Assembly (NCBI RefSeq): GCF_000422565.1
Contig: NZ_KE383877.1
Coordinates: 1 to 64,000, forward strand
Reading direction: 5' to 3'
DNA length: 64,000 nucleotides
Origin: Desulfovibrio aminophilus DSM 12254
GTDB lineage: Bacteria; Desulfobacterota; Desulfovibrionia; Desulfovibrionales; Desulfovibrionaceae
Shown: in pieces, positions 1 to 64,000 of the stretch
Layout: each line of letters starts with the position of its first letter
Position numbering within the stretch: the first letter of the stretch is position 1
Program-made: the position numbers and the translations under genes
The notes under the pieces: model-generated
Told to the model about the DNA's origin: nothing
Seen by the model: the letters and a program-made list of their open reading frames with translations, nothing else
The model's database searches: none

Positions 1-15
1 GCCCCGCCCCCTTCG

Positions 16-201
16 TCCGGCTTCGCCGGTTTCAAAAAAAGCAAGGGCCTTCGGCCCCCTTCGAAAAACAAAAGGCGGGAACCATGTCCCGCCTTTCCTT
101 CTTCGTAAACCGAGAGCCTCCCCGCCTTTCTGTATACCGCCGAAGGCGGCCGACTTTCTGGGAACCGCCGAAGGCGGCGACGAAGGCGGCGACGAAGGCG
201 G
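16..201. repeat. Compound palindromic repeat cluster (UUCG-hairpin family)
   Basis: The stretch holds several copies of the window-wide palindromic element: a CCGGCTTCGCCGG hairpin, an AAAGGCGGG...CCCGCCTTT inverted repeat, and repeated CCGCCGAAGGCGG hairpins with short GACGAAGGCGG iterations. It ends at the stop codon of the cation exchanger gene. No gene is seen in it. Confidence 0.75.
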
Positions 202-1401
202 TTAGATGGTGAAGCCCCGTCGGAGTTCGAGGATTTCACGGCGGCGGTGGAAGGCCAGGACCGTGAACGAGGCCAGGTAGAGGGCGGAGAAGAACGGATG
301 GGCCTGGCTCGGGGGAATGCCGATGTGGGCCTCGGCCAGGAACAGGGGCGAGACGAGCTGGCCCACGAAGAGGACGAAGAGCACGGCCGCCGCGCGCGGG
401 CCCAGGGTCAGCCCGGCGAGCATGGCCACGGCCAGAAGCGACTGGGCCGCGGTGAGCAGCACCTCCTGCATCTGGAAATGGTCCAGGGGAATGGGCGAGA
501 GCCCGCCGCTGCTCACGGCGTAGACCCAGGGGATCATGCCCACCAGCAGGGTCCACTGGTTGAGCTTGGCCGAAAGCAGGCTGCCCAGGGCCGTGGCCGC
601 GTCGCCGCGCAGCACGAACATGATGGCCACGATGAACTCCGGGGCCTCGGAGGCGATGGGCGCCAGCCACTGGACCAGGAGGAACTCGTCCACGCCGAAA
701 ATCTTGCCCGAGGCCACGAGGCTTTCGCTGAAGGGCTCGGCGCAGGCCAGGATGACCCCGGCGGCGAAGAGGAACAGGGCGATGGTGGCGGCGCGGCGGC
801 GGTTCTTGGGCAGACTGCCGATGAGGTCGGCGGTGCCGTGCAGTTCGCACTCCTCGCAGGGCCGCTTGCCCGCCAGGCGGATGTACCAGACATAGAGGCC
901 CACGAGGACCATGCCGTCGTACCAGGTCAGGCTGCCCTTGAGGGGCACGAGCATGGCGTAGGCCGTGGCCAGGCCGAGGAAGAGCACCTCGGTGCGGCGT
1001 TCCGGGGCCAGGGTCACGCGGTTGCGGGTCTTGAGCCAGAAGAGTCCGGCCACGGCGGCCCAGGCCACGCCGATGAGCAGGCGGTTGGCCCCGGTCATGT
1101 TGGCGATGGCGTAGTGGGCGTAGCTGGACTCGGGATGCTGCCCGGCCATCCAGGTGAAGTACATGTCCACCGCGTACTCGGGGAGCACGGCGATGAAGGC
1201 CACCACGGCCAGGGCCAGGCTCTGGGGGATGTCCATCTGGGCCACGTCGCAGGCCCAAAGCAGCAGGAAGGACGCGGCCAGGATCGCCGTGCCCGCGACC
1301 AGGGCCATGACCGGCGCGGACGGATGGATCTCCAGCAGACGCAGGATCGGCCCGGGCAGGGCCAACAGAAGAGCCAGGGACAAGGGAAGATACTTGGACA
1401 T
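202..1401 (-). CDS. CaCA-family Na+/Ca2+ (probably Mn2+) exchanger
   Basis: A 399-residue integral membrane protein with about ten to twelve hydrophobic segments. It carries the two inverted alpha-repeats of the calcium/cation antiporter superfamily: an AVLPEYAVD-type motif with a downstream MTGANRLL in the N-terminal half, and APIASEAPEF with SAKLNQWT in the C-terminal half. The start is the ATG preceded by GAGAGGAGG; an upstream in-frame extension would run into the leader terminator. The leader carries a yybP-ykoY riboswitch and terminator, so I infer that the gene is induced by Mn2+ and exports Mn2+ (perhaps Ca2+). CaCA proteins under this riboswitch class include known Mn exporters. Family is clear; the substrate is inferred from the riboswitch. 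Confidence 0.85.
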   Translation of the reverse strand: MSKYLPLSLALLLALPGPILRLLEIHPSAPVMALVAGTAILAASFLLLWACDVAQMDIPQSLALAVVAFIAVLPEYAVDMYFTWMAGQHPESSYAHYAIANMTGANRLLIGVAWAAVAGLFWLKTRNRVTLAPERRTEVLFLGLATAYAMLVPLKGSLTWYDGMVLVGLYVWYIRLAGKRPCEECELHGTADLIGSLPKNRRRAATIALFLFAAGVILACAEPFSESLVASGKIFGVDEFLLVQWLAPIASEAPEFIVAIMFVLRGDAATALGSLLSAKLNQWTLLVGMIPWVYAVSSGGLSPIPLDHFQMQEVLLTAAQSLLAVAMLAGLTLGPRAAAVLFVLFVGQLVSPLFLAEAHIGIPPSQAHPFFSALYLASFTVLAFHRRREILELRRGFTI

Positions 1402-1431
1402 GGTTCGGAACCTCCTCTCGGCCGGGGCGAT

Positions 1432-1467
1432 AAAAAAAGCCTCCGGCATGAATGTTCATGCCGAAGG
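1432..1467 (-). terminator. Intrinsic terminator of the Mn2+ riboswitch
   Basis: On the minus strand CCTTCGGCATGAA pairs with TTCATGCCGGAGG around a 1-nt loop and is followed by a seven-T run. The 5' arm includes the CCTTCGG that also forms the 3' strand of aptamer helix P1, so aptamer and terminator are mutually exclusive. This predicts an ON switch. Confidence 0.85.
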
Positions 1468-1554
1468 TCTCGCCAGCAGGTTCCGAACCCGCGACAGGGC
1501 CAGGCGGTGACGCCAGGATGTTGACCCTGCCCGATGCGGCTACTCCCCCTCGGG
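1461..1554 (-). promoter_or_regulatory. yybP-ykoY (Mn2+) riboswitch aptamer
   Basis: Reading the minus strand, the sequence has the conserved GGGGAGUAGC box, the GGGUCAACAU segment and the closing GGCGAGACC box of the yybP-ykoY class, in order. P1 is CCGAGGG pairing with CCUUCGG with one G-U pair. The P1 3' strand doubles as the terminator arm, so Mn2+ binding should disrupt the terminator and raise expression of the exchanger downstream. Confidence 0.87.
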
Positions 1555-1561
1555 AAAGGTG

Positions 1562-1590
1562 ATCCTGCCCCAAGGACGGGGCGCTGTCAA
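1562..1590 (-). promoter_or_regulatory. Sigma70-like promoter for the riboswitch transcript
   Basis: A perfect TTGACA -35 (minus strand, 1585-1590) lies 17 nt from a weak CAGGAT -10 (1562-1567). Transcription would begin almost at the first base of the aptamer. The positioning supports the call; the -10 is poor. Confidence 0.5.
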
Positions 1591-1596
1591 GACGGA

Positions 1597-2040
1597 CTAG
1601 AAACGCTGGACCAGCACGGCCCCGGCCACGAGCAACGCCGCGCCCAGCATCCGCAGGGGGCTGGCCTCGCGCAGGGCGTAGCCCACGAGGCCGAAGTGGT
1701 CCAGGGCGATGGAGGCCGCCAGCTGCCCGGCGATGATCCAGGCCATCATGGTGGCCGCGCCCAGGCGCGGGGCGAGCATGACCGTCACGGCCACGAAGAA
1801 GGCCCCGAGCACGCCGCCGGTCCAGGACCACCAGGGGGCCTGGGACATCTCGGCGGCCGGGGGCCAGGGCAGACGCAGGATCAGGGCGTAGGCGGCCAGG
1901 GCCAGGGTGCCCACCGCGAAGGAGACCAGGGCGGCCTGCTCCGGCGTGCCGAGCGTCAGCCGCAGCCGGGCGTTGATCCCGGCCTGCACGGGCATCAGGG
2001 CCCCGGCCAGCAGGGCGAGGACGACCAGAATCTGCTTCAT
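1597..2040 (-). CDS. DUF606/YdcZ-like small membrane protein
   Basis: About 147 residues with five hydrophobic segments and few polar residues. Features such as the QAGINARLRLTLGTPEQAAL start and a TGGVLGAFFV helix match the DUF606 (YdcZ) half of the drug/metabolite transporter superfamily. The ATG at MKQILVV is chosen because it begins the first membrane helix, although the GGAGG sits only 1 nt upstream of it; a TTG 12 codons earlier is the alternative. The riboswitch promoter lies just past its stop, so the exchanger downstream is probably transcribed separately. Substrate unknown. Confidence 0.7.
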   Translation of the reverse strand: MKQILVVLALLAGALMPVQAGINARLRLTLGTPEQAALVSFAVGTLALAAYALILRLPWPPAAEMSQAPWWSWTGGVLGAFFVAVTVMLAPRLGAATMMAWIIAGQLAASIALDHFGLVGYALREASPLRMLGAALLVAGAVLVQRF

Positions 2041-2082
2041 GCCTCCAGCCTTAGCCGGGGCGCGAGCGGTTGGCAAGCCCGC

Positions 2083-2146
2083 CCGGCTTCGCCGGTTCGT
2101 GCAAAGGTCACGAGGCTCTCGCCGCTCAATGAACCGGCGCAGCCGG
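2083..2146. repeat. Palindromic repeat element
   Basis: A CCGGCTTCGCCGG hairpin, then an AAAGG...CACGAGGCTCTCGC core, then a degenerate GAACCGGCGCAGCCGG right end. It lies in the divergent promoter region between the DUF606 gene and the isomerase-like gene. Confidence 0.65.
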
Positions 2147-2200
2147 ACCGTTCGTCGAAAAGTCTGCCCAAAACCTCCGGTTTCGTGTCATGAGAGGATC

Positions 2201-3007
2201 ATGGAAGTCGACGGACCCATGCTGCTCCTGTCCACGGGCTGCCTGTTCCAGCGTTCCCTGCCGGAGATCGCTGAAATCGCGGCCCAGGCCGGTTTCGGCG
2301 GCCTGGAGCTGATCATCAACGATCCGCTCATGGCCCCGGGGCCGGGCATGGACGCGGTGGACGCCATCCTGCCCGTCCGCAGCCTGCACGCGCCCTTCCG
2401 GGGACACGACCGCTGGGGCGGCTACGTGGAGTCCTGGCGCGCGGCCGTGGCCTTGGCCAATTCCCTGCCCCTGGCCGGGAACGTGACCCAGCACCCGCCG
2501 GGCAGGTCCGAGGCCGGGGCCGGACGCTGGTTCGCCCGGGCCGTGGACCTGCCGCTGCTGCTGGACGCCCGGGGCCGCGTGGGCCTGTCGCTGGAGAACC
2601 TGCCCTGGCCGCCGGACGCCTCGCCGTTCGGCCGCGACCCGTTGGACGAGCTGCTGGACGCCTGCCGTTCGCGCAACCTGTGGCTGACCCTGGACGTCTG
2701 CCACCTGGGCGTTTCCGGCCGCGATCCCCTGCGGGCCCTGGACCGCGTGCCCGCCGACCTCCTGGCCAACGTCCACTTCTCCGACGCCAGGGGATTCCAG
2801 GAACATCTCCTGCCCGGCCAGGGAAACCTGCCGCTGCATGGGATCCTGACCCGGCTTGCGGAGCGCGGCTACAGTCGTTACATCACCCTGGAAGTCCAGC
2901 CCGGCGCCCTGCCCCCCTCCAGCGTGGAGGCCGTGATCCGGCTCTCCGAACTGCGCGAATGGATGGAGCAATCCCTCACCGCCGGGCTACGGGAGGCCGC
3001 GTCATGA
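2201..3007 (+). CDS. Sugar phosphate isomerase/epimerase-like TIM-barrel protein
   Basis: A 268-residue protein of the xylose isomerase-like TIM-barrel/AP endonuclease 2 superfamily. Supporting blocks are GFGGLELIIND near the N-terminus, RSLHAPF, NLPWPPDASPFG, LTLDVCHLG with a conserved Asp and His, and NVHFSDARG, which resemble metal-ligand strands of the fold. The ATG after GAGAGGATC is chosen; an ATG six codons later also fits. Its stop overlaps the next start as ATGA, so the two are translationally coupled. The true substrate cannot be told from sequence. Confidence 0.8.
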   Translation: MEVDGPMLLLSTGCLFQRSLPEIAEIAAQAGFGGLELIINDPLMAPGPGMDAVDAILPVRSLHAPFRGHDRWGGYVESWRAAVALANSLPLAGNVTQHPPGRSEAGAGRWFARAVDLPLLLDARGRVGLSLENLPWPPDASPFGRDPLDELLDACRSRNLWLTLDVCHLGVSGRDPLRALDRVPADLLANVHFSDARGFQEHLLPGQGNLPLHGILTRLAERGYSRYITLEVQPGALPPSSVEAVIRLSELREWMEQSLTAGLREAAS

Positions 3008-3432
3008 ACGATCCCGCCGCTTACCTGGAAGCCGTGTCCCGGCCGGGCCAGAGCGTGAACAACCTCTTCAACTTCCTGGGCATCGAAGTGGTCGGCATGG
3101 ACGACGAAAAGACCGTCCTGCGCCTCACGCCCCGGGCCGAGACCCTCCAGGGCGGCAGCGTCCTGGCCGGGGGGATCATGGCCACCCTCCTGGACGAGAC
3201 CATGGCCCACGCCGTGCTGCGCACCCTCAAGCCGGGCCAGACCACGGCCACCGTGGAGATGAGCACCCGCTTCTTCAACCCGGTCACCGCCTCGGCCGTG
3301 GACGGACCGCCCCTCGTCTGCGAGGCCCAGGTGGTCCGCAAAGGCCAACGCATCGCTTTCGCCGAGGCCGAAATCCGCGACCACCAAGGCGCGGTCGTGG
3401 CCCGCTGCAGCGCCTGCTTCGTCATCCGCTAG
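3004..3432 (+). CDS. PaaI-type hotdog-fold thioesterase
   Basis: A 142-residue single hotdog domain. The GGSVLAGGIMATLLDETMAHAV block holds the helix with the catalytic Asp/Glu, and TATVEMSTRFFNP with a later AEAEI strand matches the PaaI/YbgC thioesterase family. It probably hydrolyses an acyl- or aryl-CoA thioester in the cytosol. The start overlaps the isomerase-like gene by 4 nt. A palindromic repeat begins immediately after its TAG. Confidence 0.82.
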   Translation: MNDPAAYLEAVSRPGQSVNNLFNFLGIEVVGMDDEKTVLRLTPRAETLQGGSVLAGGIMATLLDETMAHAVLRTLKPGQTTATVEMSTRFFNPVTASAVDGPPLVCEAQVVRKGQRIAFAEAEIRDHQGAVVARCSACFVIR

Positions 3433-3580
3433 CCCCCTTCGGGGGGTTATAGAAAGGCAAAGAGGCTCCCGGCTCTCTCCTCTTTCTCCTTTCACGGCGG
3501 CGTGAACATCCGTGGGGCCGGGGATGCCGCCTCCCTGTCTCATTGAAAACCGGCGAAGCCGGGCCGAAGGCCCCCCGGCT
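3433..3580. repeat. Palindromic repeat element
   Basis: CCCCCTTCGGGGG begins at the base after the thioesterase stop, followed by TTATAGAAAGGC, a long imperfect core, and CCGGCGAAGCCGG with a second GGCCGAAGGCC hairpin. No gene is seen from here to the cytochrome start; the last part (3590-3817) is AT-richer leader. Confidence 0.7.
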
Positions 3581-3689
3581 GCGCCGCCCGCCGCATCATG
3601 CCAAAAAAAACATTTCATCCAACCTCCCAGGTTTATGAAAGATTTTCCAACCCCTCGGCGACGTGCCACCATTCCTGCATTTCGTTACA

Positions 3690-3718
3690 TTGACAGAACA
3701 ACATCCACGCAATACGAG
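3690..3718 (+). promoter_or_regulatory. Possible sigma70 promoter for the cytochrome/chemoreceptor operon
   Basis: A perfect TTGACA (3690-3695) is followed after 17 nt by TACGAG (3713-3718), a 3-of-6 -10. The region is clearly AT-richer than its surroundings and lies about 100 nt upstream of the cytochrome start. A TGTGATCAAA motif near 3763 could be a CRP/FNR-type half site. Confidence 0.4.
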
Positions 3719-3817
3719 TCAATTTGAAGCGTTGTTCCTTTCGCGATTCTTCGTTTAAGAATGTGTGATCAAAGGCAGCGGCCGGAGACCAGCAAACGAT
3801 GAATACTGGAGGAAGCC

Positions 3818-4282
3818 ATGCACGAGATGAAATTCATCTTCATGTCTCTCCTTGCTGCTTCAATTCTTTTCCATTGCCAGGCAGAAGCCGCCGAACAAGC
3901 CTCTTACGTCGGTTCAAAGGTATGCTCCCAGTGTCACGAAAAAGAGCATTCCCGGTTCAGTAAATACTCCAAGAAGGCGCACTCCTGGAAATCCATCGCG
4001 GTGATGCGTAAAAAGCTCACCCCGCAGGAGTTGCAGGGCTGCTACGACTGTCATACCACCGGGCACCGCAAACCCGGCGGCTTCGTGAGCATCGAGCAGA
4101 CCCCCGACCTCGCCGACGTGGGTTGCGAGACCTGCCACGGCCCCGGCTCGGTCCACGCCGCCTCCGGCGATCCCAAGGACATCCGCCGCACGCCCGAGTT
4201 GGCCGACTGCCAGACCTGCCACAACGCCGAGCGCGTGGCCGACTTCCGCTTCAAGCCCCTGATCGCCGCCGGCGCGCACTAG
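3818..4282 (+). CDS. Periplasmic tetrahaem c-type cytochrome
   Basis: A 154-residue exported protein: hydrophobic signal peptide of about 25 residues, then four CXXCH haem-binding motifs at residues 36-40 (CSQCH), 75-79 (CYDCH), 103-107 (CETCH) and 131-135 (CQTCH). The spacing and extra histidines recall the cytochrome c554/multihaem c family. The ATG follows GGAGGAAGCC. The next gene, a chemoreceptor with its own haem motif, starts 9 nt after the stop, with its Shine-Dalgarno overlapping this stop codon (TAGGAGG). I infer a shared role in periplasmic redox or oxygen sensing. The electron partner is unknown. Confidence 0.88.
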   Translation: MHEMKFIFMSLLAASILFHCQAEAAEQASYVGSKVCSQCHEKEHSRFSKYSKKAHSWKSIAVMRKKLTPQELQGCYDCHTTGHRKPGGFVSIEQTPDLADVGCETCHGPGSVHAASGDPKDIRRTPELADCQTCHNAERVADFRFKPLIAAGAH

Positions 4283-4291
4283 GAGGCCGGG

Positions 4292-6322
4292 ATGAACATC
4301 CGCGATTCCATCAACGCCAAGCTGACTCTGCTCGTGGCCCTCATCGCCACCGCCGCCTTCGCCGGAGTGCTGCTCCAGAACTCCCTGGCCCAGCGTTCGC
4401 TCATGTCCTCCTCCATCAAGAAGGCCGCCGCCGAGGAGGCCGACGTGCTCTTCATGGGCATCGAAAAACCCATGGTCGTGGGCGACAGCGAGGGCACCAC
4501 CAAGGAATTCCACGCCATCAAGGAGAAGTTCCCCCACGTGGCCGCCTACATGACCGCCTTTGACGGCAGCGTGACCTACGGCACGGACGAGGCGGCGCTG
4601 CGCCGCCCCGTGATCGAAGCCCTGCCCGACGCGGCCATCCGCCCTCTGCTGGAACGCGGACTCAAGCAGCCCATCCGCGAGTCCACATTCCTGGACAGCG
4701 GCGGCAGGCACCGCGTGGCCCGGGTCATCTCCATCCCCAACGCCCCGCGCTGCCACCACTGCCACGGCGCGAGCCAGCCCATCCTGGGCCAGATGGTCCT
4801 GCTCGCGGACGTGAGCGGCGAATGGGCGGCAATGAACCGCCAGGCCCTGACCTCCGCCGCCAGCGGCGCGGTGGGCCTGATTCTCCTGATCGCCGCCTCG
4901 GTGGTGGCCATCCGGCGCATCCTCATCTCCCGCTTCCAGTCCATCGCCGACGCCGCGGGCAAGGTCAGCTCCGGCGACTTCGACGTCCGCTTCGACGTCA
5001 AGGGTTCCGACGAACTGGCCAAGCTGGCCCACGACCTCGGCTCCATGGTCGGCCAGCTCAAGAACAAGCTCGGCTTCTCCGAGGGCGTGCTCAAGGGCAT
5101 CCCCACCCCCTGCATGCTCGTGGGCCCCGAGGGAACCATCCTCTGGCTCAACCAGCTCATCTGCGACTTCCTGGAAAAGACCGGCCCGCTTGAGCAGTAC
5201 GTGGGCCAGAAGCCCGGCGTGTTCCTCTGGAACGATCCCGTGCGCGTGACCCTGGCCGAGAAGGCCATCAAGGAACGCCGCCCGCTCAGCGGCGAACGCG
5301 AGTTCACCACTCCCTCCGGCAGGCGCGGCTACTCCAGCGCCCAGGCCACCCCCTTCTTCGACATGGACGGCGAACTCCTCGGCGCGATCTACTTCTGGAG
5401 CGACGTCACCGCGATCCGCACCCAGCAGAAGCGCATCGAAACCCAGCACGCCCTGCTGGCCCAGGCCGCGACCCGCGCCGACGAGATCTCCGACCGTCTG
5501 GCGACCGCCGCCGCACAGCTCTCGGCCCAGATCGAGGAGGCCAGCACCGGCTCCGGCCACCAGCGCGAACGGACCCAGGAGACCGCCGCGGCCATCGAGC
5601 AGATGAACGCCACGGTCCTGGAGGTGGCCCGCAACGCCGCCGACGCGGCGGGCAACGCCGATCAGGCCCGCGAACGCGCCCAGCAGGGCGAAACCATCGC
5701 CGACAAGGCGGTGGCCGCCATCGAGGCCGTGCGCGACGACACGGCCCGCATGGGCGAAAGCCTGCACGCCCTCGGCGATCAGGTGGAGGACATCGGCAAG
5801 GTCATCGAGATCATCACCGACATCGCGGACCAGACCAACCTCCTGGCCCTGAACGCGGCCATCGAGGCCGCCCGCGCGGGAGAGGCCGGACGCGGCTTCG
5901 CGGTCGTGGCCGACGAGGTCCGCAAGCTGGCCGAGAAGACCATGAACGCCACCAAGGAAGTCCACACGGCCATCGCCGGAATCCAGGACAGCGCCCGGGT
6001 CAACATCGAGCACATGGACCGGGCGGGCCAGGACGTGCAAAACGGAGCCGAGCTCGTGCGCCGCGCTGGCGACTCCCTCAAGTCCATCGTCGAGGTCTCC
6101 GTGGGCACCGCCGATCGCGTCCGCTCCATCGCCACCGCCGCCGAGGAGCAGTCCGCCGCCAGCGAGCAGATCACCCGTTCCGTGGACGAGATCAACCACA
6201 TCGCGGAAGACACCGCCCACACCATGAGCCAGTCCGCCGAGGCCACCGCCGAGGTCGCCCGCATGGCCTCGGCCCTCAAGACCGTCATCGCGGACATGCG
6301 CACGGCGGGAGAAGACGAATAG
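4292..6322 (+). CDS. DcrA-like haem-containing methyl-accepting chemotaxis protein
   Basis: 676 residues: TM1 at about 12-30; a periplasmic sensor of about 160 residues with a c-type haem motif CHHCH at 154-158; TM2 at about 190-208; HAMP; a PAS domain at about 268-390 ([19 protein letters not shown]); then the MCP signalling domain with the hairpin tip [20 protein letters not shown] near 530-550. A CXXCH motif in the periplasmic part of a chemoreceptor is the hallmark of DcrA of Desulfovibrio vulgaris, reported to sense oxygen or redox. The upstream tetrahaem cytochrome is in the same operon and could be an electron partner, which is inference. No C-terminal CheR/CheB pentapeptide is visible. 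Confidence 0.88.
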
Positions 6323-6389
6323 CGGACAGGAAACCCCGGGGGCTCCCCGCCCCCGGACCCCTGGCCAGGGCACGGCCCTGGACCGGATA

Positions 6390-6434
6390 GTGGAGCGGGT
6401 TCCAGCGGGCTTTGCCCGCTGGAACCCGCTCCAC
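6390..6434. repeat. Perfect 21-bp inverted repeat with 3-nt loop
   Basis: GTGGAGCGGGTTCCAGCGGGC, TTT loop, and its exact complement. It lies in a GC-rich run (CCCCCGGACCCCTGGCC...) between the chemoreceptor and the dihaem cytochrome. It has no T-run after the stem, so it is not a classical terminator, but it would fold strongly in RNA. Confidence 0.8.
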
Positions 6435-6561
6435 GGTCGGCCCAAAAAGCAGAGAGTTTTCTTCCGTCTTTCTGAAACGGGGCGAAGCCCCACCGATCCG
6501 GTTGCCTCTTCCCCGGGCATGGTCTAGCGTAACGGGATCCCTCACCGGAAGGAGAACGCCC

Positions 6562-7089
6562 ATGAACAAGCGGACTCTGCTCTCCCTGTGCGCGGCCCTG
6601 CTCCTCTGCGCCGCGTCTCCGACCTGGCTCCTGGCCGACGGCCACGGAAAGAACCGCGACCGCCGGAGCGAATGCGGAACCCTGCCCCGAAACGCGGCCT
6701 ACGACGAAAGCTGCGGCGGCTGCCATTTCGCCTATCAGCCCTGGCTGTTGCCGTCCGGTTCCTGGAAGGCCGTCCTCGCGGGGCTGGACGACCACTTCGG
6801 CAATCCCGTGGTCCTGCCGGACGGCCGCGAGGCCGAGCTGGCCGCCTATCTTGAAGCCAACGCCGCCGACCGCTTCCCCTCCAGACGCGCCGAAAAGATC
6901 ATGCGCGGCCTCGGCTCGACCACGCCCGCCCGGATCACCGACGTGCCCTACATCCTGCACAAGCACCATGAACTGGACGACGCCGTGCTCAAGCGGCCCT
7001 CGGTCGGCGGCCTCGCCAACTGTCCGGCCTGCCACACCACAGCGGCCCAGGGCGTCTACGACGACGACAACGTGATCATCCCCCGCTGA
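6562..7089 (+). CDS. Dihaem cytochrome c (DHC family)
   Basis: A 175-residue exported protein: signal peptide of about 25 residues, then haem motifs CGGCH at 51-55 and CPACH at 154-158. The segment AYDESCGGCHFAYQP, the central DHFG and the YILHKHHELDD stretch match the DHC dihaem cytochrome family (soluble periplasmic class-I-like cytochromes). ATG preceded by GGAAGGAG. It follows the chemoreceptor operon after 239 nt that include a strong inverted repeat, so it may have its own promoter. A palindromic repeat begins at the base after its TGA. Confidence 0.85.
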   Translation: MNKRTLLSLCAALLLCAASPTWLLADGHGKNRDRRSECGTLPRNAAYDESCGGCHFAYQPWLLPSGSWKAVLAGLDDHFGNPVVLPDGREAELAAYLEANAADRFPSRRAEKIMRGLGSTTPARITDVPYILHKHHELDDAVLKRPSVGGLANCPACHTTAAQGVYDDDNVIIPR

Positions 7090-7227
7090 CCGCCTTCGGC
7101 GGTTTTCAGAAAGGCGGGGAGGAATCTCTTCGCCTCTCCATGAACCGGCGAAGCCGGCCCCCTTCGGGGGTTTATGGAACGGCCGAGAGGCTCCCGCCGT
7201 TCGCCTTTCCATGCTCCGGCGAAGCCG
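7090..7227. repeat. Tandem palindromic repeat elements
   Basis: Two consecutive copies: CCGCCTTCGGCGG-TTTTCAGAAAGGCGG...CCATGAACC-GGCGAAGCCGG, then CCCCCTTCGGGGG-TTTATGGAACGGC...GCCTTTCCATGC-CCGGCGAAGCCG. The first abuts the dihaem cytochrome stop; the second overlaps the 3' end of the convergent hydrolase gene and supplies its stop codon. Confidence 0.8.
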
Positions 7228-8713
7228 TGCCGGAGCCTTCGCGCGAGTGTTTGCCCTTGAGGAAGTCCAGGCCCAGGGCGACGCCCAGGGCCTTGAGCGC
7301 GGAGGTTCCGCTTTTCGGCGTTCCTCCCGCGCCGCCCTCGTCCCAATACTGGGTGTGGCAGCACACGGTGCGCGACAGGAACCCGTCGGCGGGCGTGGCG
7401 GCCACGTCGCGGACGCCTCGGCCGAACACCGGGCCCAGCGGCCCGCCGATCATGTCCCCGAAGATGAGGCGATGGTAGGGGAAGTAGATGTTGGTCCAGC
7501 GCGTGGGCGCGAAGGGCGCGCCGTGGTGCAGGAGCCGCACGCTGCGCCGGACCGGCCCCTGCTCCGTCCCGATGTCGTAGTGCTGCTCGTAGCCCAGGGG
7601 CTCGTCGAGCACCGGCGGGCAGCAGGGGTATTCGTACTGCTCCTTCGTGGCCGCGAACTCCTCAGGCGTGCGGGCCATGAGCAGTTGCCCGTGGGCCAGG
7701 GGCGCGCCCAGGGTCACGAAGTCCGTCACCAGCCAGGGAACCCCCACGCCGACATTCTCGGCCCAGAGCCGGTGTTGGGCCTGCCGGTAGGCCTCGATCC
7801 CGGCCGGGCCCGAGTCGGCGTTCACCTTCTCCGCCTCCTTGCCGAATCCCTTGAGTTCCAGCTGCTTGCCCGGGTTGGGCGGGTCCGGCTTGCGCAGGTC
7901 CGTCCAGAGGTTGCGGATGATGTCGTAGCCGATCACCGAACCCAGGCTGTGGCCCACGATCACGATGCGCGTGTACTTTCCCGAGGCGTGCAGCGCCCGG
8001 AGGAGCTTCAGGCCCTCGGCGCGGATCGTGTTGCGCGCCGCGATGTTGCCCGGCGTGGGCGAGAGGTAGCGGGCCGCGTCCGCCACCACGCCGAGCACGA
8101 CCTTCTTCAGCAGGATCGGCAGAACCAGCGAGGCCAGGCCGCTCAGGCCGGTCAGCAGGCCCGTGCTCCAGGTCGGAATGGGAATGAAGCGGAACAGGCT
8201 CAGGTCGACGATGCCGAGGGCGAACGCCAGCGCGGCCGCCAGCAGGGACCAGATCGCGTAATACGCGGGCCGCAGCGCTCCGGGCACCGAGGAGGGCCGC
8301 CGCCGGAGCAGCTCCCAGGCCCAGCCGAGCACGTGGCCGTAGGTCGAGCCCTCCATGTGGTGCGCCCAGTAGTATTCGTAGAAATCCGTCAGCGGCCGCC
8401 CGGCCCCGTGGTTGCGCGGAGCCTGGAGACAGCGGGTCTCCAGCAGCTCGTTCATGGCGTCGGGTTTGCTGCGGTACTTGCGCTTGTAGCGGGGATCGGG
8501 GTCCAGCACCGCCTCCACGAACCCGCGCAGGGTGTCCATGGGCCGCTGCTCGCCGACTCCGTGAATCACCACCACGGCCTGGCGCACCTTCCGGCTCTCG
8601 GCCGCGACCTCGCGGCTCCGCGCCGGACGTCCGCCCTCCTCGACCCCGGTCCGCTCTTCCCCGGCCTGCCCGGCCGACACCTCTTCCGGTTCCCCGGCGC
8701 GTTCGCTGGTCAT
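7172..8713 (-). CDS. Alpha/beta-hydrolase (lipase-like, GHSLG) with central membrane segments
   Basis: 513 residues. VVVIHGVGEQRP near residue 40 and IVIVGHSLGSVIGYD near 265 are the oxyanion-strand and nucleophile-elbow motifs of alpha/beta hydrolases (Ser in GHSLG). Two or three hydrophobic helices lie between them (about 140-210), so the protein is probably membrane-attached. WTNIYFPYHRLIFGD and a late HTQYWD may hold acid and His residues. Start chosen at the ATG after GGGAGGCCGC. The last ~20 codons are read from the intergenic palindromic repeat, which supplies the TAA. Substrate unknown; isolated by repeats on both sides. Confidence 0.72.
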   Translation of the reverse strand: MTSERAGEPEEVSAGQAGEERTGVEEGGRPARSREVAAESRKVRQAVVVIHGVGEQRPMDTLRGFVEAVLDPDPRYKRKYRSKPDAMNELLETRCLQAPRNHGAGRPLTDFYEYYWAHHMEGSTYGHVLGWAWELLRRRPSSVPGALRPAYYAIWSLLAAALAFALGIVDLSLFRFIPIPTWSTGLLTGLSGLASLVLPILLKKVVLGVVADAARYLSPTPGNIAARNTIRAEGLKLLRALHASGKYTRIVIVGHSLGSVIGYDIIRNLWTDLRKPDPPNPGKQLELKGFGKEAEKVNADSGPAGIEAYRQAQHRLWAENVGVGVPWLVTDFVTLGAPLAHGQLLMARTPEEFAATKEQYEYPCCPPVLDEPLGYEQHYDIGTEQGPVRRSVRLLHHGAPFAPTRWTNIYFPYHRLIFGDMIGGPLGPVFGRGVRDVAATPADGFLSRTVCCHTQYWDEGGAGGTPKSGTSALKALGVALGLDFLKGKHSREGSGTASPEHGKANGGSLSAVP

Positions 8714-8758
8714 GCGGCCTCCCATGGAGATGAGTCAGGACGTATGCATTGACGCATA

Positions 8759-8902
8759 CCCCGTTCGGGGGATTATGGAAAGGCCGACATGTCCCCGCCT
8801 CTCGGTCTTTCTGAAAACCGGCGAAGCCGGTCCCCTTCGGGAGTTTATGGGAAGGCGGGGAGGGCGCTCGATTTCCGCCTTTCTATACCCCGGCGAAGCC
8901 GG
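8759..8902. repeat. Tandem palindromic repeat elements
   Basis: CCCCGTTCGGGG-ATTATGGAAAGGC...GGTCTTTCTGAAAACC-GGCGAAGCCGG followed by CCCCTTCGGGAGTTTATGGGAAGGCGG...CCGCCTTTCTATACC-CCGGCGAAGCCGG. The second overlaps the 3' end of the UspA gene, whose TAG is made by the TATAGAAAGG junction. Confidence 0.8.
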
Positions 8903-9332
8903 TCTCCTTGACGATGAGCGTGGGGCAGGCGGTGTTGTGCAGGACGTAGTTGCTGACGCTGCCGAGCAGCAGGCCCGCCAGCCCGCCCAGGCCCCGGCGG
9001 CCCATGATCACCAGGGTGCAGCCGCGTTCCTTGGCCAGGGCGGACACGGCCGCGCCCGGGTCGCCGTGGAGCGTCTCCTCGGCCAGTTCGCCGGTGAAAC
9101 CCTGGAACACGGCCCGGGCCTTCTCCATGACGACCTTGCCGTTCTCGTCCAGCTCGTTCAGCAGCAGCGGCGGCACGATGATGGCGTCGCCCACGAGATA
9201 GGCCGCGTTGGGCACCACGTGGACCAGCGTGACCCGGCCGCCGAAGGCTTCGGCCAGCGCGCGGGCGTGGCGGGCCGCCGTGAGCGAGGCGTCGGAGCCG
9301 TCCACGGGCACGAGGATGTCGTCGAAGGTCAT
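8883..9332 (-). CDS. Universal stress protein (UspA family, ATP-binding type)
   Basis: 149 residues, a single Usp domain. DDILVPVDGSDAS at the N-terminus and the nucleotide loop GRRGLGGLAGLLLGSVS match the G-2X-G-9X-G(S/T) motif of ATP-binding Usp proteins. The start follows AAGGAGG. The final residues GFAGV are encoded by the palindromic repeat that overlaps the gene end. Cytosolic stress protein; no partner gene nearby. Confidence 0.9.
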   Translation of the reverse strand: MTFDDILVPVDGSDASLTAARHARALAEAFGGRVTLVHVVPNAAYLVGDAIIVPPLLLNELDENGKVVMEKARAVFQGFTGELAEETLHGDPGAAVSALAKERGCTLVIMGRRGLGGLAGLLLGSVSNYVLHNTACPTLIVKETGFAGV

Positions 9333-9382
9333 GGTCCCCTCCTTTTTTCGGTTTGCGGCGCTTCCGCGCCACCTCCCTCATA

Positions 9383-9456
9383 CCCCCTTCGGGGGTTTAT
9401 TGAAAGGCGGAGAGCCGGAAGCCTTTCCCGCATTTCTATACTCCCCCGAAGGGGGC
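9383..9456. repeat. Palindromic repeat element
   Basis: CCCCCTTCGGGGG-TTTATTGAAAGGCGG...GCATTTCTATACT-CCCCCGAAGGGGG, a near-perfect nested palindrome. It lies between the divergently transcribed uspA-type gene and the next plus-strand gene, so it is not always at a gene end. Confidence 0.8.
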
Positions 9457-9593
9457 GAAGGCGGGGAGCCGGGGCTTGCTTCTCGTGGCACTTTTTTGCT
9501 AAGGAATCCGGTTTGGTGAGTTTCGGCTCGATTCCGCGCCATCGAGCGGATGCCGAGCGGTTCAGGTTTGCAACGCCGGGCTGTGAGGTATGT

Positions 9594-10451
9594 ATGCTTG
9601 AGGACGCGTCGTCGGGCGGCACGCCGCCCCTGGGGCCGGAGTGCGCGGAACGCCTGAACGGGGAGATTCTCGCCCTGCGCGGCCCTGTCCGGGGCCTGTC
9701 GCTCCCCGCGCTGCGGGCCTTGCTCGGCCGGGTGAGCAACCGCGACCTGGCCATTCTCGTCCGCACCCCTCCCTTTGACCGCGATCTGCTCACATTCCTC
9801 GGCCGAGGCCTGGCCCCGGCGGCCTTCGACATGCTGCGCCGGGACTGCGACCGCTGGACCGGCTGCGCACCCGGGCACCTGGACGAGGCCGTCCGCGCCC
9901 TGACCGAGGCCCTCGACGCGGACGGCCTCCTGGCCCAGGCGCGCGACCGGCTGGCCGCCTACGACGAGTTCCATCCCCTGCCCCAGGGCGTGATCGACTT
10001 CATGAAGGAACTGGGAGCCGAGGAAGGCGACGACCTGCTCCGGGGTGGAGAGTCCAAGGCCCCCTTCGCGCTCTCGCCCGACGCCCCGCCGCCGGAACAG
10101 GCGGTGGAAATCCTGGCGATACGCCTGGCCTGCCGCCGAGCGGGGTTCCTGTTCATCGAGGAGCCCGCCAGAACCTCCGGCGGTTCCGCCCTGGCCGAGG
10201 TCGCGGACGTGGTGAACGCGGTGGAGGGCGGCGACCCGGACCGTCTCGCGCGCGCCCTGGCCGACGCGCAACGCCGGGGCGAGGCGGCCTTCGGGCTGCT
10301 GGAGACCGTGCTGGCGGCGGTCCTCTTCTCCACTCCCGAAAAACTCTTCCAGACCCTGAACGCGGCGGCCGCCGAACCGCTCGACCCCGGGCTGCTCCAC
10401 GCCCCGCCTCCGGGCCGGTCCGCATGCGCGGACCGTGTCGCGGAGACGTAG
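9594..10451 (+). CDS. Hypothetical cytosolic helical protein
   Basis: 285 residues, no signal peptide or membrane helix. The stretch ALRALLGRVSNRDLAILVRT and the following RGLAPAAFDMLRRDCDRW vaguely recall FliG-type armadillo helices, but too weakly to assign. The rest is Ala/Glu/Arg-rich helix. ATG preceded by GTGAGG; an earlier ATG 4 nt upstream hits a stop at once. Neighbours give no functional clue. Confidence 0.6.
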   Translation: MLEDASSGGTPPLGPECAERLNGEILALRGPVRGLSLPALRALLGRVSNRDLAILVRTPPFDRDLLTFLGRGLAPAAFDMLRRDCDRWTGCAPGHLDEAVRALTEALDADGLLAQARDRLAAYDEFHPLPQGVIDFMKELGAEEGDDLLRGGESKAPFALSPDAPPPEQAVEILAIRLACRRAGFLFIEEPARTSGGSALAEVADVVNAVEGGDPDRLARALADAQRRGEAAFGLLETVLAAVLFSTPEKLFQTLNAAAAEPLDPGLLHAPPPGRSACADRVAET

Positions 10452-10571
10452 GCGCGGGAAGCGGCGGCCGGGGGGACGCCGAGGATCCTCTCCCTCCCCC
10501 CTGGCCCGGTGGCCGGAACCGACCGGGCATGGCGGATGATGTTTCCCCACACGACAAACCTGGAGTGACTG

Positions 10572-11210
10572 ATGCGTTCCCTGATCGTGTTCCTGTACCA
10601 GGAGGCGGAATCCGCCACCTTCATGCTCTTGGCGGCCCTGGGCCTGGCCCTGCTGGTCTGGCTCGTCGGCCTCCTCGTGATGTCCATCCGCAAGAGGGGC
10701 CGCCGCCTCCGCTTCGCGGCCTGGTGTCTCGGCGCGGTCCTGGCCCTGCTCGGCGCGGCGGGGTTCTTCCTGTACACGGACGCCCTGTACGAGAGTCATG
10801 AGGCGGGCCGCCTGGCCAGGCTGGACAGCCGGGTCCGGTCCATCTCCGCCCTTCCCGTGAGCATCGCCGACCTGGATGTGGACATGAAGTACTTCGCCGT
10901 CCGCATGGCCGACGAGCCCGGCTTCACCTTCGACGCGGTCCAGCCGGATCTGGCGGCGGAGTTGGAAAGACGGGGCCTGGCCCCGGACGAGGGCGAGAGC
11001 GTCTACGTCCTGTCCCGCACCGTGGACCGCTTCTTCGCCGGGCCCCACGAGTTCGTCACCGGCGGCTGGCTGCTGTATGTGCGCGACAAGGGCACCATCG
11101 ACGACGGGTTCAATATCCGCGAGGCCGTGCGCTTCACCACCGGCGGCGACCTCCCGGATTGCGGGGACTGCCCCACGATCTACAGGTTCTTCCAGGCCCA
11201 CCGGGAATAG
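10572..11210 (+). CDS. Hypothetical membrane-anchored protein
   Basis: 212 residues: two hydrophobic segments (about 16-38 and 48-68) joined by a basic RKRGRR loop, then a soluble domain of about 140 residues with ALYESHEAGRLAR and a CGDC pair near the C-terminus. No family recognised. ATG after TGGAGTGACTG. Followed after 47 nt by another membrane-anchored unknown in the same direction; the two may form an operon. Confidence 0.65.
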   Translation: MRSLIVFLYQEAESATFMLLAALGLALLVWLVGLLVMSIRKRGRRLRFAAWCLGAVLALLGAAGFFLYTDALYESHEAGRLARLDSRVRSISALPVSIADLDVDMKYFAVRMADEPGFTFDAVQPDLAAELERRGLAPDEGESVYVLSRTVDRFFAGPHEFVTGGWLLYVRDKGTIDDGFNIREAVRFTTGGDLPDCGDCPTIYRFFQAHRE

Positions 11211-11257
11211 TTCGGGCGGTCCCGACGAAACAATGCGATCCAAGGGGAAACGACGCC

Positions 11258-12031
11258 ATGTGGAAACGCATCCTGCTGCTCATCGTCCTGGCCCTCGCGC
11301 TCGCGATCGCCGCGCTGTCCCTCCTCGAGCACCTGCATAACCTGGACGCGATCGTGTCCAACCGGGCCGGCGGCCTTGAAAACATCCCGAAAGCCGACGC
11401 CCCCCTGAAATCGGTCGCGCAGAAACTCGACTACAATCTGAAGTACATCGGGGAGGACGCCGCCAGGAATCCGTCCTTCTGGAATTTCCTGCGCTCCGAA
11501 AACGCGGAACTGACGCGCGCGTATCTCGTCGCGGCGGACGACTTCCTGCGGGCGCAGGGGGAGTTCGTGGACGTGCAGATGGGGATCGACGGATTCCTGG
11601 ACACCATGCTCGCCGCCTCGAACGGCACGGACACCACCACCATCACGAGCAAGGAAACGTCCAGCGAAAACGAAATCTGCTGGCGCTCGCTGGCCCGCCA
11701 CGCGCGGATCTGCGAGAACACCTCCGTGCGTGTGCGGCTCCTGGCCAAGGCGGCCGAGGACTACCAGGCCGCCGTGTCGAAGCTGGCGCCGCGCCTTAAG
11801 GCCCAGGGCCTCTCCGTCCCGGACCAGCGGGCCGGATACGCCAGGATGGAGGCTCTCCTGCGCGGCGAATGGGTGCGGCGGCGGGCGGACTTCCTCGTGC
11901 GCCACTTCCATGCCCCGGAACGCGGGGAAGCCGACCTGGTCCAGGTCAACGAGGATCTCCAGAAGGAACTCGACCGCATGGTGGAGTCATTCAAGAAACA
12001 CGCCGCCGAGCAAGGCGTCTCCCTCGACTGA
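11258..12031 (+). CDS. Hypothetical single-pass membrane protein
   Basis: 257 residues: one N-terminal hydrophobic helix (about 4-22), then a mostly helical extracytoplasmic domain ending in a likely coiled coil (VNEDLQKELDRMVESFKKH). Possible membrane-anchored sensor or structural protein, no known domain. A palindromic repeat begins directly after its TGA. Confidence 0.65.
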   Translation: MWKRILLLIVLALALAIAALSLLEHLHNLDAIVSNRAGGLENIPKADAPLKSVAQKLDYNLKYIGEDAARNPSFWNFLRSENAELTRAYLVAADDFLRAQGEFVDVQMGIDGFLDTMLAASNGTDTTTITSKETSSENEICWRSLARHARICENTSVRVRLLAKAAEDYQAAVSKLAPRLKAQGLSVPDQRAGYARMEALLRGEWVRRRADFLVRHFHAPERGEADLVQVNEDLQKELDRMVESFKKHAAEQGVSLD

Positions 12032-12143
12032 CCCCCTTCGGGGGATTATAGAAAAGGCGAAAAGGCTTTCACCTCTTCGCCTTTCTGGAAACCGGCGAAG
12101 CACCGGGAGCCTCCTCCGCCTTTCTATGAACCGCCGAAGGCGG
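12032..12143. repeat. Palindromic repeat element between convergent genes
   Basis: CCCCCTTCGGGGG-ATTATAGAAAAGGCG...CGCCTTTCTGGAAACC-GGCGAAGC, then a second partial right half CCGCCTTTCTATGAACC-GCCGAAGGCGG. It starts at the base after the upstream stop, and its right end supplies the SAFGGS C-terminus and stop of the minus-strand phage gene. Confidence 0.78.
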
Positions 12144-12498
12144 AGGCATCCAGCCGCGCCACCTGCACGACCGTCTGGCCGGTGAAGCCCATGAGGCGGG
12201 TAAACTTGGGCCAGCGGGGGTCGGGCCGGTCCAGGTCCGCGCGCAGGGCCAGGACGTGCGACTTGCCCAGCCGGGCGGCCTCGGCCCGCAGCCAGAGGGC
12301 GTCGCCTTGCAGGGAGCGCAGCACGCGCGGCCCGAAGCGCGACAGCTCCAGGTGGGCCTCCAGGTTGTCCGGCCCCTCGGCCAGGGCACCGAAGCCGTAA
12401 ACGCCCCGGCCGTCGTAGAGCTCGAAGAAGCGGTAGCGATCCAGGTCCGGCAGATAGGCCAGGGCCGGGGGAATGTCGCGGCTCGCGCGGACGCTCAT
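12124..12498 (-). CDS. Phage-associated protein, possibly GNAT-like
   Basis: 124 residues. RYRFFELYDGRGVYGFGALAE and the end TRLMGFTGQTVVQVARL are reminiscent of small GNAT-fold proteins found beside phage terminases, but no acetyl-CoA loop is certain. Its start overlaps the terminase stop (ATGA), so the two are coupled. The last codons lie inside a palindromic repeat, suggesting the original 3' end may have been replaced. Confidence 0.55.
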   Translation of the reverse strand: MSVRASRDIPPALAYLPDLDRYRFFELYDGRGVYGFGALAEGPDNLEAHLELSRFGPRVLRSLQGDALWLRAEAARLGKSHVLALRADLDRPDPRWPKFTRLMGFTGQTVVQVARLDASAFGGS

Positions 12499-13841
12499 TT
12501 CTCCCTCCCGAAGGGGTTGAAGTCGTTGATGGTGCGCTGGGGCAGGCTGCCCGAGCGGGCCGGGCGGAAACCCACGGCCAGGTAGCGGAAGGCGTCCGTG
12601 GCGTGGCTCGTCCAGTCGTGCAGGGGCAGGGGCCGGAAGGCGTTCATCCGGTCCGAGTATTCGCGGCGGTAGTGGCGCAGGGCCTCCACGCCCTGCTCGC
12701 AGCGCCCGGCGTCGAAGCGGCAGCGCGGCAGCAGGGCGCGCACCGCGTTGATGCCGTCGGCCAGGGGAATGTTCGGGCAGACCTCGAAGCGCAGGCCCAG
12801 GCTTCGGGCCATCTCCAGCCGGGATTTGCCCGTGCCCAGCTCGCGCACGCGGATGTCGTGGGGCGCGATGTGGCTGCCGTAGGTATAGGGCTTGCCGTCC
12901 AGCACCTTGACGTAGTGGTCCAGGCCCATGCCGGAGTTCTCATAGTAGTCCACCAGCCGGATCTCGCCGCCGGGCGCGGCCTGGAAGAACCAGACCGCCG
13001 TGGAGTCGGACATGCCCAGGTCCCAGGCCGTGTGCACGGGCATGGCCGGGTCGTGGGGCGCCACGCCCAGGCGGCCGTCGCGCTCCAGGTCGGCCATGAG
13101 CCCGCCGAAGTAGGCCCCGCGCACCGCCGCCGTGAACGAACACTCGAATTCCTGTTCGTACTCCTCGGGGCTCATCTCCCGCTGGGCGGCGGCCAGCTCG
13201 TCCGGGTCCAGCAGGCCGGTGAAGCTCGCCCGGTAGAGCCCGGCGTACCAGTCCGGGTCGCGCTGGGCCCGGCGGAAGAGGTCGTGGAAGACGTTGCGGC
13301 CCTGGGGCGTGCCGATGAACAGGGCCCAGCCCTTGCGGTCGGCCAGGGCCGGGCGGATGACCTCGCTCCAGACCCGCAGCGGCATCTGGGCCATCTCGTC
13401 GAACACCGCGCCGTCCAGGTAGACCCCGCGCAGGGAGTCCGGATCGTTGGCCCCCAGCAGGCGGATGCGCGCACCGTTGGCCAAGTCCGCCCGCAGCTCG
13501 GACTCGCTGAAACGGGCCTCCACGCCGGAGTCCGGCCCGCAGTAGCGCTTGAGGTAGTCCCAGACCACGGTCTTGGCCTGCTTGCAGTAGGGCGCGATGT
13601 AGGCCCCGCGCCAGTCCGGCCGGTCCGTGGAGAGCGCCGCCGCGATGAGCCGGTTCACCGAGAGCACGGTCTTGCCGAAGCGGCGGTGGCAGACGAGCAC
13701 GGAAAAACGTTTCAGCCGCGACTCGATCTCGGCCTGCCAGCGGTGCGGGGCGTAGAGCGCGGACGCCCTGGGCGCCGTTTCCGGGGCCGGAGCTTCAAGC
13801 GCCGGCACCGTCGAGGCCTTGGCCTTCTTCCTCGGGGCCAT
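12495..13841 (-). CDS. Phage terminase large subunit
   Basis: 448 residues. Walker A-like CHRRFGKT at 51-58, Walker B with catalytic Glu GAVFDEM at about 144-150, coupling motif FIGTPQGRN, and a C-terminal RNase H-like nuclease part with WDLGMSDSTA and SHATDAFRYLAVG. This is a complete DNA-packaging motor. It sits in a four-gene minus-strand run with no portal, capsid or tail genes, so it is a phage remnant or a domesticated cassette. Confidence 0.88.
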   Translation of the reverse strand: MAPRKKAKASTVPALEAPAPETAPRASALYAPHRWQAEIESRLKRFSVLVCHRRFGKTVLSVNRLIAAALSTDRPDWRGAYIAPYCKQAKTVVWDYLKRYCGPDSGVEARFSESELRADLANGARIRLLGANDPDSLRGVYLDGAVFDEMAQMPLRVWSEVIRPALADRKGWALFIGTPQGRNVFHDLFRRAQRDPDWYAGLYRASFTGLLDPDELAAAQREMSPEEYEQEFECSFTAAVRGAYFGGLMADLERDGRLGVAPHDPAMPVHTAWDLGMSDSTAVWFFQAAPGGEIRLVDYYENSGMGLDHYVKVLDGKPYTYGSHIAPHDIRVRELGTGKSRLEMARSLGLRFEVCPNIPLADGINAVRALLPRCRFDAGRCEQGVEALRHYRREYSDRMNAFRPLPLHDWTSHATDAFRYLAVGFRPARSGSLPQRTINDFNPFGREK

Positions 13842-13842
13842 G

Positions 13843-14130
13843 TCAGCGGCCCTCCCGGCGGGTCTTGAGCTGGTCCTTGATCTCCTGGAGCATGGCCTGG
13901 ATGCTCACGATCCGCTCTTCCACCCGCTCGACCTTGAGGGCCGTGGCCTGCCCCTCCTCCAGCCGCCGCTCCACGCGACAGATCTGATCCTCGGCGGCGC
14001 GCAGGCGCTCGCCCAGGCCGCTCACCAGGGCGGCGGCCACGGCCAGGGCCGAGGCCACGGAGAGCAGCGTGCCCAGGTCCAGGCGGCGCTCCAGCCGCCA
14101 GGTTCCAGACGGTTCGCGCGCGGGGGTCAC
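13843..14130 (-). CDS. Phage-associated membrane/coiled-coil protein
   Basis: 95 residues beginning with GTG that overlaps the upstream stop (GTGA), after GGGAGGCGG. One hydrophobic helix (GTLLSVASALAVAAALVSGL) is followed by a coiled coil with an Arg/Glu/Ile heptad pattern to the C-terminus. Such proteins are common near phage holins or terminases. It ends 1 nt before the terminase start. Confidence 0.65.
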   Translation of the reverse strand: MTPAREPSGTWRLERRLDLGTLLSVASALAVAAALVSGLGERLRAAEDQICRVERRLEEGQATALKVERVEERIVSIQAMLQEIKDQLKTRREGR

Positions 14131-14534
14131 TTGCCGCCTCCCAGGGCGTCGCGCACCCCGCGCACCGCGCCGGGCAGGTAGTCGCCCAGCTTCTTGACCC
14201 CGAGCACGGCGGCCACGATCCAGAAGGTGATCTCCAGGAACCAGTCCGGGAGCATCTCCCAGCTTCGCAGCACGCGCGCCGCGTCCTCGGGGCAGAACCC
14301 GCTCCAGACGAAGAACCCGATCCAGGCGAAGAACAGCACGTCGTCCTTCCAGCCCGCGTTCTCCAGCTGGCGCATCTCCCATTCGTGGTTGAACTCCGCG
14401 TCGGACTGGGCCAGGCGCATGCGGTTCTCCATGACCGCCTTCTTGAGGGCCTGGCGGTCCTTGAGATGGTCGGACACGCCGTTGACGATGGTGGTCAGCA
14501 CCCCGGCCACGGCGCCGATCAGGGGAAAAGCCAT
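14127..14534 (-). CDS. Phage-associated holin-like membrane protein
   Basis: 135 residues: N-terminal glycine-rich hydrophobic helix, a charged helix (LKDRQALKKAVMENRMRLAQ) and two C-terminal hydrophobic segments around FFAWIGFFVWSGF and ITFWIVAAVLGV. First gene of the four-gene phage remnant; ATG preceded by AGGAGG. A membrane or holin-like role is inferred from context and topology only. Confidence 0.65.
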   Translation of the reverse strand: MAFPLIGAVAGVLTTIVNGVSDHLKDRQALKKAVMENRMRLAQSDAEFNHEWEMRQLENAGWKDDVLFFAWIGFFVWSGFCPEDAARVLRSWEMLPDWFLEITFWIVAAVLGVKKLGDYLPGAVRGVRDALGGGK

Positions 14535-14636
14535 GACGCAAACCTCCTCTGTTTGCGCCCAGCCTAGCCCCGGTTTCCGGCCCCCGCGAAGAAATGCAGC
14601 TGATTTGCAGGCGATTGCATCGAAAGAGCATCTTGA

Positions 14637-14710
14637 CCGCCTTCGGCGGTTCATGAAAAGCCCCTTCCGAGGAACATGAAGAACCAGGGGGCCTTCGGCC
14701 CTTTTCAGGA
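14637..14710. repeat. Partial palindromic repeat elements
   Basis: CCGCCTTCGGCGG-TTCATGAAAAGCC left half, then a GGGGGCCTTCGGCCC hairpin with CTTTTCAGG. It forms the left boundary of the small-secreted-protein/toxin locus. Confidence 0.65.
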
Positions 14711-14731
14711 CGGAAAAAGGAGACGCCGTTC

Positions 14732-15199
14732 ATGCCGCACCAGACAAAGAACACACCACTGCCGATCCGCCATCTCATGCTTCTGTGCCTGCTCATCCTG
14801 CCGTCCGCCCCGGCCTCGGCCCAGGACCTGTCGGGGAAATACTGCGTCGTCTCCGAATCGGAATGGACCCAATGCATTGAATTGAAGCCCGGCGGAAAAT
14901 GCCTGATCATCAATGAGGCCTGGGATCCGACGGATGCGCCCGAAGCCCGCTATGGCCTGGAACGAAAGACCGTTGAGTGCGGCTACGCGATGCATGACGG
15001 CATGCTGGAGGTGACGTATGGCCGCGTCACCGATGTGTTCGCCCCGGGCGTGTATGACTGGCGGGAATTCGGCTGGAAGGGCTGGTCGCCGGGCCTGAAG
15101 CGGGCCGGTTCCGCTCCCGAGAAATCCATCCTGCACAAGACGTTGATCTACTGGCAAGAACCAATGGACGCCCTGCGCCTCGACGCCGATCCGCATTGA
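14732..15199 (+). CDS. Small secreted Cys-containing protein (family A copy 1)
   Basis: 155 residues: signal peptide ending at PASAQ, then a mature domain starting DLSGKYCVVSESEWTQCIEL with four conserved cysteines (YC, QC, KC, EC). Three homologues follow in the same locus. The shared block is LSGxYCxxxESEWxxCxEL, then a Cys after Gly-Gly, ATDGSGPR-like, and YDW. Same C-terminal DALRLDADPH as the copy at 17.9 kb. No known domain. The position beside a Tlde1-type toxin suggests periplasmic immunity or accessory proteins, which is inference only. Confidence 0.75.
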   Translation: MPHQTKNTPLPIRHLMLLCLLILPSAPASAQDLSGKYCVVSESEWTQCIELKPGGKCLIINEAWDPTDAPEARYGLERKTVECGYAMHDGMLEVTYGRVTDVFAPGVYDWREFGWKGWSPGLKRAGSAPEKSILHKTLIYWQEPMDALRLDADPH

Positions 15200-15280
15200 C
15201 TCTCCCGGGGAGCTGCGGAAGGGTGTGCGTTCGCCACGAAGACACGGCGGTTGATATTCAAGAAAGAAGGCTTCGCTGAA

Positions 15281-15715
15281 ATGAAAAAAGCCGCATCCCT
15301 CATCCTCTTCATGCTCATGGCAAGTCCGGCCCTCGCCCAGGATCTGCACGGCTCGTATTGCCTGGCCACTGAAACCGAGTGGAACGAGTGCATTGAGTTG
15401 GAACAAGGCGGCGCGTGCCGGATCGTCACCGAGGTTTGGGAGGCCACGGACGGCTCCGGGCCGCGCAAGGACCTGGAACGCAAGGGAAAGAAGTGCAATT
15501 ACGAGGTTCAGGGCGATCAGGTGTTGCTGACCTACGAGGGACGGACGGAAACCCTGAAGGCCGCCTATTACGACTGGGCGGAGGAAATGTGGAAGGGCTA
15601 GGGGCCGGGCCTGAAGCCGGTGGAGCCCCGCGCCGGGCAGAGCGCACTGTATTCCCGGGTGTATTGGAAAGAACCCACGCACAAGCTGCGGGTCAGCGAG
15701 CCTCCGTGTCGATGA
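15281..15715 (+). pseudogene. Small secreted protein (family A copy 2), nonsense-mutated
   Basis: Signal peptide MKKAASLILFMLMASPALA and mature domain DLHGSYCLATETEWNECIEL match the intact copy at 18382. At 15599-15601 a TAG stands where that copy has TGG (KGW-SPGLKPVEP). Reading through it, the frame continues to SEPPCR and a TGA at 15713, with homology to the paralogue throughout. So it is a single nonsense substitution in a recent duplicate. The truncated 106-residue product would lack the C-terminal third. Confidence 0.82.
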
Positions 15716-15900
15716 CCGCGCGGATCGAAGGGAACGCCATCAGCTTCGACACCCCGGCGGAGTGGGATTATCCGGGGCATTTTCAGGGTATGATCTCCGC
15801 GCGGAAAGTAAGCGGCGTCTTGAGGCTCCAAAATGGCGTGGACGTGCCCTTGGACCTGCCCCGCCGGGCCGGCTATTGGGACGACCCGATTTCCCAATAA
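15712..15900 (+). pseudogene. Family C protein fragment lacking signal peptide
   Basis: 62 codons starting MTARIEGN and continuing AISFDTPAEWDYPGHFQG to GYWDDPISQ, nearly identical to the C-terminal half of the gene at 18837. The intact copy has GCGGATCGAGGGGAAC at its 5' end and GCGGATCGAAGGGAAC 255 bp later. Here the two are fused into one, so 85 codons including the signal peptide were lost in frame, evidently by recombination between these short direct repeats. It could still be translated (ATGA overlap) but would not be exported. Confidence 0.8.
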
Positions 15901-15903
15901 TCG

Positions 15904-16119
15904 CCCGCCTACGCCCGCCTTCGTCCGCCTTCGGCGGGTTCTAGAAAGGCGGGGCCAGCGTCACCCTTTTGCAGAACGGGCCCCTCCGGGGCGTTACAGA
16001 AAGCCGCCTTCGGCGGTTCATGGAACAGCCAAGGAGCTCCCGTCTTCCCCCTTCGGGGGTTTATAAAAAGGCAGGGAGATTCCCGGCTTTCCGCCTTTCT
16101 GGAAACCCCCGAAGGGGGC
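15904..16119. repeat. Cluster of palindromic repeat elements
   Basis: Fills most of the 335-nt gap before the toxin gene. Successive hairpins: CCGCCTTCGGCGGG-TTCTAGAAAGGCGGG, GGGCCCCTCCGGGGC, CCGCCTTCGGCGG-TTCATGGAACAGCC, then the full element CCCCCTTCGGGGG-TTTATAAAAAGGC...CCGCCTTTCTGGAAA-CCCCCGAAGGGGG. No gene is present. The last 100 nt before the toxin ATG are AT-richer and could hold its promoter. Confidence 0.8.
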
Positions 16120-16235
16120 AGGACGTGGCCTGTCAACGTGCGAATTCGCTGCAATGAGCTGCATATCCCCTGCTTTTCTTCTCCAGCCCCCAAAACGCCC
16201 CTTATGGTTCGTTGAAAACCTATAGGAGGCGGCAT

Positions 16236-17156
16236 ATGCTGCGGGACAGAAAAGGACGGAAATTGTGGATTCAGACGGAACGCGGGGAGTTTCAGCCCCT
16301 GGAGTCCTACGGGCAGATCAACGAACGCAGAAAGTCACAGTCCGGCCCGGACTGGTGGGTGGTGGCCAAGGAACCCGACTGGGCTCCGCCCAAGCGGCGG
16401 ATGTCCCTGGTGGCGGGAGGCTTGAGCGGGCACACCAAGCCCAACTCCCACGGCGACCAGCAGCCCTACGATGAGCTGGGCCGCTACGCCGGGCCCGGAG
16501 AAGGGGCCTGGAGCGAGAAGCCCGAGGGGGAAAAGACCAGGGGCGGAAGCCTGCTTTCCGCCTTTCTGAAAACCTCCGAAGGGGGCGAAGCCGGTGGGGA
16601 CATCCTGCTTGATGGGGGCGAGTTCCGAGCCGAGGCCCATTGGCTGGATGAGAATCCGCACTCGGCCAAGGCTCAATCGGGCAATCTGCCCAATGCCGGG
16701 CAAGCTCCGATGCGGGCGACGCCCGAGCCGCAAGAGGCGGATGAAAAGTCCTCGGAGAATGCGGCCCCCCAGCGCAAGCCGAAGATTTACATCTATGAAC
16801 AATCCACTGGAAAGTTCTTCGACAGTGCTGGCAACTTGTTGGCCACAGAATATTCTGGAGCCGGGAAAGGAAAAAATAATCCTGACATGCAGCACGTGCC
16901 AAATATTGGCCCAACACCGCGTGGAGATTGGGAAGTGGTTGGCGTGGACCAGAAGAGGAAGGGGCATCGGCTCATTCTGCGGCCATTGCCAGGAAATACT
17001 GTATTTGAGACGGAACGTAGGCCAAAGACATTCCAAGTTCATGGCGATTTTTTGGACCCAGTGAAGCGCGGCACTGCGTCTCAGGGGTGCATTATCCTTC
17101 CGTCGCTGGTACGGCACCAACTCCAGCCAGGAGACATCATCCGTGTGGTTCGCTGA
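16236..17156 (+). CDS. Tlde1/DUF2778-type L,D-transpeptidase-like toxin with an N-terminal region
   Basis: 306 residues, no signal peptide. Residues 1-100 form an unrecognised basic N-terminal region; 104-121 are the translated half of a palindromic repeat (SLLSAFLKTSEGG); 122-180 are a Pro/Glu/Ala-rich linker. Residues 183-306 are the toxin domain: GKGKNNPDMQHVPNIGPTPRG (209-230), HGD with His269, and ASQGCIIL with Cys285. Those are the signature blocks of DUF2778, the Tlde1 domain of T6SS effectors that cleave or exchange peptidoglycan stems. GC drops visibly in the toxin domain. ATG after TAGGAGG. The immunity candidate overlaps by 14 nt. No T6SS genes are in the window, so the delivery route is unknown. 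Confidence 0.82.
   Translation: MLRDRKGRKLWIQTERGEFQPLESYGQINERRKSQSGPDWWVVAKEPDWAPPKRRMSLVAGGLSGHTKPNSHGDQQPYDELGRYAGPGEGAWSEKPEGEKTRGGSLLSAFLKTSEGGEAGGDILLDGGEFRAEAHWLDENPHSAKAQSGNLPNAGQAPMRATPEPQEADEKSSENAAPQRKPKIYIYEQSTGKFFDSAGNLLATEYSGAGKGKNNPDMQHVPNIGPTPRGDWEVVGVDQKRKGHRLILRPLPGNTVFETERRPKTFQVHGDFLDPVKRGTASQGCIILPSLVRHQLQPGDIIRVVR
16541..16595. repeat. Half palindromic repeat inserted in frame inside the toxin gene
   Basis: GGCGGAAGCCTGCTTTCCGC, then CTTTCTGAAAACCTCCGAAGG, then GGGCGAAGCCGG: the right half of the intergenic element, here inside the open reading frame. Translated SLLSAFLKTSEGGEAG. The same element read in the same frame precedes the toxin domain at 63.6 kb. Confidence 0.82.
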
Positions 17157-17829
17157 ACTGTTCCGGGTCGTCCTGATAGCGGCCTGCATCCTGCTCCCGG
17201 TTGTTCCGGCCCGAGCCGATGAGACGTCGTTCGTCCTGGACGAGCAGCTCTTTCCACCCACCGGGGATGGGTTCAGCTTCGAAGGGAAGAGAGACACCCC
17301 GCTCGACGAACGGCTGTTCGTCCTGCCCTGGGTCACGCTGGAAAAGGACACCGAAGCGGACATCCTGCGCCGCTTCGGCAAGGCCCGATCCATCCCCGGC
17401 CTGGAGCGCTTCGCCTATTGCTACGAGGAGGCCGGTTCCGGCGTGGTGGCCGTGCTCTCGGGATTCCGCGGCGATGTGGTCCAGGTGATGCTGGCGGATT
17501 CCGCGCGAAGGCTGACGGACGCCCGGCTGTGCGCGCGCGTGCCCAAGGGGACCTTCACCACAGCCACGGCGGCCGGGCTGCGCCTGGGCATGACCCGCGA
17601 CGAGGCCGTGCGGCTCCTGGGCGCGCCCATGCTGGAAACCCCGTCCCGGCTCTACTACGGCCAAACCCTGGAGATTCCCATGGACCCGGAGTCGCGGGAG
17701 CATTACAGCCGACTCCAGCCGAACTTCACGGACGATGACGCCTGGTTCTACGAAGAGCGCACCATCATCGTCCGTTTGGACAAGGGCCGGGTCTATTCCT
17801 TCACCCTCTGCCGGGTCACTTCCACCTGA
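17143..17829 (+). CDS. Periplasmic immunity-protein candidate
   Basis: 228 residues starting with GTG, 14 nt inside the toxin gene, with GGAG upstream in the toxin coding sequence. Signal peptide to PARAD, then a soluble domain. The block GLRLGMTRDEAVRLLGAP...LYYG recurs in the genes at 61132 and 62312, which follow the other two toxin modules with the same 14-nt overlap. That block also resembles SmpA/BamE-type GMTxxxVxxLLG strands. A periplasmic protein coupled to a peptidoglycan toxin is most simply its immunity protein. The role is inferred from position and homology, not shown. Confidence 0.72.
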   Translation: MWFAELFRVVLIAACILLPVVPARADETSFVLDEQLFPPTGDGFSFEGKRDTPLDERLFVLPWVTLEKDTEADILRRFGKARSIPGLERFAYCYEEAGSGVVAVLSGFRGDVVQVMLADSARRLTDARLCARVPKGTFTTATAAGLRLGMTRDEAVRLLGAPMLETPSRLYYGQTLEIPMDPESREHYSRLQPNFTDDDAWFYEERTIIVRLDKGRVYSFTLCRVTST

Positions 17830-17858
17830 CCCCCTTCGGGGGTTCATGAAAAGGCAAA
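17830..17858. repeat. Left half of palindromic repeat
   Basis: CCCCCTTCGGGGG-TTCATGAAAAGGC directly after the TGA of the immunity candidate. Only the left half is present; it ends just before the leader of the next small secreted gene. Confidence 0.75.
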
Positions 17859-17868
17859 AGAGACGAAC

Positions 17869-18300
17869 ATGAAGTGCATCATGCTGGGTTCATTCCTGCT
17901 CATTGCGTCCACTGCCGCCTTGGCCCAGGACCTCTCCGGCGCCTATTGCGTGGTGACCGAATCCGAATGGGCGCAGTGCCTCGAGTTGCGGCACGGCGGC
18001 GAATGCCGGATCGTCACCCAGTTCTGGGACCCCACGGAAGGTTCCGGCCCCCGAAACAACATGACCCGCAAGGAGACCCCGTGCCGCTACGAGGTGAACG
18101 GCGACTTGGTGTCGCTGGCCTACGAAGGCCGCACGGAGGTGATGAAGGCCGCTGTTTACGACTGGGCGCAGTTTGCCGGACAGGGCTGGTCGCCGGGCCT
18201 GGAACTGGTCAATCCGACATACGAGAGAGGTTGGCTGGACCCCAGGGTTTATTGGAAGGAACCCAAGGACGCGTTGCGCCTCGACGCCGATCCGCATTGA
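17869..18300 (+). CDS. Small secreted Cys-containing protein (family A copy 3)
   Basis: 143 residues: signal peptide MKCIMLGSFLLIASTAALA, mature domain DLSGAYCVVTESEWAQCLEL with the same four cysteines as the copy at 14732, and the identical C-terminal DALRLDADPH. It heads the intact three-gene unit. No known family; probably periplasmic, with two disulfides possible. Confidence 0.76.
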   Translation: MKCIMLGSFLLIASTAALAQDLSGAYCVVTESEWAQCLELRHGGECRIVTQFWDPTEGSGPRNNMTRKETPCRYEVNGDLVSLAYEGRTEVMKAAVYDWAQFAGQGWSPGLELVNPTYERGWLDPRVYWKEPKDALRLDADPH

Positions 18301-18381
18301 CTCTCCCGGGGAGCTGCGGAAGGGTGTGCGTTCGCCCCGAAGACGCGACGGTTGATATTCAAGAAAAAAGGCTTCGCTGAA

Positions 18382-18816
18382 ATGAAAAAAGCCGCATCCC
18401 TCATCCTCTTCATGCTCATGGCAAGTCCGGCCCTCGCCCAGGACATGTTGGGAAAATACTGCGTGCTGACCGAGTCCGAGTGGAGCGAATGCATTGAGTT
18501 GAACACCGGCGGCGCGTGCCGGATCGTCACCGAGGTCTGGGAGGCCACGGACGGCTCCGGGCCGCGCAAGGATTACGACCGCAAGGAAACCACGTGCAGC
18601 TACGAGGTGAGGGGCGGTCAGGTGCTGCTCACGCACCACGGCGTCACGGAAGCCCTGAAGGCCGACTTCTACGACTGGAAGGAGGAGCTGCTGGACGGCT
18701 GGTCCCCGGGCCTGAAGCCGGTGGAGCCCCGCGCCGAAAAGAGCGTCCTGAGTTCCCGAGTGTATTGGAAGGAGCCCATGGACGAACTGCGGGTCAGCGA
18801 GCCTCCGCGTCGATGA
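18382..18816 (+). CDS. Small secreted Cys-containing protein (family A copy 4)
   Basis: 144 residues, the intact form of the pseudogene at 15281: same signal peptide, DMLGKYCVLTESEWSECIEL, ATDGSGPRKD, KGW-equivalent DGWSPGLKPVEPRA and SEPPRR end. ATG 82 nt after the preceding stop; weak GGC-rich leader. Followed by the family C gene 20 nt downstream. Confidence 0.76.
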   Translation: MKKAASLILFMLMASPALAQDMLGKYCVLTESEWSECIELNTGGACRIVTEVWEATDGSGPRKDYDRKETTCSYEVRGGQVLLTHHGVTEALKADFYDWKEELLDGWSPGLKPVEPRAEKSVLSSRVYWKEPMDELRVSEPPRR

Positions 18817-18836
18817 CCGCGCGGATCGAGGGGAAC

Positions 18837-19256
18837 ATGGGGAAAAGAATAGTCCTGCTTTTCATTCTGGCCCTGTTGTCGGCGGTCGCGGCCCATGCAG
18901 GATCGAAAGCGGCCGCCGGGAGCGGTTTCGCCGGGACGTATTCGACCATGTACTACAACAACGAGGGCGGCGACCTACTGGGCGAGGAGTTGCGCATCGT
19001 CCTCGGCAAGTCCGGCTACAAGGGAATCCTGCAATTCAGCGAAGGCCGCCCGAGCGATCCCGTGCTCATGGATGTGCGGATCGAAGGGAACGCCATCAGC
19101 TTCGACACCCCGGCGGAGTGGGATTATCCGGGGCATTTTCAGGGTACGATCTCCGCGCGGAAAGTAAGCGGCGTCTTGAGGCTCCAAAATGGCGTGGACG
19201 TGCCCTTGGACCTGCCCCGCCGGGCCGGCTATTGGGACGACCCGATTTCCCAATAA
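18837..19256 (+). CDS. Small secreted protein (family C, intact)
   Basis: 139 residues. The ATG after GAGGGGAAC begins a good signal peptide (MGKRIVLLFILALLSAVAAHA). The mature protein has FAGTYSTMYYNNEGGDLLGEEL, a central VRIEGNAISFDTPAEW and an end DVPLDLPRRAGYWDDP. A diverged relative lies at the far edge of the window (63674) and also precedes a Tlde1-like module, so this family recurs with these toxins. Likely a beta-rich periplasmic domain. Function unknown. Confidence 0.75.
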   Translation: MGKRIVLLFILALLSAVAAHAGSKAAAGSGFAGTYSTMYYNNEGGDLLGEELRIVLGKSGYKGILQFSEGRPSDPVLMDVRIEGNAISFDTPAEWDYPGHFQGTISARKVSGVLRLQNGVDVPLDLPRRAGYWDDPISQ

Positions 19257-19259
19257 ACC

Positions 19260-19345
19260 GCCCGCCGCCTTCGGCGGGTTCCAGAAAGGCGGGGGAGCCG
19301 GAAGAAGCAAAGGCGGAAGAGGCGCATGCCCCTTCCGCCTTTTTG
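19260..19345. repeat. Palindromic repeat element
   Basis: CCCGCCGCCTTCGGCGGG-TTCCAGAAAGGCGGGGG...AAAGGCGGAAGAGGC...CCTTCCGCCTTTTTG. The inner AAAGGCGGAAG...CTTCCGCCTTTTT stem with a T-run looks like a usable terminator for the unit upstream. Right boundary of the toxin locus. Confidence 0.72.
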
Positions 19346-19363
19346 CGTCCCTCGGAAGGATGG

Positions 19364-19930
19364 TCAGGAGGCGGCCCGGCGCAGGGCGGCTTGTCGCCGG
19401 TGCACGGCCTTGGGGTACCAGGTGGTGAAGACCAGGGTGCCGAGCAGCACGGCGTAGGTCAGGAACTCGTAGGCCAGGTCCGGCATGACCGGGGCCAGGG
19501 CCTTGTTCAGGGCGATTCCGGCGTTGACGGTGAAGACCAGGCCCCAGACCAGGCTGATGCGGGTGTTCGTGCGCAGGAACACCGGGTCGTTCCAGAGCGA
19601 GGGGTCGGTGTGGCCGCGGGCGTAGTCCAGGGAGAAGGGCTTGCCCATGCCGAGGGTGATCCAGACCCCCAGGCCCAGGGCCGCGTTGGCCAGCACGCCC
19701 ATGAAGCGCACGGTCCACATGTTCTCGAAGACGAACACCGCGACCAGGGCGTAGCCGAAGAACAGCAGGCCCATCCAGAGGATCACGCCCCGATGCAGGC
19801 GCAGCACGCCCATGATCACCGTGAGCGCGAAGGCCGTGATCAGGCCGAGCTTGAGCCGGAACAGGCTGCCGTGGGCGATGAACAGAAAGGCCAGCCAGGG
19901 GGCGAATCCGAGCAGCAGCTTGAGGAACAT
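19364..19930 (-). CDS. Hypothetical multi-pass membrane protein
   Basis: 188 residues, about five to six hydrophobic segments starting MFLKLLLGFAPWLAFLFI. A polar stretch FSLDYARGHTDPSLWNDPVFLRTN lies between helices, then VFTVNAGIALNKAL. The ATG after AAGGAGCCCGC is chosen. No family recognised with confidence; overall pattern is like small inner-membrane proteins of unknown function. Oriented away from the toxin locus. Confidence 0.7.
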   Translation of the reverse strand: MFLKLLLGFAPWLAFLFIAHGSLFRLKLGLITAFALTVIMGVLRLHRGVILWMGLLFFGYALVAVFVFENMWTVRFMGVLANAALGLGVWITLGMGKPFSLDYARGHTDPSLWNDPVFLRTNTRISLVWGLVFTVNAGIALNKALAPVMPDLAYEFLTYAVLLGTLVFTTWYPKAVHRRQAALRRAAS

Positions 19931-20028
19931 GCGGGCTCCTTGCGGGTTGGGGGTCCGGTGTCGACGCGCTCCATTGCAACGACCATAGGCATATATGCCG
20001 CCCGCCCCCCGCAGTCCAGCCGCTTTCG

Positions 20029-20112
20029 CCCGCCTTCGTCCGCCTTCGGCGGTTTTCAGAAAGGCGGGAAGAGAAACGTTTCTCCGCCGTTCCATGACGT
20101 CCCGAAGGGACA
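20029..20112. repeat. Palindromic repeat element
   Basis: CCGCCTTCGTCCGCCTTCGGCGG-TTTTCAGAAAGGCGGG...TCTCCGCCGTTCCATGACG-TCCCGAAGGGA. Located in the divergent region between the membrane protein and the zinc-finger gene; the rest of this 290-nt gap shows nothing further. Confidence 0.7.
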
Positions 20113-20220
20113 CGGAAACGTCACCGGATCGCGGCGATCCGTCACCGGCCTTCTGCTATTCCCTGCTCATTTGATGGACCCGGGAGGGTCCGCAACCGAT
20201 CCGAGCAAGGAGGAACGGCC

Positions 20221-20568
20221 ATGACCGAGCGGCAGAAGCGGCAGATTCGCGAACGGCTGAAGGAACGGGTCGCGGTGTTGACCATACGGGCGGAGCAGGC
20301 GGACCTGACCCTGGCCAACTGCCCGGACGAATCGGACCTGGCCACGGAGATCACCCGCCACAACCTGGACCTGGCCCTGCGCGAACGCGAGCACCGCGAA
20401 CTCCGTGAGGCCGAGGAAGCCCTGAAACGGTTCGACGCTCCCGACTACGGCCTGTGCGAGGACTGCGGCGGCCCCATCGGCACGGCCCGGCTCCTGGCCC
20501 GGCCGAGCACGCGGCTGTGCGTCTGCTGCCAGGCCGAACGGGAAGAGCCCGCCCTGTCCGCCGCCTGA
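20221..20568 (+). CDS. DksA/TraR-family C4 zinc-finger protein
   Basis: 115 residues: a helical, highly charged N-terminal part that could form the coiled-coil of the family, then CEDCGGPIGTARLLARP...CVCC, the four-cysteine zinc finger of DksA/TraR proteins. Family members bind RNA polymerase in the secondary channel; the tip Asp pair of DksA proper is not evident, so it may be a TraR/YbiI-like relative. ATG after AAGGAGG. The PHP/glycosyltransferase gene starts 24 nt later, probably co-transcribed. Confidence 0.82.
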   Translation: MTERQKRQIRERLKERVAVLTIRAEQADLTLANCPDESDLATEITRHNLDLALREREHRELREAEEALKRFDAPDYGLCEDCGGPIGTARLLARPSTRLCVCCQAEREEPALSAA

Positions 20569-20592
20569 CCGGCCGTTCCCGACGGAGGAAGC

Positions 20593-23040
20593 ATGAGCGC
20601 CACGGGATTTCGCATCGACCTGCACGTGCATTCCAAGCACTCCACGCGGCCCTCGCAGTGGATCCTCCAGAAGCTCGGCTGCTCCGAGAGCTACACCGAG
20701 CCCCAGAATATCTACCGCCTGCTGCGCGCGCGGGGCATGGACCTCGTCACCATCACCGACCACAACACCCTCGCCGGAGCCCTGGAGATCGCCCACCTGC
20801 CGGGCGCGTTCGTCAGTGAGGAGATCACCACCTACTTCCCCGGCGACCGCTGCAAGCTGCACGTGCTCGTCTACGGCGTCACCGAGGCCCAGCACCGCGA
20901 CTTCCAGGAGCTGCGCGAGAACGTCTTCGAGCTGCTGCCCTACCTGCGGGAGAACGGCATCGCCCACGTCCTGGCCCACCCCCTGTTCGCGGTCAACGAG
21001 CGGCTCACGCCCGAGCACTTCGAGCAGTGCCTCGTGCTCTTCAACACCTTCGAACTCAACGGCACCCGCGACGCCTTGCAGAACACGGTGCTCAAGGAGA
21101 TCATCACCGGCCTGACCCGCCCCGGACTGGAGCGGCTGGCCGACAGGCACGGGCTCGAACCCTGGGGCGACACGCCCTGGGTCAAGGGCTTCACCGGCGG
21201 CTCGGACGACCACTCCGGCCTGAACGTGGCCCGGATGCACACGCGCTTCCCGGGCCCGGCCGACCTGGAGTCCGTGCTCGGCGGTCTGCGCGGCCGCCTG
21301 GGCGAGCCCCTGGGCACGGCCGCCACGCCCATGACCATGGCCCACAACATCTACAGCATCGCCTACCAGTTCTATAAAAACCGCGTGCCCATGCCCGGCG
21401 CGGCCGCCGACATCCCGGCCCTGCGTTTCGCGGACCAGGCCCTGGACCCATCCGAGGAGACTCCGGCCCCGGGCCTGCTGGCCCGCGTGCAGAGCTTCTT
21501 CAACCGCCGCAAATCGGCCCTCTACCTGCGCTGGGCCACGGGCGGCGAGGCCCACCAGGTGCTGCTCAAGGAGGCCGCCGCCATCGTGGGCGCGGACCAG
21601 GGCTTCCAGGCCGTGAGCCGGGGCGAGGTGCGCGACATGGCCCTCATGGAGAACGAGTGGTACCGCTTCGTGTCCCGGGCCACGGACCGCGTGCTCTCCC
21701 AGTTCGCGGACCGCATCCTGACCAGCCTGCTCCAGGCCCGGCTCTTCGACGTCTTCCACACCATCGGCTCGGCCGCCTCGCTCTACGCCCTGCTGGCGCC
21801 CTATTTCGTCTCCTTCGGCCTGTTCGCCTCGGAACGGGCCTTCTGCGACCGCTGCCTGGCGGCCTTCGGCGAAAAGCCCCGCCACCCCCGCAAGGAGGGG
21901 CTCGCGATCGCCCACTTCACGGACACCTTCCGAGAGGTCAACGGCGTGGCCCGGACGATCCGCCAGCAGCTCACCCTGGTGGGCAGGCACGACAAGCACA
22001 TGCGGGTCATCACCTGCGGCCAGGACGCCCCGGCGGACATGGCGGGCGTGGCCGACTTCGAGCCCGTGGGGGCCTTCGAGATCCCGGTATACCCCCAGCT
22101 CCAACTCTTCTACCCGCCGTTCCTGAAGATGCTCGCGCACTGCTTCGAGGAGGACTTCGACCTCCTCCTGGCGGCCACGCCCGGGCCGGTCGGCCTGGCG
22201 GCCCTGGCCATCGCCCGCATCCTGAAGACCCCCATCCACGCCACCTACCACACGGCCTTCCCGCAGTACGTGGCCGCGCTGACCCGGGACACCAACCTGG
22301 AGGACGCGGCCTGGCGCTACATGCTCTGGTTCTACAACCAGATGGACGTGGTCTACGCCCCCTCGCGGGCCACGGTGGACGAACTGGTGGCCCGGGGCAT
22401 CCCGGAACACAAGGTCAAGACCTATCCGCGCGGGGTGGACGTGACCCACTTCCACCCCTCCAAGCGCAACGGTTTCCTCAAGCGCTACGCCGCCGGGCCC
22501 GGCCTCAAGCTGCTCTACGTGGGCCGCGTGTCCAGGGAAAAGGACCTGCACGTGCTCACCGAGGCCTTCCGCAAGCTGCGGGCCATGCGCCGCGACCTGG
22601 AGCTGGTGGTGGTCGGAGACGGCCCCTACCTGGCCGAAATGAAGCAGGCCCTGCGCGGCCTGCCCGCCTGCTTCACCGGCGTGCTCGAGGGCGAGGATCT
22701 GGCCGCGGCCTACGCGAGTTCGGACATCTTCGTCTTCCCCTCGGCCACGGACACCTTCGGCAACGTGGTCCTGGAGGCCCAGGCCTCGGGCCTGCCGGTC
22801 ATCGTCACCGACCGGGGCGGCCCCAGGGAGAACATCATCCCGGACCGCACCGGCCTGGTGGTGGCCGCCGGAGACCCGGACGCCCTGGTCCGCGCCGTGA
22901 TCCACCTGGCCGACTCCCCCGAACGGCTTTCGCTCATGCGCGAGAACGCCCGGGCCGGCATGGAGCGCCGCACCTTCGACGAAACATTCCTCCAGACCTG
23001 GGACATCTACGGGTCGTCCCTGCGCGCCGGCGCGGCTTAG
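20593..23040 (+). CDS. PHP phosphoesterase-glycosyltransferase (GT4) fusion
   Basis: 815 residues. The N-terminal PHP domain has DLHVHSKHS with metal ligands His11/His13, VTITDHNT near 58, AHVLAHPLFAVN and GSDDHSG. A middle segment follows (about 270-420). The C-terminal half is a GT-B glycosyltransferase of family GT4: AIAHFTDTFREVNGVARTI, YVGRVSREKDLHVLTEAF, and the FPSATDTFGNVVLEAQASGLP donor-binding block. This fusion pairs a predicted metallo-phosphoesterase with a sugar transferase, perhaps for a glycolipid or phospholipid headgroup. Acceptor unknown. No membrane helix. Confidence 0.85.
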   Translation: MSATGFRIDLHVHSKHSTRPSQWILQKLGCSESYTEPQNIYRLLRARGMDLVTITDHNTLAGALEIAHLPGAFVSEEITTYFPGDRCKLHVLVYGVTEAQHRDFQELRENVFELLPYLRENGIAHVLAHPLFAVNERLTPEHFEQCLVLFNTFELNGTRDALQNTVLKEIITGLTRPGLERLADRHGLEPWGDTPWVKGFTGGSDDHSGLNVARMHTRFPGPADLESVLGGLRGRLGEPLGTAATPMTMAHNIYSIAYQFYKNRVPMPGAAADIPALRFADQALDPSEETPAPGLLARVQSFFNRRKSALYLRWATGGEAHQVLLKEAAAIVGADQGFQAVSRGEVRDMALMENEWYRFVSRATDRVLSQFADRILTSLLQARLFDVFHTIGSAASLYALLAPYFVSFGLFASERAFCDRCLAAFGEKPRHPRKEGLAIAHFTDTFREVNGVARTIRQQLTLVGRHDKHMRVITCGQDAPADMAGVADFEPVGAFEIPVYPQLQLFYPPFLKMLAHCFEEDFDLLLAATPGPVGLAALAIARILKTPIHATYHTAFPQYVAALTRDTNLEDAAWRYMLWFYNQMDVVYAPSRATVDELVARGIPEHKVKTYPRGVDVTHFHPSKRNGFLKRYAAGPGLKLLYVGRVSREKDLHVLTEAFRKLRAMRRDLELVVVGDGPYLAEMKQALRGLPACFTGVLEGEDLAAAYASSDIFVFPSATDTFGNVVLEAQASGLPVIVTDRGGPRENIIPDRTGLVVAAGDPDALVRAVIHLADSPERLSLMRENARAGMERRTFDETFLQTWDIYGSSLRAGAA

Positions 23041-23090
23041 CGGCTTCGCCGCATTCCAGAAAGGCACGGGAGAGAGCCCCCCGGGAATCC
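23041..23090. repeat. Left half of palindromic repeat
   Basis: GCGGCTTCGCCGC-ATTCCAGAAAGGCACGGGAGAGAGCC directly after the TAG of the fusion gene. The right half is missing. Confidence 0.62.
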
Positions 23091-23168
23091 ACGCGCCCCG
23101 CCCATTCAATCAGGTCTTGAAATTCCCGCTTCAAGCTGTATCATCGGAGAAACATTGGAGTCCCGCCC

Positions 23169-23630
23169 ATGCTTCCGCGTCTCGCCGCCCTCTCGGTCCT
23201 GCTCCTCGCCGCGTTCTGCGCCGTCGCCGCCCTGGCCGACGACCGCACGGGCTTCGCCGACAAGCCCGCGCCCACGGATTTCCGGGGCCTGCCCTTCGGC
23301 GCGGCCATCGCGGGCCTGCCCGGCCTGACCCCGGTGCCGAGCCAGAAGGATTCCTACTACCGCAAGGACGAGGAGCCGACCTACGGCAAGGCGAAGATCG
23401 TCTCCGTGGCCTACTACGCCCGCGAGGGCAAACTCTTCGCCGTGGGCATGGCCGTGGAGGGCGAGGCGAACATCTTTCTGGTCCAGGACCGGCTCATCCA
23501 GCAGTTCGGCCAGGGCAGCCAGAGGGGCGACCAGTACGGCTGGATCTGGCCTTCCTTCTCGGTGGTCCTCAAGCGCGTGAACAAGGACAAGGCGGCCGTG
23601 TACTTCACGCAGGAACGGGCCGGACGTTAG
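23169..23630 (+). CDS. Hypothetical periplasmic protein
   Basis: 153 residues: signal peptide to ALAD, then a domain beginning PTDFRGLPFGAAIAGLPGL, with YYAREGKLFAVGMAVEG and VVLKRVNKDKAAVYFTQ strands. The FRGLPFGAxxxGL opening resembles small exported proteins of unknown function in Desulfovibrio-type genomes. ATG after TTGGAG. No functional clue from neighbours. Confidence 0.68.
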   Translation: MLPRLAALSVLLLAAFCAVAALADDRTGFADKPAPTDFRGLPFGAAIAGLPGLTPVPSQKDSYYRKDEEPTYGKAKIVSVAYYAREGKLFAVGMAVEGEANIFLVQDRLIQQFGQGSQRGDQYGWIWPSFSVVLKRVNKDKAAVYFTQERAGR

Positions 23631-23717
23631 AAATCAACGCGGGGCGCTGGATTTTCCCCCAGGCCCTCGGGTAGACCGGATCAGGCCCGCCGCCGTCCGG
23701 GCGGGCGCGGAGGTTCC

Positions 23718-24497
23718 ATGCAGCGCACCCGACCCGCCGTGTTCTACGGCCTCACCCTTCTGGGCCTGGCCCTGCTCTTCGCCCTGGGCTTCATGGGCTA
23801 TTACGACCTGATCCTGAAGAACAAGGCCGAGACCGCGGCCTGGGCCGCCCAGGCCGGGCTCATCGTGGTGGGCGGCGGACTGCTCCTCTTGGCCCTGCAG
23901 GCCTTGATCGTGTTCCGCGCCTTCATCGGGCCGCTGGCCCGCGACGAGGAACGCCTGGACGAGCTGGACGAGGCCGTGCGCCGCCTCACCATCACCGACG
24001 AGCTGACCCACGTATACAACCGGGCCAAGCTGGAGGAATGCGTGCTGCGCGAGATCGAGCACGTGCGCCGCTACAAGGCCAAGGCCGCGGCCCTCATGCT
24101 CGACGTGGACGGCATGGGCGACATCAACCGGACCCAGGGCGACCGCGCCGGGGACCGGCTGCTGGCCGACCTGGCCCGCCTGCTCACCCGCCGGGTGCGC
24201 AAGAACGACCTCGTCTTCCGCTGGCGCGGCGACACCTTCGCCGTCCTCGCCCCGCACATCGACGGCCCCCAGGCCGAACGCTTCGCCCGCAAGCTGCGCG
24301 CCGAGATCGCGGCCACCGAATTCCAGGACGGCCTGCGCGTCAGCGTGAGCGTGTCCGCCGCCCAGATCGAGGCCGGGGACACCCCGGACGCCTTCCTGCT
24401 CCGGCTCAGGGAAGGCCTGGAACAGGCCACGGCGAAGCGGAACGAGGCTGGGGAGGAGTTCGAGCCCGCCGGAGAGTCCGGAGCGGTTCCGGCCTGA
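23718..24497 (+). CDS. Degenerate GGDEF protein, two TM helices
   Basis: 259 residues: two membrane helices (about 10-28, 43-65), a short helix, then a GGDEF-fold domain (TDELTHVYNRAKLEE, MLDVDGMGDINR). The active-site loop reads RGDTF instead of GG(D/E)EF, so cyclase activity is doubtful. The product-binding I-site RKND is intact five residues before it. It may bind c-di-GMP rather than make it, which is inference. A full diguanylate cyclase starts 16 nt downstream, suggesting an operon. Confidence 0.8.
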   Translation: MQRTRPAVFYGLTLLGLALLFALGFMGYYDLILKNKAETAAWAAQAGLIVVGGGLLLLALQALIVFRAFIGPLARDEERLDELDEAVRRLTITDELTHVYNRAKLEECVLREIEHVRRYKAKAAALMLDVDGMGDINRTQGDRAGDRLLADLARLLTRRVRKNDLVFRWRGDTFAVLAPHIDGPQAERFARKLRAEIAATEFQDGLRVSVSVSAAQIEAGDTPDAFLLRLREGLEQATAKRNEAGEEFEPAGESGAVPA

Positions 24498-24513
24498 CCG
24501 GCAACCTGACCGC

Positions 24514-26097
24514 ATGACCTCCGGCCCCATCCCCTCCGGCTCGCGGCCGTGCGCCGGGCCTGGCCTGCCCGTGCGCTTCGCGGTTCTCTTCCTGCCGCTC
24601 TGCCTGCTCGTTCTCGGCGGGCTGTACGCCTACCGCTCCCTGGAGGCCGCCGGACGCGCCGAGACCGTGAAGGCCCGCCAGATGGGCCGCGTGAGTCAGG
24701 AGGTCCAGGTTCTGGAGACGGCCCTGGCGGCCAGCGCCGCCGACGCCGCCTTCCTGGCCGACATGACCTCCACCCTGCTGCGCGAGGCCGGGGAACGGGC
24801 CCCGGAAGACATCGCCGGGGTGCTCTGGTCCTTCGCCTTCGTCAACCGGGGCTACGCCCGCATCCAATACCTGGACGCTTCCGGCGTCGAGACCGCCAGG
24901 GTGAATCTCCACCCCCAGGGCCCGGAAATGGTCCCGGGCCCGCGTCTGGCCGACCGCTCCGACCTGCCCGATTTCCTGGAGGCCCGCGGCCTGCCCGGCG
25001 GCTCGGTGCGCGTCTCGCGCCTGGAGCTGAACGCCGAGGACGGCCGCCTGGACGCGCCGCCCACCCCGGTGCTGCGCTTCTCCTCCCCGGTCTTCGGCCC
25101 CGAGGGGGTCCGCGCCGGGGTCGTGGTCCTGGCCCTCAAGGGCGACCTGCCCCTCGAGCGGCTGCGGCTGGCCTCGGCCGTCCCCGGCGGCCCGTTCCTC
25201 ATGGCCAACGCCCAGGGCTACTGGCTCCTGGGGCCCTCCCCGGACTCGGAATGGGCCTTCCAGCTCGATGGACGGCCGGAGGGCACCCTGAAGCAGCTCT
25301 GGCCCGACGCCTGGGAAGCCGCGCGCCGGGACGGGCAGGGGCAGATCCCGGTGGACGGGGGCCTGCTCACCTTCGACACCGTGACCCCGGGCCAAGGCTA
25401 CACCCTGGGCGCGGACCTGCGCGTGCTGCCCGCCGAGGAATGGCTCCTGGCGGTGCACACCGCCGAGGACAGCTTCAACCCGCCGACCGGGCCGCTGTTC
25501 TGGTTCTTCACCGCCGGGCTGGCCGCGCTCCTGGCCGTGGTCTCCTGGTTCTGGGCCCAGGCCCGGCTGCGCCGCGACCAGGCCGAGGCCCGGCTGCGCG
25601 AGATGGCCACCATCGACGGCCTCACCCACCTCTTCAACCGCCGCCACTTCCTGGAGACCGGTCAGGCCGAGCTGGAACGCGCCCGGCGCTACGGCCGCGC
25701 CCTGAGCCTCGTCATGTTCGACGTGGACCACTTCAAGAAGGTCAACGACACCCACGGCCACGACGCGGGCGACGCCGTGCTCCGGGCCCTGGCCGACACG
25801 GCGCGCGCGGCCCTGCGCCAGGCCGACGTGCTCGGCCGCCTGGGCGGCGAGGAGTTCGCCGCCATCCTGCCCGAAACCGACCTCAAGGCCGGAATGGAGA
25901 CCGCCGAGCGCCTGCGCCGGGCCGTGGAGAAACTCGAGGCGCCCCACGGCGGACGCGTCCTGCGGCTCACCGTGAGTCTGGGCGTGGCCCAGATCCGCGA
26001 GGGCGAAGACCTCGACGGCCTGCTCAAGCGCGCGGACCAGGCTCTCTACGAGGCCAAGAACTCCGGCCGCAACCGCTCCGGCTTCGCCGGTTCATAA
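24514..26097 (+). CDS. Membrane diguanylate cyclase with CACHE-like sensor
   Basis: 527 residues: TM1 at about 20-40, a periplasmic double-CACHE-like domain of about 290 residues (YARIQYLDASGVETARV), TM2 near 330, then a catalytic GGDEF domain. The GGDEF part has DGLTHLFNRRHF, MFDVDHFKKVNDTHGHDAGD, GGEEF, and I-site RQAD five residues before it, so it should be active and feedback-inhibited. It is a paralogue of the next gene, sharing both end domains. The last residues SGFAGS and the TAA come from a palindromic repeat. No good Shine-Dalgarno is seen at the chosen ATG. Confidence 0.87.
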   Translation: MTSGPIPSGSRPCAGPGLPVRFAVLFLPLCLLVLGGLYAYRSLEAAGRAETVKARQMGRVSQEVQVLETALAASAADAAFLADMTSTLLREAGERAPEDIAGVLWSFAFVNRGYARIQYLDASGVETARVNLHPQGPEMVPGPRLADRSDLPDFLEARGLPGGSVRVSRLELNAEDGRLDAPPTPVLRFSSPVFGPEGVRAGVVVLALKGDLPLERLRLASAVPGGPFLMANAQGYWLLGPSPDSEWAFQLDGRPEGTLKQLWPDAWEAARRDGQGQIPVDGGLLTFDTVTPGQGYTLGADLRVLPAEEWLLAVHTAEDSFNPPTGPLFWFFTAGLAALLAVVSWFWAQARLRRDQAEARLREMATIDGLTHLFNRRHFLETGQAELERARRYGRALSLVMFDVDHFKKVNDTHGHDAGDAVLRALADTARAALRQADVLGRLGGEEFAAILPETDLKAGMETAERLRRAVEKLEAPHGGRVLRLTVSLGVAQIREGEDLDGLLKRADQALYEAKNSGRNRSGFAGS

Positions 26098-26207
26098 AAA
26101 GGCGGGAGAGGCTTCCGCCTTTCTGAAAAGCCCCGAAGGGGCACGGCTTCGCCGGTTCATGGAAAGGCGGGGGAGGCTTTCGCCTTTCTGAAATGCCCCG
26201 AAGGGGC
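26078..26207. repeat. Tandem palindromic repeat elements
   Basis: CCGGCTTCGCCGG-TTCATAAAAAGGCGGGAGAGGC-TTCCGCCTTTCTGAAAA-GCCCCGAAGGGGC, then a second near-identical unit. The first overlaps the diguanylate cyclase 3' end and provides its stop. Two direct copies about 60 bp apart. Confidence 0.82.
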
Positions 26208-26320
26208 ACGGCGTTCCGAAGAGCGGCGAAGCCCGGAAAACGCCCGGCTCCAAAGGCCGACATGAGGCTTGCTTCCTGTTCCTTATCCTGTGATACAATA
26301 GGAAAAAATTGGAAGCCGCC

Positions 26321-28990
26321 ATGCCGCCCAAGACGAACACCACGCTCCAGCACTTCCTCGGCCTGTTCCTGCCGCTGGCGCTTCTGGTGTCGGGTGTCTC
26401 CTTCGCTTACTGGCTCCAGGACGGCAAAGCCCGCCTCGACGTCATCCAGAACCGCGAAATGGCCCGTGTGACCCGTGAGACCAAGATCATGGAGATCTCC
26501 CTGACCGCGCGGGCCGCCGACGCCGCCCTGCTGGCCATGCGTGTGGGCGCGGAGCTGGAGCACGGCGATGACCCCCAAAAAAACATAGAGGAACTGCTCC
26601 TCTCCTTCGCCGCCATCAAACGGGGTTTTCTGGTGGTCCGTTTCCTGGACACGTCAGGCATGGAGAAAGCCCGCGTGGACATCGGACCTGACGGGCCCAG
26701 CTGCGTCCCCAGGAACCTCCTCCAGGACAAGTCCGGGCGTCCGGCTTTTCGTCCAGCCCTGTCCCTGCCCTTCGGCCAGGTCCACGTATCGGAAATGGGC
26801 CTCATCGTCGAACAGGGCCGCATTGCGGAACCATTGACTCCGGCGCTGCACTACGCCAGCCCGGTGCGCGGCCCGGATGGCGACAAGGCCGGACTCATCG
26901 TCCTCAGCATGGACGGCAACGTGCCCCTGGACCGACTCCGCCAGGCGGAAGACGCATCCATAGGCCGTCCCCTGCTGGTGAATCACGACGGCTATTGGCT
27001 TTTAGGCCCCACCACGGAACAGGAATGGGGCTTCCTGCTCCCCGGACGCCCGAAGCCCACGGTGCGGGACACGTGGCCCGGGGCCTGGGATCGGATTCGC
27101 GGCCAGGGGCGGGGCCAGTTCCTGCTGAACGGCGCACTGTATACCTTCGATACGGTTGATCCCGGCGCCACCTCCGGCCTGCGTTCCGAAATCACGATGG
27201 TCCCCACGGAAAGATTCCTCCTGGTCTCGCGGGTTGGAGCCGGACAGCTCCGCCCCCCACAGAGCCTGACCTTCCTGGCCATGACCACCGCCCTGCTCAC
27301 CTTGCTGGCCCTGTTCTCATGGATCTGGGCCCTGGCCCGAAGCCGCCGTGACCGCGCCCTGGATGATCTGCGGCGCAGCGAGGAGACGGCCCGGGCCATC
27401 CTGGACGCGCCCCAGGACGCGGCCTTCTTCCTCACGGATATGGACGGCCGCGTCCTCACCGCCAACGCCGTGGCCGAGGAACGTTTCCAATCCATTGCCC
27501 CTCTTGGGAACTCGGATATAAGCTTGTGGGATATTGGAACCTCGGAACTGATCGCGCGCCGCCGTGATCTGTTCGACTTCGCCGCCCGCACGGGCGAACC
27601 CATTCGCTTCGATGACGAGCGCCTGGGCATGATCCTGGACAATACCTTCTACCCCATAAGCGGGGAGGACGGGGCCACGCACCGGATGGTCATGCTCTCC
27701 CGCGACGTGACCGCCGAACGCCAGGCCCAGGAACGCCTGCTGACGCTCTCGCGGGCCGTGGAGCAGAGCCCGGCCATGGTCGTCATCACCGACGCCAAGG
27801 GCGACATCGAGTACGTCAACCCGAGCTTCACCGAGAAATACGGGTATTCGGCCGAGGAAGTCCTGGGTCAAAACCCCCGCATCCTCAAGTCCGGCCGCCA
27901 CGACGCGGCGTTCTATCAGGCTCTCTGGCGAACCCTGGCCGAGGGCCAGGACTGGGTCGGGGAAATCTGCAACCGGACCAAGGACGGCCGGGAGATATGG
28001 GAAAAGGCGTCCATCTCGCCGGTGCTCGACGAGGCGGGCCAGACCACCCACTACGTGGCCGTGAAGGAGGACGTCACCGAGCAGCGCCGGGCCTTGCGGG
28101 CCCTGGCCGAGAGCGAGGAGAAGGTCCGGGCCATGAGCGAGGCCTCCCAGGACGGCATGGTCATGATCGACGACCAGGGTCGGGTGGCCTTCTGGAACCG
28201 CGCCGCCGAACGCATCTTCGGCTACTCCCGGCAGGAGATGCTCGGCCAGAAGCTGCACACCGTGGTGGCCATGGAGGAGGACGCGGGCAAGGCCCGCGAG
28301 GGCTTCCCGGACTTTTCCAGGACCGGCGCGGGCGCGGTGGTCGGGGTTCTCACGGAGCGCACCGCCCGGCGCAAGGACGGCTCCACCTTCCCGGCGGAAC
28401 TCTCGGTAGCCGCCTTCCGGCTCCAGGACCGCTGGTGGGCCGTGGGCACGGTGCGCGACATCACCGAACGCAAGCGCGCCGAGGAACTGCTGCGCGAACT
28501 GGCCACCACCGACGGGCTCACCGGCCTGACCAACCGCCGCCACTTCCTGGAGCGCGGTCGGACCGAACTGGAGCGAGCCCGGCGCACCGGCCACCCCGTG
28601 AGCTGCATCATGTTCGACGTGGACCATTTCAAGAAGGTCAACGACACCTACGGCCACGACGCGGGCGACGCCGTGCTCAAGACCCTGGCCCGCACGGCCC
28701 GCGAAACCCTGCGCGGCATGGACGTGCTCGGCCGCATCGGCGGCGAGGAATTCGCCGCCATCCTGCCCGAAACGGACCTGGAGGCCGCCCTGCACGCCGC
28801 CGAGCGCCTGCGTCTGGCCGTGGCGTCCATGAACGTGGAACACGACGGCCGCCCCCTGCCCGTGACCGTGAGCCTGGGCGTGGCCCTGTCCTCCGGCCCG
28901 GACGAGTCCCTGGACGACCTGCTCCGGCGCGCGGACCAGGCCCTCTACCGCGCCAAGCAGGGCGGGCGGAACAAGGTGGTCGGGGAATAG
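26321..28990 (+). CDS. CACHE-PAS-PAS-PAS-GGDEF membrane diguanylate cyclase
   Basis: 889 residues. Same architecture ends as the preceding gene: TM1, double-CACHE-like periplasmic sensor (FLVVRFLDTSGMEKARV), TM2 near 330. Three PAS domains then follow (about 350-460, 470-590, 600-720; e.g. DAKGDIEYVNPSFTEKYGYS and DDQGRVAFWNRAAERIFGYS), and a GGDEF domain with MFDVDHFKKVNDTYGHDAGD, GGEEF and I-site RGMD. The tandem paralogy indicates duplication followed by PAS insertion or loss. Start chosen at the ATG after GGAAGCCGCC. Confidence 0.88.
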   Translation: MPPKTNTTLQHFLGLFLPLALLVSGVSFAYWLQDGKARLDVIQNREMARVTRETKIMEISLTARAADAALLAMRVGAELEHGDDPQKNIEELLLSFAAIKRGFLVVRFLDTSGMEKARVDIGPDGPSCVPRNLLQDKSGRPAFRPALSLPFGQVHVSEMGLIVEQGRIAEPLTPALHYASPVRGPDGDKAGLIVLSMDGNVPLDRLRQAEDASIGRPLLVNHDGYWLLGPTTEQEWGFLLPGRPKPTVRDTWPGAWDRIRGQGRGQFLLNGALYTFDTVDPGATSGLRSEITMVPTERFLLVSRVGAGQLRPPQSLTFLAMTTALLTLLALFSWIWALARSRRDRALDDLRRSEETARAILDAPQDAAFFLTDMDGRVLTANAVAEERFQSIAPLGNSDISLWDIGTSELIARRRDLFDFAARTGEPIRFDDERLGMILDNTFYPISGEDGATHRMVMLSRDVTAERQAQERLLTLSRAVEQSPAMVVITDAKGDIEYVNPSFTEKYGYSAEEVLGQNPRILKSGRHDAAFYQALWRTLAEGQDWVGEICNRTKDGREIWEKASISPVLDEAGQTTHYVAVKEDVTEQRRALRALAESEEKVRAMSEASQDGMVMIDDQGRVAFWNRAAERIFGYSRQEMLGQKLHTVVAMEEDAGKAREGFPDFSRTGAGAVVGVLTERTARRKDGSTFPAELSVAAFRLQDRWWAVGTVRDITERKRAEELLRELATTDGLTGLTNRRHFLERGRTELERARRTGHPVSCIMFDVDHFKKVNDTYGHDAGDAVLKTLARTARETLRGMDVLGRIGGEEFAAILPETDLEAALHAAERLRLAVASMNVEHDGRPLPVTVSLGVALSSGPDESLDDLLRRADQALYRAKQGGRNKVVGE

Positions 28991-28996
28991 GACCGC

Positions 28997-29167
28997 TCAG
29001 GAACGGCGCCGGTCGTCCCCGTCCCGCTCCCCCTCCCGGCCGCCGGGCTTCCCGCCGCTGTCGCCCGGGCGCCCGCCGTCCTCCGGGGCCTCGGTCCGCC
29101 CGCGCTCCCCGGGACCGCGCCGTTCCCCGCGCAGCACGCGCAGCAGCGTCTGAACCAGGATGCTCAT
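28997..29167 (-). CDS. Possible small coupled ORF after the KefB-type gene
   Basis: 56 codons starting with an ATG that overlaps the antiporter stop (ATGA). Hydrophobic start MSILVQTLLRVLRG, then a low-complexity Gly/Arg/Asp/Glu tail. Coupling geometry is good but composition is biased and no homologue is known to me, so it may be a by-product of GC-rich sequence. Confidence 0.35.
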   Translation of the reverse strand: MSILVQTLLRVLRGERRGPGERGRTEAPEDGGRPGDSGGKPGGREGERDGDDRRRS

Positions 29168-31179
29168 GCCTCGACCCAGGCCCGCTTGCGGGCCAAAAAC
29201 AGCCCGGCCTTGGCCGCGATGTCGGTTGAAGAACCGAAGACGTAGGCCACGTCCCCGGCCTCCAGGCGCAGGGTGCCGTCCGGGTTGGCCAGCATGTCCC
29301 CGCCCCGGCGCACGGCCACCACGGTGAGCCCGTGGGTCTTGCGCAGGCCGGTCGCCTCCAGGGTCAGGCCGTCGAGCATGCAGCCCTCCTCCACGGTCAG
29401 GCCGCTCACGTCGTAGCCCGTGAAGTAGCGGGACAGGGCGGCCAGGGGTTCGCTGGCGATGTTCACCTGGCGGAGCATGTCGTAGCTCTCGGAACGGATC
29501 TCCTCGGTAAAGCGCTCGATCTCCGCCCGGGGAACCATGTAGCGGGTCAGGGCGCGGGTGAATATCTCCACCGAGGTCTCGAACTCCTCGGGGATCACGT
29601 CGTTGGCCCCCAGGGCGCGCAGGGGCTCCACCTCGCTGACGAAGCGGGTGCGCACGATGATGTGGATCGACGGCTTGACGCGGTGCACGGTGTCGGTGAT
29701 GCGCCGGATGGCCGCCGGATCCGAGACCACGACGACCACGACCCGGGCGTGTTGGATGCCCGCGTGCTCCAGCACGGCGGGCTGCGTGGCGTCGCCGTAG
29801 GCGATGGGCTCCCCGGCGGCCGAGGCCGTGCGCACGGTGTCCGGGTTCATCTCCAGGATGGTGTAGGGAATCCCGGCGGTCTTGGCGGCCCGGGCCAAGT
29901 GCCGTCCGCCCACGCCGAAGCCGATGATCACGATGTGGTCCCGGAGGTCGCAGCCCGCGTGGCAGACCTGCTCCATCTCGCGCTCGAAGGACCGCTTCCG
30001 CATCAGCGAAGGCAGCGGCAGGCGCAAGATGCGGTCCGCCGCCTGGGGCGAGATCGCGATGAGCAGGGGCGTCAGGGCCATGGTCAGGATGCTGGCCGAA
30101 AGGAACAGCTGGTAGGTGTCCGGGCTCAGAAGCCCGAAGCCCAGGCCGGTCTTGGCCAGGACGAAGGAGAACTCGCCCACCTGGCAGAGGGCCAGACCCA
30201 CCAGGATGGCCGGCCGCAGGGGGTAGCCCAGGATGAAGGCCGCCAGCCCAGCCAGCAGGGCCTTGAGCAGGAGCACGGAAAGCGTGACTCCGGCCACCAG
30301 CAGCGGGTTGTCCAGCAGGAATTGAACGTTCAGGAGCATGCCCACGGAGATGAAGAAGATGCTCGTGAATACGTCCCGGAAGGGCAGGATGCCCTCGAGA
30401 GCGCTCAGCGAATACTCGGACTCGGACATGATCAGGCCGGCCATGAACGCGCCCAGGGAGAGCGAGAGGCCCATGCTGGACGTCAGCCAGGCGATGGACA
30501 GGCACAGGGCCAGGGTAGTCAGCAGGAAGAGTTCGCGGCTGCGGGTGCCGACAATGAGGCGCAGAATCCGGGGGACGATCTTGCGGGCCAGGAAGAAGAC
30601 CAGAAGGATGAGGCCGCCGCCCTGGAGGGTCAGGTAGAGCAGGGAGGAGCCCAGGGCGGGCGTTTTCCCCGAGAGATAGGGCATGAGCAGCATCATCGGG
30701 ACGATGATCAGATCCTGGAAGATGAGGATCGACAGGGAGACCCGGCCGTGCGGGCTGTTCATTTCGGCCCGCTGCTGGAGGATGCGCAGGACGATGGCCG
30801 TGGAGGAGAGGGCAACCAGGAAGCCGAAGAAGGTGGCCTGGCCCGGCTCGTAGCCCAGGGACACGGCCAGCCCGTCGAAAACGATGATGGTCAGGAGCAC
30901 CTGGGCCGCGCCGCCCAGGAAGACCGGCTTCTTCAGCCGGGCCAGCTCGCCCAGGGACAGCTCCAGGCCGATGGTGAACAGGAGCAGGACCACGCCGATT
31001 TCGGCGATGGTCTCGACCTCATGCACGGCCTTGACCAGCCCGAAGCCGTAGGGACCGGCCAGCACTCCGGTGATCAGGAAACCGACGATGGGCGGAAGTT
31101 TGATCTTGTAACAGGAGTAGATGACCGCGATGGACAACCCGAAAATGATGACGAACTCGCGAAAAAAAGGTAGTTCCAT
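29164..31179 (-). CDS. KefB/CPA2-type cation:proton antiporter with TrkA-N and TrkA-C
   Basis: About 671 residues. An N-terminal Na+/H+ exchanger domain of twelve or so helices (IIFGLSIAVIY, ITGVLAGPYGFGLV, LLLFTIGLELS). Then a TrkA-N NAD-binding domain with IVIIGFGVGGRHLARAAK (Rossmann glycine motif) and DATQPAVLEHAG, then a TrkA-C domain (CMLDGLTLEATGLRKTHGLTVV). Probably exports K+ or other cations in exchange for protons under nucleotide control. An ATG four codons earlier, close after GAGGTGAGG, is an equally possible start. Confidence 0.88.
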   Translation of the reverse strand: MELPFFREFVIIFGLSIAVIYSCYKIKLPPIVGFLITGVLAGPYGFGLVKAVHEVETIAEIGVVLLLFTIGLELSLGELARLKKPVFLGGAAQVLLTIIVFDGLAVSLGYEPGQATFFGFLVALSSTAIVLRILQQRAEMNSPHGRVSLSILIFQDLIIVPMMLLMPYLSGKTPALGSSLLYLTLQGGGLILLVFFLARKIVPRILRLIVGTRSRELFLLTTLALCLSIAWLTSSMGLSLSLGAFMAGLIMSESEYSLSALEGILPFRDVFTSIFFISVGMLLNVQFLLDNPLLVAGVTLSVLLLKALLAGLAAFILGYPLRPAILVGLALCQVGEFSFVLAKTGLGFGLLSPDTYQLFLSASILTMALTPLLIAISPQAADRILRLPLPSLMRKRSFEREMEQVCHAGCDLRDHIVIIGFGVGGRHLARAAKTAGIPYTILEMNPDTVRTASAAGEPIAYGDATQPAVLEHAGIQHARVVVVVVSDPAAIRRITDTVHRVKPSIHIIVRTRFVSEVEPLRALGANDVIPEEFETSVEIFTRALTRYMVPRAEIERFTEEIRSESYDMLRQVNIASEPLAALSRYFTGYDVSGLTVEEGCMLDGLTLEATGLRKTHGLTVVAVRRGGDMLANPDGTLRLEAGDVAYVFGSSTDIAAKAGLFLARKRAWVEA

Positions 31180-31311
31180 GCAGGCTTTCATCCTCACCTC
31201 GGGGTCGTCTGTCAAGGGCTTTCTGTCTTTCACGACGTCCCGGCCCCGGGTCCAGCGCATACCACGACCGCCGGGAGCTCCGCCGGGCTCCGGCGCACGA
31301 GGGAGGTCAGC

Positions 31312-32001
31312 TTGGCGAAAATCCCCCGCGATTTCCTGGAAACGGCCGGTTCGCTGCTGCCCGTCACCCTGGTGGTGCTGCTGCTCCAGGCCGCCCTCGG
31401 CTTCCTGGACGCCGAGGGGCTGGCCCGCTATCTGGGCGGCACGATCCTGTCCACGGCCGGGCTGCTGCTCTTCCTGCGCGGCGTGAACATCTCCCTGCTG
31501 CCCTTGGGAGAGTTGGTCGGCGGACAGCTGCCGCGCGTGTCCTCGCTCTGGCTTCTGCTCTGCCTGGCCTTCATCGTGGGGGCCTCGGCCAACGCCGCCG
31601 ATCCCTCGCTCCAGATCCTGGCCCAGCACATGAAGACCACCGCTGGCGAGGTAAACCCGGCGCTTCTCCTCCTGGTGGTGGTGGCTGGCATCGGAGTCTT
31701 CGTCAGCCTGGCCCTGCTGCGCATCGCCCTGGGCCTGCATCCGGCGCTGCTCCTGGGCCTGGGCTACGGGCTGGTGCTGGCGCTCTCCCTGGTCGTGCCC
31801 GAGGCCGCGGTGCCCATCGCCCTGGACGCCGGTGGCGTGGCCACCGGCCCGCTGACCGTGCCGTTCCTCATTTCCCTGGGGCTGGGCTTCGTCTCGGTCC
31901 TGGGCGGCCGGAACACCTCCTCGGACGGCTTCGGCCTGCTGGGCCTGGCGGCCCTGGGGCCGGTGCTCGGCGTCATGCTTCTGGGAACGGTGCTGGGATG
32001 A
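31312..32001 (+). CDS. DUF1538 membrane protein, first half
   Basis: 229 residues, six to seven hydrophobic segments. SLLPVTLVVLLLQ, GVNISLLPLGELVGGQL, ASANAADPSLQILA and LDAGGVATGPLTVPFLISLG are the recurring blocks of the DUF1538 family. TTG start with GGGAGG 6 nt upstream. Its TGA overlaps the next ATG. DUF1538 proteins usually occur as two repeats, split here into two genes. Transport function is probable but the substrate is not known to me. Confidence 0.82.
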   Translation: MAKIPRDFLETAGSLLPVTLVVLLLQAALGFLDAEGLARYLGGTILSTAGLLLFLRGVNISLLPLGELVGGQLPRVSSLWLLLCLAFIVGASANAADPSLQILAQHMKTTAGEVNPALLLLVVVAGIGVFVSLALLRIALGLHPALLLGLGYGLVLALSLVVPEAAVPIALDAGGVATGPLTVPFLISLGLGFVSVLGGRNTSSDGFGLLGLAALGPVLGVMLLGTVLG

Positions 32002-32726
32002 GCCTCCTGCTGGATTTCATCGACCTGCGGGGCACGGCCCGGGACGTGCTCCTGGGCTTGGCCCCCTTGGCGGCCATCGGGCTGATCTTCGGCCTGCGGG
32101 CCAAACTGCCGCGTGAACGCCTGCTGGCCATGGCCCGGGGCGCGGTGCTCGTCTTCGCCGGCTTGGTTCTCTTCCTCCAGGGCGTCAAGACCGGCTTCCT
32201 GCCCACGGGCGAACTGCTGGGCAAGGCCCTCGGAACCCCGGAACGGGCCGTCTGGCTCGCGCCGGTGGGCTTCGCCCTGGGTCTGGCCGTGGCCGTGGCC
32301 GAACCGGCGGTGCGCATTCTGGGCGACCAGGTGGAACGGGCTACCAGGGGCTCCATCCGCCGGAAGGTCATCATCGTGGCGCTCTGCCTGGGCGTGGCCC
32401 TGGCCGTGGGACTGGGCATGGGCCGCATGCTCCTGGGTCTGCCCATTCATTTCATCACCGTCCCGGGCTATCTGCTGGCCCTGGCCATGCTGCCGTTCTG
32501 CGGCCGGGTCTTCGCGCCCATCGCCTTCGACTCCAGCACCGTGGCCACCGGACCTCTCGTGGTCAGCTTCATCTCGGCCGTGGCCCTCGGCGCGGCCGAG
32601 GCCATGGATCACACGGACCCCCTGCTGGACGGCTTCGGCCTGGTGGCGGTGGTGGCCCTCGTTCCAGTGCTCTGCGTCATGGCGGCCGGAGTCGTCCACA
32701 CATTGAAGACGAGGAGAACGTCATGA
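31998..32726 (+). CDS. DUF1538 membrane protein, second half
   Basis: 242 residues, a paralogue of the preceding gene: GVKTGFLPTGELLG, AVAEPAVRILGDQVE, and DSSTVATGPLVVSFISAVALG. Six to seven hydrophobic segments. ATGA overlap on both sides places it in a tight three-gene operon with a PII-like regulator. The two halves very likely form one complex. Confidence 0.82.
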   Translation: MSLLLDFIDLRGTARDVLLGLAPLAAIGLIFGLRAKLPRERLLAMARGAVLVFAGLVLFLQGVKTGFLPTGELLGKALGTPERAVWLAPVGFALGLAVAVAEPAVRILGDQVERATRGSIRRKVIIVALCLGVALAVGLGMGRMLLGLPIHFITVPGYLLALAMLPFCGRVFAPIAFDSSTVATGPLVVSFISAVALGAAEAMDHTDPLLDGFGLVAVVALVPVLCVMAAGVVHTLKTRRTS

Positions 32727-33073
32727 AACTCCGCAAGGATTTCGATCTGATCGTGACCATCGTGAACAAGGGCTGGAGCGACAGGGTGGTCGGCGCATCC
32801 AAGCGGGCCGGAGCCGAGGGCGGAACGATCATCTTCGGCCGGGGCACGGGCATCCGCGAAACCCAGACCTTCTTCGGCATTCCCATCGAGCCGGAAAAGG
32901 AGATCGTGCTCACGGCCGTGCCGGAGCGGCTCACCGAGCCGGTGCTGGAGGCCATCGTGGAGGCGGCCGACCTGGAGAAGCCGGGAACGGGAGTGGCCTT
33001 CGTGCTGCCGCTCAAGGCCGTGGCCGGAATCTGCCACCTCATGGGCGGTGAGGCCGCGCCGGGAGAGCGCTAG
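32723..33073 (+). CDS. PII-like signalling protein
   Basis: 116 residues with the ferredoxin-like PII fold: FDLIVTIVNKGWSDRVVGASKRAG, GGTIIFGRGTGI, IVLTAVPERLTEPVLEAIVEAADL and GTGVAFVLPL. It lacks the canonical T-loop with the uridylylated Tyr, so it belongs to the PII-like rather than GlnB group. Overlaps the DUF1538 gene by 4 nt. I infer that it binds and gates the DUF1538 membrane complex, in the way SbtB or GlnK regulate their transporters. Ligand unknown. Confidence 0.82.
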   Translation: MKLRKDFDLIVTIVNKGWSDRVVGASKRAGAEGGTIIFGRGTGIRETQTFFGIPIEPEKEIVLTAVPERLTEPVLEAIVEAADLEKPGTGVAFVLPLKAVAGICHLMGGEAAPGER

Positions 33074-33108
33074 AAGACGCGCCCCGTCCGGGCGCCGGAG
33101 AACGGCTC

Positions 33109-33750
33109 CTAGGCCTTTTTCCGGAGCATCATCTGGAACACGTCGGATTCGTGGCCGTTCATCGTGCGGACAGCGACCTCCCGTTCCCACTCGACCTGGA
33201 AACCGGCGAGCAGCCGCCGCACCCAGGCCATGTCGTGGTGCCGGAACACGGCCCCCTCGGTGCGGAACATGCCGAACGTGCCCAGTTCCCGTTCGAATTC
33301 GCGGTACCGCGCCCTGTTCCTCTCGTCCCGCTGCAGGGGATAGTCGCTGACGAAGAGCAGGCCGCCCGGGGCCAGCAGCCGGTTGATCTCACGGATGACG
33401 CGTTCCTGGCCCGCGTCGGAGGGCACGCAGGTGAGAAGCGCCACCAGAAGGCAGGCGTCAAAGGAGCCGTCGCCGAAATCCGGCGACAGGCCGTCGAAGA
33501 CGCGGAGGTCCAGGCCGTCGCCCAGGAGCTTTCCGCGCCGGACCATTTCCCCGGAGATGTCGATCCCGGTGACGTTGTCGTAGCCGAGGCCGGAAAGTTC
33601 GGAACAGACGCGGCCGTAGCCGCAGCCGTAATCCAATATCCGCGCCGAAACCGGAAGAAAGTCCCGAAAGACCAGGGTCGGGATGGGGTGGGAAAACGTC
33701 TTGGAAGAAGCGGCTTGGTCCCAATATTCCAGTTGGACATCCATGCTCAT
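33109..33750 (-). CDS. Class I SAM-dependent methyltransferase
   Basis: 213 residues. ARILDYGCGYGRVCSELS is motif I (the SAM-binding glycine loop), VTGIDISGEMVRRG motif II, and LLAPGGLLFVSDYPL the post-motif strand. Resembles small-molecule methyltransferases of the Methyltransf_11/25 type. Substrate unknown. An in-frame ATG two codons later is possible. Confidence 0.83.
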   Translation of the reverse strand: MSMDVQLEYWDQAASSKTFSHPIPTLVFRDFLPVSARILDYGCGYGRVCSELSGLGYDNVTGIDISGEMVRRGKLLGDGLDLRVFDGLSPDFGDGSFDACLLVALLTCVPSDAGQERVIREINRLLAPGGLLFVSDYPLQRDERNRARYREFERELGTFGMFRTEGAVFRHHDMAWVRRLLAGFQVEWEREVAVRTMNGHESDVFQMMLRKKA

Positions 33751-33817
33751 GCGGGTGCCTACCACTCCGCGCCCCGGGCCTCAACCCTCCGGTTCGCCCG
33801 GAGCGGGCCCATCCGGG

Positions 33818-34300
33818 TCAGCCCCGCTTCTTCTCCAGGCTCTTGGCCTCCTGGCGGAGCTTGCGGCGCATCTGGGCCTCGGACATGCGGCGGCGGTCCT
33901 CGTCGGTTTCCGGGACCATCGGCGGCACGGCGTGGGGCTTGCCGTCCTCGCCCATGCAGACGTAGGTCACGTAGGCCGAGTTCGTGTGGCGCACCTCGCC
34001 GGTCATGAGGTTCTCGGCCTCCACCCGCACGCCCACCTCCATGCTCGTCCGGCCGACCATGTTCAGGCTGGCCTTGAGGATGACCATCTCGCCCACATGC
34101 ACCGGGGCCAGGAAGTCCGTGCGGTCCATGCTGGCCGTGACCACGTTCTTGCGGCAGTGGCGCTTGGCCACGATGGCCCCGCAGATGTCGATGTACTTGA
34201 GGACCACGCCGCCGTGGCAGTTGCCCGCCGGGTTGGCGTCCGAGGGCAGGATGAGGTGGGCCATGGTCACGGCGGTCTGGGCCGGGGTCTTGCCGTTCAT
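33818..34300 (-). CDS. Acyl-CoA thioesterase (YciA/BFIT hotdog type)
   Basis: 160 residues. DANPAGNCHGGVVLKYIDICGA contains the hotdog helix with catalytic Asp; VTASMDRTDFLAPVHVGE and SAYVTYVCMGEDGKPH match the acyl-CoA hydrolase (cytosolic long-chain/YciA) family. Probable cytosolic release of fatty acids from CoA. Good Shine-Dalgarno AAAGGGAG. A small unknown gene lies 1 nt upstream in the same direction. Confidence 0.85.
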   Translation of the reverse strand: MNGKTPAQTAVTMAHLILPSDANPAGNCHGGVVLKYIDICGAIVAKRHCRKNVVTASMDRTDFLAPVHVGEMVILKASLNMVGRTSMEVGVRVEAENLMTGEVRHTNSAYVTYVCMGEDGKPHAVPPMVPETDEDRRRMSEAQMRRKLRQEAKSLEKKRG

Positions 34301-34301
34301 G

Positions 34302-34541
34302 TCAGTCTCCCTTTGTTTTGCCGAACCGCACCCGGGCCTCCCAGACGAGCCGTCCCACGCGGCGGCCCAGGTCGGTCTCGCGGGTCTTGAGCAGGGCCTC
34401 GGCGGCCTGGCGGTTGCCCTGGGACTTGAGCAGGGTGGCGGACTCCAGGTCGCGCAGGTAGTTGGCGCATTCCCGGAGCACGGACGGCAGGTCCAGGGTC
34501 TCCAGTTCTCGCGGCACCCGCACCGATTTCACCTTGCGCAT
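34302..34541 (-). CDS. Small hypothetical protein
   Basis: 79 residues, basic and helical (VLRECANYLRDLESATLLKSQGNRQ). ATG after CGGAGG. It ends 1 nt before the thioesterase start, so they are probably co-transcribed. No family recognised. Confidence 0.6.
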   Translation of the reverse strand: MRKVKSVRVPRELETLDLPSVLRECANYLRDLESATLLKSQGNRQAAEALLKTRETDLGRRVGRLVWEARVRFGKTKGD

Positions 34542-34651
34542 GACGAGCCTCCGGCGTTGTCGATCCGTATGACGCAATCGATGACAGACCGGCGCGCCCC
34601 CCGTCAAGTGCGGGACTGGCCTTTCGGCCCCCCCCGCGCTAGAATGGGGGA

Positions 34652-35584
34652 ATGCATCGCCCTCTTTTCGTCCTCATCATCGCGTTGGCCGTGTTCGCCG
34701 TGGCCTCGGCCGGGCTCTCCGGCAAGGTGGAGCCCTTCTACACCTGGTACTGCTGCTTCGCCTGGTGGCCCGCCATCCTGGCCACCCAGGCGGCGGTCAA
34801 GCTCAAGGGCGGCCGGTCCACGCTCTTCGACGACCCGCGCCTGTTCGCCACCCTGCTCCCGCTCTCGCTGACCTTCTGGCTCGTGTTCGAGGCCTTCAAC
34901 TTCCGCCTGGACAACTGGAGCTACCTCAACCTGCCCCAGGCCCTGCCCTGGCGCTGGCTGGGCTACGTCCTGTCCTTCTCCTCGGTGCTGCCCGCCCTGA
35001 CCACGGCGGCGGACCTCCTGGAGCACACCGGACTCTTCGCCAAGTCGCGCGTCAGGCCCCTGGTCCGGCCCGACGGCCTGCGTCCCGTGCTCCTGTCCGC
35101 CGGAACGGCCTGCCTCGCGCTGCCGCTCATCGCGCCGACGCTTTTCTTCCCCCTGGTCTGGGGCGGCTTCGTGTTTCTGCTGGAGCCCTGGCTGTACAAG
35201 AACGGCGGGGATTCGCTGCTCGCGGACCTGGAGTCCGGACGGCCCCGGCGGCCGCTCCTGCTCATGACCTCCGGGCTCCTGTGCGGGTTCTTCTGGGAGC
35301 TGTGGAACTTCCGGGCCGGAGCGCGCTGGGTCTACGACATCCCGCTGGCCGCCGGGCCCAGGATCTTCGAGATGCCGCTGCTGGGGTTCCTAGGCTTCCC
35401 GGCCTTCGCCCTGGAGTGCTTCTGCCTGATGAGCGCCTTCTTCATCCTGCGCCGCCGCATCTCGGTCCTGCCCCCGGCAACGCGCAGGCTGGCCTGGGCC
35501 GCGCTCATCCTGGCGGCCGCGGCCTTCGACGTCTGGGTCATGCGGGGCATCGACCTCTGGACCGTGGCCACCGTGGCGGGGTGA
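34652..35584 (+). CDS. Hypothetical multi-pass membrane protein
   Basis: 310 residues with eight or so hydrophobic segments, rich in Trp and Phe: FYTWYCCFAWWPAIL, VFEAFNFRLDNWSYLNLP, LLCGFFWELWNFRAGARW and EMPLLGFLGFPAFALECFC. The paired E-(A/L)-(F/W)-N-F-R motifs in two halves suggest an internal repeat. No named family; probably an inner-membrane enzyme or transporter. Confidence 0.72.
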   Translation: MHRPLFVLIIALAVFAVASAGLSGKVEPFYTWYCCFAWWPAILATQAAVKLKGGRSTLFDDPRLFATLLPLSLTFWLVFEAFNFRLDNWSYLNLPQALPWRWLGYVLSFSSVLPALTTAADLLEHTGLFAKSRVRPLVRPDGLRPVLLSAGTACLALPLIAPTLFFPLVWGGFVFLLEPWLYKNGGDSLLADLESGRPRRPLLLMTSGLLCGFFWELWNFRAGARWVYDIPLAAGPRIFEMPLLGFLGFPAFALECFCLMSAFFILRRRISVLPPATRRLAWAALILAAAAFDVWVMRGIDLWTVATVAG

Positions 35585-35603
35585 TCGGCCCGACCCTGAA
35601 GCC

Positions 35604-37118
35604 TCAAGCCCCGGCCGAAGCCTCGCCCTGCGATGGGCAGGCGTAGGCCACGGCCCGGTTGCGGCCCGCGCGTTTGGCCTCGTAGAGCGCGTGGTCGGCC
35701 CGGGACAGGGCCGCGTCCACGCCCTCTTCGCCCGGCAGCACCTCCGCCACCCCCACGCTGATGGTCATGGGACCGGCCAGACCCTCCAGCCGCATGCCCT
35801 CAACCCCGGCGCGCAGCCGTTCGGCCAGGACGAGCCCGCCCTCGCCGTCGGTTTCCGGCAGGAGCAGGCCGAACTCCTCGCCGCCCAGCCGGGCCGCCAG
35901 ATCCTGGCCGCGCAGCAGCCCCCCGCACAGTCCGGCGAAGGCCCGCAGGGCCGCGTCGCCCACGTCGTGGCCGCAGGTGTCGTTGATCCGCTTGAAGTAG
36001 TCGATGTCGACCATGAGCACGGCCAGGGAGTGCCCGTTGCGCCGGGCGCGGCCGATCTCCCGCGCGGCCTCCTCGAAGAAGCGCGAGCGGTTGGCCAGCC
36101 CGGTGAGCGGGTCGGTGCTGGCCAGCCATTGCAGATGGACCTCCATCTCCTTGCGCCGGGTCACGTCCACGAGAATCGCCAGCACGGTCTCCCGGCCCCC
36201 GGCCACGGCCGTGGTCGCCACCAGGAGCATGTCCCGGGGCGGGCCATCCGGGGGAAAGACCCGAATCTCGTGCTCGGCCACCTCTCCGGCGGGCGGCAGG
36301 TCCGAGGTGAGCCGGGCGAAGTCCTCGGGCCGGAAGCAGGCCCGGATGGACGCGGCGTCGGAACAGGCCGCCTCGCCGAAGAAGCGGCGCGCGGCGGCGT
36401 TGGCCTGGAACAGCGCGCCGTGGCTGCGGGAGAGGACGAGCAGGGGCGCGGGCACGGCCTTCAAAAGCGTCTGGAGCATCCGCCGGTGTTCGTCGAGCTC
36501 CAGTCCGGCACGCTCGGCGGCCCGGGAGGCCGTCCATTCCTGGCGCTGGAGGCGGTTGGAACGGGAGAGCAGGAGCAGGAGCACGGCGTTCTCCGTGACC
36601 AGGGCCAGCAGCAGGCCCAGCTCCCAGGCGGCCCAGGGCTTGCCCGCGAGGTGAAAGGCCAGGGCCAGCCCGCTGCCCAGCAGGCTGACCACGGCGGCGG
36701 CGCGGAAGGCCAGGGGGAAACCCTGGGTGTAGATGATCGGCAGCACGAAGAGGAAGAACAGGGCCGCCTCGGTCTGGGGTGAAAGGAGCACGGCGCAGGC
36801 CGGAACGGCGGCCGCGCACCAGACCAGGCCCAGGGTGTGCAGTTCCCGGAATCCCCGCACCCGGCGCAGAAGCGCCAGACAGACCAGGGAGACGAACACC
36901 AGGATCGAGCGGGCCGTGACGGCCACGGCGAAATGGGGCGTGCCGAGGAAGCGCAGAAAGTCGTTGGCGTAGAACAGCGCATTGAGCAGCGCGGCCCAGA
37001 AGAAGGCCAGCCGGCAATAACGCAGCCATTCGGGCATGCGTTCCGCGCGGAACTCCGACTCGCGGGCCGGGTCCGCGAACTCGCCGCCAAGGGTGAAGAT
37101 CGTCGTTTGGATCTGCAT
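35604..37118 (-). CDS. Membrane PAS-GGDEF diguanylate cyclase
   Basis: 504 residues: N-terminal region with about six hydrophobic segments (residues 30-200), a PAS-like segment near 225-340 (VPAPLLVLSRSHGALFQANAAARRFF), and a GGDEF domain with DPLTGLANRSRF, MVDIDYFKRINDTCGHDVGD, GGEEF and I-site RGQD. Should make c-di-GMP with product inhibition. The membrane part resembles a MASE-type integral sensor. ATG preceded by a G-run. Confidence 0.87.
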   Translation of the reverse strand: MQIQTTIFTLGGEFADPARESEFRAERMPEWLRYCRLAFFWAALLNALFYANDFLRFLGTPHFAVAVTARSILVFVSLVCLALLRRVRGFRELHTLGLVWCAAAVPACAVLLSPQTEAALFFLFVLPIIYTQGFPLAFRAAAVVSLLGSGLALAFHLAGKPWAAWELGLLLALVTENAVLLLLLSRSNRLQRQEWTASRAAERAGLELDEHRRMLQTLLKAVPAPLLVLSRSHGALFQANAAARRFFGEAACSDAASIRACFRPEDFARLTSDLPPAGEVAEHEIRVFPPDGPPRDMLLVATTAVAGGRETVLAILVDVTRRKEMEVHLQWLASTDPLTGLANRSRFFEEAAREIGRARRNGHSLAVLMVDIDYFKRINDTCGHDVGDAALRAFAGLCGGLLRGQDLAARLGGEEFGLLLPETDGEGGLVLAERLRAGVEGMRLEGLAGPMTISVGVAEVLPGEEGVDAALSRADHALYEAKRAGRNRAVAYACPSQGEASAGA

Positions 37119-37258
37119 CGCCCCCCCCGGGAAACCGTCCGCGGCCTCCGCTCCGGCGGATGCCGCCGGAACCAAGGCGTGGTCAGGGCTACATCGGATC
37201 GGCCCGGGCCGCAAGGGGACGCCGCCGGAAACCCCGCCGCTCCGGGCTGCGCCCCGCC

Positions 37259-38023
37259 TCAGTGCGCGACCAAGGCCCTGATCCGTTCCAGGGATTCCAG
37301 GAAGCGTTCCGGCCCCAGGCGCAGGACGCCGCTGAAGGGCGTGTCCAGCTCCCGGATGAGCCAGATGTTGATGAGCACCATGAACAGCATCATGCCCATG
37401 TACCAGAGGTCGGCCAGCCCGTGGCCCAGGTCGGTGTAGAACAGCGCCACCAGGGTGAAGACGAAGCCCAGGTGGATGAGCAGCCAGAAGGGCCAGAGCA
37501 GGCTGCCGCGCACCTGTTCCAGCCGGGCGTGGCGCAGGCGCGAGAGGTCCTTGAGTTCCTCCAGCATGCGCACGTGGTAGACGGCCTTGGACCCGTCCTC
37601 GGGCCGGATGCGCTCCCATTCCCGCCAGAGCGCGTCGTAGCGTTCCTGGGTGGCCGGGCTGCGCTCGGCGCGGGCCATGGCCGCCCACTCCTCGCGGGCC
37701 ACGGACTCCAGGTACCCTTCCAGGGCCTGGCGGAAGGGCTCGGAATGGGGCAGAAGCCGCGCCTCCCGGGCCAGGATCACGGCCGTGTAGGGCTCGTGGG
37801 CCAGATCCTCGGAGGTGTCGGTGAAATTGTTCCAGAGGGTGATGACCGCGAAGCTCAGGAAGAAGGTGTAGAGCGTGGCGAAATAGCCGATGTTCGTGGC
37901 CAGCAGGTTCTTCTGCATGGCGTCCAGGCCGTGGGGCCTGCGGCGGCGGATGACGAAGGCCCCCAGGGTTCCGGCCACGGCCGCGCAGACCAGGGCGATG
38001 ATGTTCCAGGCCTCGGCGTTCAC
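37259..38023 (-). CDS. DUF4239 bestrophin-like membrane protein
   Basis: 254 residues: helices at about 7-25, 45-65, 180-200 and 208-225, with a central soluble helical segment (EDLAHEPYTAVILAREARLL). ATNIGYFATLYTFFLSFAVITLWNNF and the two C-terminal helices followed by RELDTPFSG are characteristic of the DUF4239 family. Overlaps the upstream DUF1992 gene by 4 nt. Possible anion channel-like role; not established. Confidence 0.8.
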   Translation of the reverse strand: MNAEAWNIIALVCAAVAGTLGAFVIRRRRPHGLDAMQKNLLATNIGYFATLYTFFLSFAVITLWNNFTDTSEDLAHEPYTAVILAREARLLPHSEPFRQALEGYLESVAREEWAAMARAERSPATQERYDALWREWERIRPEDGSKAVYHVRMLEELKDLSRLRHARLEQVRGSLLWPFWLLIHLGFVFTLVALFYTDLGHGLADLWYMGMMLFMVLINIWLIRELDTPFSGVLRLGPERFLESLERIRALVAH

Positions 38024-38409
38024 GCGCGCTCCTTCTCGCCCGTGGAGAGACGCTCCACGATGCGGTCGTGATAGAGTTCCGCCCGCTCGAAGGCCACGGG
38101 CCGCCCGCGGCGCATGTTCAGATCGCGGATCATGAAGTTCACCCGCCGGATCTGGCGGTAGCGCTCGCGCTCGTCGGGCATGGCCTTGAGCAGGTCCAGG
38201 GCCGTGTCGATCTCCCGGGCGCGCTCCAGCTCCGGCGGCAGGCAGCCCGCGTTCTTCAGGATGCGGTAGGCCATGCGCAGATCCTCGGGGATCATCGAGA
38301 GGTCTTCCTCCGGCAGGGGCCTGCCCTTGCCCTCGAGGTTCTCGAAGCCGCCCTCGCGCATGTGCTTCTGGATGGCCTCCTCGGCCAGACGCTCGATGAA
38401 CAGAAACAT
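38020..38409 (-). CDS. DUF1992 (DnaJ-homologue-domain) protein
   Basis: 129 residues. RLAEEAIQKHMREGGFENLEGKGRPLP and AYRILKNAGCLPPELERAREI are the diagnostic blocks of DUF1992. Cytosolic, no membrane helix. Coupled to the DUF4239 gene by an ATGA overlap. Molecular role unknown. Confidence 0.85.
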   Translation of the reverse strand: MFLFIERLAEEAIQKHMREGGFENLEGKGRPLPEEDLSMIPEDLRMAYRILKNAGCLPPELERAREIDTALDLLKAMPDERERYRQIRRVNFMIRDLNMRRGRPVAFERAELYHDRIVERLSTGEKERA

Positions 38410-38448
38410 CACGCCATTCTACTCCGCTCCCCCCTCCGCGCGCAATAG

Positions 38449-38531
38449 GGGGCCTTCGGCCCGTTCCAGAAAACGAAAAGGCGGGAACCGCCCCCGCCTT
38501 TTGTAGAGCTCGGCGAAGCCGACGAAGCCGG
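38449..38531. repeat. Palindromic repeat with terminator-like core
   Basis: GGGGGCCTTCGGCCC-GTTCCAGAAAAC, then AAAAGGCGGG-aaccgcc-CCCGCCTTTT (38476-38502), then CGGCGAAGCCGACGAAGCCGG. The core would terminate in either direction, yet it stands between divergent genes (DUF1992 and perR). Confidence 0.78.
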
Positions 38532-38568
38532 ACTTGTGTCGGGGCCGCCTCGAAGGTAGAGAGGGGGC

Positions 38569-39021
38569 GTGAGCACGCATCCCGCCCATCTTCCCGAGAC
38601 CCTTGCCGACATCCTGCGCGGCCGGGGTTTTCGCCTCACTCCCCAGCGCCTGGCCGTGATCCGCGCCCTGGGCCGGGACGGTTCGCACCCCTCGGCCGAG
38701 GAGGTCCACCGGCGGCTGCTGCCCGAGAACCCGACCATGAGCCTGGCCACGGTCTACAAGACCATCGCCCTGCTCAAGCAGGAGGGCCTGCTCCTGGAGA
38801 TCGACTTCGGCGCGGCCGACAACCGCTACGACATCCTCCGGCCCTACCCCCACCCCCACGCCGTCTGCACCCGCTGCGGGGCCGTCGCCGACCCCGGCGA
38901 CCCGGACATTTCCGAACTGGTCGCGCGCATGGCCCGGGACACCGGCTACGCCATCACCTCCCATCGTCTGGACTTCTTCGGTCTCTGCCCCAGGTGCCGC
39001 CGAAAAGCGGGCGGGAAATAA
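38569..39021 (+). CDS. Fur-family peroxide-type repressor (PerR-like)
   Basis: 150 residues: winged helix with RGFRLTPQRLAVIRAL and MSLATVYKTIALLKQEGLL, then a dimerisation domain with PHPHAVCTRCG and CPRC (C100xxC103 and C140xxC143), the structural zinc site. A regulatory His/Asp set (H41, the D-rich NRYDIL segment, PHPH) fits Fe/Mn-dependent PerR. GTG start after GAGAGGGG. The catalase gene follows with a Fur/PerR-type operator between, supporting a peroxide-sensing role. The split from Fur is by context. Confidence 0.87.
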   Translation: MSTHPAHLPETLADILRGRGFRLTPQRLAVIRALGRDGSHPSAEEVHRRLLPENPTMSLATVYKTIALLKQEGLLLEIDFGAADNRYDILRPYPHPHAVCTRCGAVADPGDPDISELVARMARDTGYAITSHRLDFFGLCPRCRRKAGGK

Positions 39022-39036
39022 TTTTTTTCGCTTGCA

Positions 39037-39055
39037 ACGGAGAATGATTCTCCGT
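39037..39055 (+). promoter_or_regulatory. PerR/Fur-type operator upstream of catalase
   Basis: ACGGAGAAT-G-ATTCTCCGT, a perfect 9-1-9 inverted repeat between perR and katA, 77 nt before the katA ATG. The 1-nt centre and the AGAAT-N-ATTCT heart fit Fur-family boxes. A TTGCAA -35-like box directly abuts it, so bound repressor would block polymerase. Confidence 0.75.
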
Positions 39056-39132
39056 AAGGTTTCATTATCGAGAACTCGCCGGAACCGCGAGCCGGGCTCC
39101 GCGTTCTGCGGCGGCAAACCCGAGAGGTGCAC

Positions 39133-40608
39133 ATGGTCAAGAAGAACAAGCTCACCACCAACGCGGGCGCGCCCGTGGTCGACAACCAGAATTCGCTCAC
39201 CGCCGGGAAACGAGGCCCCATGCTCCTGCAGGACGTCTGGTTCCTGGAGAAGCTGGCCCACTTCGACCGCGAGGTCATCCCGGAGCGGAGGATGCACGCC
39301 AAGGGCTCCGGGGCCTACGGCACGTTCACGGTGACCAGGGACATCACGAAATACACCAAGGCCGCGATCTTCTCCAAGGTCGGCAAGAAGACCGAACTCT
39401 TCGCCCGCTTCTCCACCGTGGCCGGAGAGCGCGGCGCCGCCGACGCCGAGCGCGACATCCGGGGCTTCGCCCTCAAGTTCTACACCGAGCAGGGCAACTG
39501 GGATCTGGTGGGCAACAACACCCCGGTGTTCTTCCTGCGCGACCCGCTGAAGTTCCCGGACCTGAACCACGTGGTCAAGCGCGACCCGCGCACGAACCTG
39601 CGCAGCGCCAAGAACAACTGGGACTTCTGGACCAGTCTGCCCGAGGCCCTGCACCAGGTCACGGTGGTCATGAGCGACCGGGGCATCCCGGCCACGTACC
39701 GCCACATGCACGGCTTCGGCAGCCACACCTTCAGCCTGATCAACGCCAAGAACCAGCGCTTCTGGGTCAAGTTCCACTTCAGAACCCAGCAGGGCATCAA
39801 GAACCTCACCGACACCGAGGCCGAGGCCGTCATCGGCAAGTGCCGCGAGAGCCACCAGCGCGACCTCTACGAGAGTCTGGAGCGCCGCGACTTCCCGCGC
39901 TGGGCCCTGTACGTCCAGGTCATGCCCGAGAAGGACGCCCTGAAGTGCCCCTACCACCCCTTCGACCTGACCAAGGTCTGGTACCACTCCGACTACCCGC
40001 TCATCGAGGTGGGCGAGCTGGAGCTGAACAGGAACCCGGAGAACTACTTCGCCGAGGTGGAGCAGTCGGCCTTCAACCCCGCCAACATCGTGCCCGGCAT
40101 CGGCTTCTCCCCGGACAAGATGCTCCAGGGACGGCTCTTCTCCTACGGCGACGCCCAGCGCTACCGCCTGGGCGTGAACCACCACCTCATCCCGGTGAAC
40201 AAGGCCCGCTGCCCGTTCCACAGCTACCACCGCGACGGGGCCATGCGCGTGGACGGCAACCACGGCGGCACCCTGGGCTACGAGCCGAACAGCTACGGCG
40301 AATGGCGGGAGCAGCCGGACTTCGCCGAACCGCCCCTGGCCATCGACGGCGCGGCCGACCGCTGGAACTTCCGCGAGGATGACGACGACTACTTCACCCA
40401 GCCGGGCAAGCTCTTCCGGCTCATGAGCCCGAAGCAGAAGGAGGCCCTTTTCGGCAACACCGCCCGGGCCCTGGGCGACGCGCCCGAGGAGATCAAGCTC
40501 CGGCACATCGGCAACTGCCTCAAGGCCGACCCCAAGTACGGCGAGGGCGTGGCCAAGGCCCTGGGACTGCCCGTTCCCGGCGGCAAGAAGGGCGGCAAGA
40601 AGAAGTAG
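39133..40608 (+). CDS. katA: Monofunctional haem catalase
   Basis: 491 residues, clade-3-size small-subunit catalase. Distal His55 in [14 protein letters not shown], distal Asn in [14 protein letters not shown], proximal haem Tyr338 in [12 protein letters not shown], and the NADPH-region VNHHLIPVN. No signal peptide, so cytosolic; it disproportionates H2O2. The chosen ATG follows GAGAGG. Probably repressed by the adjacent PerR-like protein through the operator at 39037. C-terminal KKGGKKK tail is an unusual basic end. Confidence 0.95.
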
Positions 40609-40609
40609 G

Positions 40610-40685
40610 CGGCCCCTTCGGGGCTTTTCATCATTCGGCGAAGCCGTGCGCCTTCGGCGCGTTCCAGAAAACAAAAAGGCGGGAA
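40610..40685. repeat. Palindromic hairpin cluster
   Basis: GGCCCCTTCGGGGC, CGGCGAAGCCG, GCGCCTTCGGCGC and TTCCAGAAAACAAAAAGGCGGG in succession between convergent katA and the DUF3313 gene, beginning at the katA stop. Confidence 0.68.
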
Positions 40686-40688
40686 CCT

Positions 40689-41405
40689 CTATTTGGAGGC
40701 CACGGGCTTGGAGCCCCAGAGGACCAGAATGCGGCGCTGGATCAGGGCCGCCCAGTCGGTCATGGCCTTCTCGGCCTGGCCGGTCTCGGAGAAGTTGGCC
40801 GAGTCGTACTTGTCGCCCTGGCGGTCGTCGGAGAACAGGCCCATGGTCTTGCCGGAGGCCGCGTCGCTGAAGCGGATGGCCACGGAGCAGCCGCCCACGT
40901 TGGGGTCGCGGCCGATGGCCGCGCGTTCGCCGAGGGAGAGCAGGATGCCCACCGGCAGCACCGAGCTGATGCTGTTGCGCACCGGGTTGCTCGGCCGCAC
41001 GTCGGTGACCGCCGCGCTGATGCGCAGCACGCCGGGGCCGGGCTTGTCGGCCAGGGGGAACTTGATGTCCGAGAGGGCCTTGGCCAGGGAGTTCTGGAAG
41101 AACCCGGCCAGGGCCTTCAACTCGTCGGGCTTGATCCCGCTGTCCTTGGCCATCTCGTCCAGGTTCCAGATCTGCACCTGGTCCACGATGATGGCCTTGT
41201 AGTTCTTGGGATTGAAGTCGGGATTGCGCCAGGCGCGCATGGGCTCGTGGCCCTGCACCGGGGCCAGGAGGGACTCCTCCTTGCCCAGGAAGCCGGATTC
41301 GGCGGTCCGGGCCAGGTCGTCGTCCTTGGAGGATTTGCCGCCGCAGGAGTTGAGAAGCAGACAAAGGGCCAGAATCGACAAGACGATACGCGCCAAGTTC
41401 CGCAT
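40689..41405 (-). CDS. DUF3313 lipoprotein
   Basis: 238 residues: lipobox LLLNSC with Cys21, then a soluble domain whose ISAAVTDVRPSNPVRN block, GGCSVAIRFSDAASGKTMGLFSD and KAMTDWAALIQRRI match DUF3313. Likely anchored in the outer-membrane inner leaflet or periplasmic face. Role unknown. ATG follows GGGAGGAGCGC. Confidence 0.82.
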   Translation of the reverse strand: MRNLARIVLSILALCLLLNSCGGKSSKDDDLARTAESGFLGKEESLLAPVQGHEPMRAWRNPDFNPKNYKAIIVDQVQIWNLDEMAKDSGIKPDELKALAGFFQNSLAKALSDIKFPLADKPGPGVLRISAAVTDVRPSNPVRNSISSVLPVGILLSLGERAAIGRDPNVGGCSVAIRFSDAASGKTMGLFSDDRQGDKYDSANFSETGQAEKAMTDWAALIQRRILVLWGSKPVASK

Positions 41406-41560
41406 GCGCTCCTCCCGGCGGGGGTTCGAAGTTCGCTCGCCCCTCTATGTCTCCATTCGCCCCCGGCTGTAAAGCCCGGAATGAAGGTTTTTTCATTTTC
41501 CGCAATCCGAAGCCTCCGCGGCGGCTTGCGCCCGGCGGCCTTTTGCGCGAAAATGACCCA

Positions 41561-42973
41561 ATGTTCAAGCCTGCCGCCGGTTCTCCCGGGATGGTCCTGT
41601 TCACGGTCTGCATCGCCCAGTTCCTGGCCCCGTTCATGCTCACCTCCGTGGGCGTGGCCCTGCCCTCCCTGGGCCGGGAGCTGGGGGCCTCGGCCCTGCA
41701 GCTGAGCCTCGTGGAGCAGCTCTACGTCCTGTCCCTGGCCATGACCATGCTCACCTTCGGCCGCTGGGGCGACATCGTGGGCCGCCGCCGCATCTACCTG
41801 GCCGGACTCTCGCTCTACACGGTCATGACCTTCTCCCTGGGCTTCACCCAGGGCATCGGCTCGATCATGGCCCAGCGCTTCGTCCAGGGCCTGGGCGCGG
41901 CCATGTATCTCTCCGGCAGCCTGGCCCTGGTGGCCTCGGTCTACCCCCCGGAGGTGCGCGGCCGGGTCATCGGCGCGGTCTCGGCCGCCACCTATGTCGG
42001 ACTCTCCCTGGGCCCGGTCATCGGCGGCTACGTCACCTCGCATTTCGGCTGGCGCAGCGTCTTCCTCATGGTCGTGCCCCTGGGGCTGGCGGCCGTGGCG
42101 GCCTGCCTGTTCGGCATGCGCGACGACGCCCACGAGGGCAGCGGCGAGCGCATGGACTGGACCGGCGCGCTGGTCTACGCCCTGGGCGTGGGCCTGTTCA
42201 TGCTCGGCGCGGCCCACGCCGGGGAGATGCCCCTGGGCCCGGGCATGATCGCGGCCGGAATCGTGGTCCTGGCCCTCTTCCTGCGCCTGGAGGCGCGCGG
42301 AACGAGCCCGCTGCTGGACATGGCCCTGCTCCGCGGCGACCGCGCCTTCACCCTGGGCTGCCTGGCGGCCCTGGGCAACTACGCCGCCACCTTCGGGATC
42401 ACCTTCCTGGCCAGCCTCTATCTCCAATACGTCAAGGGCCTCTCCCCGCGCGAGGCCGGGCTCGTGCTCCTGGCCATGCCCGTGATCCAGGTGGCCGTGA
42501 CCCTGCAATCCGGCAGGCTGGCCGACCGCATGGACCCGGGGCGGCTGGCCACCATCGGCATGCTCATGAGCACCATCGGCCTGCTCCTGGCCGCCGCGAC
42601 CTGCGGCCCGGACATGCCCCTCTGGCTCCTGGCCCTGGAGCTCATGCTCATCGGCGCGGGCTTCGGCGTGTTCGTCACGCCCAACTCCGCCTCGATCATG
42701 GGCAGCGTGGACCGGCGGCGCTTCGGGCTGGCCTCGGGCATGATCGCGGCCATGCGCACCCTGGGCATGGCCGCCAGCATGACCTCGGTGGCGCTCATCT
42801 TCTCCGTGTTCATGGGCCGGGCGGCCATCTCCCAGGAAACCCCGCCGGAGTTCCTGTCCGCCATGCGCGCGGGCCTGGCCCTCCTGGCGGCCTTCTCCTG
42901 CCTGGGGGTGCTCGTCTCGCTGGGCCGGATCGCCCGAGTCGGGCCGGAAAAGGGCCGACCCGGCGGGGAGTAG
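41561..42973 (+). CDS. MFS transporter, DHA2/EmrB (14-TM) type
   Basis: 470 residues, about fourteen hydrophobic segments. MTMLTFGRWGDIVGRRRIYLAG is motif A, RFVQGLGAAMYLSG motif B, and GPVIGGYVTSHFGWRSVFLM motif C of DHA2 drug:H+ antiporters. Second half contains GRLADRMDPGRL. No clear Shine-Dalgarno before the chosen ATG, so the start is uncertain by a few codons. Substrate unknown; multidrug export likely. Confidence 0.85.
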   Translation: MFKPAAGSPGMVLFTVCIAQFLAPFMLTSVGVALPSLGRELGASALQLSLVEQLYVLSLAMTMLTFGRWGDIVGRRRIYLAGLSLYTVMTFSLGFTQGIGSIMAQRFVQGLGAAMYLSGSLALVASVYPPEVRGRVIGAVSAATYVGLSLGPVIGGYVTSHFGWRSVFLMVVPLGLAAVAACLFGMRDDAHEGSGERMDWTGALVYALGVGLFMLGAAHAGEMPLGPGMIAAGIVVLALFLRLEARGTSPLLDMALLRGDRAFTLGCLAALGNYAATFGITFLASLYLQYVKGLSPREAGLVLLAMPVIQVAVTLQSGRLADRMDPGRLATIGMLMSTIGLLLAAATCGPDMPLWLLALELMLIGAGFGVFVTPNSASIMGSVDRRRFGLASGMIAAMRTLGMAASMTSVALIFSVFMGRAAISQETPPEFLSAMRAGLALLAAFSCLGVLVSLGRIARVGPEKGRPGGE

Positions 42974-43007
42974 CCACGGGCCGCTCCCTGGGGTACTCTG
43001 CGCATAT

Positions 43008-43023
43008 CGCGCCGCGCGGCGCG
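43008..43023. repeat. Perfect 16-bp palindrome
   Basis: CGCGCCGCGCGGCGCG, 21 nt upstream of the DUF1254/DUF1214 gene start. Could be an operator, or just GC-rich chance. Confidence 0.35.
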
Positions 43024-43044
43024 AAACCGTGAGGAGGTGGAGAG

Positions 43045-44475
43045 ATGCGGAGGAATCGTTTGGGGTTCGCCGGCCGTCTGGCGGCGATCCTGGCGCTGGC
43101 CGTGCTGCTGGCCGCCTGCGCCGAAAAGAAGGCCCCCGCGCCCAAGGCGGGAGCGGGCCTCGACCCGGCCGAAGCCCGGGCCATCGCCACGGAGGCCTAC
43201 CTCTACGGCTACCCCCTGGTGACGATGGAGATGACCCGCCGGGTCATGACCAACGTGGCCGCGCCGGAAAACGGACACGCGCCCATGAACGAGTTCGCCC
43301 ACGTGCGGCGTTATCCCCCGGCGGGCTTCCGGGACGTGACCATGCCCAACGCCGACACCCTCTACTCCACGGCCTGGCTGGACCTCTCGGCCGGGCCCAT
43401 GGTCCTCTCCCTGCCGGACACCCGCGGCCGCTACTACGTGATGCCCATCCTCTCGGCCTGGACCGGGGTCATCGCCTCGCCCGGGGCGCGCACCACCGGC
43501 ACCGGCCCCCAGACCTACGCCATCACCGGCCCGGACTGGCGGGGCTCCCTGCCGTCGGGCATGAGCGAAATCAAGTCGCCCACGAATCTCGTCTGGATTC
43601 TCGGCCGGACCTCCTGCACCGGTTCGCCCTCGGACTACGAGGCCGCCCACGCGGTCCAGAACAAGTACCTGCTCGTCCCGCTCCCGGCCTGGGGCAAGCC
43701 CGCCCCGCCCGCCGCGCCCGGCCGGGTCGACCCCGCCGTGGACATGAAGACCCCGGTGCGCGACCAGGTGGACGCCCTGCCCGCCGGTCCCTACTTCCGC
43801 CTCCTGGCCAAGCTGTTGCGCGACAACCCGCCCGCGCCCGAGGACGCCCCCCTGTTGGCACGCATGGCCCGCCTGGGCATCGTGCCGGGACAGGACTTCG
43901 ACCTGGGCGCCCTGCCGCCGGAACTGGCCCTGGCCGCCGCCGGAGCGCCCCGGGCCGGACAGGCCCGCATGGCCTCGGCCGCCAAGAGCACGGCCGAAAC
44001 GATCAACGGCTGGTCCGTGGACCTCAAGATGGGCGTCTACGACTCGGACTACGGACGCCGCGCCCTGACGGCCCACCGGGCCCTGGCGGCCAACCTCCCC
44101 CAGGACGCGGTCTACGCCGTGTCCACCGGCTGGTACCGGGGCGAGGGCAAGTACGTCCTGCGCTTCCCATCCGGCCAGCTTCCGCCGGTGAACGCCTTCT
44201 GGTCCCTGACCCTCTATGACGGGGAGTTCTTCTTCGCGGCCAACCCGCTGAACCGCTTCTCCCTCGGCTCGCGCGACGCGCTCAAGCACGACGAGGACGG
44301 CTCCGTGACCATCCACGTGCAGCACGAGTCGCCCGGGCCGGACCGGGAAGCCAACTGGCTGCCCGCGCCCGAGAAGGAATTCAACCTCGTGCTGCGGCTC
44401 TACTGGCCCAAGTCCGCGCCGCCCTCGATCCTGGACGGCTCCTGGGCCCCGCCGGAGATCGAACTGGCGCGGTGA
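43045..44475 (+). CDS. DUF1254/DUF1214 lipoprotein
   Basis: 476 residues: lipobox LLAAC with Cys25, then a DUF1254 domain (YPLVTMEMTRRVMTN, MPNADTLYSTAWLDLSAGP) and a C-terminal DUF1214 domain (VNAFWSLTLYDGEFFF, NPLNRFSLGSRDAL, EFNLVLRLYWPK). Standard two-domain form. Anchored in the envelope; enzymatic role uncertain. ATG after GAGGAGGTGG. Ends in front of a bidirectional terminator. Confidence 0.88.
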   Translation: MRRNRLGFAGRLAAILALAVLLAACAEKKAPAPKAGAGLDPAEARAIATEAYLYGYPLVTMEMTRRVMTNVAAPENGHAPMNEFAHVRRYPPAGFRDVTMPNADTLYSTAWLDLSAGPMVLSLPDTRGRYYVMPILSAWTGVIASPGARTTGTGPQTYAITGPDWRGSLPSGMSEIKSPTNLVWILGRTSCTGSPSDYEAAHAVQNKYLLVPLPAWGKPAPPAAPGRVDPAVDMKTPVRDQVDALPAGPYFRLLAKLLRDNPPAPEDAPLLARMARLGIVPGQDFDLGALPPELALAAAGAPRAGQARMASAAKSTAETINGWSVDLKMGVYDSDYGRRALTAHRALAANLPQDAVYAVSTGWYRGEGKYVLRFPSGQLPPVNAFWSLTLYDGEFFFAANPLNRFSLGSRDALKHDEDGSVTIHVQHESPGPDREANWLPAPEKEFNLVLRLYWPKSAPPSILDGSWAPPEIELAR

Positions 44476-44491
44476 ACCGGACGCCGGACAC

Positions 44492-44527
44492 AAAAAAAGC
44501 CCCCGAGGAATCCCCCGGGGGCTTTCT
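44492..44527. terminator. Bidirectional intrinsic terminator
   Basis: AAAAAAAGCCCCCG-aggaatcc-CCCGGGGGCTTTCTT: GC-rich stem with an A-run on one side and a T-run on the other. It lies between the convergent DUF1254/DUF1214 gene and the MucR-like gene. Confidence 0.85.
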
Positions 44528-44542
44528 TCCTTCAGCGCCCGT

Positions 44543-44992
44543 CTATTTCGCGGCGGCCTTGGCGGCCTTGGCGGGCTTGGCGGCCTTCGGGGCCTCCTTG
44601 GCGGGCTTGGCGCCCTTGCGCTTGGTCCAAAGCTTCATCTCGGTCATCTTCTTGCGCCGCATCCGTTGCAGCGACTTGCAGACCAGGGGCAGGTTCTTCT
44701 TGAACCCGAACTTCTCGCGATAGGACACCGCATCCAGACCGTGACTGGCCAGATGCTTCTTGGTCAGGATCTTGAAACTCTTGCCGCAGACGCAGCAGGA
44801 GATGGACTTCTCCTTGATGGATTTGCCCGGGGCGCAGGCCGGCTCCTCCTCGGAAGCGGCCTCCCCGACCTCGAGGCCCTTCAGGCTCGCGGTCAGGTTC
44901 CGCGTCATGCTCACGAGTTCCTCTTCAGTCATGGTGCGGACGCTCGCCTGAGCCTTCACGATCTCCAATGCAGCTTTCACGAAATCATCCAT
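44543..44992 (-). CDS. Ros/MucR-family zinc-finger regulator with Lys/Ala tail
   Basis: 149 residues. SISCCVCGKSFKILTKKHL, ASHGLDAVSYREKFGFKKN and LVCKSLQRMRRKKM form the Ros/MucR zinc-finger domain (C-x2-C...H...H). The C-terminal 25 residues are a KPAKEAPKAAKPAK histone H1-like tail, an addition to the usual family length. Such proteins bind AT-rich DNA and often silence horizontally acquired genes. The leader is strikingly AT-rich with two direct repeats, suggesting self-regulation. Confidence 0.85.
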   Translation of the reverse strand: MDDFVKAALEIVKAQASVRTMTEEELVSMTRNLTASLKGLEVGEAASEEEPACAPGKSIKEKSISCCVCGKSFKILTKKHLASHGLDAVSYREKFGFKKNLPLVCKSLQRMRRKKMTEMKLWTKRKGAKPAKEAPKAAKPAKAAKAAAK

Positions 44993-45037
44993 TGCATGTC
45001 TCCTGGGGTGATCATTATGTACTGTAAGATGGAATGT

Positions 45038-45071
45038 AGCATATTTTCATGCAAAGAACAGCATATTTTCA
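45038..45071 (-). promoter_or_regulatory. AT-rich leader with direct repeats before the MucR-like gene
   Basis: AGCATATTTTCA occurs at 45038-45049 and again at 45060-45071, 22 bp apart (two helical turns), in an AT-rich region 45000-45090 otherwise rare in this window. Good candidate for autoregulatory binding sites of the MucR-like protein; -10/-35 elements probably overlap it. Confidence 0.55.
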
Positions 45072-45201
45072 ATGATGTCATTTTTTTTATGGAGCGCCGT
45101 TCAGGGACGTCCGCGCGGAACCAGCGCCGACCCGGCGGCCACGGTCGGGAGCGCCGGCCGCCCGGGCGACGCCTGACAACCCGGGGCGTGAGGCGTGAGC
45201 C

Positions 45202-45621
45202 TCATTTCAGCCGTTGAAACGCCAAGATCCCGGCGAAAACGAAGGCGGCCCCGAACGCCGAAAGCAGGAGCCCGAGGCCCCAGACTTCGAAGACGCTGTC
45301 GATCATGACCGTGTCCGGCGTGGCGGGATCATAGCGGAGGGGGACGCGGTCGCCTTCCTGGAACGGGCTGCGGCTGTAGGACCGGGCGGCGCGGGCCACA
45401 TGCTCCGCCCCGTCCTTCGAGACATAGCGGATGATGGGCGAACTCATCTGAGCCCCGCCGGTCTTCACGGCGGACCTGACCCTGATCTCGATGACGGTTC
45501 CCTCCGCCGCGTCCATCTTGAGGTACTCCATGACCGTCGTCGCGAGAATGAAGAGGCCGGGGGCCAGCAGGCAGGCTCCGATGACGGCGAAGGCGAGGGC
45601 TCCGATCGTGTTTTTATCCAT
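45202..45621 (-). CDS. DUF3592 membrane protein
   Basis: 139 residues: an N-terminal and a C-terminal membrane helix flank a beta-rich domain (EGTVIEIRVRSAVKTGG, PIIRYVSKDGAEHVA, YSRSPFQEGDRVPLRYDPATPD), the DUF3592 pattern. ATG after AAAAGG. Follows another membrane gene by 22 nt in the same direction; likely an operon. Confidence 0.78.
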   Translation of the reverse strand: MDKNTIGALAFAVIGACLLAPGLFILATTVMEYLKMDAAEGTVIEIRVRSAVKTGGAQMSSPIIRYVSKDGAEHVARAARSYSRSPFQEGDRVPLRYDPATPDTVMIDSVFEVWGLGLLLSAFGAAFVFAGILAFQRLK

Positions 45622-45643
45622 GCCGCGCATCCTTTTCAGCGCA

Positions 45644-46735
45644 TCAGTCGGTTGGGGGCGGAGGGACGATCCCCGTGATGTTCTGGCGTTCGGCGAAGGC
45701 GAGGGCCTCGGCCAGAAGGGCTTCGTTCCTGCCTTCCCGCCGCATGTAGGCGTTGAGATAGGGCGCCAGCGCCCTTCGGGCGTTTTCCTGAAGATGTTCC
45801 GGCGGAGTCCTGATGATTCCGGATATCTGCGCCGCGATCATCTCTGTTTTCATGGACGGCAGCACCGCCTGCAGTTGATTTTCGATGTCCTCCGCCGGAC
45901 GGGGCTCCGCGGAACCGACCGGGAAGGAGCGGGGTTCCGCCCCCGAGGTCCGGCTTCCGTCTGCGATCATGAATATTGCGAAACCGCCCACGGTCAGGAA
46001 CAGCACCCCGATCGGAAGCGCGAAGAGCAGCCGCGGCCAGAAGCCCGGCGCCATGCCGCCGTGCAGGGACCAGCCCGCGTCAAGAACGGCGGCGCGAATC
46101 GGCAGCAGGAGATCGTCCGAATCGAACGTCGCCGTTTTCAGATCGACCCGGACGCCTGTCTCCGGTGAGTATTCCAAGGATGGAGCGGCTTCCGTCCTCC
46201 TCTCGGCGAACAGACCGGTGGAAAAGCCGAGCGAGAACTCAGCGGCGCCGAGGGCCGCGGACCAGGCGTGATTCCTTTCCTTCATGACGAAGGAGGCGCG
46301 GCGCCCTTTTTCGTCGAACGACAGGACGACCACCCGCTTCATGCCCCGGCCCCCGAGGCTGGTTCCCTGGAAGAACCTGATGGACGAATTCCAGGTCACG
46401 ATGAGGGAATCGCCTCTGCGGGCGACGTCGAACAGTTTCTCCCCGTCGGCGGGGCGGGAGAAGGCCTCCTCGATCCGGCTGACGAGTTCCCGCATGGTCC
46501 TGGGGCGGACGTCGGGGGCGGGCCTGAACACGATGAAGACATCCTGGAGGACGAAGAACATGAAGGTGACGAAGACCCCGTAGAGGCCGAACACCAGGGC
46601 GCAGACGAGGCCGTGTTCCGAGAAAATCCTGCCGAGGTCGACCTTGAACAGCAGGACCGCGAGCAGGGCCAGCAGCGGCCCCCCGGCCATGACTCCCAGA
46701 AAGCTCAACATGAAGCATATCAGTTGAACCGCCAT
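45644..46735 (-). CDS. Hypothetical membrane protein
   Basis: 363 residues: two N-terminal helices (about 5-28, 42-66), a soluble beta-rich domain containing GDSLIVTWNSSIRFFQG and KRVVVLSFDEKGRRASFVM, a third helix near 240-262, and a C-terminal helical tail. No family recognised. Upstream partner of the DUF3592 gene in a two-gene operon. Confidence 0.68.
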   Translation of the reverse strand: MAVQLICFMLSFLGVMAGGPLLALLAVLLFKVDLGRIFSEHGLVCALVFGLYGVFVTFMFFVLQDVFIVFRPAPDVRPRTMRELVSRIEEAFSRPADGEKLFDVARRGDSLIVTWNSSIRFFQGTSLGGRGMKRVVVLSFDEKGRRASFVMKERNHAWSAALGAAEFSLGFSTGLFAERRTEAAPSLEYSPETGVRVDLKTATFDSDDLLLPIRAAVLDAGWSLHGGMAPGFWPRLLFALPIGVLFLTVGGFAIFMIADGSRTSGAEPRSFPVGSAEPRPAEDIENQLQAVLPSMKTEMIAAQISGIIRTPPEHLQENARRALAPYLNAYMRREGRNEALLAEALAFAERQNITGIVPPPPTD

Positions 46736-46929
46736 GAGCCCCCCGCCTGGAAGAGATTCCGCATCATAAAATCATATGCGGTTCCCGCGGACATGTCGAG
46801 CGCGCCCCAGCAACGGGGCCGCGCCCGCCCTGGCGCGGATTTCCAGGCCCGGCGGACGGGCCTCCTCGGGAAAAACCGGGGGCCCGGGTGGAGCGGGAAC
46901 CACCCGGGGGCGACGGCGGCCGGAATCCA

Positions 46930-48150
46930 TCACCGCCCGCGCGGAATGACGGCCAGACCGGCGACCACGGCCAGCAGCGCCGCCGTGCCGCCCAAGATGA
47001 AGGGCGCGCGCGGGCCGATGACGTCCCAGGCCAGACCGGCGGCCAGGCTTCCGGCCAGGGTCGCCAGGCCCGTGACCATGAGGAAGAAGCCCAGGGCCGC
47101 GCCCCGGCGCTCGGCCGGAATGGTCGAGGCCACCAGGGCCTTGCCCACGCCCTCGGTGCAGCCCATGTACAGGCCGTAGAGCGGGAACAGGCCCCAGATC
47201 CAGCCGGGGCCCGCCAGGGCGAAGCCGAAGTAGACCAGGGCGTAGAGCGTCCAGCCCCCGAGCATCATGCGCCAGCGGCCGAAGCGGTCGCTCAGGACTC
47301 CGGCCGGGTAGGCCGACAGGGCGTAGGTCAGGTTGAAGAGCACGTAGGCGGCCACGGCCTGCACGTCGCTGAAGCCGAGGCTCTTGGCCCGCAGCAGGAG
47401 CAGGGCGTCGGTGCTGTTGGCGAAGGCGAACAGGCCGAGCAGCGTCAGGGCGCGCCAGTATTCCCGGGGCAGGCCGCGCAGGGCCTCGCGCAGCGGGAGA
47501 CGCGGGGCCGGGGTTCCGTCCGCCGCGCGTTCCGGGGCGGCGTCCCGCAGCCGGAAGGTGAGCCAGACCGCCGCCGCGCCGGGCAGGGCCGCCAGGAGGA
47601 AGATGAGCCGGTAGCGGCCGGGCAGCAGGGCCAGCAGACCCAGGGCCAGGAGCACGCCCACGATGGCCCCGGCCGTGTCGAGCATCCGGTGCAGGCCGTA
47701 GGCCCGGCCCGCCATGCCCCTGGGCGCGGCGTCCGCGATCATGGCGTCGCGGGCCGTGGTGCGCAGGCCCTTGCCCGCGCGGTCCAGGAGCCGGGCCGCG
47801 AAGACCACGGGCCAGGAGAAGGCCAGGGCCAGCAGCGGCTTGGACAGGGCGCTCAGGCCGTAGCCGGCCCGCACGTAGGGCGCGCGGCGGCCCAGGCGGT
47901 CGCTGTGCCAGCCCGAGAGGCCCTTCATGACCGAGACCACGGCCTCGGCCACGCCCTCCACCGCGCCCAGGACCACGGCCGGAGCGCCCAGCGCGGCCGT
48001 GAGGAACAGGGGCGCCACGGGATAGATCATCTCCGAGGCCACGTCGGTGAGAAAGCTGACCCAGCCCAGGGTCCAGATCGCCCGGGGCAGGCCCAACCGC
48101 CCGCCCTTCGCGGCTTCCGCCGCAACGCCGCGCGACACGTCGTCCGCCAT
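46930..48150 (-). CDS. MFS transporter under fluoride-riboswitch control
   Basis: 406 residues with twelve hydrophobic segments. LTDVASEMIYPVAPLFL is a hallmark opening, GWHSDRLGRRAPYVRAGYG is motif A, and AARLLDRAGKGLRTTARDAMIA resembles the YNFM/MFS_1 exporter branch. ATG after CGAGGGA. Its leader carries a fluoride aptamer followed by an intrinsic terminator, so it should be induced by fluoride. CrcB/Fluc and EriC-type channels are the usual genes under this class, making an MFS member less expected. The substrate (fluoride itself or a fluoride-linked metabolite) is inference. Confidence 0.83.
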   Translation of the reverse strand: MADDVSRGVAAEAAKGGRLGLPRAIWTLGWVSFLTDVASEMIYPVAPLFLTAALGAPAVVLGAVEGVAEAVVSVMKGLSGWHSDRLGRRAPYVRAGYGLSALSKPLLALAFSWPVVFAARLLDRAGKGLRTTARDAMIADAAPRGMAGRAYGLHRMLDTAGAIVGVLLALGLLALLPGRYRLIFLLAALPGAAAVWLTFRLRDAAPERAADGTPAPRLPLREALRGLPREYWRALTLLGLFAFANSTDALLLLRAKSLGFSDVQAVAAYVLFNLTYALSAYPAGVLSDRFGRWRMMLGGWTLYALVYFGFALAGPGWIWGLFPLYGLYMGCTEGVGKALVASTIPAERRGAALGFFLMVTGLATLAGSLAAGLAWDVIGPRAPFILGGTAALLAVVAGLAVIPRGR

Positions 48151-48172
48151 GACCGTTTCCCTCGCCTGAAAA

Positions 48173-48198
48173 CAAAAAACCACGCCCGGCGGCGTGGT
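48173..48198 (-). terminator. Intrinsic terminator of the fluoride riboswitch
   Basis: Minus strand ACCACGCC-gccg-GGCGTGGT followed by a T6 run, 23 nt before the MFS start. It is placed directly downstream of the aptamer, as for transcriptional attenuation. Confidence 0.85.
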
Positions 48199-48235
48199 CC
48201 GTCTTCCGCACGCACTCCCGCCGCATTCCCCATCC

Positions 48236-48287
48236 GGCAGGAGTCATCGGCATCACGAGCGGTTCAAGGGGGACTCCATCCCCTGCC
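48236..48287 (-). promoter_or_regulatory. Fluoride riboswitch (crcB motif) aptamer
   Basis: Minus strand: GGGGAUGGAGUCCCCC, a short loop, GAACCGC, a variable stem, then GCCGAUGACUCCUGCC. This matches the crcB-motif order GGxGAUG...CC, AAC-CGC, GC-GAUGACxCCU, including the pseudoknot partners. A terminator follows, so fluoride binding should permit read-through. Confidence 0.87.
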
Positions 48288-48292
48288 CCGCC

Positions 48293-48321
48293 CTTCTAGC
48301 CCGGGGCCGGGAGGGGGTCAA
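48293..48321 (-). promoter_or_regulatory. Sigma70 promoter for the fluoride-riboswitch transcript
   Basis: TTGACC (-35, minus strand 48316-48321), 17-nt spacer, TAGAAG (-10, 48293-48298). Start would fall just before the aptamer. Confidence 0.6.
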
Positions 48322-48642
48322 TGGAGGGGGGAGGATTGAACAGGCCCAATTGAGAGACGGGATCGGAAAAAAAACGGCCGGGGGACGACTCTACGACTTA
48401 TTTTGTTTGGAACGGACTCTGTAGAATATATATTAAAATGCCGACACCCGCCCTCTTTGCACCTGCCGACCCTGGTCAGATTAAAACGATCCCGCGCCAG
48501 CCCGCTGAAAGAGGCAGCGGAAATTATCCTTGTATCCAAGAAATCGGGTGTGGTACAAGCCAGCCATTATTTACGATCGCGTTCGCGACCGGGAGAATCT
48601 GGCGTGCGGATCAATCTAATTATTACTCAATGAATTGAAGCG
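48322..48642. other. Gene-free stretch at the left edge of the cassette patch
   Basis: About 320 nt with no convincing gene. GC falls sharply from about 48410 onward. No integrase, attI or complete attC was recognised here, so the left boundary of the cassette array cannot be fixed. Confidence 0.5.
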
Positions 48643-49635
48643 ATGATCCAGTTTCTAGCCGACAACATCGACCAACTCGACCTCGCTCTCGACCAGCTTG
48701 CGATTGCCGATCGAAATTTTGATCGGTTTGCGTTCATGCTCATCGACAACGTCGTGGAGCTGACTCTACACAAATTCGCTCAGGATAAAGCTGGTGAGAA
48801 CGAGATGTGGGGACGCTGGGGGGAGCCCAAGCACGACCAAAAAGTAATTAAAGAAGCTCTGAGTCAGAATTTCGATTGTAAGGTCAAGGCTGCTGGCAAA
48901 CTTGGTCTGTTGAATAAGGCGATTTCCGAGTCAATTCTCAATCTTCACAGCTATAGGAACACTGCCTATCACAAGGGCCTTCGGCACGAAGGAATCCTGC
49001 ATTCTCTTGCATTGTTCTATTTCAGAAACGCTTGTACGTTACTGGCAGCGTATGAGCCTGTGTGGTGGTCATGGAGCAGTTCCGACAAACCTTCCCACCG
49101 TGCCCAAAAATACCTAGGTGATCCCAGGCGTGGCGATTACAGAAAAGTCTTTGAGTTCGCCTATGCCAGGCTTGATAGTGTGGCCGCATCCATGCATGAA
49201 GATCTTGTCGGAGACCTATCCGAAGACCTCTCCAAGACCATCGACTCCATAGACGAAACCATTGACTTCTTGGTTGACGGTGGGCCGAAGAAAAAAAATC
49301 GCGACGACGTAATCATCGATTGTCAGGTATGGCCGTTTGCATTTACAGATGACGCAAAAGCATATGCCAAGGCAAATGGTTGCAAAGAAACAACGGTTGG
49401 CGGATTTCTCGATTGGATTACCAAGAACTATCCCTGGCCGCTGAGGAAGGATCCAGTCTCTGGCTGGCGTAAGCGGCTTGCCACACTCCGGCGCGAGAAA
49501 AATCGCCATAACGTCTTAAAGATATACTGCGATTTCATGCGACAAACGGAGAAGATTCGCGCACAAATTGTGGAGGCAGCTGCACAGCTTGATGCATATA
49601 TACAGCAACAAATCGACGTTGCCCGTGGAAAGTAG
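48643..49635 (+). CDS. Cassette-borne protein with a HEPN-like RX4H motif
   Basis: 330 residues, GC clearly lower than surroundings. The N-terminal half is helical, with HSYRNTAYHKG holding R105-X4-H110, the catalytic signature of HEPN RNases, after a nearby FAFMLIDNVVELTLHK helix. The C-terminal half has VGGFLDWITKNYPW and a late helical segment. No signal peptide. Its stop is 3 nt before an attC-like site, so it is a mobile integron cassette. A toxin or antiphage nuclease role is plausible, not shown. Confidence 0.65.
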   Translation: MIQFLADNIDQLDLALDQLAIADRNFDRFAFMLIDNVVELTLHKFAQDKAGENEMWGRWGEPKHDQKVIKEALSQNFDCKVKAAGKLGLLNKAISESILNLHSYRNTAYHKGLRHEGILHSLALFYFRNACTLLAAYEPVWWSWSSSDKPSHRAQKYLGDPRRGDYRKVFEFAYARLDSVAASMHEDLVGDLSEDLSKTIDSIDETIDFLVDGGPKKKNRDDVIIDCQVWPFAFTDDAKAYAKANGCKETTVGGFLDWITKNYPWPLRKDPVSGWRKRLATLRREKNRHNVLKIYCDFMRQTEKIRAQIVEAAAQLDAYIQQQIDVARGK

Positions 49636-49637
49636 CC

Positions 49638-49701
49638 ATCTAGCAACCGGTTGCAGCGGGCGATCCGCTGCGCGGCCCGCCATTGAACCGGAGCGTTAGC
49701 A
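49638..49701 (+). other. attC recombination site 1
   Basis: ATCTAGC (R'', one base off ATCTAAC), then AACCGGTTGCA, a GCGGGC...GCCCGC stem, TGAACCGG and GTTAGCA (R'). CCGGTTGCA pairs with TGAACCGG leaving one unpaired G, the extrahelical base typical of attC bottom strands. It ends the first cassette. Confidence 0.78.
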
Positions 49702-49721
49702 GGCCAAGACGGAGGTGCGGG

Positions 49722-50180
49722 ATGGAGTACCGAGATGTGGTCAGGGATTTCGCTGAGCGTACGAAGAAGAATCTGGAGACCATAGATCGCCTCCGAGACT
49801 TGGGCGAGGAAGTTTATGAGACTACTCAGCTCATCAACTCCATGCTGGGCCTTCTGGTCTTTCCGCGCGAGGAGTTTGTCGACCGAATCCCGCAGATACC
49901 CTTCGCTGATCTCGCGCGTGCGGGGTGGCCCACGCCAAACGTGCGTAATAGATTCCCTCAAGCTCGTGACCTTCGCCAACTCATTCGGTATTTGAGGAAC
50001 GCCATTGCACATTTCAACCTCGAATTCCTTTCAGACGGGGAACATCAGATCAGCGGTCTCCGCGTCTGGAATACCAGGCCGGGAAGCAGAGTAACGACTT
50101 GGGATGCCGAGTTATCGCTGGATGATCTCCGCAACATTGCTGAGCGTTTCACGAGCCTCCTACTTGCGGAGGCCGTCTAA
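49722..50180 (+). CDS. HEPN-family protein (pEK499_p136-like)
   Basis: 152 residues. RDFAERTKKNLETI, EVYETTQLINSMLGLLVFPRE and IRYLRNAIAHFNLEF (R92-X4-H97) match the HEPN/pEK499_p136 family, predicted RNA-cleaving or RNA-binding. ATG after GGAGGTGCGGG. The TAA stop is embedded in the R'' box of the next attC, the usual cassette geometry. Second HEPN-like gene in tandem cassettes. Confidence 0.78.
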   Translation: MEYRDVVRDFAERTKKNLETIDRLRDLGEEVYETTQLINSMLGLLVFPREEFVDRIPQIPFADLARAGWPTPNVRNRFPQARDLRQLIRYLRNAIAHFNLEFLSDGEHQISGLRVWNTRPGSRVTTWDAELSLDDLRNIAERFTSLLLAEAV

Positions 50181-50266
50181 CAGCCCCCTGCTGCCGACGA
50201 GCGGCGGGGGGTACGGCAGAGTGATGGATTGTGCACCGTTCGCGGCTGAGCGGCATGGCGTTAAGC
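50175..50266 (+). other. attC recombination site 2
   Basis: GTCTAAC (R'') at the stop codon and GTTAAGC (R') at 50260-50266, about 92 bp, with TGCCG...CGGCA arm pairing inside. The R boxes match RYYYAAC/GTTRRRY. Confidence 0.68.
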
Positions 50267-50292
50267 TTTGGATCAATCAACAAGGAGGACGT

Positions 50293-50490
50293 ATGGTTAT
50301 CAAAACGAAGTACAAGGTCGGTGACATCGTACAACTCCGCTCAGGAGGACCAGAAATGACTGTTAAAGAAATTCCAGATAATGATTTGTTCAGCAACTAC
50401 TACATCTGCCAGTGGTTTGCTGGAAAGAAGCTGGCGAGTGGGAACTTCCAAGAAGAATCTTTGGAGCCTGTAAATCTGGAATCTAAATGA
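50293..50490 (+). CDS. DUF2158 small cassette protein
   Basis: 65 residues: KYKVGDIVQLRSGGPEMTVKE and YYICQWFAGKKLASGNFQEESL are the DUF2158 pattern (small beta-barrel-like, common in integron cassettes). ATG after AAGGAGG. Overlaps the next gene by 4 nt, so this cassette carries two genes. Confidence 0.8.
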   Translation: MVIKTKYKVGDIVQLRSGGPEMTVKEIPDNDLFSNYYICQWFAGKKLASGNFQEESLEPVNLESK

Positions 50491-50756
50491 CCACGCTGCA
50501 ATCAGTTATTGAGTGGATGCATGGCAAGATCAGTCGAGACGGCTGCCTTTACCAAGATGATGTTGTTGATCATCTCGTCAAGACCAAGCAAGAAGCACTG
50601 CTTCGTGAGAATGCTGACGGCAACTTGGTCCTCGGAAAGGCGCTATTAGAAGCTTTCCGCAAGGCCACGGCGGATGAAATCGTATGGGTAAAACCAGATT
50701 TCTACTGGCGGCCTCGTGTACGAGAAGATGAACCTGGCCGTGAAGCGCGCGGATGA
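50487..50756 (+). CDS. Hypothetical cassette protein
   Basis: 89 residues, mixed helical: TTLQSVIEWMHGKISRDGCLYQ, LVLGKALLEAFRKATADEIVWV, acidic-basic end. ATGA-coupled to the DUF2158 gene. Stop is 8 nt before a truncated attC. No family recognised; low GC marks foreign origin. Confidence 0.65.
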   Translation: MTTLQSVIEWMHGKISRDGCLYQDDVVDHLVKTKQEALLRENADGNLVLGKALLEAFRKATADEIVWVKPDFYWRPRVREDEPGREARG

Positions 50757-50763
50757 CTCCAAA

Positions 50764-50803
50764 TCCTAACAATTCGTTCAAGTCGATGCCGCTTCGCGGC
50801 TTA
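50764..50803 (+). other. Truncated attC site 3 (right end of array)
   Basis: TCCTAAC-AATTCGTTCAAG-TCGATGCCGCTTCGCGGC-TTAA is a textbook left part of an attC, but the expected L' and GTTAGGA boxes are missing; unrelated sequence follows. Marks where the cassette array was fused to chromosomal DNA. The 240 nt to htpX hold no further feature. Confidence 0.72.
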
Positions 50804-51047
50804 AAATGGGTCTAACCCACAGGCTGCACCACAAACGGCCCAAATGAGGTAAAAACCGCAGAAGTCGGACGGTATATTCCCCAGGGATTTCCGCTAGTTT
50901 TGTGATTGGTGCGCTTCGGGACTCTCCCCTTCGGCACCAGCCGATGCGCTTTTCGTTTTCCCTCCCGCCTAGCTTCCCCCCTCCCTTGACTCCGGCCCCC
51001 GGCTGGCTATCTTTTCCGGGCGTTCCAAAAGACCCGGAGGTCGTTGC

Positions 51048-51898
51048 GTGACCAGTCAATTGAAGACCTTTTTCCTCCTCGCCCTGCTCACGGGCCTGAT
51101 CCTCTTCCTCGGCCAGCTCATGGGCGGCCGGACCGGCCTCGTCATCGCCTTCGGTTTCGCCCTGGTGATGAACTTCGTGAGCTACTGGTACTCGGACAAG
51201 ATCGTCCTCTCCATGTACCGCGCCCGGCCCCTGGCCCCGGAGGACGCCCCGGCCCTGCACTCCATGCTGGCCGAGATGTCCGCCCGCGCGGGCATCCCCA
51301 CGCCCCGGCTCTACCTCGTGCCCCAGGAGGCCCCCAACGCCTTCGCCACCGGCCGCAACCGCAGAACGCCGTGGTCGCCGTCACCGAGGGCCTGCTGCGC
51401 CTGCTCCCGCCCGAGGAGATCAAGGGCGTCATCGGCCACGAGCTGGGCCACATCGCCCACCGCGACATCCTCATCCAGTCCGTGGCCGCCGTGCTCGCCT
51501 CGGCGATCATGATGCTGGCCAACATGATGCAATGGGCCGCGATCTTCGGCATGGGCCGGAGCAGCGACGAGGAGGGCGGCGGCAACCCCCTGGCCGCCCT
51601 GGCCGTGGCCATCATCGCGCCCCTGGCCGCCACGCTCATCCAGATGGGCATCTCCCGCTCCCGCGAGTACCTGGCCGACGCGGCCGGGGCCGAATACTCC
51701 GGCTCCCCGCTCTCCCTGGCCCAGGCCCTGGCCCGACTGCACAACACCTCCCTGGAGGTGCCCATGCGGGCCAACCCGGCCACGGAAAACATGTTCATCG
51801 TCAGCCCGCTCTCGGGACGCCGCGTGGGCAACTGGTTCTCCACCCACCCGCCGGTGGAGGAGCGCATCGCCCGCCTGCGCAAAATGGCCGGGAGGTAG
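51048..51898 (+). pseudogene. htpX: HtpX-type M48 zinc metalloprotease, frameshifted
   Basis: N-terminal part ([20 protein letters not shown], two TM helices, [34 protein letters not shown]) and C-terminal part ([18 protein letters not shown] zinc motif, [25 protein letters not shown]) are both HtpX, but in different frames. After GGCCGCAAC the sequence reads CGCAGAACGCC where the family FATGRNPQNA needs CCGCAGAACGCC: one C lost near 51360. Either a real 1-nt deletion or an assembly error. GTG start after GGAGG. Otherwise full length. Confidence 0.85.
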
Positions 51899-51899
51899 C

Positions 51900-53243
51900 A
51901 TGCGCCGCACCACCCTCCCCGCCCTTGTGGCGGCGGCCCTGGTCCTGGCCCTGGCCCTTCCGGCCCGCGCCGACGACCCGCGCCGCACCCCGGTAGTCCT
52001 GGCCGTGGAGCGCGTGAGCCCGGCGGTCGTGAACATCACCACCTCGCGCGTGGTCCAGGCCGTGCCCGACCCCTTCGGCGGCGCGTTCTCCGGCCCGGCC
52101 TACGAACGCTTCCTGCGCGAGTTCGGCATCGAACGCATGCCGCGCAAGGCCCAGAGCCTGGGCTCCGGCGTCATCATCGACGGCGCGCGCGGCTTCGTCC
52201 TGACCAACGCCCACGTCATCAACGGGGCCACCGAGATCAGCGTGCGGCTCAAGGACGGCCGCGAACTGGCCGCCCAGGTCAAGGGCTCGGACCCGGACCG
52301 CGATCTGGCCGTGCTCCAGGTGGAGCGCGCGGGCTCCCTGCCCCAGGCCGAGATGGGCGACTCCACGGACCTGCTCATCGGCGAAACCGTGATCGCCATC
52401 GGCAACCCCTACGGCTTCACCCACACCGTGACCACCGGCGTGATCTCCGCCGTGGGCCGCTCCGTGGGCACCAGCGACGAGGTGCTCAGCGACCTGATCC
52501 AGACCGACACGGCCATCAACCCCGGCAACTCCGGCGGCCCGCTGCTGAACATCCTGGGCCAGGTCATCGGCATCAACACCGCCATCCACGCCGAGGCCTC
52601 GGGCATCGGCTTCGCCATTCCCATCAACAAGGCCAAGCGCGTGGTGGCCGAGCTCATCAACCAGGGCCACGTCACCCCGGTCTGGCTCGGGCTCTTCGGC
52701 CAGGATCTGGACCAGCCCACGGCCAGCTACCTGGGCCTCAAGTCCCCGCGCGGCCTGCTCGTCACGGACCTGCACGCGGGCGGACCGGCCCAGCGCGCGG
52801 GCCTGGCCCCCGGCGACGTGATCCTGACCCTGAACGGCCGGGGCGTGGACGACCGCGACCACTTCCTGAGCCTCATGCTCGACGTGGGCCCGGGCGACTC
52901 CGTGCGTCTCGGCGTGTCGCGCCAGGGCCGGGAAACGACCCTCCAGGCCAAGGCCCAGGCCCTGGACGACGCCGCGGTGGCCGCGCTGGTGGACGAACAC
53001 TGGGGCTTCGCCGCCGACCAGCGCCGTCCGCGCACCGGCATCCTCGTGGGCCGCGTGGCCCCCAACGGACCCGCCGCGCGCATCGGGCTCAAGCCCGGCG
53101 ACATCCTGCACCAGATCGGCAACCAAAGCCTGGAGACCCCGGACGACCTGGCCCGGGCCTTCACCCGCTACCACCTGCACAACACCCTGCTCCTCTCCGT
53201 GCAGCGCGGCCGCGCCCTCTACCACGTGCGCATGGCCCTCTAG
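51900..53243 (+). CDS. DegP/DegQ-type periplasmic serine protease with two PDZ domains
   Basis: 447 residues: signal peptide to PARAD, trypsin-like domain with catalytic His105 (TNAHV), Asp135 (DRDLAV) and Ser211 (NPGNSGGPL), then PDZ1 (about 260-345, LVTDLHAGGPAQRAGLAPGD) and PDZ2 (about 360-440, VAPNGPAARIGLKPGD). Periplasmic quality-control protease/chaperone. Starts 1 nt after the htpX stop, so the two envelope-protease genes form an operon. The Q-linker is short, more DegQ/DegS-like than DegP. Confidence 0.9.
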   Translation: MRRTTLPALVAAALVLALALPARADDPRRTPVVLAVERVSPAVVNITTSRVVQAVPDPFGGAFSGPAYERFLREFGIERMPRKAQSLGSGVIIDGARGFVLTNAHVINGATEISVRLKDGRELAAQVKGSDPDRDLAVLQVERAGSLPQAEMGDSTDLLIGETVIAIGNPYGFTHTVTTGVISAVGRSVGTSDEVLSDLIQTDTAINPGNSGGPLLNILGQVIGINTAIHAEASGIGFAIPINKAKRVVAELINQGHVTPVWLGLFGQDLDQPTASYLGLKSPRGLLVTDLHAGGPAQRAGLAPGDVILTLNGRGVDDRDHFLSLMLDVGPGDSVRLGVSRQGRETTLQAKAQALDDAAVAALVDEHWGFAADQRRPRTGILVGRVAPNGPAARIGLKPGDILHQIGNQSLETPDDLARAFTRYHLHNTLLLSVQRGRALYHVRMAL

Positions 53244-53347
53244 CCGGCTTCGCCGGTTTTCAGAAAGGCAAAAAGACGGGAGCTTCTTGGCTGTTCCATG
53301 AACCGGCGAAGCCGGGAAGCCGGGGGGGGTTTACAGGGAGGCGGGAA
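53244..53347. repeat. Palindromic repeat element
   Basis: CCGGCTTCGCCGG-TTTTCAGAAAGGC...GGCTGTTCCATGAACC-GGCGAAGCCGG directly after the protease TAG, then a second degraded half GGGGGGGTTTACAGGGAGGCGGG. Confidence 0.78.
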
Positions 53348-53392
53348 GATGGGAATTTCTGGCGTTCCAAACCAGAGCGGGAGTTGGCGGAC

Positions 53393-53992
53393 ATGGACGT
53401 GATCGTGCTGGCCACGCGCAACGCGGGCAAGATTCGGGAGTTTTCGGCCCTCATGGCCGGGCTGGGGATCGAGGTGAAGGGCCTGGGCGACTTCCCGGAC
53501 GTCGAGGACGTCGAGGAGACCGGGACCACCTTCGAGGAAAACGCCCTGCTCAAGGCCCGGGCGGTGTCCCAGGCCACGGGCCTGACCGCCGTGGCCGACG
53601 ACTCGGGCATCTGCGTGGACGCCCTGGGCGGCGCGCCGGGGGTCTATTCCGCGCGCTACGCCGGGGGCCACGGCGACGCCGAGGCCAACAACGCCAAGCT
53701 GTTGCTGGAGCTCACGAACGTGCCGGACGAAAAGCGCACGGCGCGGTTCGTCTGCGTGGTGGCGGCGGCGCGGCCGGACGGGGCCACGCTCACCGCGCGC
53801 GGGGAGTGGGAGGGCCGGATCACCCACGGCTACGTCGGGAAGTCCGGCTTCGGCTACGACCCGATCTTCTTCGACCCCGAACTGGACATGACCGCGGCCC
53901 AGATGACGCCGGAACAGAAGAACGCCCGGTCGCACCGGGGCAAGGCCCTGCAGGCGCTCATGGGGAAGTGGCGGGGATTCGCCCGGGGCTGA
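53393..53992 (+). CDS. rdgB: XTP/dITP diphosphatase (RdgB/HAM1)
   Basis: 199 residues. VLATRNAGKIREF, TFEENALLKARAVSQATGL, VADDSGICVDALGGAPGVYSARYAG and SGFGYDPIFFDPE are the diagnostic blocks. It removes non-canonical purine triphosphates from the nucleotide pool. ATG after GGGAG; a TTG three codons earlier has no spacing to the Shine-Dalgarno. Followed by an intrinsic terminator. Confidence 0.93.
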   Translation: MDVIVLATRNAGKIREFSALMAGLGIEVKGLGDFPDVEDVEETGTTFEENALLKARAVSQATGLTAVADDSGICVDALGGAPGVYSARYAGGHGDAEANNAKLLLELTNVPDEKRTARFVCVVAAARPDGATLTARGEWEGRITHGYVGKSGFGYDPIFFDPELDMTAAQMTPEQKNARSHRGKALQALMGKWRGFARG

Positions 53993-54041
53993 CCGCGCCG
54001 GACCGTCCTGAGAACGCGCGGACGCGGCGCGAAAAAGAAAC

Positions 54042-54083
54042 CGGGGCCACGCGCAGGCGATGCGCGGGGCCCCGATTGTTTTA
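54042..54083 (+). terminator. Intrinsic terminator after the XTP/dITP diphosphatase gene
   Basis: CGGGGCCaCGCGCA-ggcga-TGCGCGGGGCCCCG followed by ATTGTTTT. Strong stem, T-rich tail, 50 nt past the stop. Confidence 0.8.
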
Positions 54084-54117
54084 CACAACGCGGCAGGCGC
54101 GGATTGTCGAGGGCCCG

Positions 54118-55287
54118 CTAGTGCGCCTCCATCGAGCGGGGGGCCAGGAACTCCAGGATCATGTCCTGGCGGCGGGAGTCGGGGGCGTCGAAGCCCAGGG
54201 CCAGGATGAAGCCGCCGGGCCGTTCCGGGTCCGGGGTCACGCGCAGGGCCCGGCCGCGCAGGGGCATCGACCGCCGGTCGCCGTCGCGCAGCACGATCTC
54301 CACTTCCGCCCCCAGGGGCAATCCGCCCGAGGCTTCGCAGAGCATCCCGCCCAGGCTCAGATCCCGGGTGGCGCAGGGGCGTTCCGGCCCGTGGCTCGGG
54401 CGCAGCTCCGCGTCCAGGCGCAGCTTGAGCCGGGGGTGGCGGCGAAGGCCTTCGCGGAAGGCGAAGACCATGTTCCGCTCGGCCTTGGCCCGGTAGAGGG
54501 CCTTGTCGGCCCGGCGGACGAGGGCCTCGGCGGAATAGGCGTCCTCCGGGAAGGTGGCCACCCCGGCGCTCACCGTGACCGGCCCGTGGTCGCGGCCCTC
54601 GAAGAGCACCGGACGCCCGGCCACGGCCAGCCGCACGCGCTCGGCCACGGCCACGGCGTCGTCCTTGCCGGTCTGGGGCAGGAGCAGGACGAACTCCTCG
54701 CCGCCCCAGCGCGAGGCCTGGTCCATGACCCGACAGGTCTCCAGCATGGCCTGGGCCACGCCGCGCAGCGCCTCGTCCCCGGCCTGGTGGCCGTGGGCGT
54801 CGTTGAAGTCCTTGAAGCGGTCCAGGTCGAGCATGACCACGGAAAAGGGCTGGCCGAAGCGGCGGAAGCGCTCCACCTCGCGCTCCAGCTCCTGGTTCAG
54901 GCGGCGGCGGTTGGACAGGCCGGTGAGTTCGTCGGTGAGGGCCAGCTCTTCCTGGCGGCGCAAAAGCCGCAGTTCCACGAGCACGGGATTGCGCACCCTC
55001 GGGGCCACGTTGACGAAATAGTCGCAGAGGGCCACCCGCAGGCCCACGTCGCGGCCCAGGGACAGGGCCAGGGCCTGGCGGTGGCGCGCGATGGCCCGCC
55101 AGTGCAGCCGCCCCTCCTCCTGGCCGAACTCCAGGCGGGTCAGGGCGTGCAGCAGGTCGGCGCAGGCGGACGGCCCGAGGGCCTCCTCCACCTGCCGCAT
55201 GGCCTCGGCCTCGGCCGCCGCCCCCCGACCTTCGGCGGCCTCCAGAAAACGCTCGCAGAGCGCCTTGCGCTCGGAAACGGAATCCAT
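54118..55287 (-). CDS. GGDEF-PilZ protein
   Basis: 389 residues, no membrane helix. N-terminal helical region (1-115), GGDEF domain with DELTGLSNRRRL, MLDLDRFKDFNDAHGHQAGD, GGEEF and I-site RVMD, then a C-terminal PilZ domain with RRHPR and DLSLGGM, the RxxxR and D/NxSxxG c-di-GMP-binding motifs. So it makes and also binds c-di-GMP, in the cytosol. Order GGDEF-PilZ in one chain is uncommon. Start is the ATG after GGGGTGGGG. Confidence 0.88.
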   Translation of the reverse strand: MDSVSERKALCERFLEAAEGRGAAAEAEAMRQVEEALGPSACADLLHALTRLEFGQEEGRLHWRAIARHRQALALSLGRDVGLRVALCDYFVNVAPRVRNPVLVELRLLRRQEELALTDELTGLSNRRRLNQELEREVERFRRFGQPFSVVMLDLDRFKDFNDAHGHQAGDEALRGVAQAMLETCRVMDQASRWGGEEFVLLLPQTGKDDAVAVAERVRLAVAGRPVLFEGRDHGPVTVSAGVATFPEDAYSAEALVRRADKALYRAKAERNMVFAFREGLRRHPRLKLRLDAELRPSHGPERPCATRDLSLGGMLCEASGGLPLGAEVEIVLRDGDRRSMPLRGRALRVTPDPERPGGFILALGFDAPDSRRQDMILEFLAPRSMEAH

Positions 55288-55541
55288 CCCCACCCCCGTC
55301 CCGGAAACATTGCCGTTCTTATAACGTTACTCCAACGTCACCGTCCGGGCAAGCCCGCGCCGGACGCGCGGCGGGTGGTGGAAATCCTCCTATCAGGCCG
55401 TTGGGGAAGTCCTTTTCCGCGGGAGGATCAAAAAACGCACGGCTGGGTGTCACAATAAAATCATGACCCGCGCGCATCCAGTCGCAACGACAGGTTTTTT
55501 TCCGAACGGCGCAACGCCGAGCGCGGCCACCCGGAGGCCGG

Positions 55542-57272
55542 TCAGGCTTCCAGGACGATGTTCGCCAGATGGTTGTCCCGGCCCAGGCGCTTGGCCCGGT
55601 ACATGGCCCGGTCGGCGTGGCGCAGGAGGTTCTCGCCGTCCTCGCCGTGGCCGGGATAGACGGCCACGCCCATGCTGGCCCGGACCTCCACGGGCGTGTC
55701 CTCCACGAGCACGGGTCGGGCGAAGGCCTGGAGCAGCTTCTCGGCGGCGGCCAGGGCGTCTTCCGGGGCCTTGAGGTCCGGCAGGATGACCGTGAACTCG
55801 TCGCCGCCCATGCGGGCCACGGTGTCGGTCTGGCGCAGCAGGCCCTGGAGCCGGTGGGCCACGTCGTGAAGCACCTGGTCGCCCGCGTGGTGGCCCAGGT
55901 GGTCGTTGACCTCCTTGAAGCGGTCCAGGTCCAGGACCACCAGGGCCAGGAACAGGCCGTGGCGGCGGCAGCGGGCCAGGTCCATGTCCAGGCGCTCGGC
56001 GAAGAGCACGCGGTTGGCCAGGCCGGTGAGGGTGTCGTGATAGGCCAGGAAGCGGATCGTCTCCTCGGCTTGGCGCTTCTCGGTCACGTCCTGGACCATG
56101 AGCACGTAGCCCACGAGCCCGCCCTGGCCGCGCACGGCCGAGACCCGGGCGTTGACGTGGCGCGCGACCCCGCCCTGGCGGCGGGTGAAGCAGAATTCGT
56201 GGGAGCCGTGGTGGCGCACCTCCTCCATGGCCCGGGCGAAACGCTCGGCGTCCAGGGCGATGCCCTCATGCACCCGGTCCAGGCGCTTGCCCAGCACGTC
56301 CGAGGACCGGCTGCCCAGGATGCGCCCGGCCGAGGCGCTGTGGTAGACCACGTTGAATTCCGTGTCCGTGGCCACGATGCCCATGTCCATGGCCGTGGAC
56401 AGGAGGTTGTCCAGGTAGAGGGTCTTCTCCGACAGCTCGCGCGCGGTCCGCTCCAGCTCCACGCCCTGGTCGCGGATGATCTGCTTGAGGGTCTCGATGT
56501 ACTTGCTCTCCAGCCCGCGCACGAGGTCGGACTGGGTCACGACCCCGGCCAGCCGCCCGCACTCGTCCACCACCACCACTCGGCGGATGCGGCGTTCGCG
56601 CATCATTTCGGCGGCCGCGTAGGCCGGGGAGTCCTGGTGCAGGGTGGCCACGGGCGAACTCATGACCCCGGCCACCGGGATCTCCAGATCCGCGGCCTCC
56701 AGGGCCAGGCGGGCCACGTCGCGCTCGGTGAGCACCCCCAGGGGCGGGCCGCCGCAGGCCTCGCCCACCACCAGGAAGCTCACCTGGCGCTCGGCCAGGA
56801 TCTGGGAGGCCCGGCGCAGCGGCGTGGAGCCGTCCACCACGAGCACGGCCCGGCTCATGATCTGGGCCACGGTCTGGACCTTGATGAAGAATTCGTAGCC
56901 CAGCTGGTCCACCAGGTCGGACTGGGTCAGCACGCCCAGCGGCGGCCCCCCGGCCTCGGCCACCACCAGGTGGCGGATGTGGCGCTCCAGGAGCAGGGCG
57001 AAGGCTTCGTGGATGGTCGCCTGGGGCCGCACCTGGACCGCGCCCGGGCTCATGACCTCGACGATGGGTTCATGCAGGAATTCGTTGCCGCGTCCGGCCA
57101 CCAGCCGGACCACGTCGCGCTCGGTGAAGATGCCCAGGGCCCGGCCTCCGTCGACCACCACCACGCAGGAAATGCGGCGGTCGCGCATGAGCGCCACGGC
57201 CTCTCCGGCCGCCATCCCGGGAGGGACAGCCACCAGCCCCCGCGAAAAGATCTCCCCGACGACCTTCTGCAT
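55542..57272 (-). CDS. CBS(x4)-PAS-GGDEF diguanylate cyclase
   Basis: 576 residues. Four CBS motifs in two Bateman pairs (about 1-120 and 125-260; e.g. RDRRISCVVVVDGGRALGIFTERDVV and RRIRRVVVVDECGRLAGVVTQSDLV), a PAS domain (about 285-390, GIVATDTEFNVVYHSASAGRI), and GGDEF with DTLTGLANRVLFAERL, GGDEF and I-site RQTD. CBS pairs usually bind adenosyl nucleotides, so energy status may control c-di-GMP synthesis. Divergent from glmS with a 215-nt shared region. ATG after GGGGGAGG. Confidence 0.87.
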   Translation of the reverse strand: MQKVVGEIFSRGLVAVPPGMAAGEAVALMRDRRISCVVVVDGGRALGIFTERDVVRLVAGRGNEFLHEPIVEVMSPGAVQVRPQATIHEAFALLLERHIRHLVVAEAGGPPLGVLTQSDLVDQLGYEFFIKVQTVAQIMSRAVLVVDGSTPLRRASQILAERQVSFLVVGEACGGPPLGVLTERDVARLALEAADLEIPVAGVMSSPVATLHQDSPAYAAAEMMRERRIRRVVVVDECGRLAGVVTQSDLVRGLESKYIETLKQIIRDQGVELERTARELSEKTLYLDNLLSTAMDMGIVATDTEFNVVYHSASAGRILGSRSSDVLGKRLDRVHEGIALDAERFARAMEEVRHHGSHEFCFTRRQGGVARHVNARVSAVRGQGGLVGYVLMVQDVTEKRQAEETIRFLAYHDTLTGLANRVLFAERLDMDLARCRRHGLFLALVVLDLDRFKEVNDHLGHHAGDQVLHDVAHRLQGLLRQTDTVARMGGDEFTVILPDLKAPEDALAAAEKLLQAFARPVLVEDTPVEVRASMGVAVYPGHGEDGENLLRHADRAMYRAKRLGRDNHLANIVLEA

Positions 57273-57487
57273 CTCTCCACCTCCCCCCGGCGGCGTTGCT
57301 GGAACACTTTCCCTGATTCCCGGGTACCCCCCGCCCGGGAGCATGTCAATGATGATCCTCGGCAACCCTTGGCAGCAGCCGCTTTCCAGGCGACCGCGAT
57401 TTGACAAAAAGCGGGAAAACGGCATACTCCAGGCGGCCTCCCGGGAGATTCCGGGACCGGAAACGACAACAAAGGACATCTTCGACC

Positions 57488-59311
<1,824 letters not shown>

Positions 59312-59432
59312 CCGGCTTCGCCGGATTATGGAAAGACAAAGAGGCTCCCGGATATGAGGCGGGGAGAGGCGACGACCTCTCCCCGCCTTTTCGTAACGCC
59401 CCCGCCTTTCCATAAACCCGCCGAAGGCGGTT
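59312..59432. repeat. Tandem palindromic repeat elements
   Basis: CCGGCTTCGCCGG-ATTATGGAAAGAC..., then GGCGGGGAGAGGCGACGACCTCTCCCCGCC (strong stem, followed by TTTTCG), then CCCGCCTTTCCATAAACC-CGCCGAAGGCGG. The inner stem with TTTT is a credible terminator for glmS. Confidence 0.78.
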
Positions 59433-59499
59433 GACTTTTGGACGGGATCGGGCCCAATAGGCGCATCATCCCCCCTTTTCATCCGCAAAGGAGGCCGCC

Positions 59500-60621
59500 A
59501 TGCCCAGGATCGCCCCCCACCGCCGACCGATCCTGCTCCTGCTGGCCTTCTTCTGCCTGTTTTCCGCCGGACCGCGGCCCACGCCCGCCTCGGCCTCCGA
59601 GCCCGTGCGCGCGGCCTTCATCCATGTGAAGGACGCGCGGGACCAGGGCTGGACCGCGGCCCACCACCAGGGAGTGGAGGCCATGAAACGCCGCCTGGGC
59701 GAGGCCGTGCAGGTGGAGAGCGTCGAAAACGTGGACACCCCGGCCCAGGCCGAAACGGTTCTCCGCGCCCTCGCCGCGCGGGACTTCGACATCATCTTCG
59801 CCACCTCCCTGGTCCACGCCGGGGCCACGGAAAAGGTCGCCCGGGAGTATCCGGGAGTGCGCTTCATGCAATGCTCGGGACGGCGCGTGGGGTCCAACCT
59901 GGGCGCCTACACCGCCCGCCTGGAACAGGCCGAATATCTGGCGGGCTACGCCGCCGGACTGATGGGCTTCCGCGCCGCGGGCACGGTGGCCACCCTGCCC
60001 GAGCCGGAGGTGGTGCGCGGGATCAACGCCTTCACCCTGGGGCTGTTGCGCGGGTTGGCGGAATCCGGCGCGGCCCACGACCCGTCCAGGGTCAACGACG
60101 TGCTCTGGCTGGACGCCTGGAGCGACCCGCCGCGCGAATACTCCCTGGCCCTGGACCTGGTGGGCTGGGGCCGCGACCTCGTGCGCCAGATGGGCGACAC
60201 CCCGGAGTCCTCCCGCGCGGCCTGTTCCAAGAACGTCCCCGCCGTGGGCCGGGGCCTGGACGTGACCGTCCTGGGCGCGCCCTGCGCCCTGACCTCCACG
60301 GTCTTCAACTGGTGTCGGGTCTACGAGGCCCAGGTGCGGGCCGTGCGCGAGGGGATCTGGCGGCCGATGCGGCACTCCGGCGGCATCCGGGAAGGCGTGG
60401 TGGATCTGGCGCCGTTCGGGAGCTGGGTGCCGTCGGCCGTGCGCGGAAAGGTGCTGGCCGAACGGGCGCGGATGCTCCTGGGCGAAGACCGTTCCTTCGC
60501 CGGGCCCGTGACGGATCAGGCCGGAACCGTGCGCATCCCGGCGGGCCGCTCGGCCTCGGCCGAGGAACTCGCCGCCATGGACTGGTTCGTGCGCGGGGTG
60601 CGCTGCGCCTCGTTCCGCTAG
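59500..60621 (+). CDS. BMP-family (Med-like) ABC transporter substrate-binding protein
   Basis: 373 residues: signal peptide to ASASEP, then VRAAFIHVKDARDQGWTAAHHQGVEAM, RDFDIIFATSLVHAGATEKVAREYPGVRFMQCSG and YLAGYAAGLM, all typical of the basic membrane protein/Med family of periplasmic binding proteins for nucleosides or other small molecules. No permease or ATPase genes adjacent, so the transporter partner is elsewhere. Ends overlapping the convergent gene by 4 nt. Confidence 0.85.
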   Translation: MPRIAPHRRPILLLLAFFCLFSAGPRPTPASASEPVRAAFIHVKDARDQGWTAAHHQGVEAMKRRLGEAVQVESVENVDTPAQAETVLRALAARDFDIIFATSLVHAGATEKVAREYPGVRFMQCSGRRVGSNLGAYTARLEQAEYLAGYAAGLMGFRAAGTVATLPEPEVVRGINAFTLGLLRGLAESGAAHDPSRVNDVLWLDAWSDPPREYSLALDLVGWGRDLVRQMGDTPESSRAACSKNVPAVGRGLDVTVLGAPCALTSTVFNWCRVYEAQVRAVREGIWRPMRHSGGIREGVVDLAPFGSWVPSAVRGKVLAERARMLLGEDRSFAGPVTDQAGTVRIPAGRSASAEELAAMDWFVRGVRCASFR

Positions 60622-61019
60622 GCGTTCCCGGACGCCACCTTGATCACGTAGAGCGGCAGCTCGGCCGCCTTGATCGGCTTGTCGCCGCCATGCAGGGCCA
60701 GGATCAGGGCGTGGCGGCCCTCCTCGGTCAGGTCCAGGCCCCCCAGCCGGAAATTGAGGCGGTGCAGCCGCGACTGGGCCGCCGGGACGTCCTGCCTGCC
60801 CAGCACGCTCTGCGCCCCCGAGGGCGCGCGCAGCCGCAGTTCCACGGCGAAGGCTCCCGAGCCGTCCAGCTCCCAGAGCGAACCGAGCCAGAGCGCGGGC
60901 AGGCGCGCGGGCAGCGCCCGGACCTGCACGTGCTCCACCGCGCGGATGAAGGACACGGAGCCGCTTTCGCGGTCCACGATGAGGTCGCCGGAAAGCAGGG
61001 CATAGACGAGTCGCGGCAT
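60618..61019 (-). CDS. Small hypothetical protein (possibly DUF6941)
   Basis: 133 residues: PRLVYALLSGDLIVDRESGSVSFIRAVEHV opening then beta-rich segments, resembling the DUF6941 family whose members start with a similar F/YALL-x-D-x-IVD block. ATG after AGGAGG. Role unknown. Convergent with the BMP-family gene. Confidence 0.65.
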   Translation of the reverse strand: MPRLVYALLSGDLIVDRESGSVSFIRAVEHVQVRALPARLPALWLGSLWELDGSGAFAVELRLRAPSGAQSVLGRQDVPAAQSRLHRLNFRLGGLDLTEEGRHALILALHGGDKPIKAAELPLYVIKVASGNA

Positions 61020-61066
61020 GGTGAGCCTCCTCCCCCCTCCTATCAAATCCCCCCCTCCCGCCGCAA

Positions 61067-61131
61067 CCGGCTTCGCCGGGCTATAGAAAGGCGAAGAGGC
61101 TCCCGGCCTTTCTATAAACCGGCGAAGCCGG
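61067..61131. repeat. Near-perfect copy of the palindromic repeat
   Basis: CCGGCTTCGCCGG-GCTATAGAAAGGC-gaagaggctcccg-GCCTTTCTATAAA-CCGGCGAAGCCGG: the cleanest copy in the window and a good consensus. It abuts the TGA of the immunity candidate and forms the downstream boundary of the toxin locus. Confidence 0.88.
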
Positions 61132-61896
61132 TCAGTCCCAGACGGTGCGGTGGTCCAGGCGGATGGAGTCCGCCCGGCCGTTTGTGAAGGTGACCTTGAT
61201 GAACCGGTCGATGTACTGGCCCATCCGCACGTACTTTTCCGGGAAACCACGGGCCAGAACCTCTTCCTTGGAGAAGGACGCATTCCGGGCGGCCCCGTAG
61301 TAGAGGACGTTTTCCTCCTCATGCTGCGGCCAGCCCAGGATGGCCTTGACCTCGTCCTTGGTCAGGCCCAGGCGCAGGCCGCTTTTCGTGGCCGCCGCCG
61401 CGTTCAAGCCCGGAGTGGGTTGCAATTTACCGGGCTCGGGAAAACTCCCGGGGTCGCGGCGCAACTCCAGGTCAAAGACCCGTTCGCAAGGCCCCGGGCA
61501 GTTGTCCACCATCACGAGGAGCACGGTCATGTCGCCCGGGATGCTGGAGACGTAGCCGTAGCGGTCGACGATCTCGCCGGACATGTGGACCTTGGGGGCC
61601 GCGCCCAGGACCGCGAAGAGCCGGGCCGCGTCGGCCTGGTCCGGGATCAGGCTTTGATCCCCGGCCGGGCCCAGGTGATCGAGCGTCACCTGGGCCCAGT
61701 CCATGATCCGATCAAACGCGGTCTTGCCCTCTTCCGGGGAGAGAGGCTTGGGAGTGCGTCCGCCACCTTGAATCCAAAGGTATCCATCACCGTCTTGTGT
61801 GATATAGGCGGCATTTGCATTTATTGTTGCAGTGGAAAGAAAAAAAAGGCCCAGAAGTAAAAACCGGATCGAATGTAACGTCTTATTTTTGGACAT
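61132..61896 (-). CDS. Periplasmic immunity-protein candidate 3
   Basis: 254 residues: signal peptide (FLLLGLFFLSTATINANA), then a domain sharing SGLRLGLTKDEVKAILGWP and VLYYG with the genes at 62312 and 17143. The DNA around that block is nearly identical to the copy at 62508-62590, so the modules duplicated in tandem. ATG lies 14 nt inside the toxin module upstream, preceded by AAGGAG. GC is lower in the 5' third. Immunity role inferred from pairing. Confidence 0.72.
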   Translation of the reverse strand: MSKNKTLHSIRFLLLGLFFLSTATINANAAYITQDGDGYLWIQGGGRTPKPLSPEEGKTAFDRIMDWAQVTLDHLGPAGDQSLIPDQADAARLFAVLGAAPKVHMSGEIVDRYGYVSSIPGDMTVLLVMVDNCPGPCERVFDLELRRDPGSFPEPGKLQPTPGLNAAAATKSGLRLGLTKDEVKAILGWPQHEEENVLYYGAARNASFSKEEVLARGFPEKYVRMGQYIDRFIKVTFTNGRADSIRLDHRTVWD

Positions 61897-62311
61897 GGAT
61901 GACGGCTCCTTCACTTTTCGCCAACATATCCCGCGTTGGCTTATTGAGAACGATGCACCCTTTGGAGGCGTCGTTGTCCCGGTTGTTTCCGTGAATCAGG
62001 AAGCTGTCGGGGTCGCGGCCCATGGCCTTGACCCGCGCGCGGGTCGCCGCGTCTGGTTTCAGGCGGATGACCGGCGGCGCCAATCGCCCTACGTATTCAT
62101 CGGAATCAACCACTTCGATCGTCCAGTTCCCGCGTGGAATGGGGCCGACATTCTCCTCGCCCTCACGGCCCGGGTCGTTGCGGCCCGCGCCCTTTTCCCC
62201 GGGTTTGCCCTTGCCGGAGTAGCCGTTGCCCAGAGGATTCCCATCCTGATCGGTCAGCGTCCCCTTGCTCTGGCTCCAGATCAGGCAGGGGCCTTTCGAG
62301 GGCGGAGGCGG
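61883..62311 (-). pseudogene. Orphan Tlde1-like toxin module without a start codon
   Basis: The reading frame begins at the codon after the preceding immunity gene's TGA and encodes 142 residues: CLIWSQSKGTLTDQDGNPLG, GYSGKGK, NVGPIPRGNW, FLIHGNN and DASKGCIVL (catalytic His/Cys), IHVQK end. It aligns with the module at 63060 from the WSQSKGTL block onward but has no ATG; a GTG at 62113 would give only the last 76 residues. It looks like a C-terminal toxin domain displaced by insertion of a second toxin-immunity module, as with orphan CT modules of polymorphic toxins. Confidence 0.72.
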
Positions 62312-63073
62312 TCATTCGATGTTCACGGAGTGAAGCACGTAAAAAGAGACAACCCGGCCCTGGGCGAAGTTGAACCGGATTTCCCGGCCACGTCCGGCAG
62401 CGCGGCGCGCCGCTTCCGCGTCGTAGCCCCGAGCCCGGGCTTCCTCCAGAGTGAGAAAGAGCGTCTCGTAAGTGCCATAGCTCAACGTGTTCTCATCCTC
62501 GGCATGCGGCCAGCCGAGGATGGCCTTGACCTCGTCCTTGGTCAGGCCCAGGCGCAGGCCGCTTTTCGTGGCCACGGCCGCGTTCACCCCGGCGCAAGGC
62601 TGCAGGCCCTTGGCTTCGGGAATCATGCGCGGGTCAGCGAACACGTCCAGCTCGTAGATGCGCCAGGGCGCGCCAGGCATGTCGTCCAGCCGGGCCGTGA
62701 GCACGGTATGGTCCCCGGGACGGCTGGAGACGTAGCCGTAGATGGGCACCTCGACCCCGGGCTCGTGCAGGCGCTTCGCCCGGCCCAGGACCGCGAAGAG
62801 GCGGTCCCGCACGTCCCGATCCACAGTCAGACTCTGGTTCCCGTCCGGCCCCAGGCCGGTGAAGACGAGATGGGCCGGGTCATTGACCCGCTCGATGGAC
62901 TCCCTGGCCCGCTCCGGGGACAGCTTGACCGGGGGCTGGCCGCCAGACGAATGCCAATAATAAACACCATTGAGCAAATAGACTCCAGCCGCGAGACATT
63001 CCTTGGCCGGAAACGCCAACGCAACGCACAGCGCCACGCACAGCACGAATCTTTTCCCGTCACGGAATGACAT
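62312..63073 (-). CDS. Periplasmic immunity-protein candidate 2
   Basis: 253 residues: signal peptide to CLAAG, then a domain with YGYVSSRPGDHTVL, ATKSGLRLGLTKDEVKAILGWP and LSYG, homologous to the immunity candidates at 61132 and 17143. The chosen ATG, after GGGAG, gives a 14-nt overlap with the toxin gene, identical to the other two pairs; an ATG five codons upstream is possible. Its TGA is followed in the same frame by the next toxin module. Confidence 0.74.
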   Translation of the reverse strand: MSFRDGKRFVLCVALCVALAFPAKECLAAGVYLLNGVYYWHSSGGQPPVKLSPERARESIERVNDPAHLVFTGLGPDGNQSLTVDRDVRDRLFAVLGRAKRLHEPGVEVPIYGYVSSRPGDHTVLTARLDDMPGAPWRIYELDVFADPRMIPEAKGLQPCAGVNAAVATKSGLRLGLTKDEVKAILGWPHAEDENTLSYGTYETLFLTLEEARARGYDAEAARRAAGRGREIRFNFAQGRVVSFYVLHSVNIE

Positions 63074-63557
63074 GAATGACGCTCCCATCCAGCGGAATCA
63101 ATGATTCGCGCGTTGGTTTGTCCAAAATGATGCATCCCTTCGACGCTTCTCTCCCATCTCTCCGCGCTCCATGAATGAGAAATGAAAACGGTTCACGGTG
63201 CAACGCCTTGGCCCTGCGTCTGGTTTCCTCGTCGGCGGGGACGAGACGAAACACCGGCCAGGTCAGATGTTTCTCTTGCGCCTCTTGCTTGGTCAGCAAC
63301 ACCATCCGCCAGTTCCCGCATGAAACAGGGCCGTGGTTGGGTATCCCTTCGCAATCCGGATTGTTCTTGCACTGTCCTTGCCCCGCGTGACCTTTTCCCC
63401 AAAGACGATCCTTTTCATCTATCAGGGTTCCTTTGCTCTGCGACCAAAACAACGGAGGCTTTTCTGCGGATGGCGGAGGAAGCTTCTTTTCATCCTCACC
63501 CTGCTCCCCGCCGGTTCCTCCAGGGAAGACATTCCCCTCGTTCGGCCAATCCGGCAA
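63060..63557 (-). CDS. Tlde1-like toxin module 2 (N-terminus lost or atypical)
   Basis: About 165 residues from a TTG; the frame is open further upstream through a palindromic repeat (LSAFLETGEAG) to a TAA near 63690, with no ATG or GTG. The toxin domain has FWSQSKGTL, IPNHGPVSCGNW, FLIHGARRDG and ASKGCIIL, with the catalytic His and Cys of DUF2778/Tlde1. PPPSAEKPP linker. No signal peptide or delivery domain. Lower GC than neighbours. Either expressed from the TTG or a displaced C-terminal module. Confidence 0.68.
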   Translation of the reverse strand: MPDWPNEGNVFPGGTGGEQGEDEKKLPPPSAEKPPLFWSQSKGTLIDEKDRLWGKGHAGQGQCKNNPDCEGIPNHGPVSCGNWRMVLLTKQEAQEKHLTWPVFRLVPADEETRRRAKALHREPFSFLIHGARRDGREASKGCIILDKPTRESLIPLDGSVIHVIP

Positions 63558-63587
63558 CTCCGGCGTGTTCTCCAGCCGCGCCTTTCC

Positions 63588-63672
63588 CCGGCCGGCTTCG
63601 CCGGTTTCCAGAAAGGCGGAAAGCCGGGAGTCTCTTTGGCTTTCCGTAGACCGGCGAAGCCGGACGAAGGGG
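63588..63672. repeat. Palindromic repeat at the toxin-module junction
   Basis: CCGGCTTCGCCGG-TTTCCAGAAAGGCGG...GGCTTTCCGTAGA-CCGGCGAAGCCGG, between the family C gene and toxin module 2. Read on the minus strand in the toxin frame it encodes RLSAFLETGEAG, the same peptide family as inside the full-length toxin at 16.5 kb. Confidence 0.82.
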
Positions 63673-63673
63673 G

Positions 63674-64000
63674 TCAGTGAACGACGCGCTTATCCCAGTA
63701 GCTGGCGCGGCGGGGCAGGTCGACTTCGTCCCGCGCGCCCTTGGCATGGGTGAACACGCCGTGGATTCCCTTTTTCGTGATCGTGCCCCGAAATACGCTC
63801 CCCGCGCCATACTCGTCGTCAGGAAGCGCGAATTCAACACCGTCCTTCCCGCACCGCACGTCCACGATCACCGGATTGAGCGGCGCGCCCATGGCCTGCT
63901 GGAAGATGCCGATCAAGGGCGCATCGTCATCTGTCCGCTCCTCGCCGATGACGATCTTGATCTCCTCGCCCAGCAGGTCGCCCGCCTCCTGGTGAAAGTA
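63674..64000 (-). CDS. Family C secreted-protein relative, 5' end beyond the window
   Basis: 108 residues visible, running off the right edge. YFHQEAGDLLGEEIKIVIG, then VDVRCGKDGVEFALPDD, SVFRGTITKKGIHGVF and DEVDLPRRASYWDKRVVH align with the gene at 18837 (GGDLLGEELRIVLG, DLPRRAGYWDDP). It precedes a Tlde1-like module, as the family C fragment does at 15.7 kb. Probably has a signal peptide outside the window. Confidence 0.75.
   Translation of the reverse strand, partial: YFHQEAGDLLGEEIKIVIGEERTDDDAPLIGIFQQAMGAPLNPVIVDVRCGKDGVEFALPDDEYGAGSVFRGTITKKGIHGVFTHAKGARDEVDLPRRASYWDKRVVH

Follow-up and report, generated by a model that had tools for sequence, protein, structure and literature searches.

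The minus-strand leader at positions 48173-48321 of the window, the 64-kb stretch of Desulfovibrio aminophilus DNA analyzed here, is probably a transcription-terminating fluoride ON-switch, and its target an antiporter-like MFS transporter of the group's fluoride-defence regulon. Homology of the aptamer, the presence of a terminator, the order of the genes and the recurrence of the arrangement in relatives are all observed for this locus. The riboswitch itself is of a known class and an ordinary member of it; what is apparently new is a type of fluoride-riboswitch operon with an MFS member.

A fluoride aptamer and a terminator precede an MFS gene

A cmscan of the whole 64-kb window against Rfam 15 returned one match at the gathering threshold, the Fluoride riboswitch aptamer RF01734 (minus strand, 48292-48231). 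It scores 44.7 bits for a gathering score of 34 (E 3.8e-9) and covers the model over its full length (positions 1-64). The whole-genome search recovered the same aptamer with an E-value of 4.7e-11. Both strands of the pseudoknot are present, GGAGU at 48277-48273 in the loop of the first stem and ACUCC at 48244-48240 on the 3′ side. A chance match is excluded by the cmscan score together with the recurrence of the riboswitch in the order and phylum samples. An earlier note on this DNA had recognized a crcB-type aptamer without naming the strand and had called for a covariance-model scan; the Rfam match above the gathering score confirms the aptamer and places it on the minus strand.

Downstream of the aptamer, an intrinsic terminator with its T-rich tail occupies 48200-48167 of the minus strand (GGACCACGCC-GCCG-GGCGUGGUUU), the hairpin proper extending from 48200 to 48177 and being followed by TTTGTTTTCA. 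Within 130 nt around the aptamer end, this hairpin was recovered in the real sequence and in 0/100 letter shuffles, in agreement with the terminator that had been proposed ahead of the MFS gene. A likely ribosome-binding site, GAGGG at 48163-48159 (minus strand), lies 8 nt upstream of the ATG at 48150, which opens an MFS transporter gene of 406 codons for amino acids (48150-46930, minus strand) with 12 predicted TM helices.

The promoter claimed in the same note was borne out in part. A putative sigma-70-type promoter at 48321-48293 on the minus strand consists of TTGACC (48321-48316), a 17-nt spacer and TAGAAG (48298-48293), and agrees with the consensus at 9 of 12 positions; it is absent from the output of a stricter consensus promoter scan because TAGAAG lacks the final T. 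By its resemblance to the consensus this promoter is plausible but a weak match. The span 48173-48321 given in the note covers the promoter-like hexamers, the aptamer and the terminator.

Predicted switching of the leader

For this leader we infer both fluoride binding and the switching fold, the latter being predicted by energy modelling and pattern search. MFE folding of the free leader (−70.4 kcal/mol) gave an anti-aptamer hairpin together with the terminator. The 5′ arm of the predicted hairpin, ACUCCUGCCG (48244-48235, minus strand), includes the 3′ pseudoknot strand; its 3′ arm is CGGCGGGAGU (48223-48214, minus strand), the first part of which is the predicted anti-terminator strand with fluoride bound. 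The 10-bp complement between the two arms was equalled in 1% of 200 shuffles. When the aptamer was enforced in MFE folding of a transcript ending at 48187, the pairing CGGCGG:CCGCCG was formed.

In the proposed mechanism, the 3′ pseudoknot strand 48244-48240 would be sequestered in the absence of fluoride within the 10-bp hairpin formed with 48223-48214; the terminator 48200-48177 would fold, and transcription would halt ahead of the MFS gene. With Mg-fluoride bound, the pseudoknot would retain 48244-48240, releasing CGGCGG at 48223-48218, which would then pair with CCGCCG at 48192-48187 in the 5′ arm and loop of the terminator. As a result, RNA polymerase is proposed to continue into the MFS gene. 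In cells under fluoride stress the protein would work alongside CrcB, its likeliest role being that of a proton-coupled exporter or antiporter.

The second fluoride leader of the genome, identical to the first at 118 of 173 alignment columns, carries CGGCAGGAGU at the position of CGGCGGGAGU, which replaces a G-U by an A-U pair in the hairpin; it retains this type of anti-aptamer hairpin and a similar terminator. A search of 26 leaders gave the hairpin in 6, including that of G082, which is near-identical to the window leader; the other leaders must switch differently, so the model does not hold in general. In a scan of 25 leaders, 15 had a terminator, including both of the D. aminophilus genome, and the other 10, G053 and G005 among them, gave none.

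The downstream gene encodes an MFS protein

In Pfam, the protein matched PF07690 (MFS_1) at 167.4 bits, for a cut-off of 33.4; at E 0.001 the only matches were MFS_1 and Sugar_tr, with no CrcB (PF02537) or CLC (PF00654) domain. The first downstream gene is hence an MFS gene, neither crcB nor eriC, as the earlier note had stated. Fourteen NCBIfam matches all fell under their curated cut-offs, so that no NCBIfam family was reached, and Pfam and NCBIfam yield no substrate. The fold matches listed for the AlphaFold2 model (pLDDT 93.4, pTM 0.91) are transporters of the MFS fold and proteins related to them (best Z 41.4); solved folds among them are OxlT, MCT1, MFSD10, NorA and VMAT at 11-21% identity. 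These matches are generic and indicate MFS membership only, and the absence of a family among them carries no evidential weight. In a PDB sequence search to E 1, NorA was the only solved protein matched, weakly (best E 0.04).

Motif A is present as G80-WHS-DRLGRR. Motif C, defined together with motif A in an excerpt of PMC10604125 as G-x8-G-x3-G-P in TM5, is represented by G152, G161 and G165, with V166 at the proline position. The pattern Gx8Gx3G occurs in 70 of 74 aligned proteins, and the glycines with the proline in 36 of the 74. Motif A and the three motif C glycines, in a protein without the proline, are sequence hints of antiport without being proof of it; for this protein antiport, like any substrate, is what we infer. 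The 12-TM fold, motif A and a partial motif C are shared with the DHA-type MFS proton antiporters (NorA, MdfA, Tet pumps), from which the window protein differs in having no NCBIfam family at the curated cut-off.

The next gene on the minus strand has its own promoter-like site at 46799-46771, and the MFS gene may therefore be transcribed alone. Near the MFS gene lie a ROS/MUCR-type regulator (PF05443, 44543-44992) and a DUF1254/DUF1214 protein (43045-44475). On the other side, a low-GC stretch at 48500-51000 (GC 0.49-0.54, against 0.62-0.78 around it) abuts the riboswitch upstream; it encodes a HEPN pEK499_p136 protein, a DUF6953 protein and a 330-aa protein without Pfam match, and was probably acquired by transfer.

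A second fluoride operon in the same genome

The D. aminophilus genome comprises 3.42 Mb in 25 contigs (completeness 99.98) and contains two fluoride riboswitches. The second (L008, G000:C2:148000-157000) heads the run AAA ATPase-CrcB-DUF190/CBS-phosphatase-enolase; just upstream of it are genes for a PiT phosphate transporter, MFS2 and a ChrB_N protein, MFS2 being a distant homologue of the window MFS (35% over 160 residues). Two CrcB genes, one of them in the second riboswitch operon, and one CLC gene (PF00654, contig C11) were found in the genome. The MFS protein is therefore not the only conceivable exporter, and the idea that it is the lone fluoride exporter of this organism is ruled out by these three genes.

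The linkage recurs in the order and in close relatives

The order sample comprised 150 genomes, 31 with a riboswitch above the cut-off and 21 with an MFS match of E 1e-40 or better. In 10 of these 21, an orthologue or near relative of the MFS gene is preceded on the same strand by a riboswitch, at a distance of 80 bp to about 1 kb: D. aminophilus itself, G053, G014, G075, G082, G005, G036, G097, G099 and G065, the last three with an MFS of 38-40% identity. crcB belongs to the same run as the MFS gene in seven of the ten. The order is riboswitch-MFS-crcB-DUF190/CBS in G053, G014 and G005; in G036 the riboswitch is followed by an unnamed stretch and then by MFS-AAA-crcB-DUF190/CBS; in G097, G099 and G065 crcB sits between the riboswitch and the MFS gene. 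No crcB match was found beside the MFS gene in D. aminophilus, G075 and G082. CrcB is encoded in all ten genomes with the linkage (D. aminophilus and 9/9 others). Furthermore, MFS2-type genes stand directly downstream of riboswitches in G092, G113 and G142.

A wider public collection gave 128 relatives, of which 80 were kept. Seven of the 80 have a riboswitch upstream of the MFS gene, all among the 13 closest; four are the same contigs as those of G075, G005, G036 and G053, and three are new (L106, L107 and L108). Both L106 and L107 show the run riboswitch-MFS-AAA-crcB-DUF190/CBS-phosphatase-enolase, which matches the second D. aminophilus operon except that the MFS gene is placed at its head. 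The simplest reading is that the MFS gene of the window genome was separated from, or never joined to, the second crcB operon. The custom covariance model used for the relatives took the pseudoknot-side pairing as structure; a check of it with Rfam gave the same seven linked sites in the first 50 of the 80 records, and no linked site in the remaining 30 loci, nor in L113, L137 and L140, where the riboswitches of the genome lie at other loci.

The leader of G082, a genome of the same genus, is identical to the window leader at 164 of 167 positions. Its MFS gene (L080, contig C40) is interrupted: its two fragments are in different reading frames and do not cover the whole protein, which reflects either a decayed gene or an assembly error.

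The linkage extends across the phylum

In a phylum sample of 395 genomes, 54 among the matches listed carry both the riboswitch and the MFS family, at most four MFS candidates having been scored per genome. In 14 of the 54, again among the matches listed, the MFS gene lies at most 4 kb downstream of the riboswitch on the same strand, and 12 of these 14 genomes lie outside the Desulfovibrionales. Adding D. aminophilus, G005 and G036, with riboswitches taken from the order sample, gives 17 of 57, of which 14 of 54 is the fairer figure. The number expected by chance is about 0.04 genomes versus 14 observed, for an assumed mean genome of 3.3 Mb, and 0.10 if the mean is 1.5 Mb. Two more genomes have the pair within 6 kb, otherwise placed (G445 on opposite strands, G506 with the MFS gene upstream).

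The order riboswitch-NapA-UspA-MFS was found in G316, G216, G515, G298 and G233, with an extra gene before the MFS gene in G233, and the shorter riboswitch-NapA-MFS in G215. A GTPase, NapA, UspA and then MFS2 follow the riboswitch in G299; a single other gene separates riboswitch and MFS gene in G553 and G502, and crcB and DUF190 separate them in G289. From its recurrent linkage in the order and in the phylum, the MFS gene is therefore a recurrent member of fluoride operons and not a lone curiosity.

How the linkage is distributed was followed on a tree of 92 proteins, a quick build with long-branch warnings, into which 55 of the 80 wider-collection loci entered; L131 (internal stop), L151, L163 and L176 (broken or partial matches) and the linked G082 copy were left out. 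The label "riboswitch upstream" required 14 changes (12 without the rows of unknown state) versus 22.1 in shuffles, and at least 11 changes are forced by strongly supported branches. Over the tree, the riboswitch-MFS link has arisen or disappeared repeatedly; its distribution is nonetheless clustered.

In the tree rows nearest to the window protein (L101, G094 and G117), the MFS gene is not accompanied by a riboswitch. This could point to an accidental adjacency, a leader having been moved or copied before an unrelated multidrug pump, and the resemblance of the two leaders of the genome (118/173 columns) as well as the low-GC island abutting the leader upstream would fit such an event. We consider it very improbable, as the same linkage is found in nine other genomes of the order and in further genomes of the phylum, and the G082 leader is identical at 164/167 positions.

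Relation to known fluoride-riboswitch systems

The full-length match, the pseudoknot strands and the terminator-type platform are shared with the fluoride riboswitch class (crcB motif, RF01734). The first gene downstream of the window aptamer is an MFS gene, unlike the targets listed in excerpts of PMC2864571, PMC11139923 and PMC5533749, which comprise crcB, eriC/CLC-F, Na+/H+ antiporters, pyrophosphatase, enolase, uspA, formate hydrogen lyase, mutS and others. The riboswitch-controlled fluoride operon of Enterobacter cloacae FRM reads ppaC-uspA-eno-gpmA-crcB-orf5249 (excerpt of PMC5533749). The MFS genes of the relatives likewise run with crcB, enolase or UspA behind a riboswitch; the FRM operon, however, has no MFS gene, and the window MFS gene is separate, under a riboswitch of its own. 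CLC-F and Fluc/CrcB exporters are also membrane transport proteins under fluoride riboswitches, but the window protein, MFS_1 by Pfam and by fold, is in neither family.

No MFS under fluoride control is named in the excerpts of PMC2864571, PMC11139923, PMC7266159, PMC9495176, PMC11477304 and PMC5533749, and no fluoride riboswitch-MFS pairing appears in those of PMC12595759, PMC13344493 and PMC9120033. Apart from the 2012 survey by Baker et al., whose target genes lay outside the search, the literature searched gave no pairing of fluoride riboswitches with MFS genes, and it gave no Desulfovibrio fitness data under fluoride. Known bacterial fluoride export is assigned to two families, Fluc/CrcB and CLC-F, in an excerpt of PMC11139923. 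The MFS family is a third transporter family recurring behind fluoride riboswitches, in a few cases where neither CrcB nor CLC is matched, and its recurrence defines a set of candidates for a so far unrecognized fluoride exporter or component of fluoride defence.

Does the MFS protein move fluoride?

The MFS gene probably helps cells to survive fluoride, because the riboswitch is genuine and the same pump occurs in fluoride-defence operons of relatives. Of the earlier suggestion of a fluoride-responsive exporter of a new kind, the part that stands is the riboswitch having an MFS gene as its first target, in an arrangement repeated in relatives. An exporter of a new kind is no more than possible, given two CrcB genes and a CLC gene in this genome and crcB in 7/10 linked runs.

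We think it rather likely that the substrate is a solute or cation other than fluoride, transported for pH or ion balance, or a metabolite accumulating under fluoride; fluoride itself is an unlikely substrate. On balance we favour, with some reserve, an accessory function, the protein being a cation/H+ antiporter or a metabolite exporter that would restore pH or clear the products of fluoride-inhibited glycolysis. Its neighbours in relatives are accessories of the fluoride regulon, namely NapA (PF00999), UspA (PF00582), enolase and the PiT phosphate transporter. In an excerpt of PMC11139923, Na+/H+ antiporters are the next commonest riboswitch-associated class after exporters, and phosphate transport and enolase are tied to fluoride; Na+/H+ antiport is reported for the MFS protein MdrP in an excerpt of PMC6055358. 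Against this reading, no substrate-specific feature is seen in the protein, and its fold matches are generic (11-21% identity).

The position of the gene directly downstream of a fluoride riboswitch and the recurrence of this linkage would also suit a fluoride exporter, for instance an F−/H+ antiporter acting in parallel to or instead of CrcB/CLC-F, which we regard as doubtful. We know of no MFS protein that exports fluoride. In four genomes, G215, G502, G233 and G299, a member of the MFS family is linked to a riboswitch and no PF02537 or PF00654 match is present; the member in G299 is of the MFS2 type and that in G233 is cut by a contig end. The completeness of these genomes is 97-100%, and the contamination of G502 is 6%. 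Furthermore, the MFS family is present in 19 of 21 genomes without CrcB and CLC versus 31 of 59 with at least one of them (Fisher p 0.0017, uncorrected for kinship). These 80 riboswitch-bearing genomes were chosen regardless of MFS, as the first in list order with completeness of at least 95, contamination of at most 3 and a riboswitch E-value of 2.1e-8 or better, and they exclude genomes already in the earlier CrcB/CLC sets.

Several observations argue against export of fluoride by this protein. CrcB is encoded in all 10 linked genomes of the order, in the same run in 7 of them. Riboswitch regions were compared in 19 of the 21 genomes that lack both exporters, G206 and G420 being left out; each genome contributed one region, some genomes having further riboswitches, and the L223 and L230 regions stop within 1.6 kb, where the contig or the fetched stretch ends. 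The first gene is NapA in 6 regions and a dynamin-like GTPase in 12; only the region of G441 holds this MFS family, in the MFS2 type. There is accordingly no support for the MFS protein as the usual replacement in genomes lacking CrcB and CLC, since 18 of the 19 regions begin with NapA or the GTPase. Moreover, NapA stands behind the same riboswitch in G215, G233 and G299, and may therefore be the exporter there. We accordingly give little credence to the broader proposal that the MFS family would be a third class of fluoride exporter (F−/H+ antiport), riboswitch-induced across the phylum, backing up CrcB in the Desulfovibrionales and, together with NapA-type antiporters, replacing CrcB in some lineages without CrcB/CLC.

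Of the 80 riboswitch-bearing genomes of completeness at least 95, 21 have no CrcB or CLC match. The 12 regions that begin with a dynamin-like GTPase are L222, L223 and L228-L237; the GTPases are 31-100% identical to the copy in L229 (PF00350), and such a protein is unexpected in a fluoride regulon. A prenyltransferase-like alpha-alpha toroid protein (PF00432) is encoded beside the fluoride riboswitch of L208 (2036-2824), and its relatives lie beside riboswitches in L209, L213, L218, L221, L229, L231 and L236.
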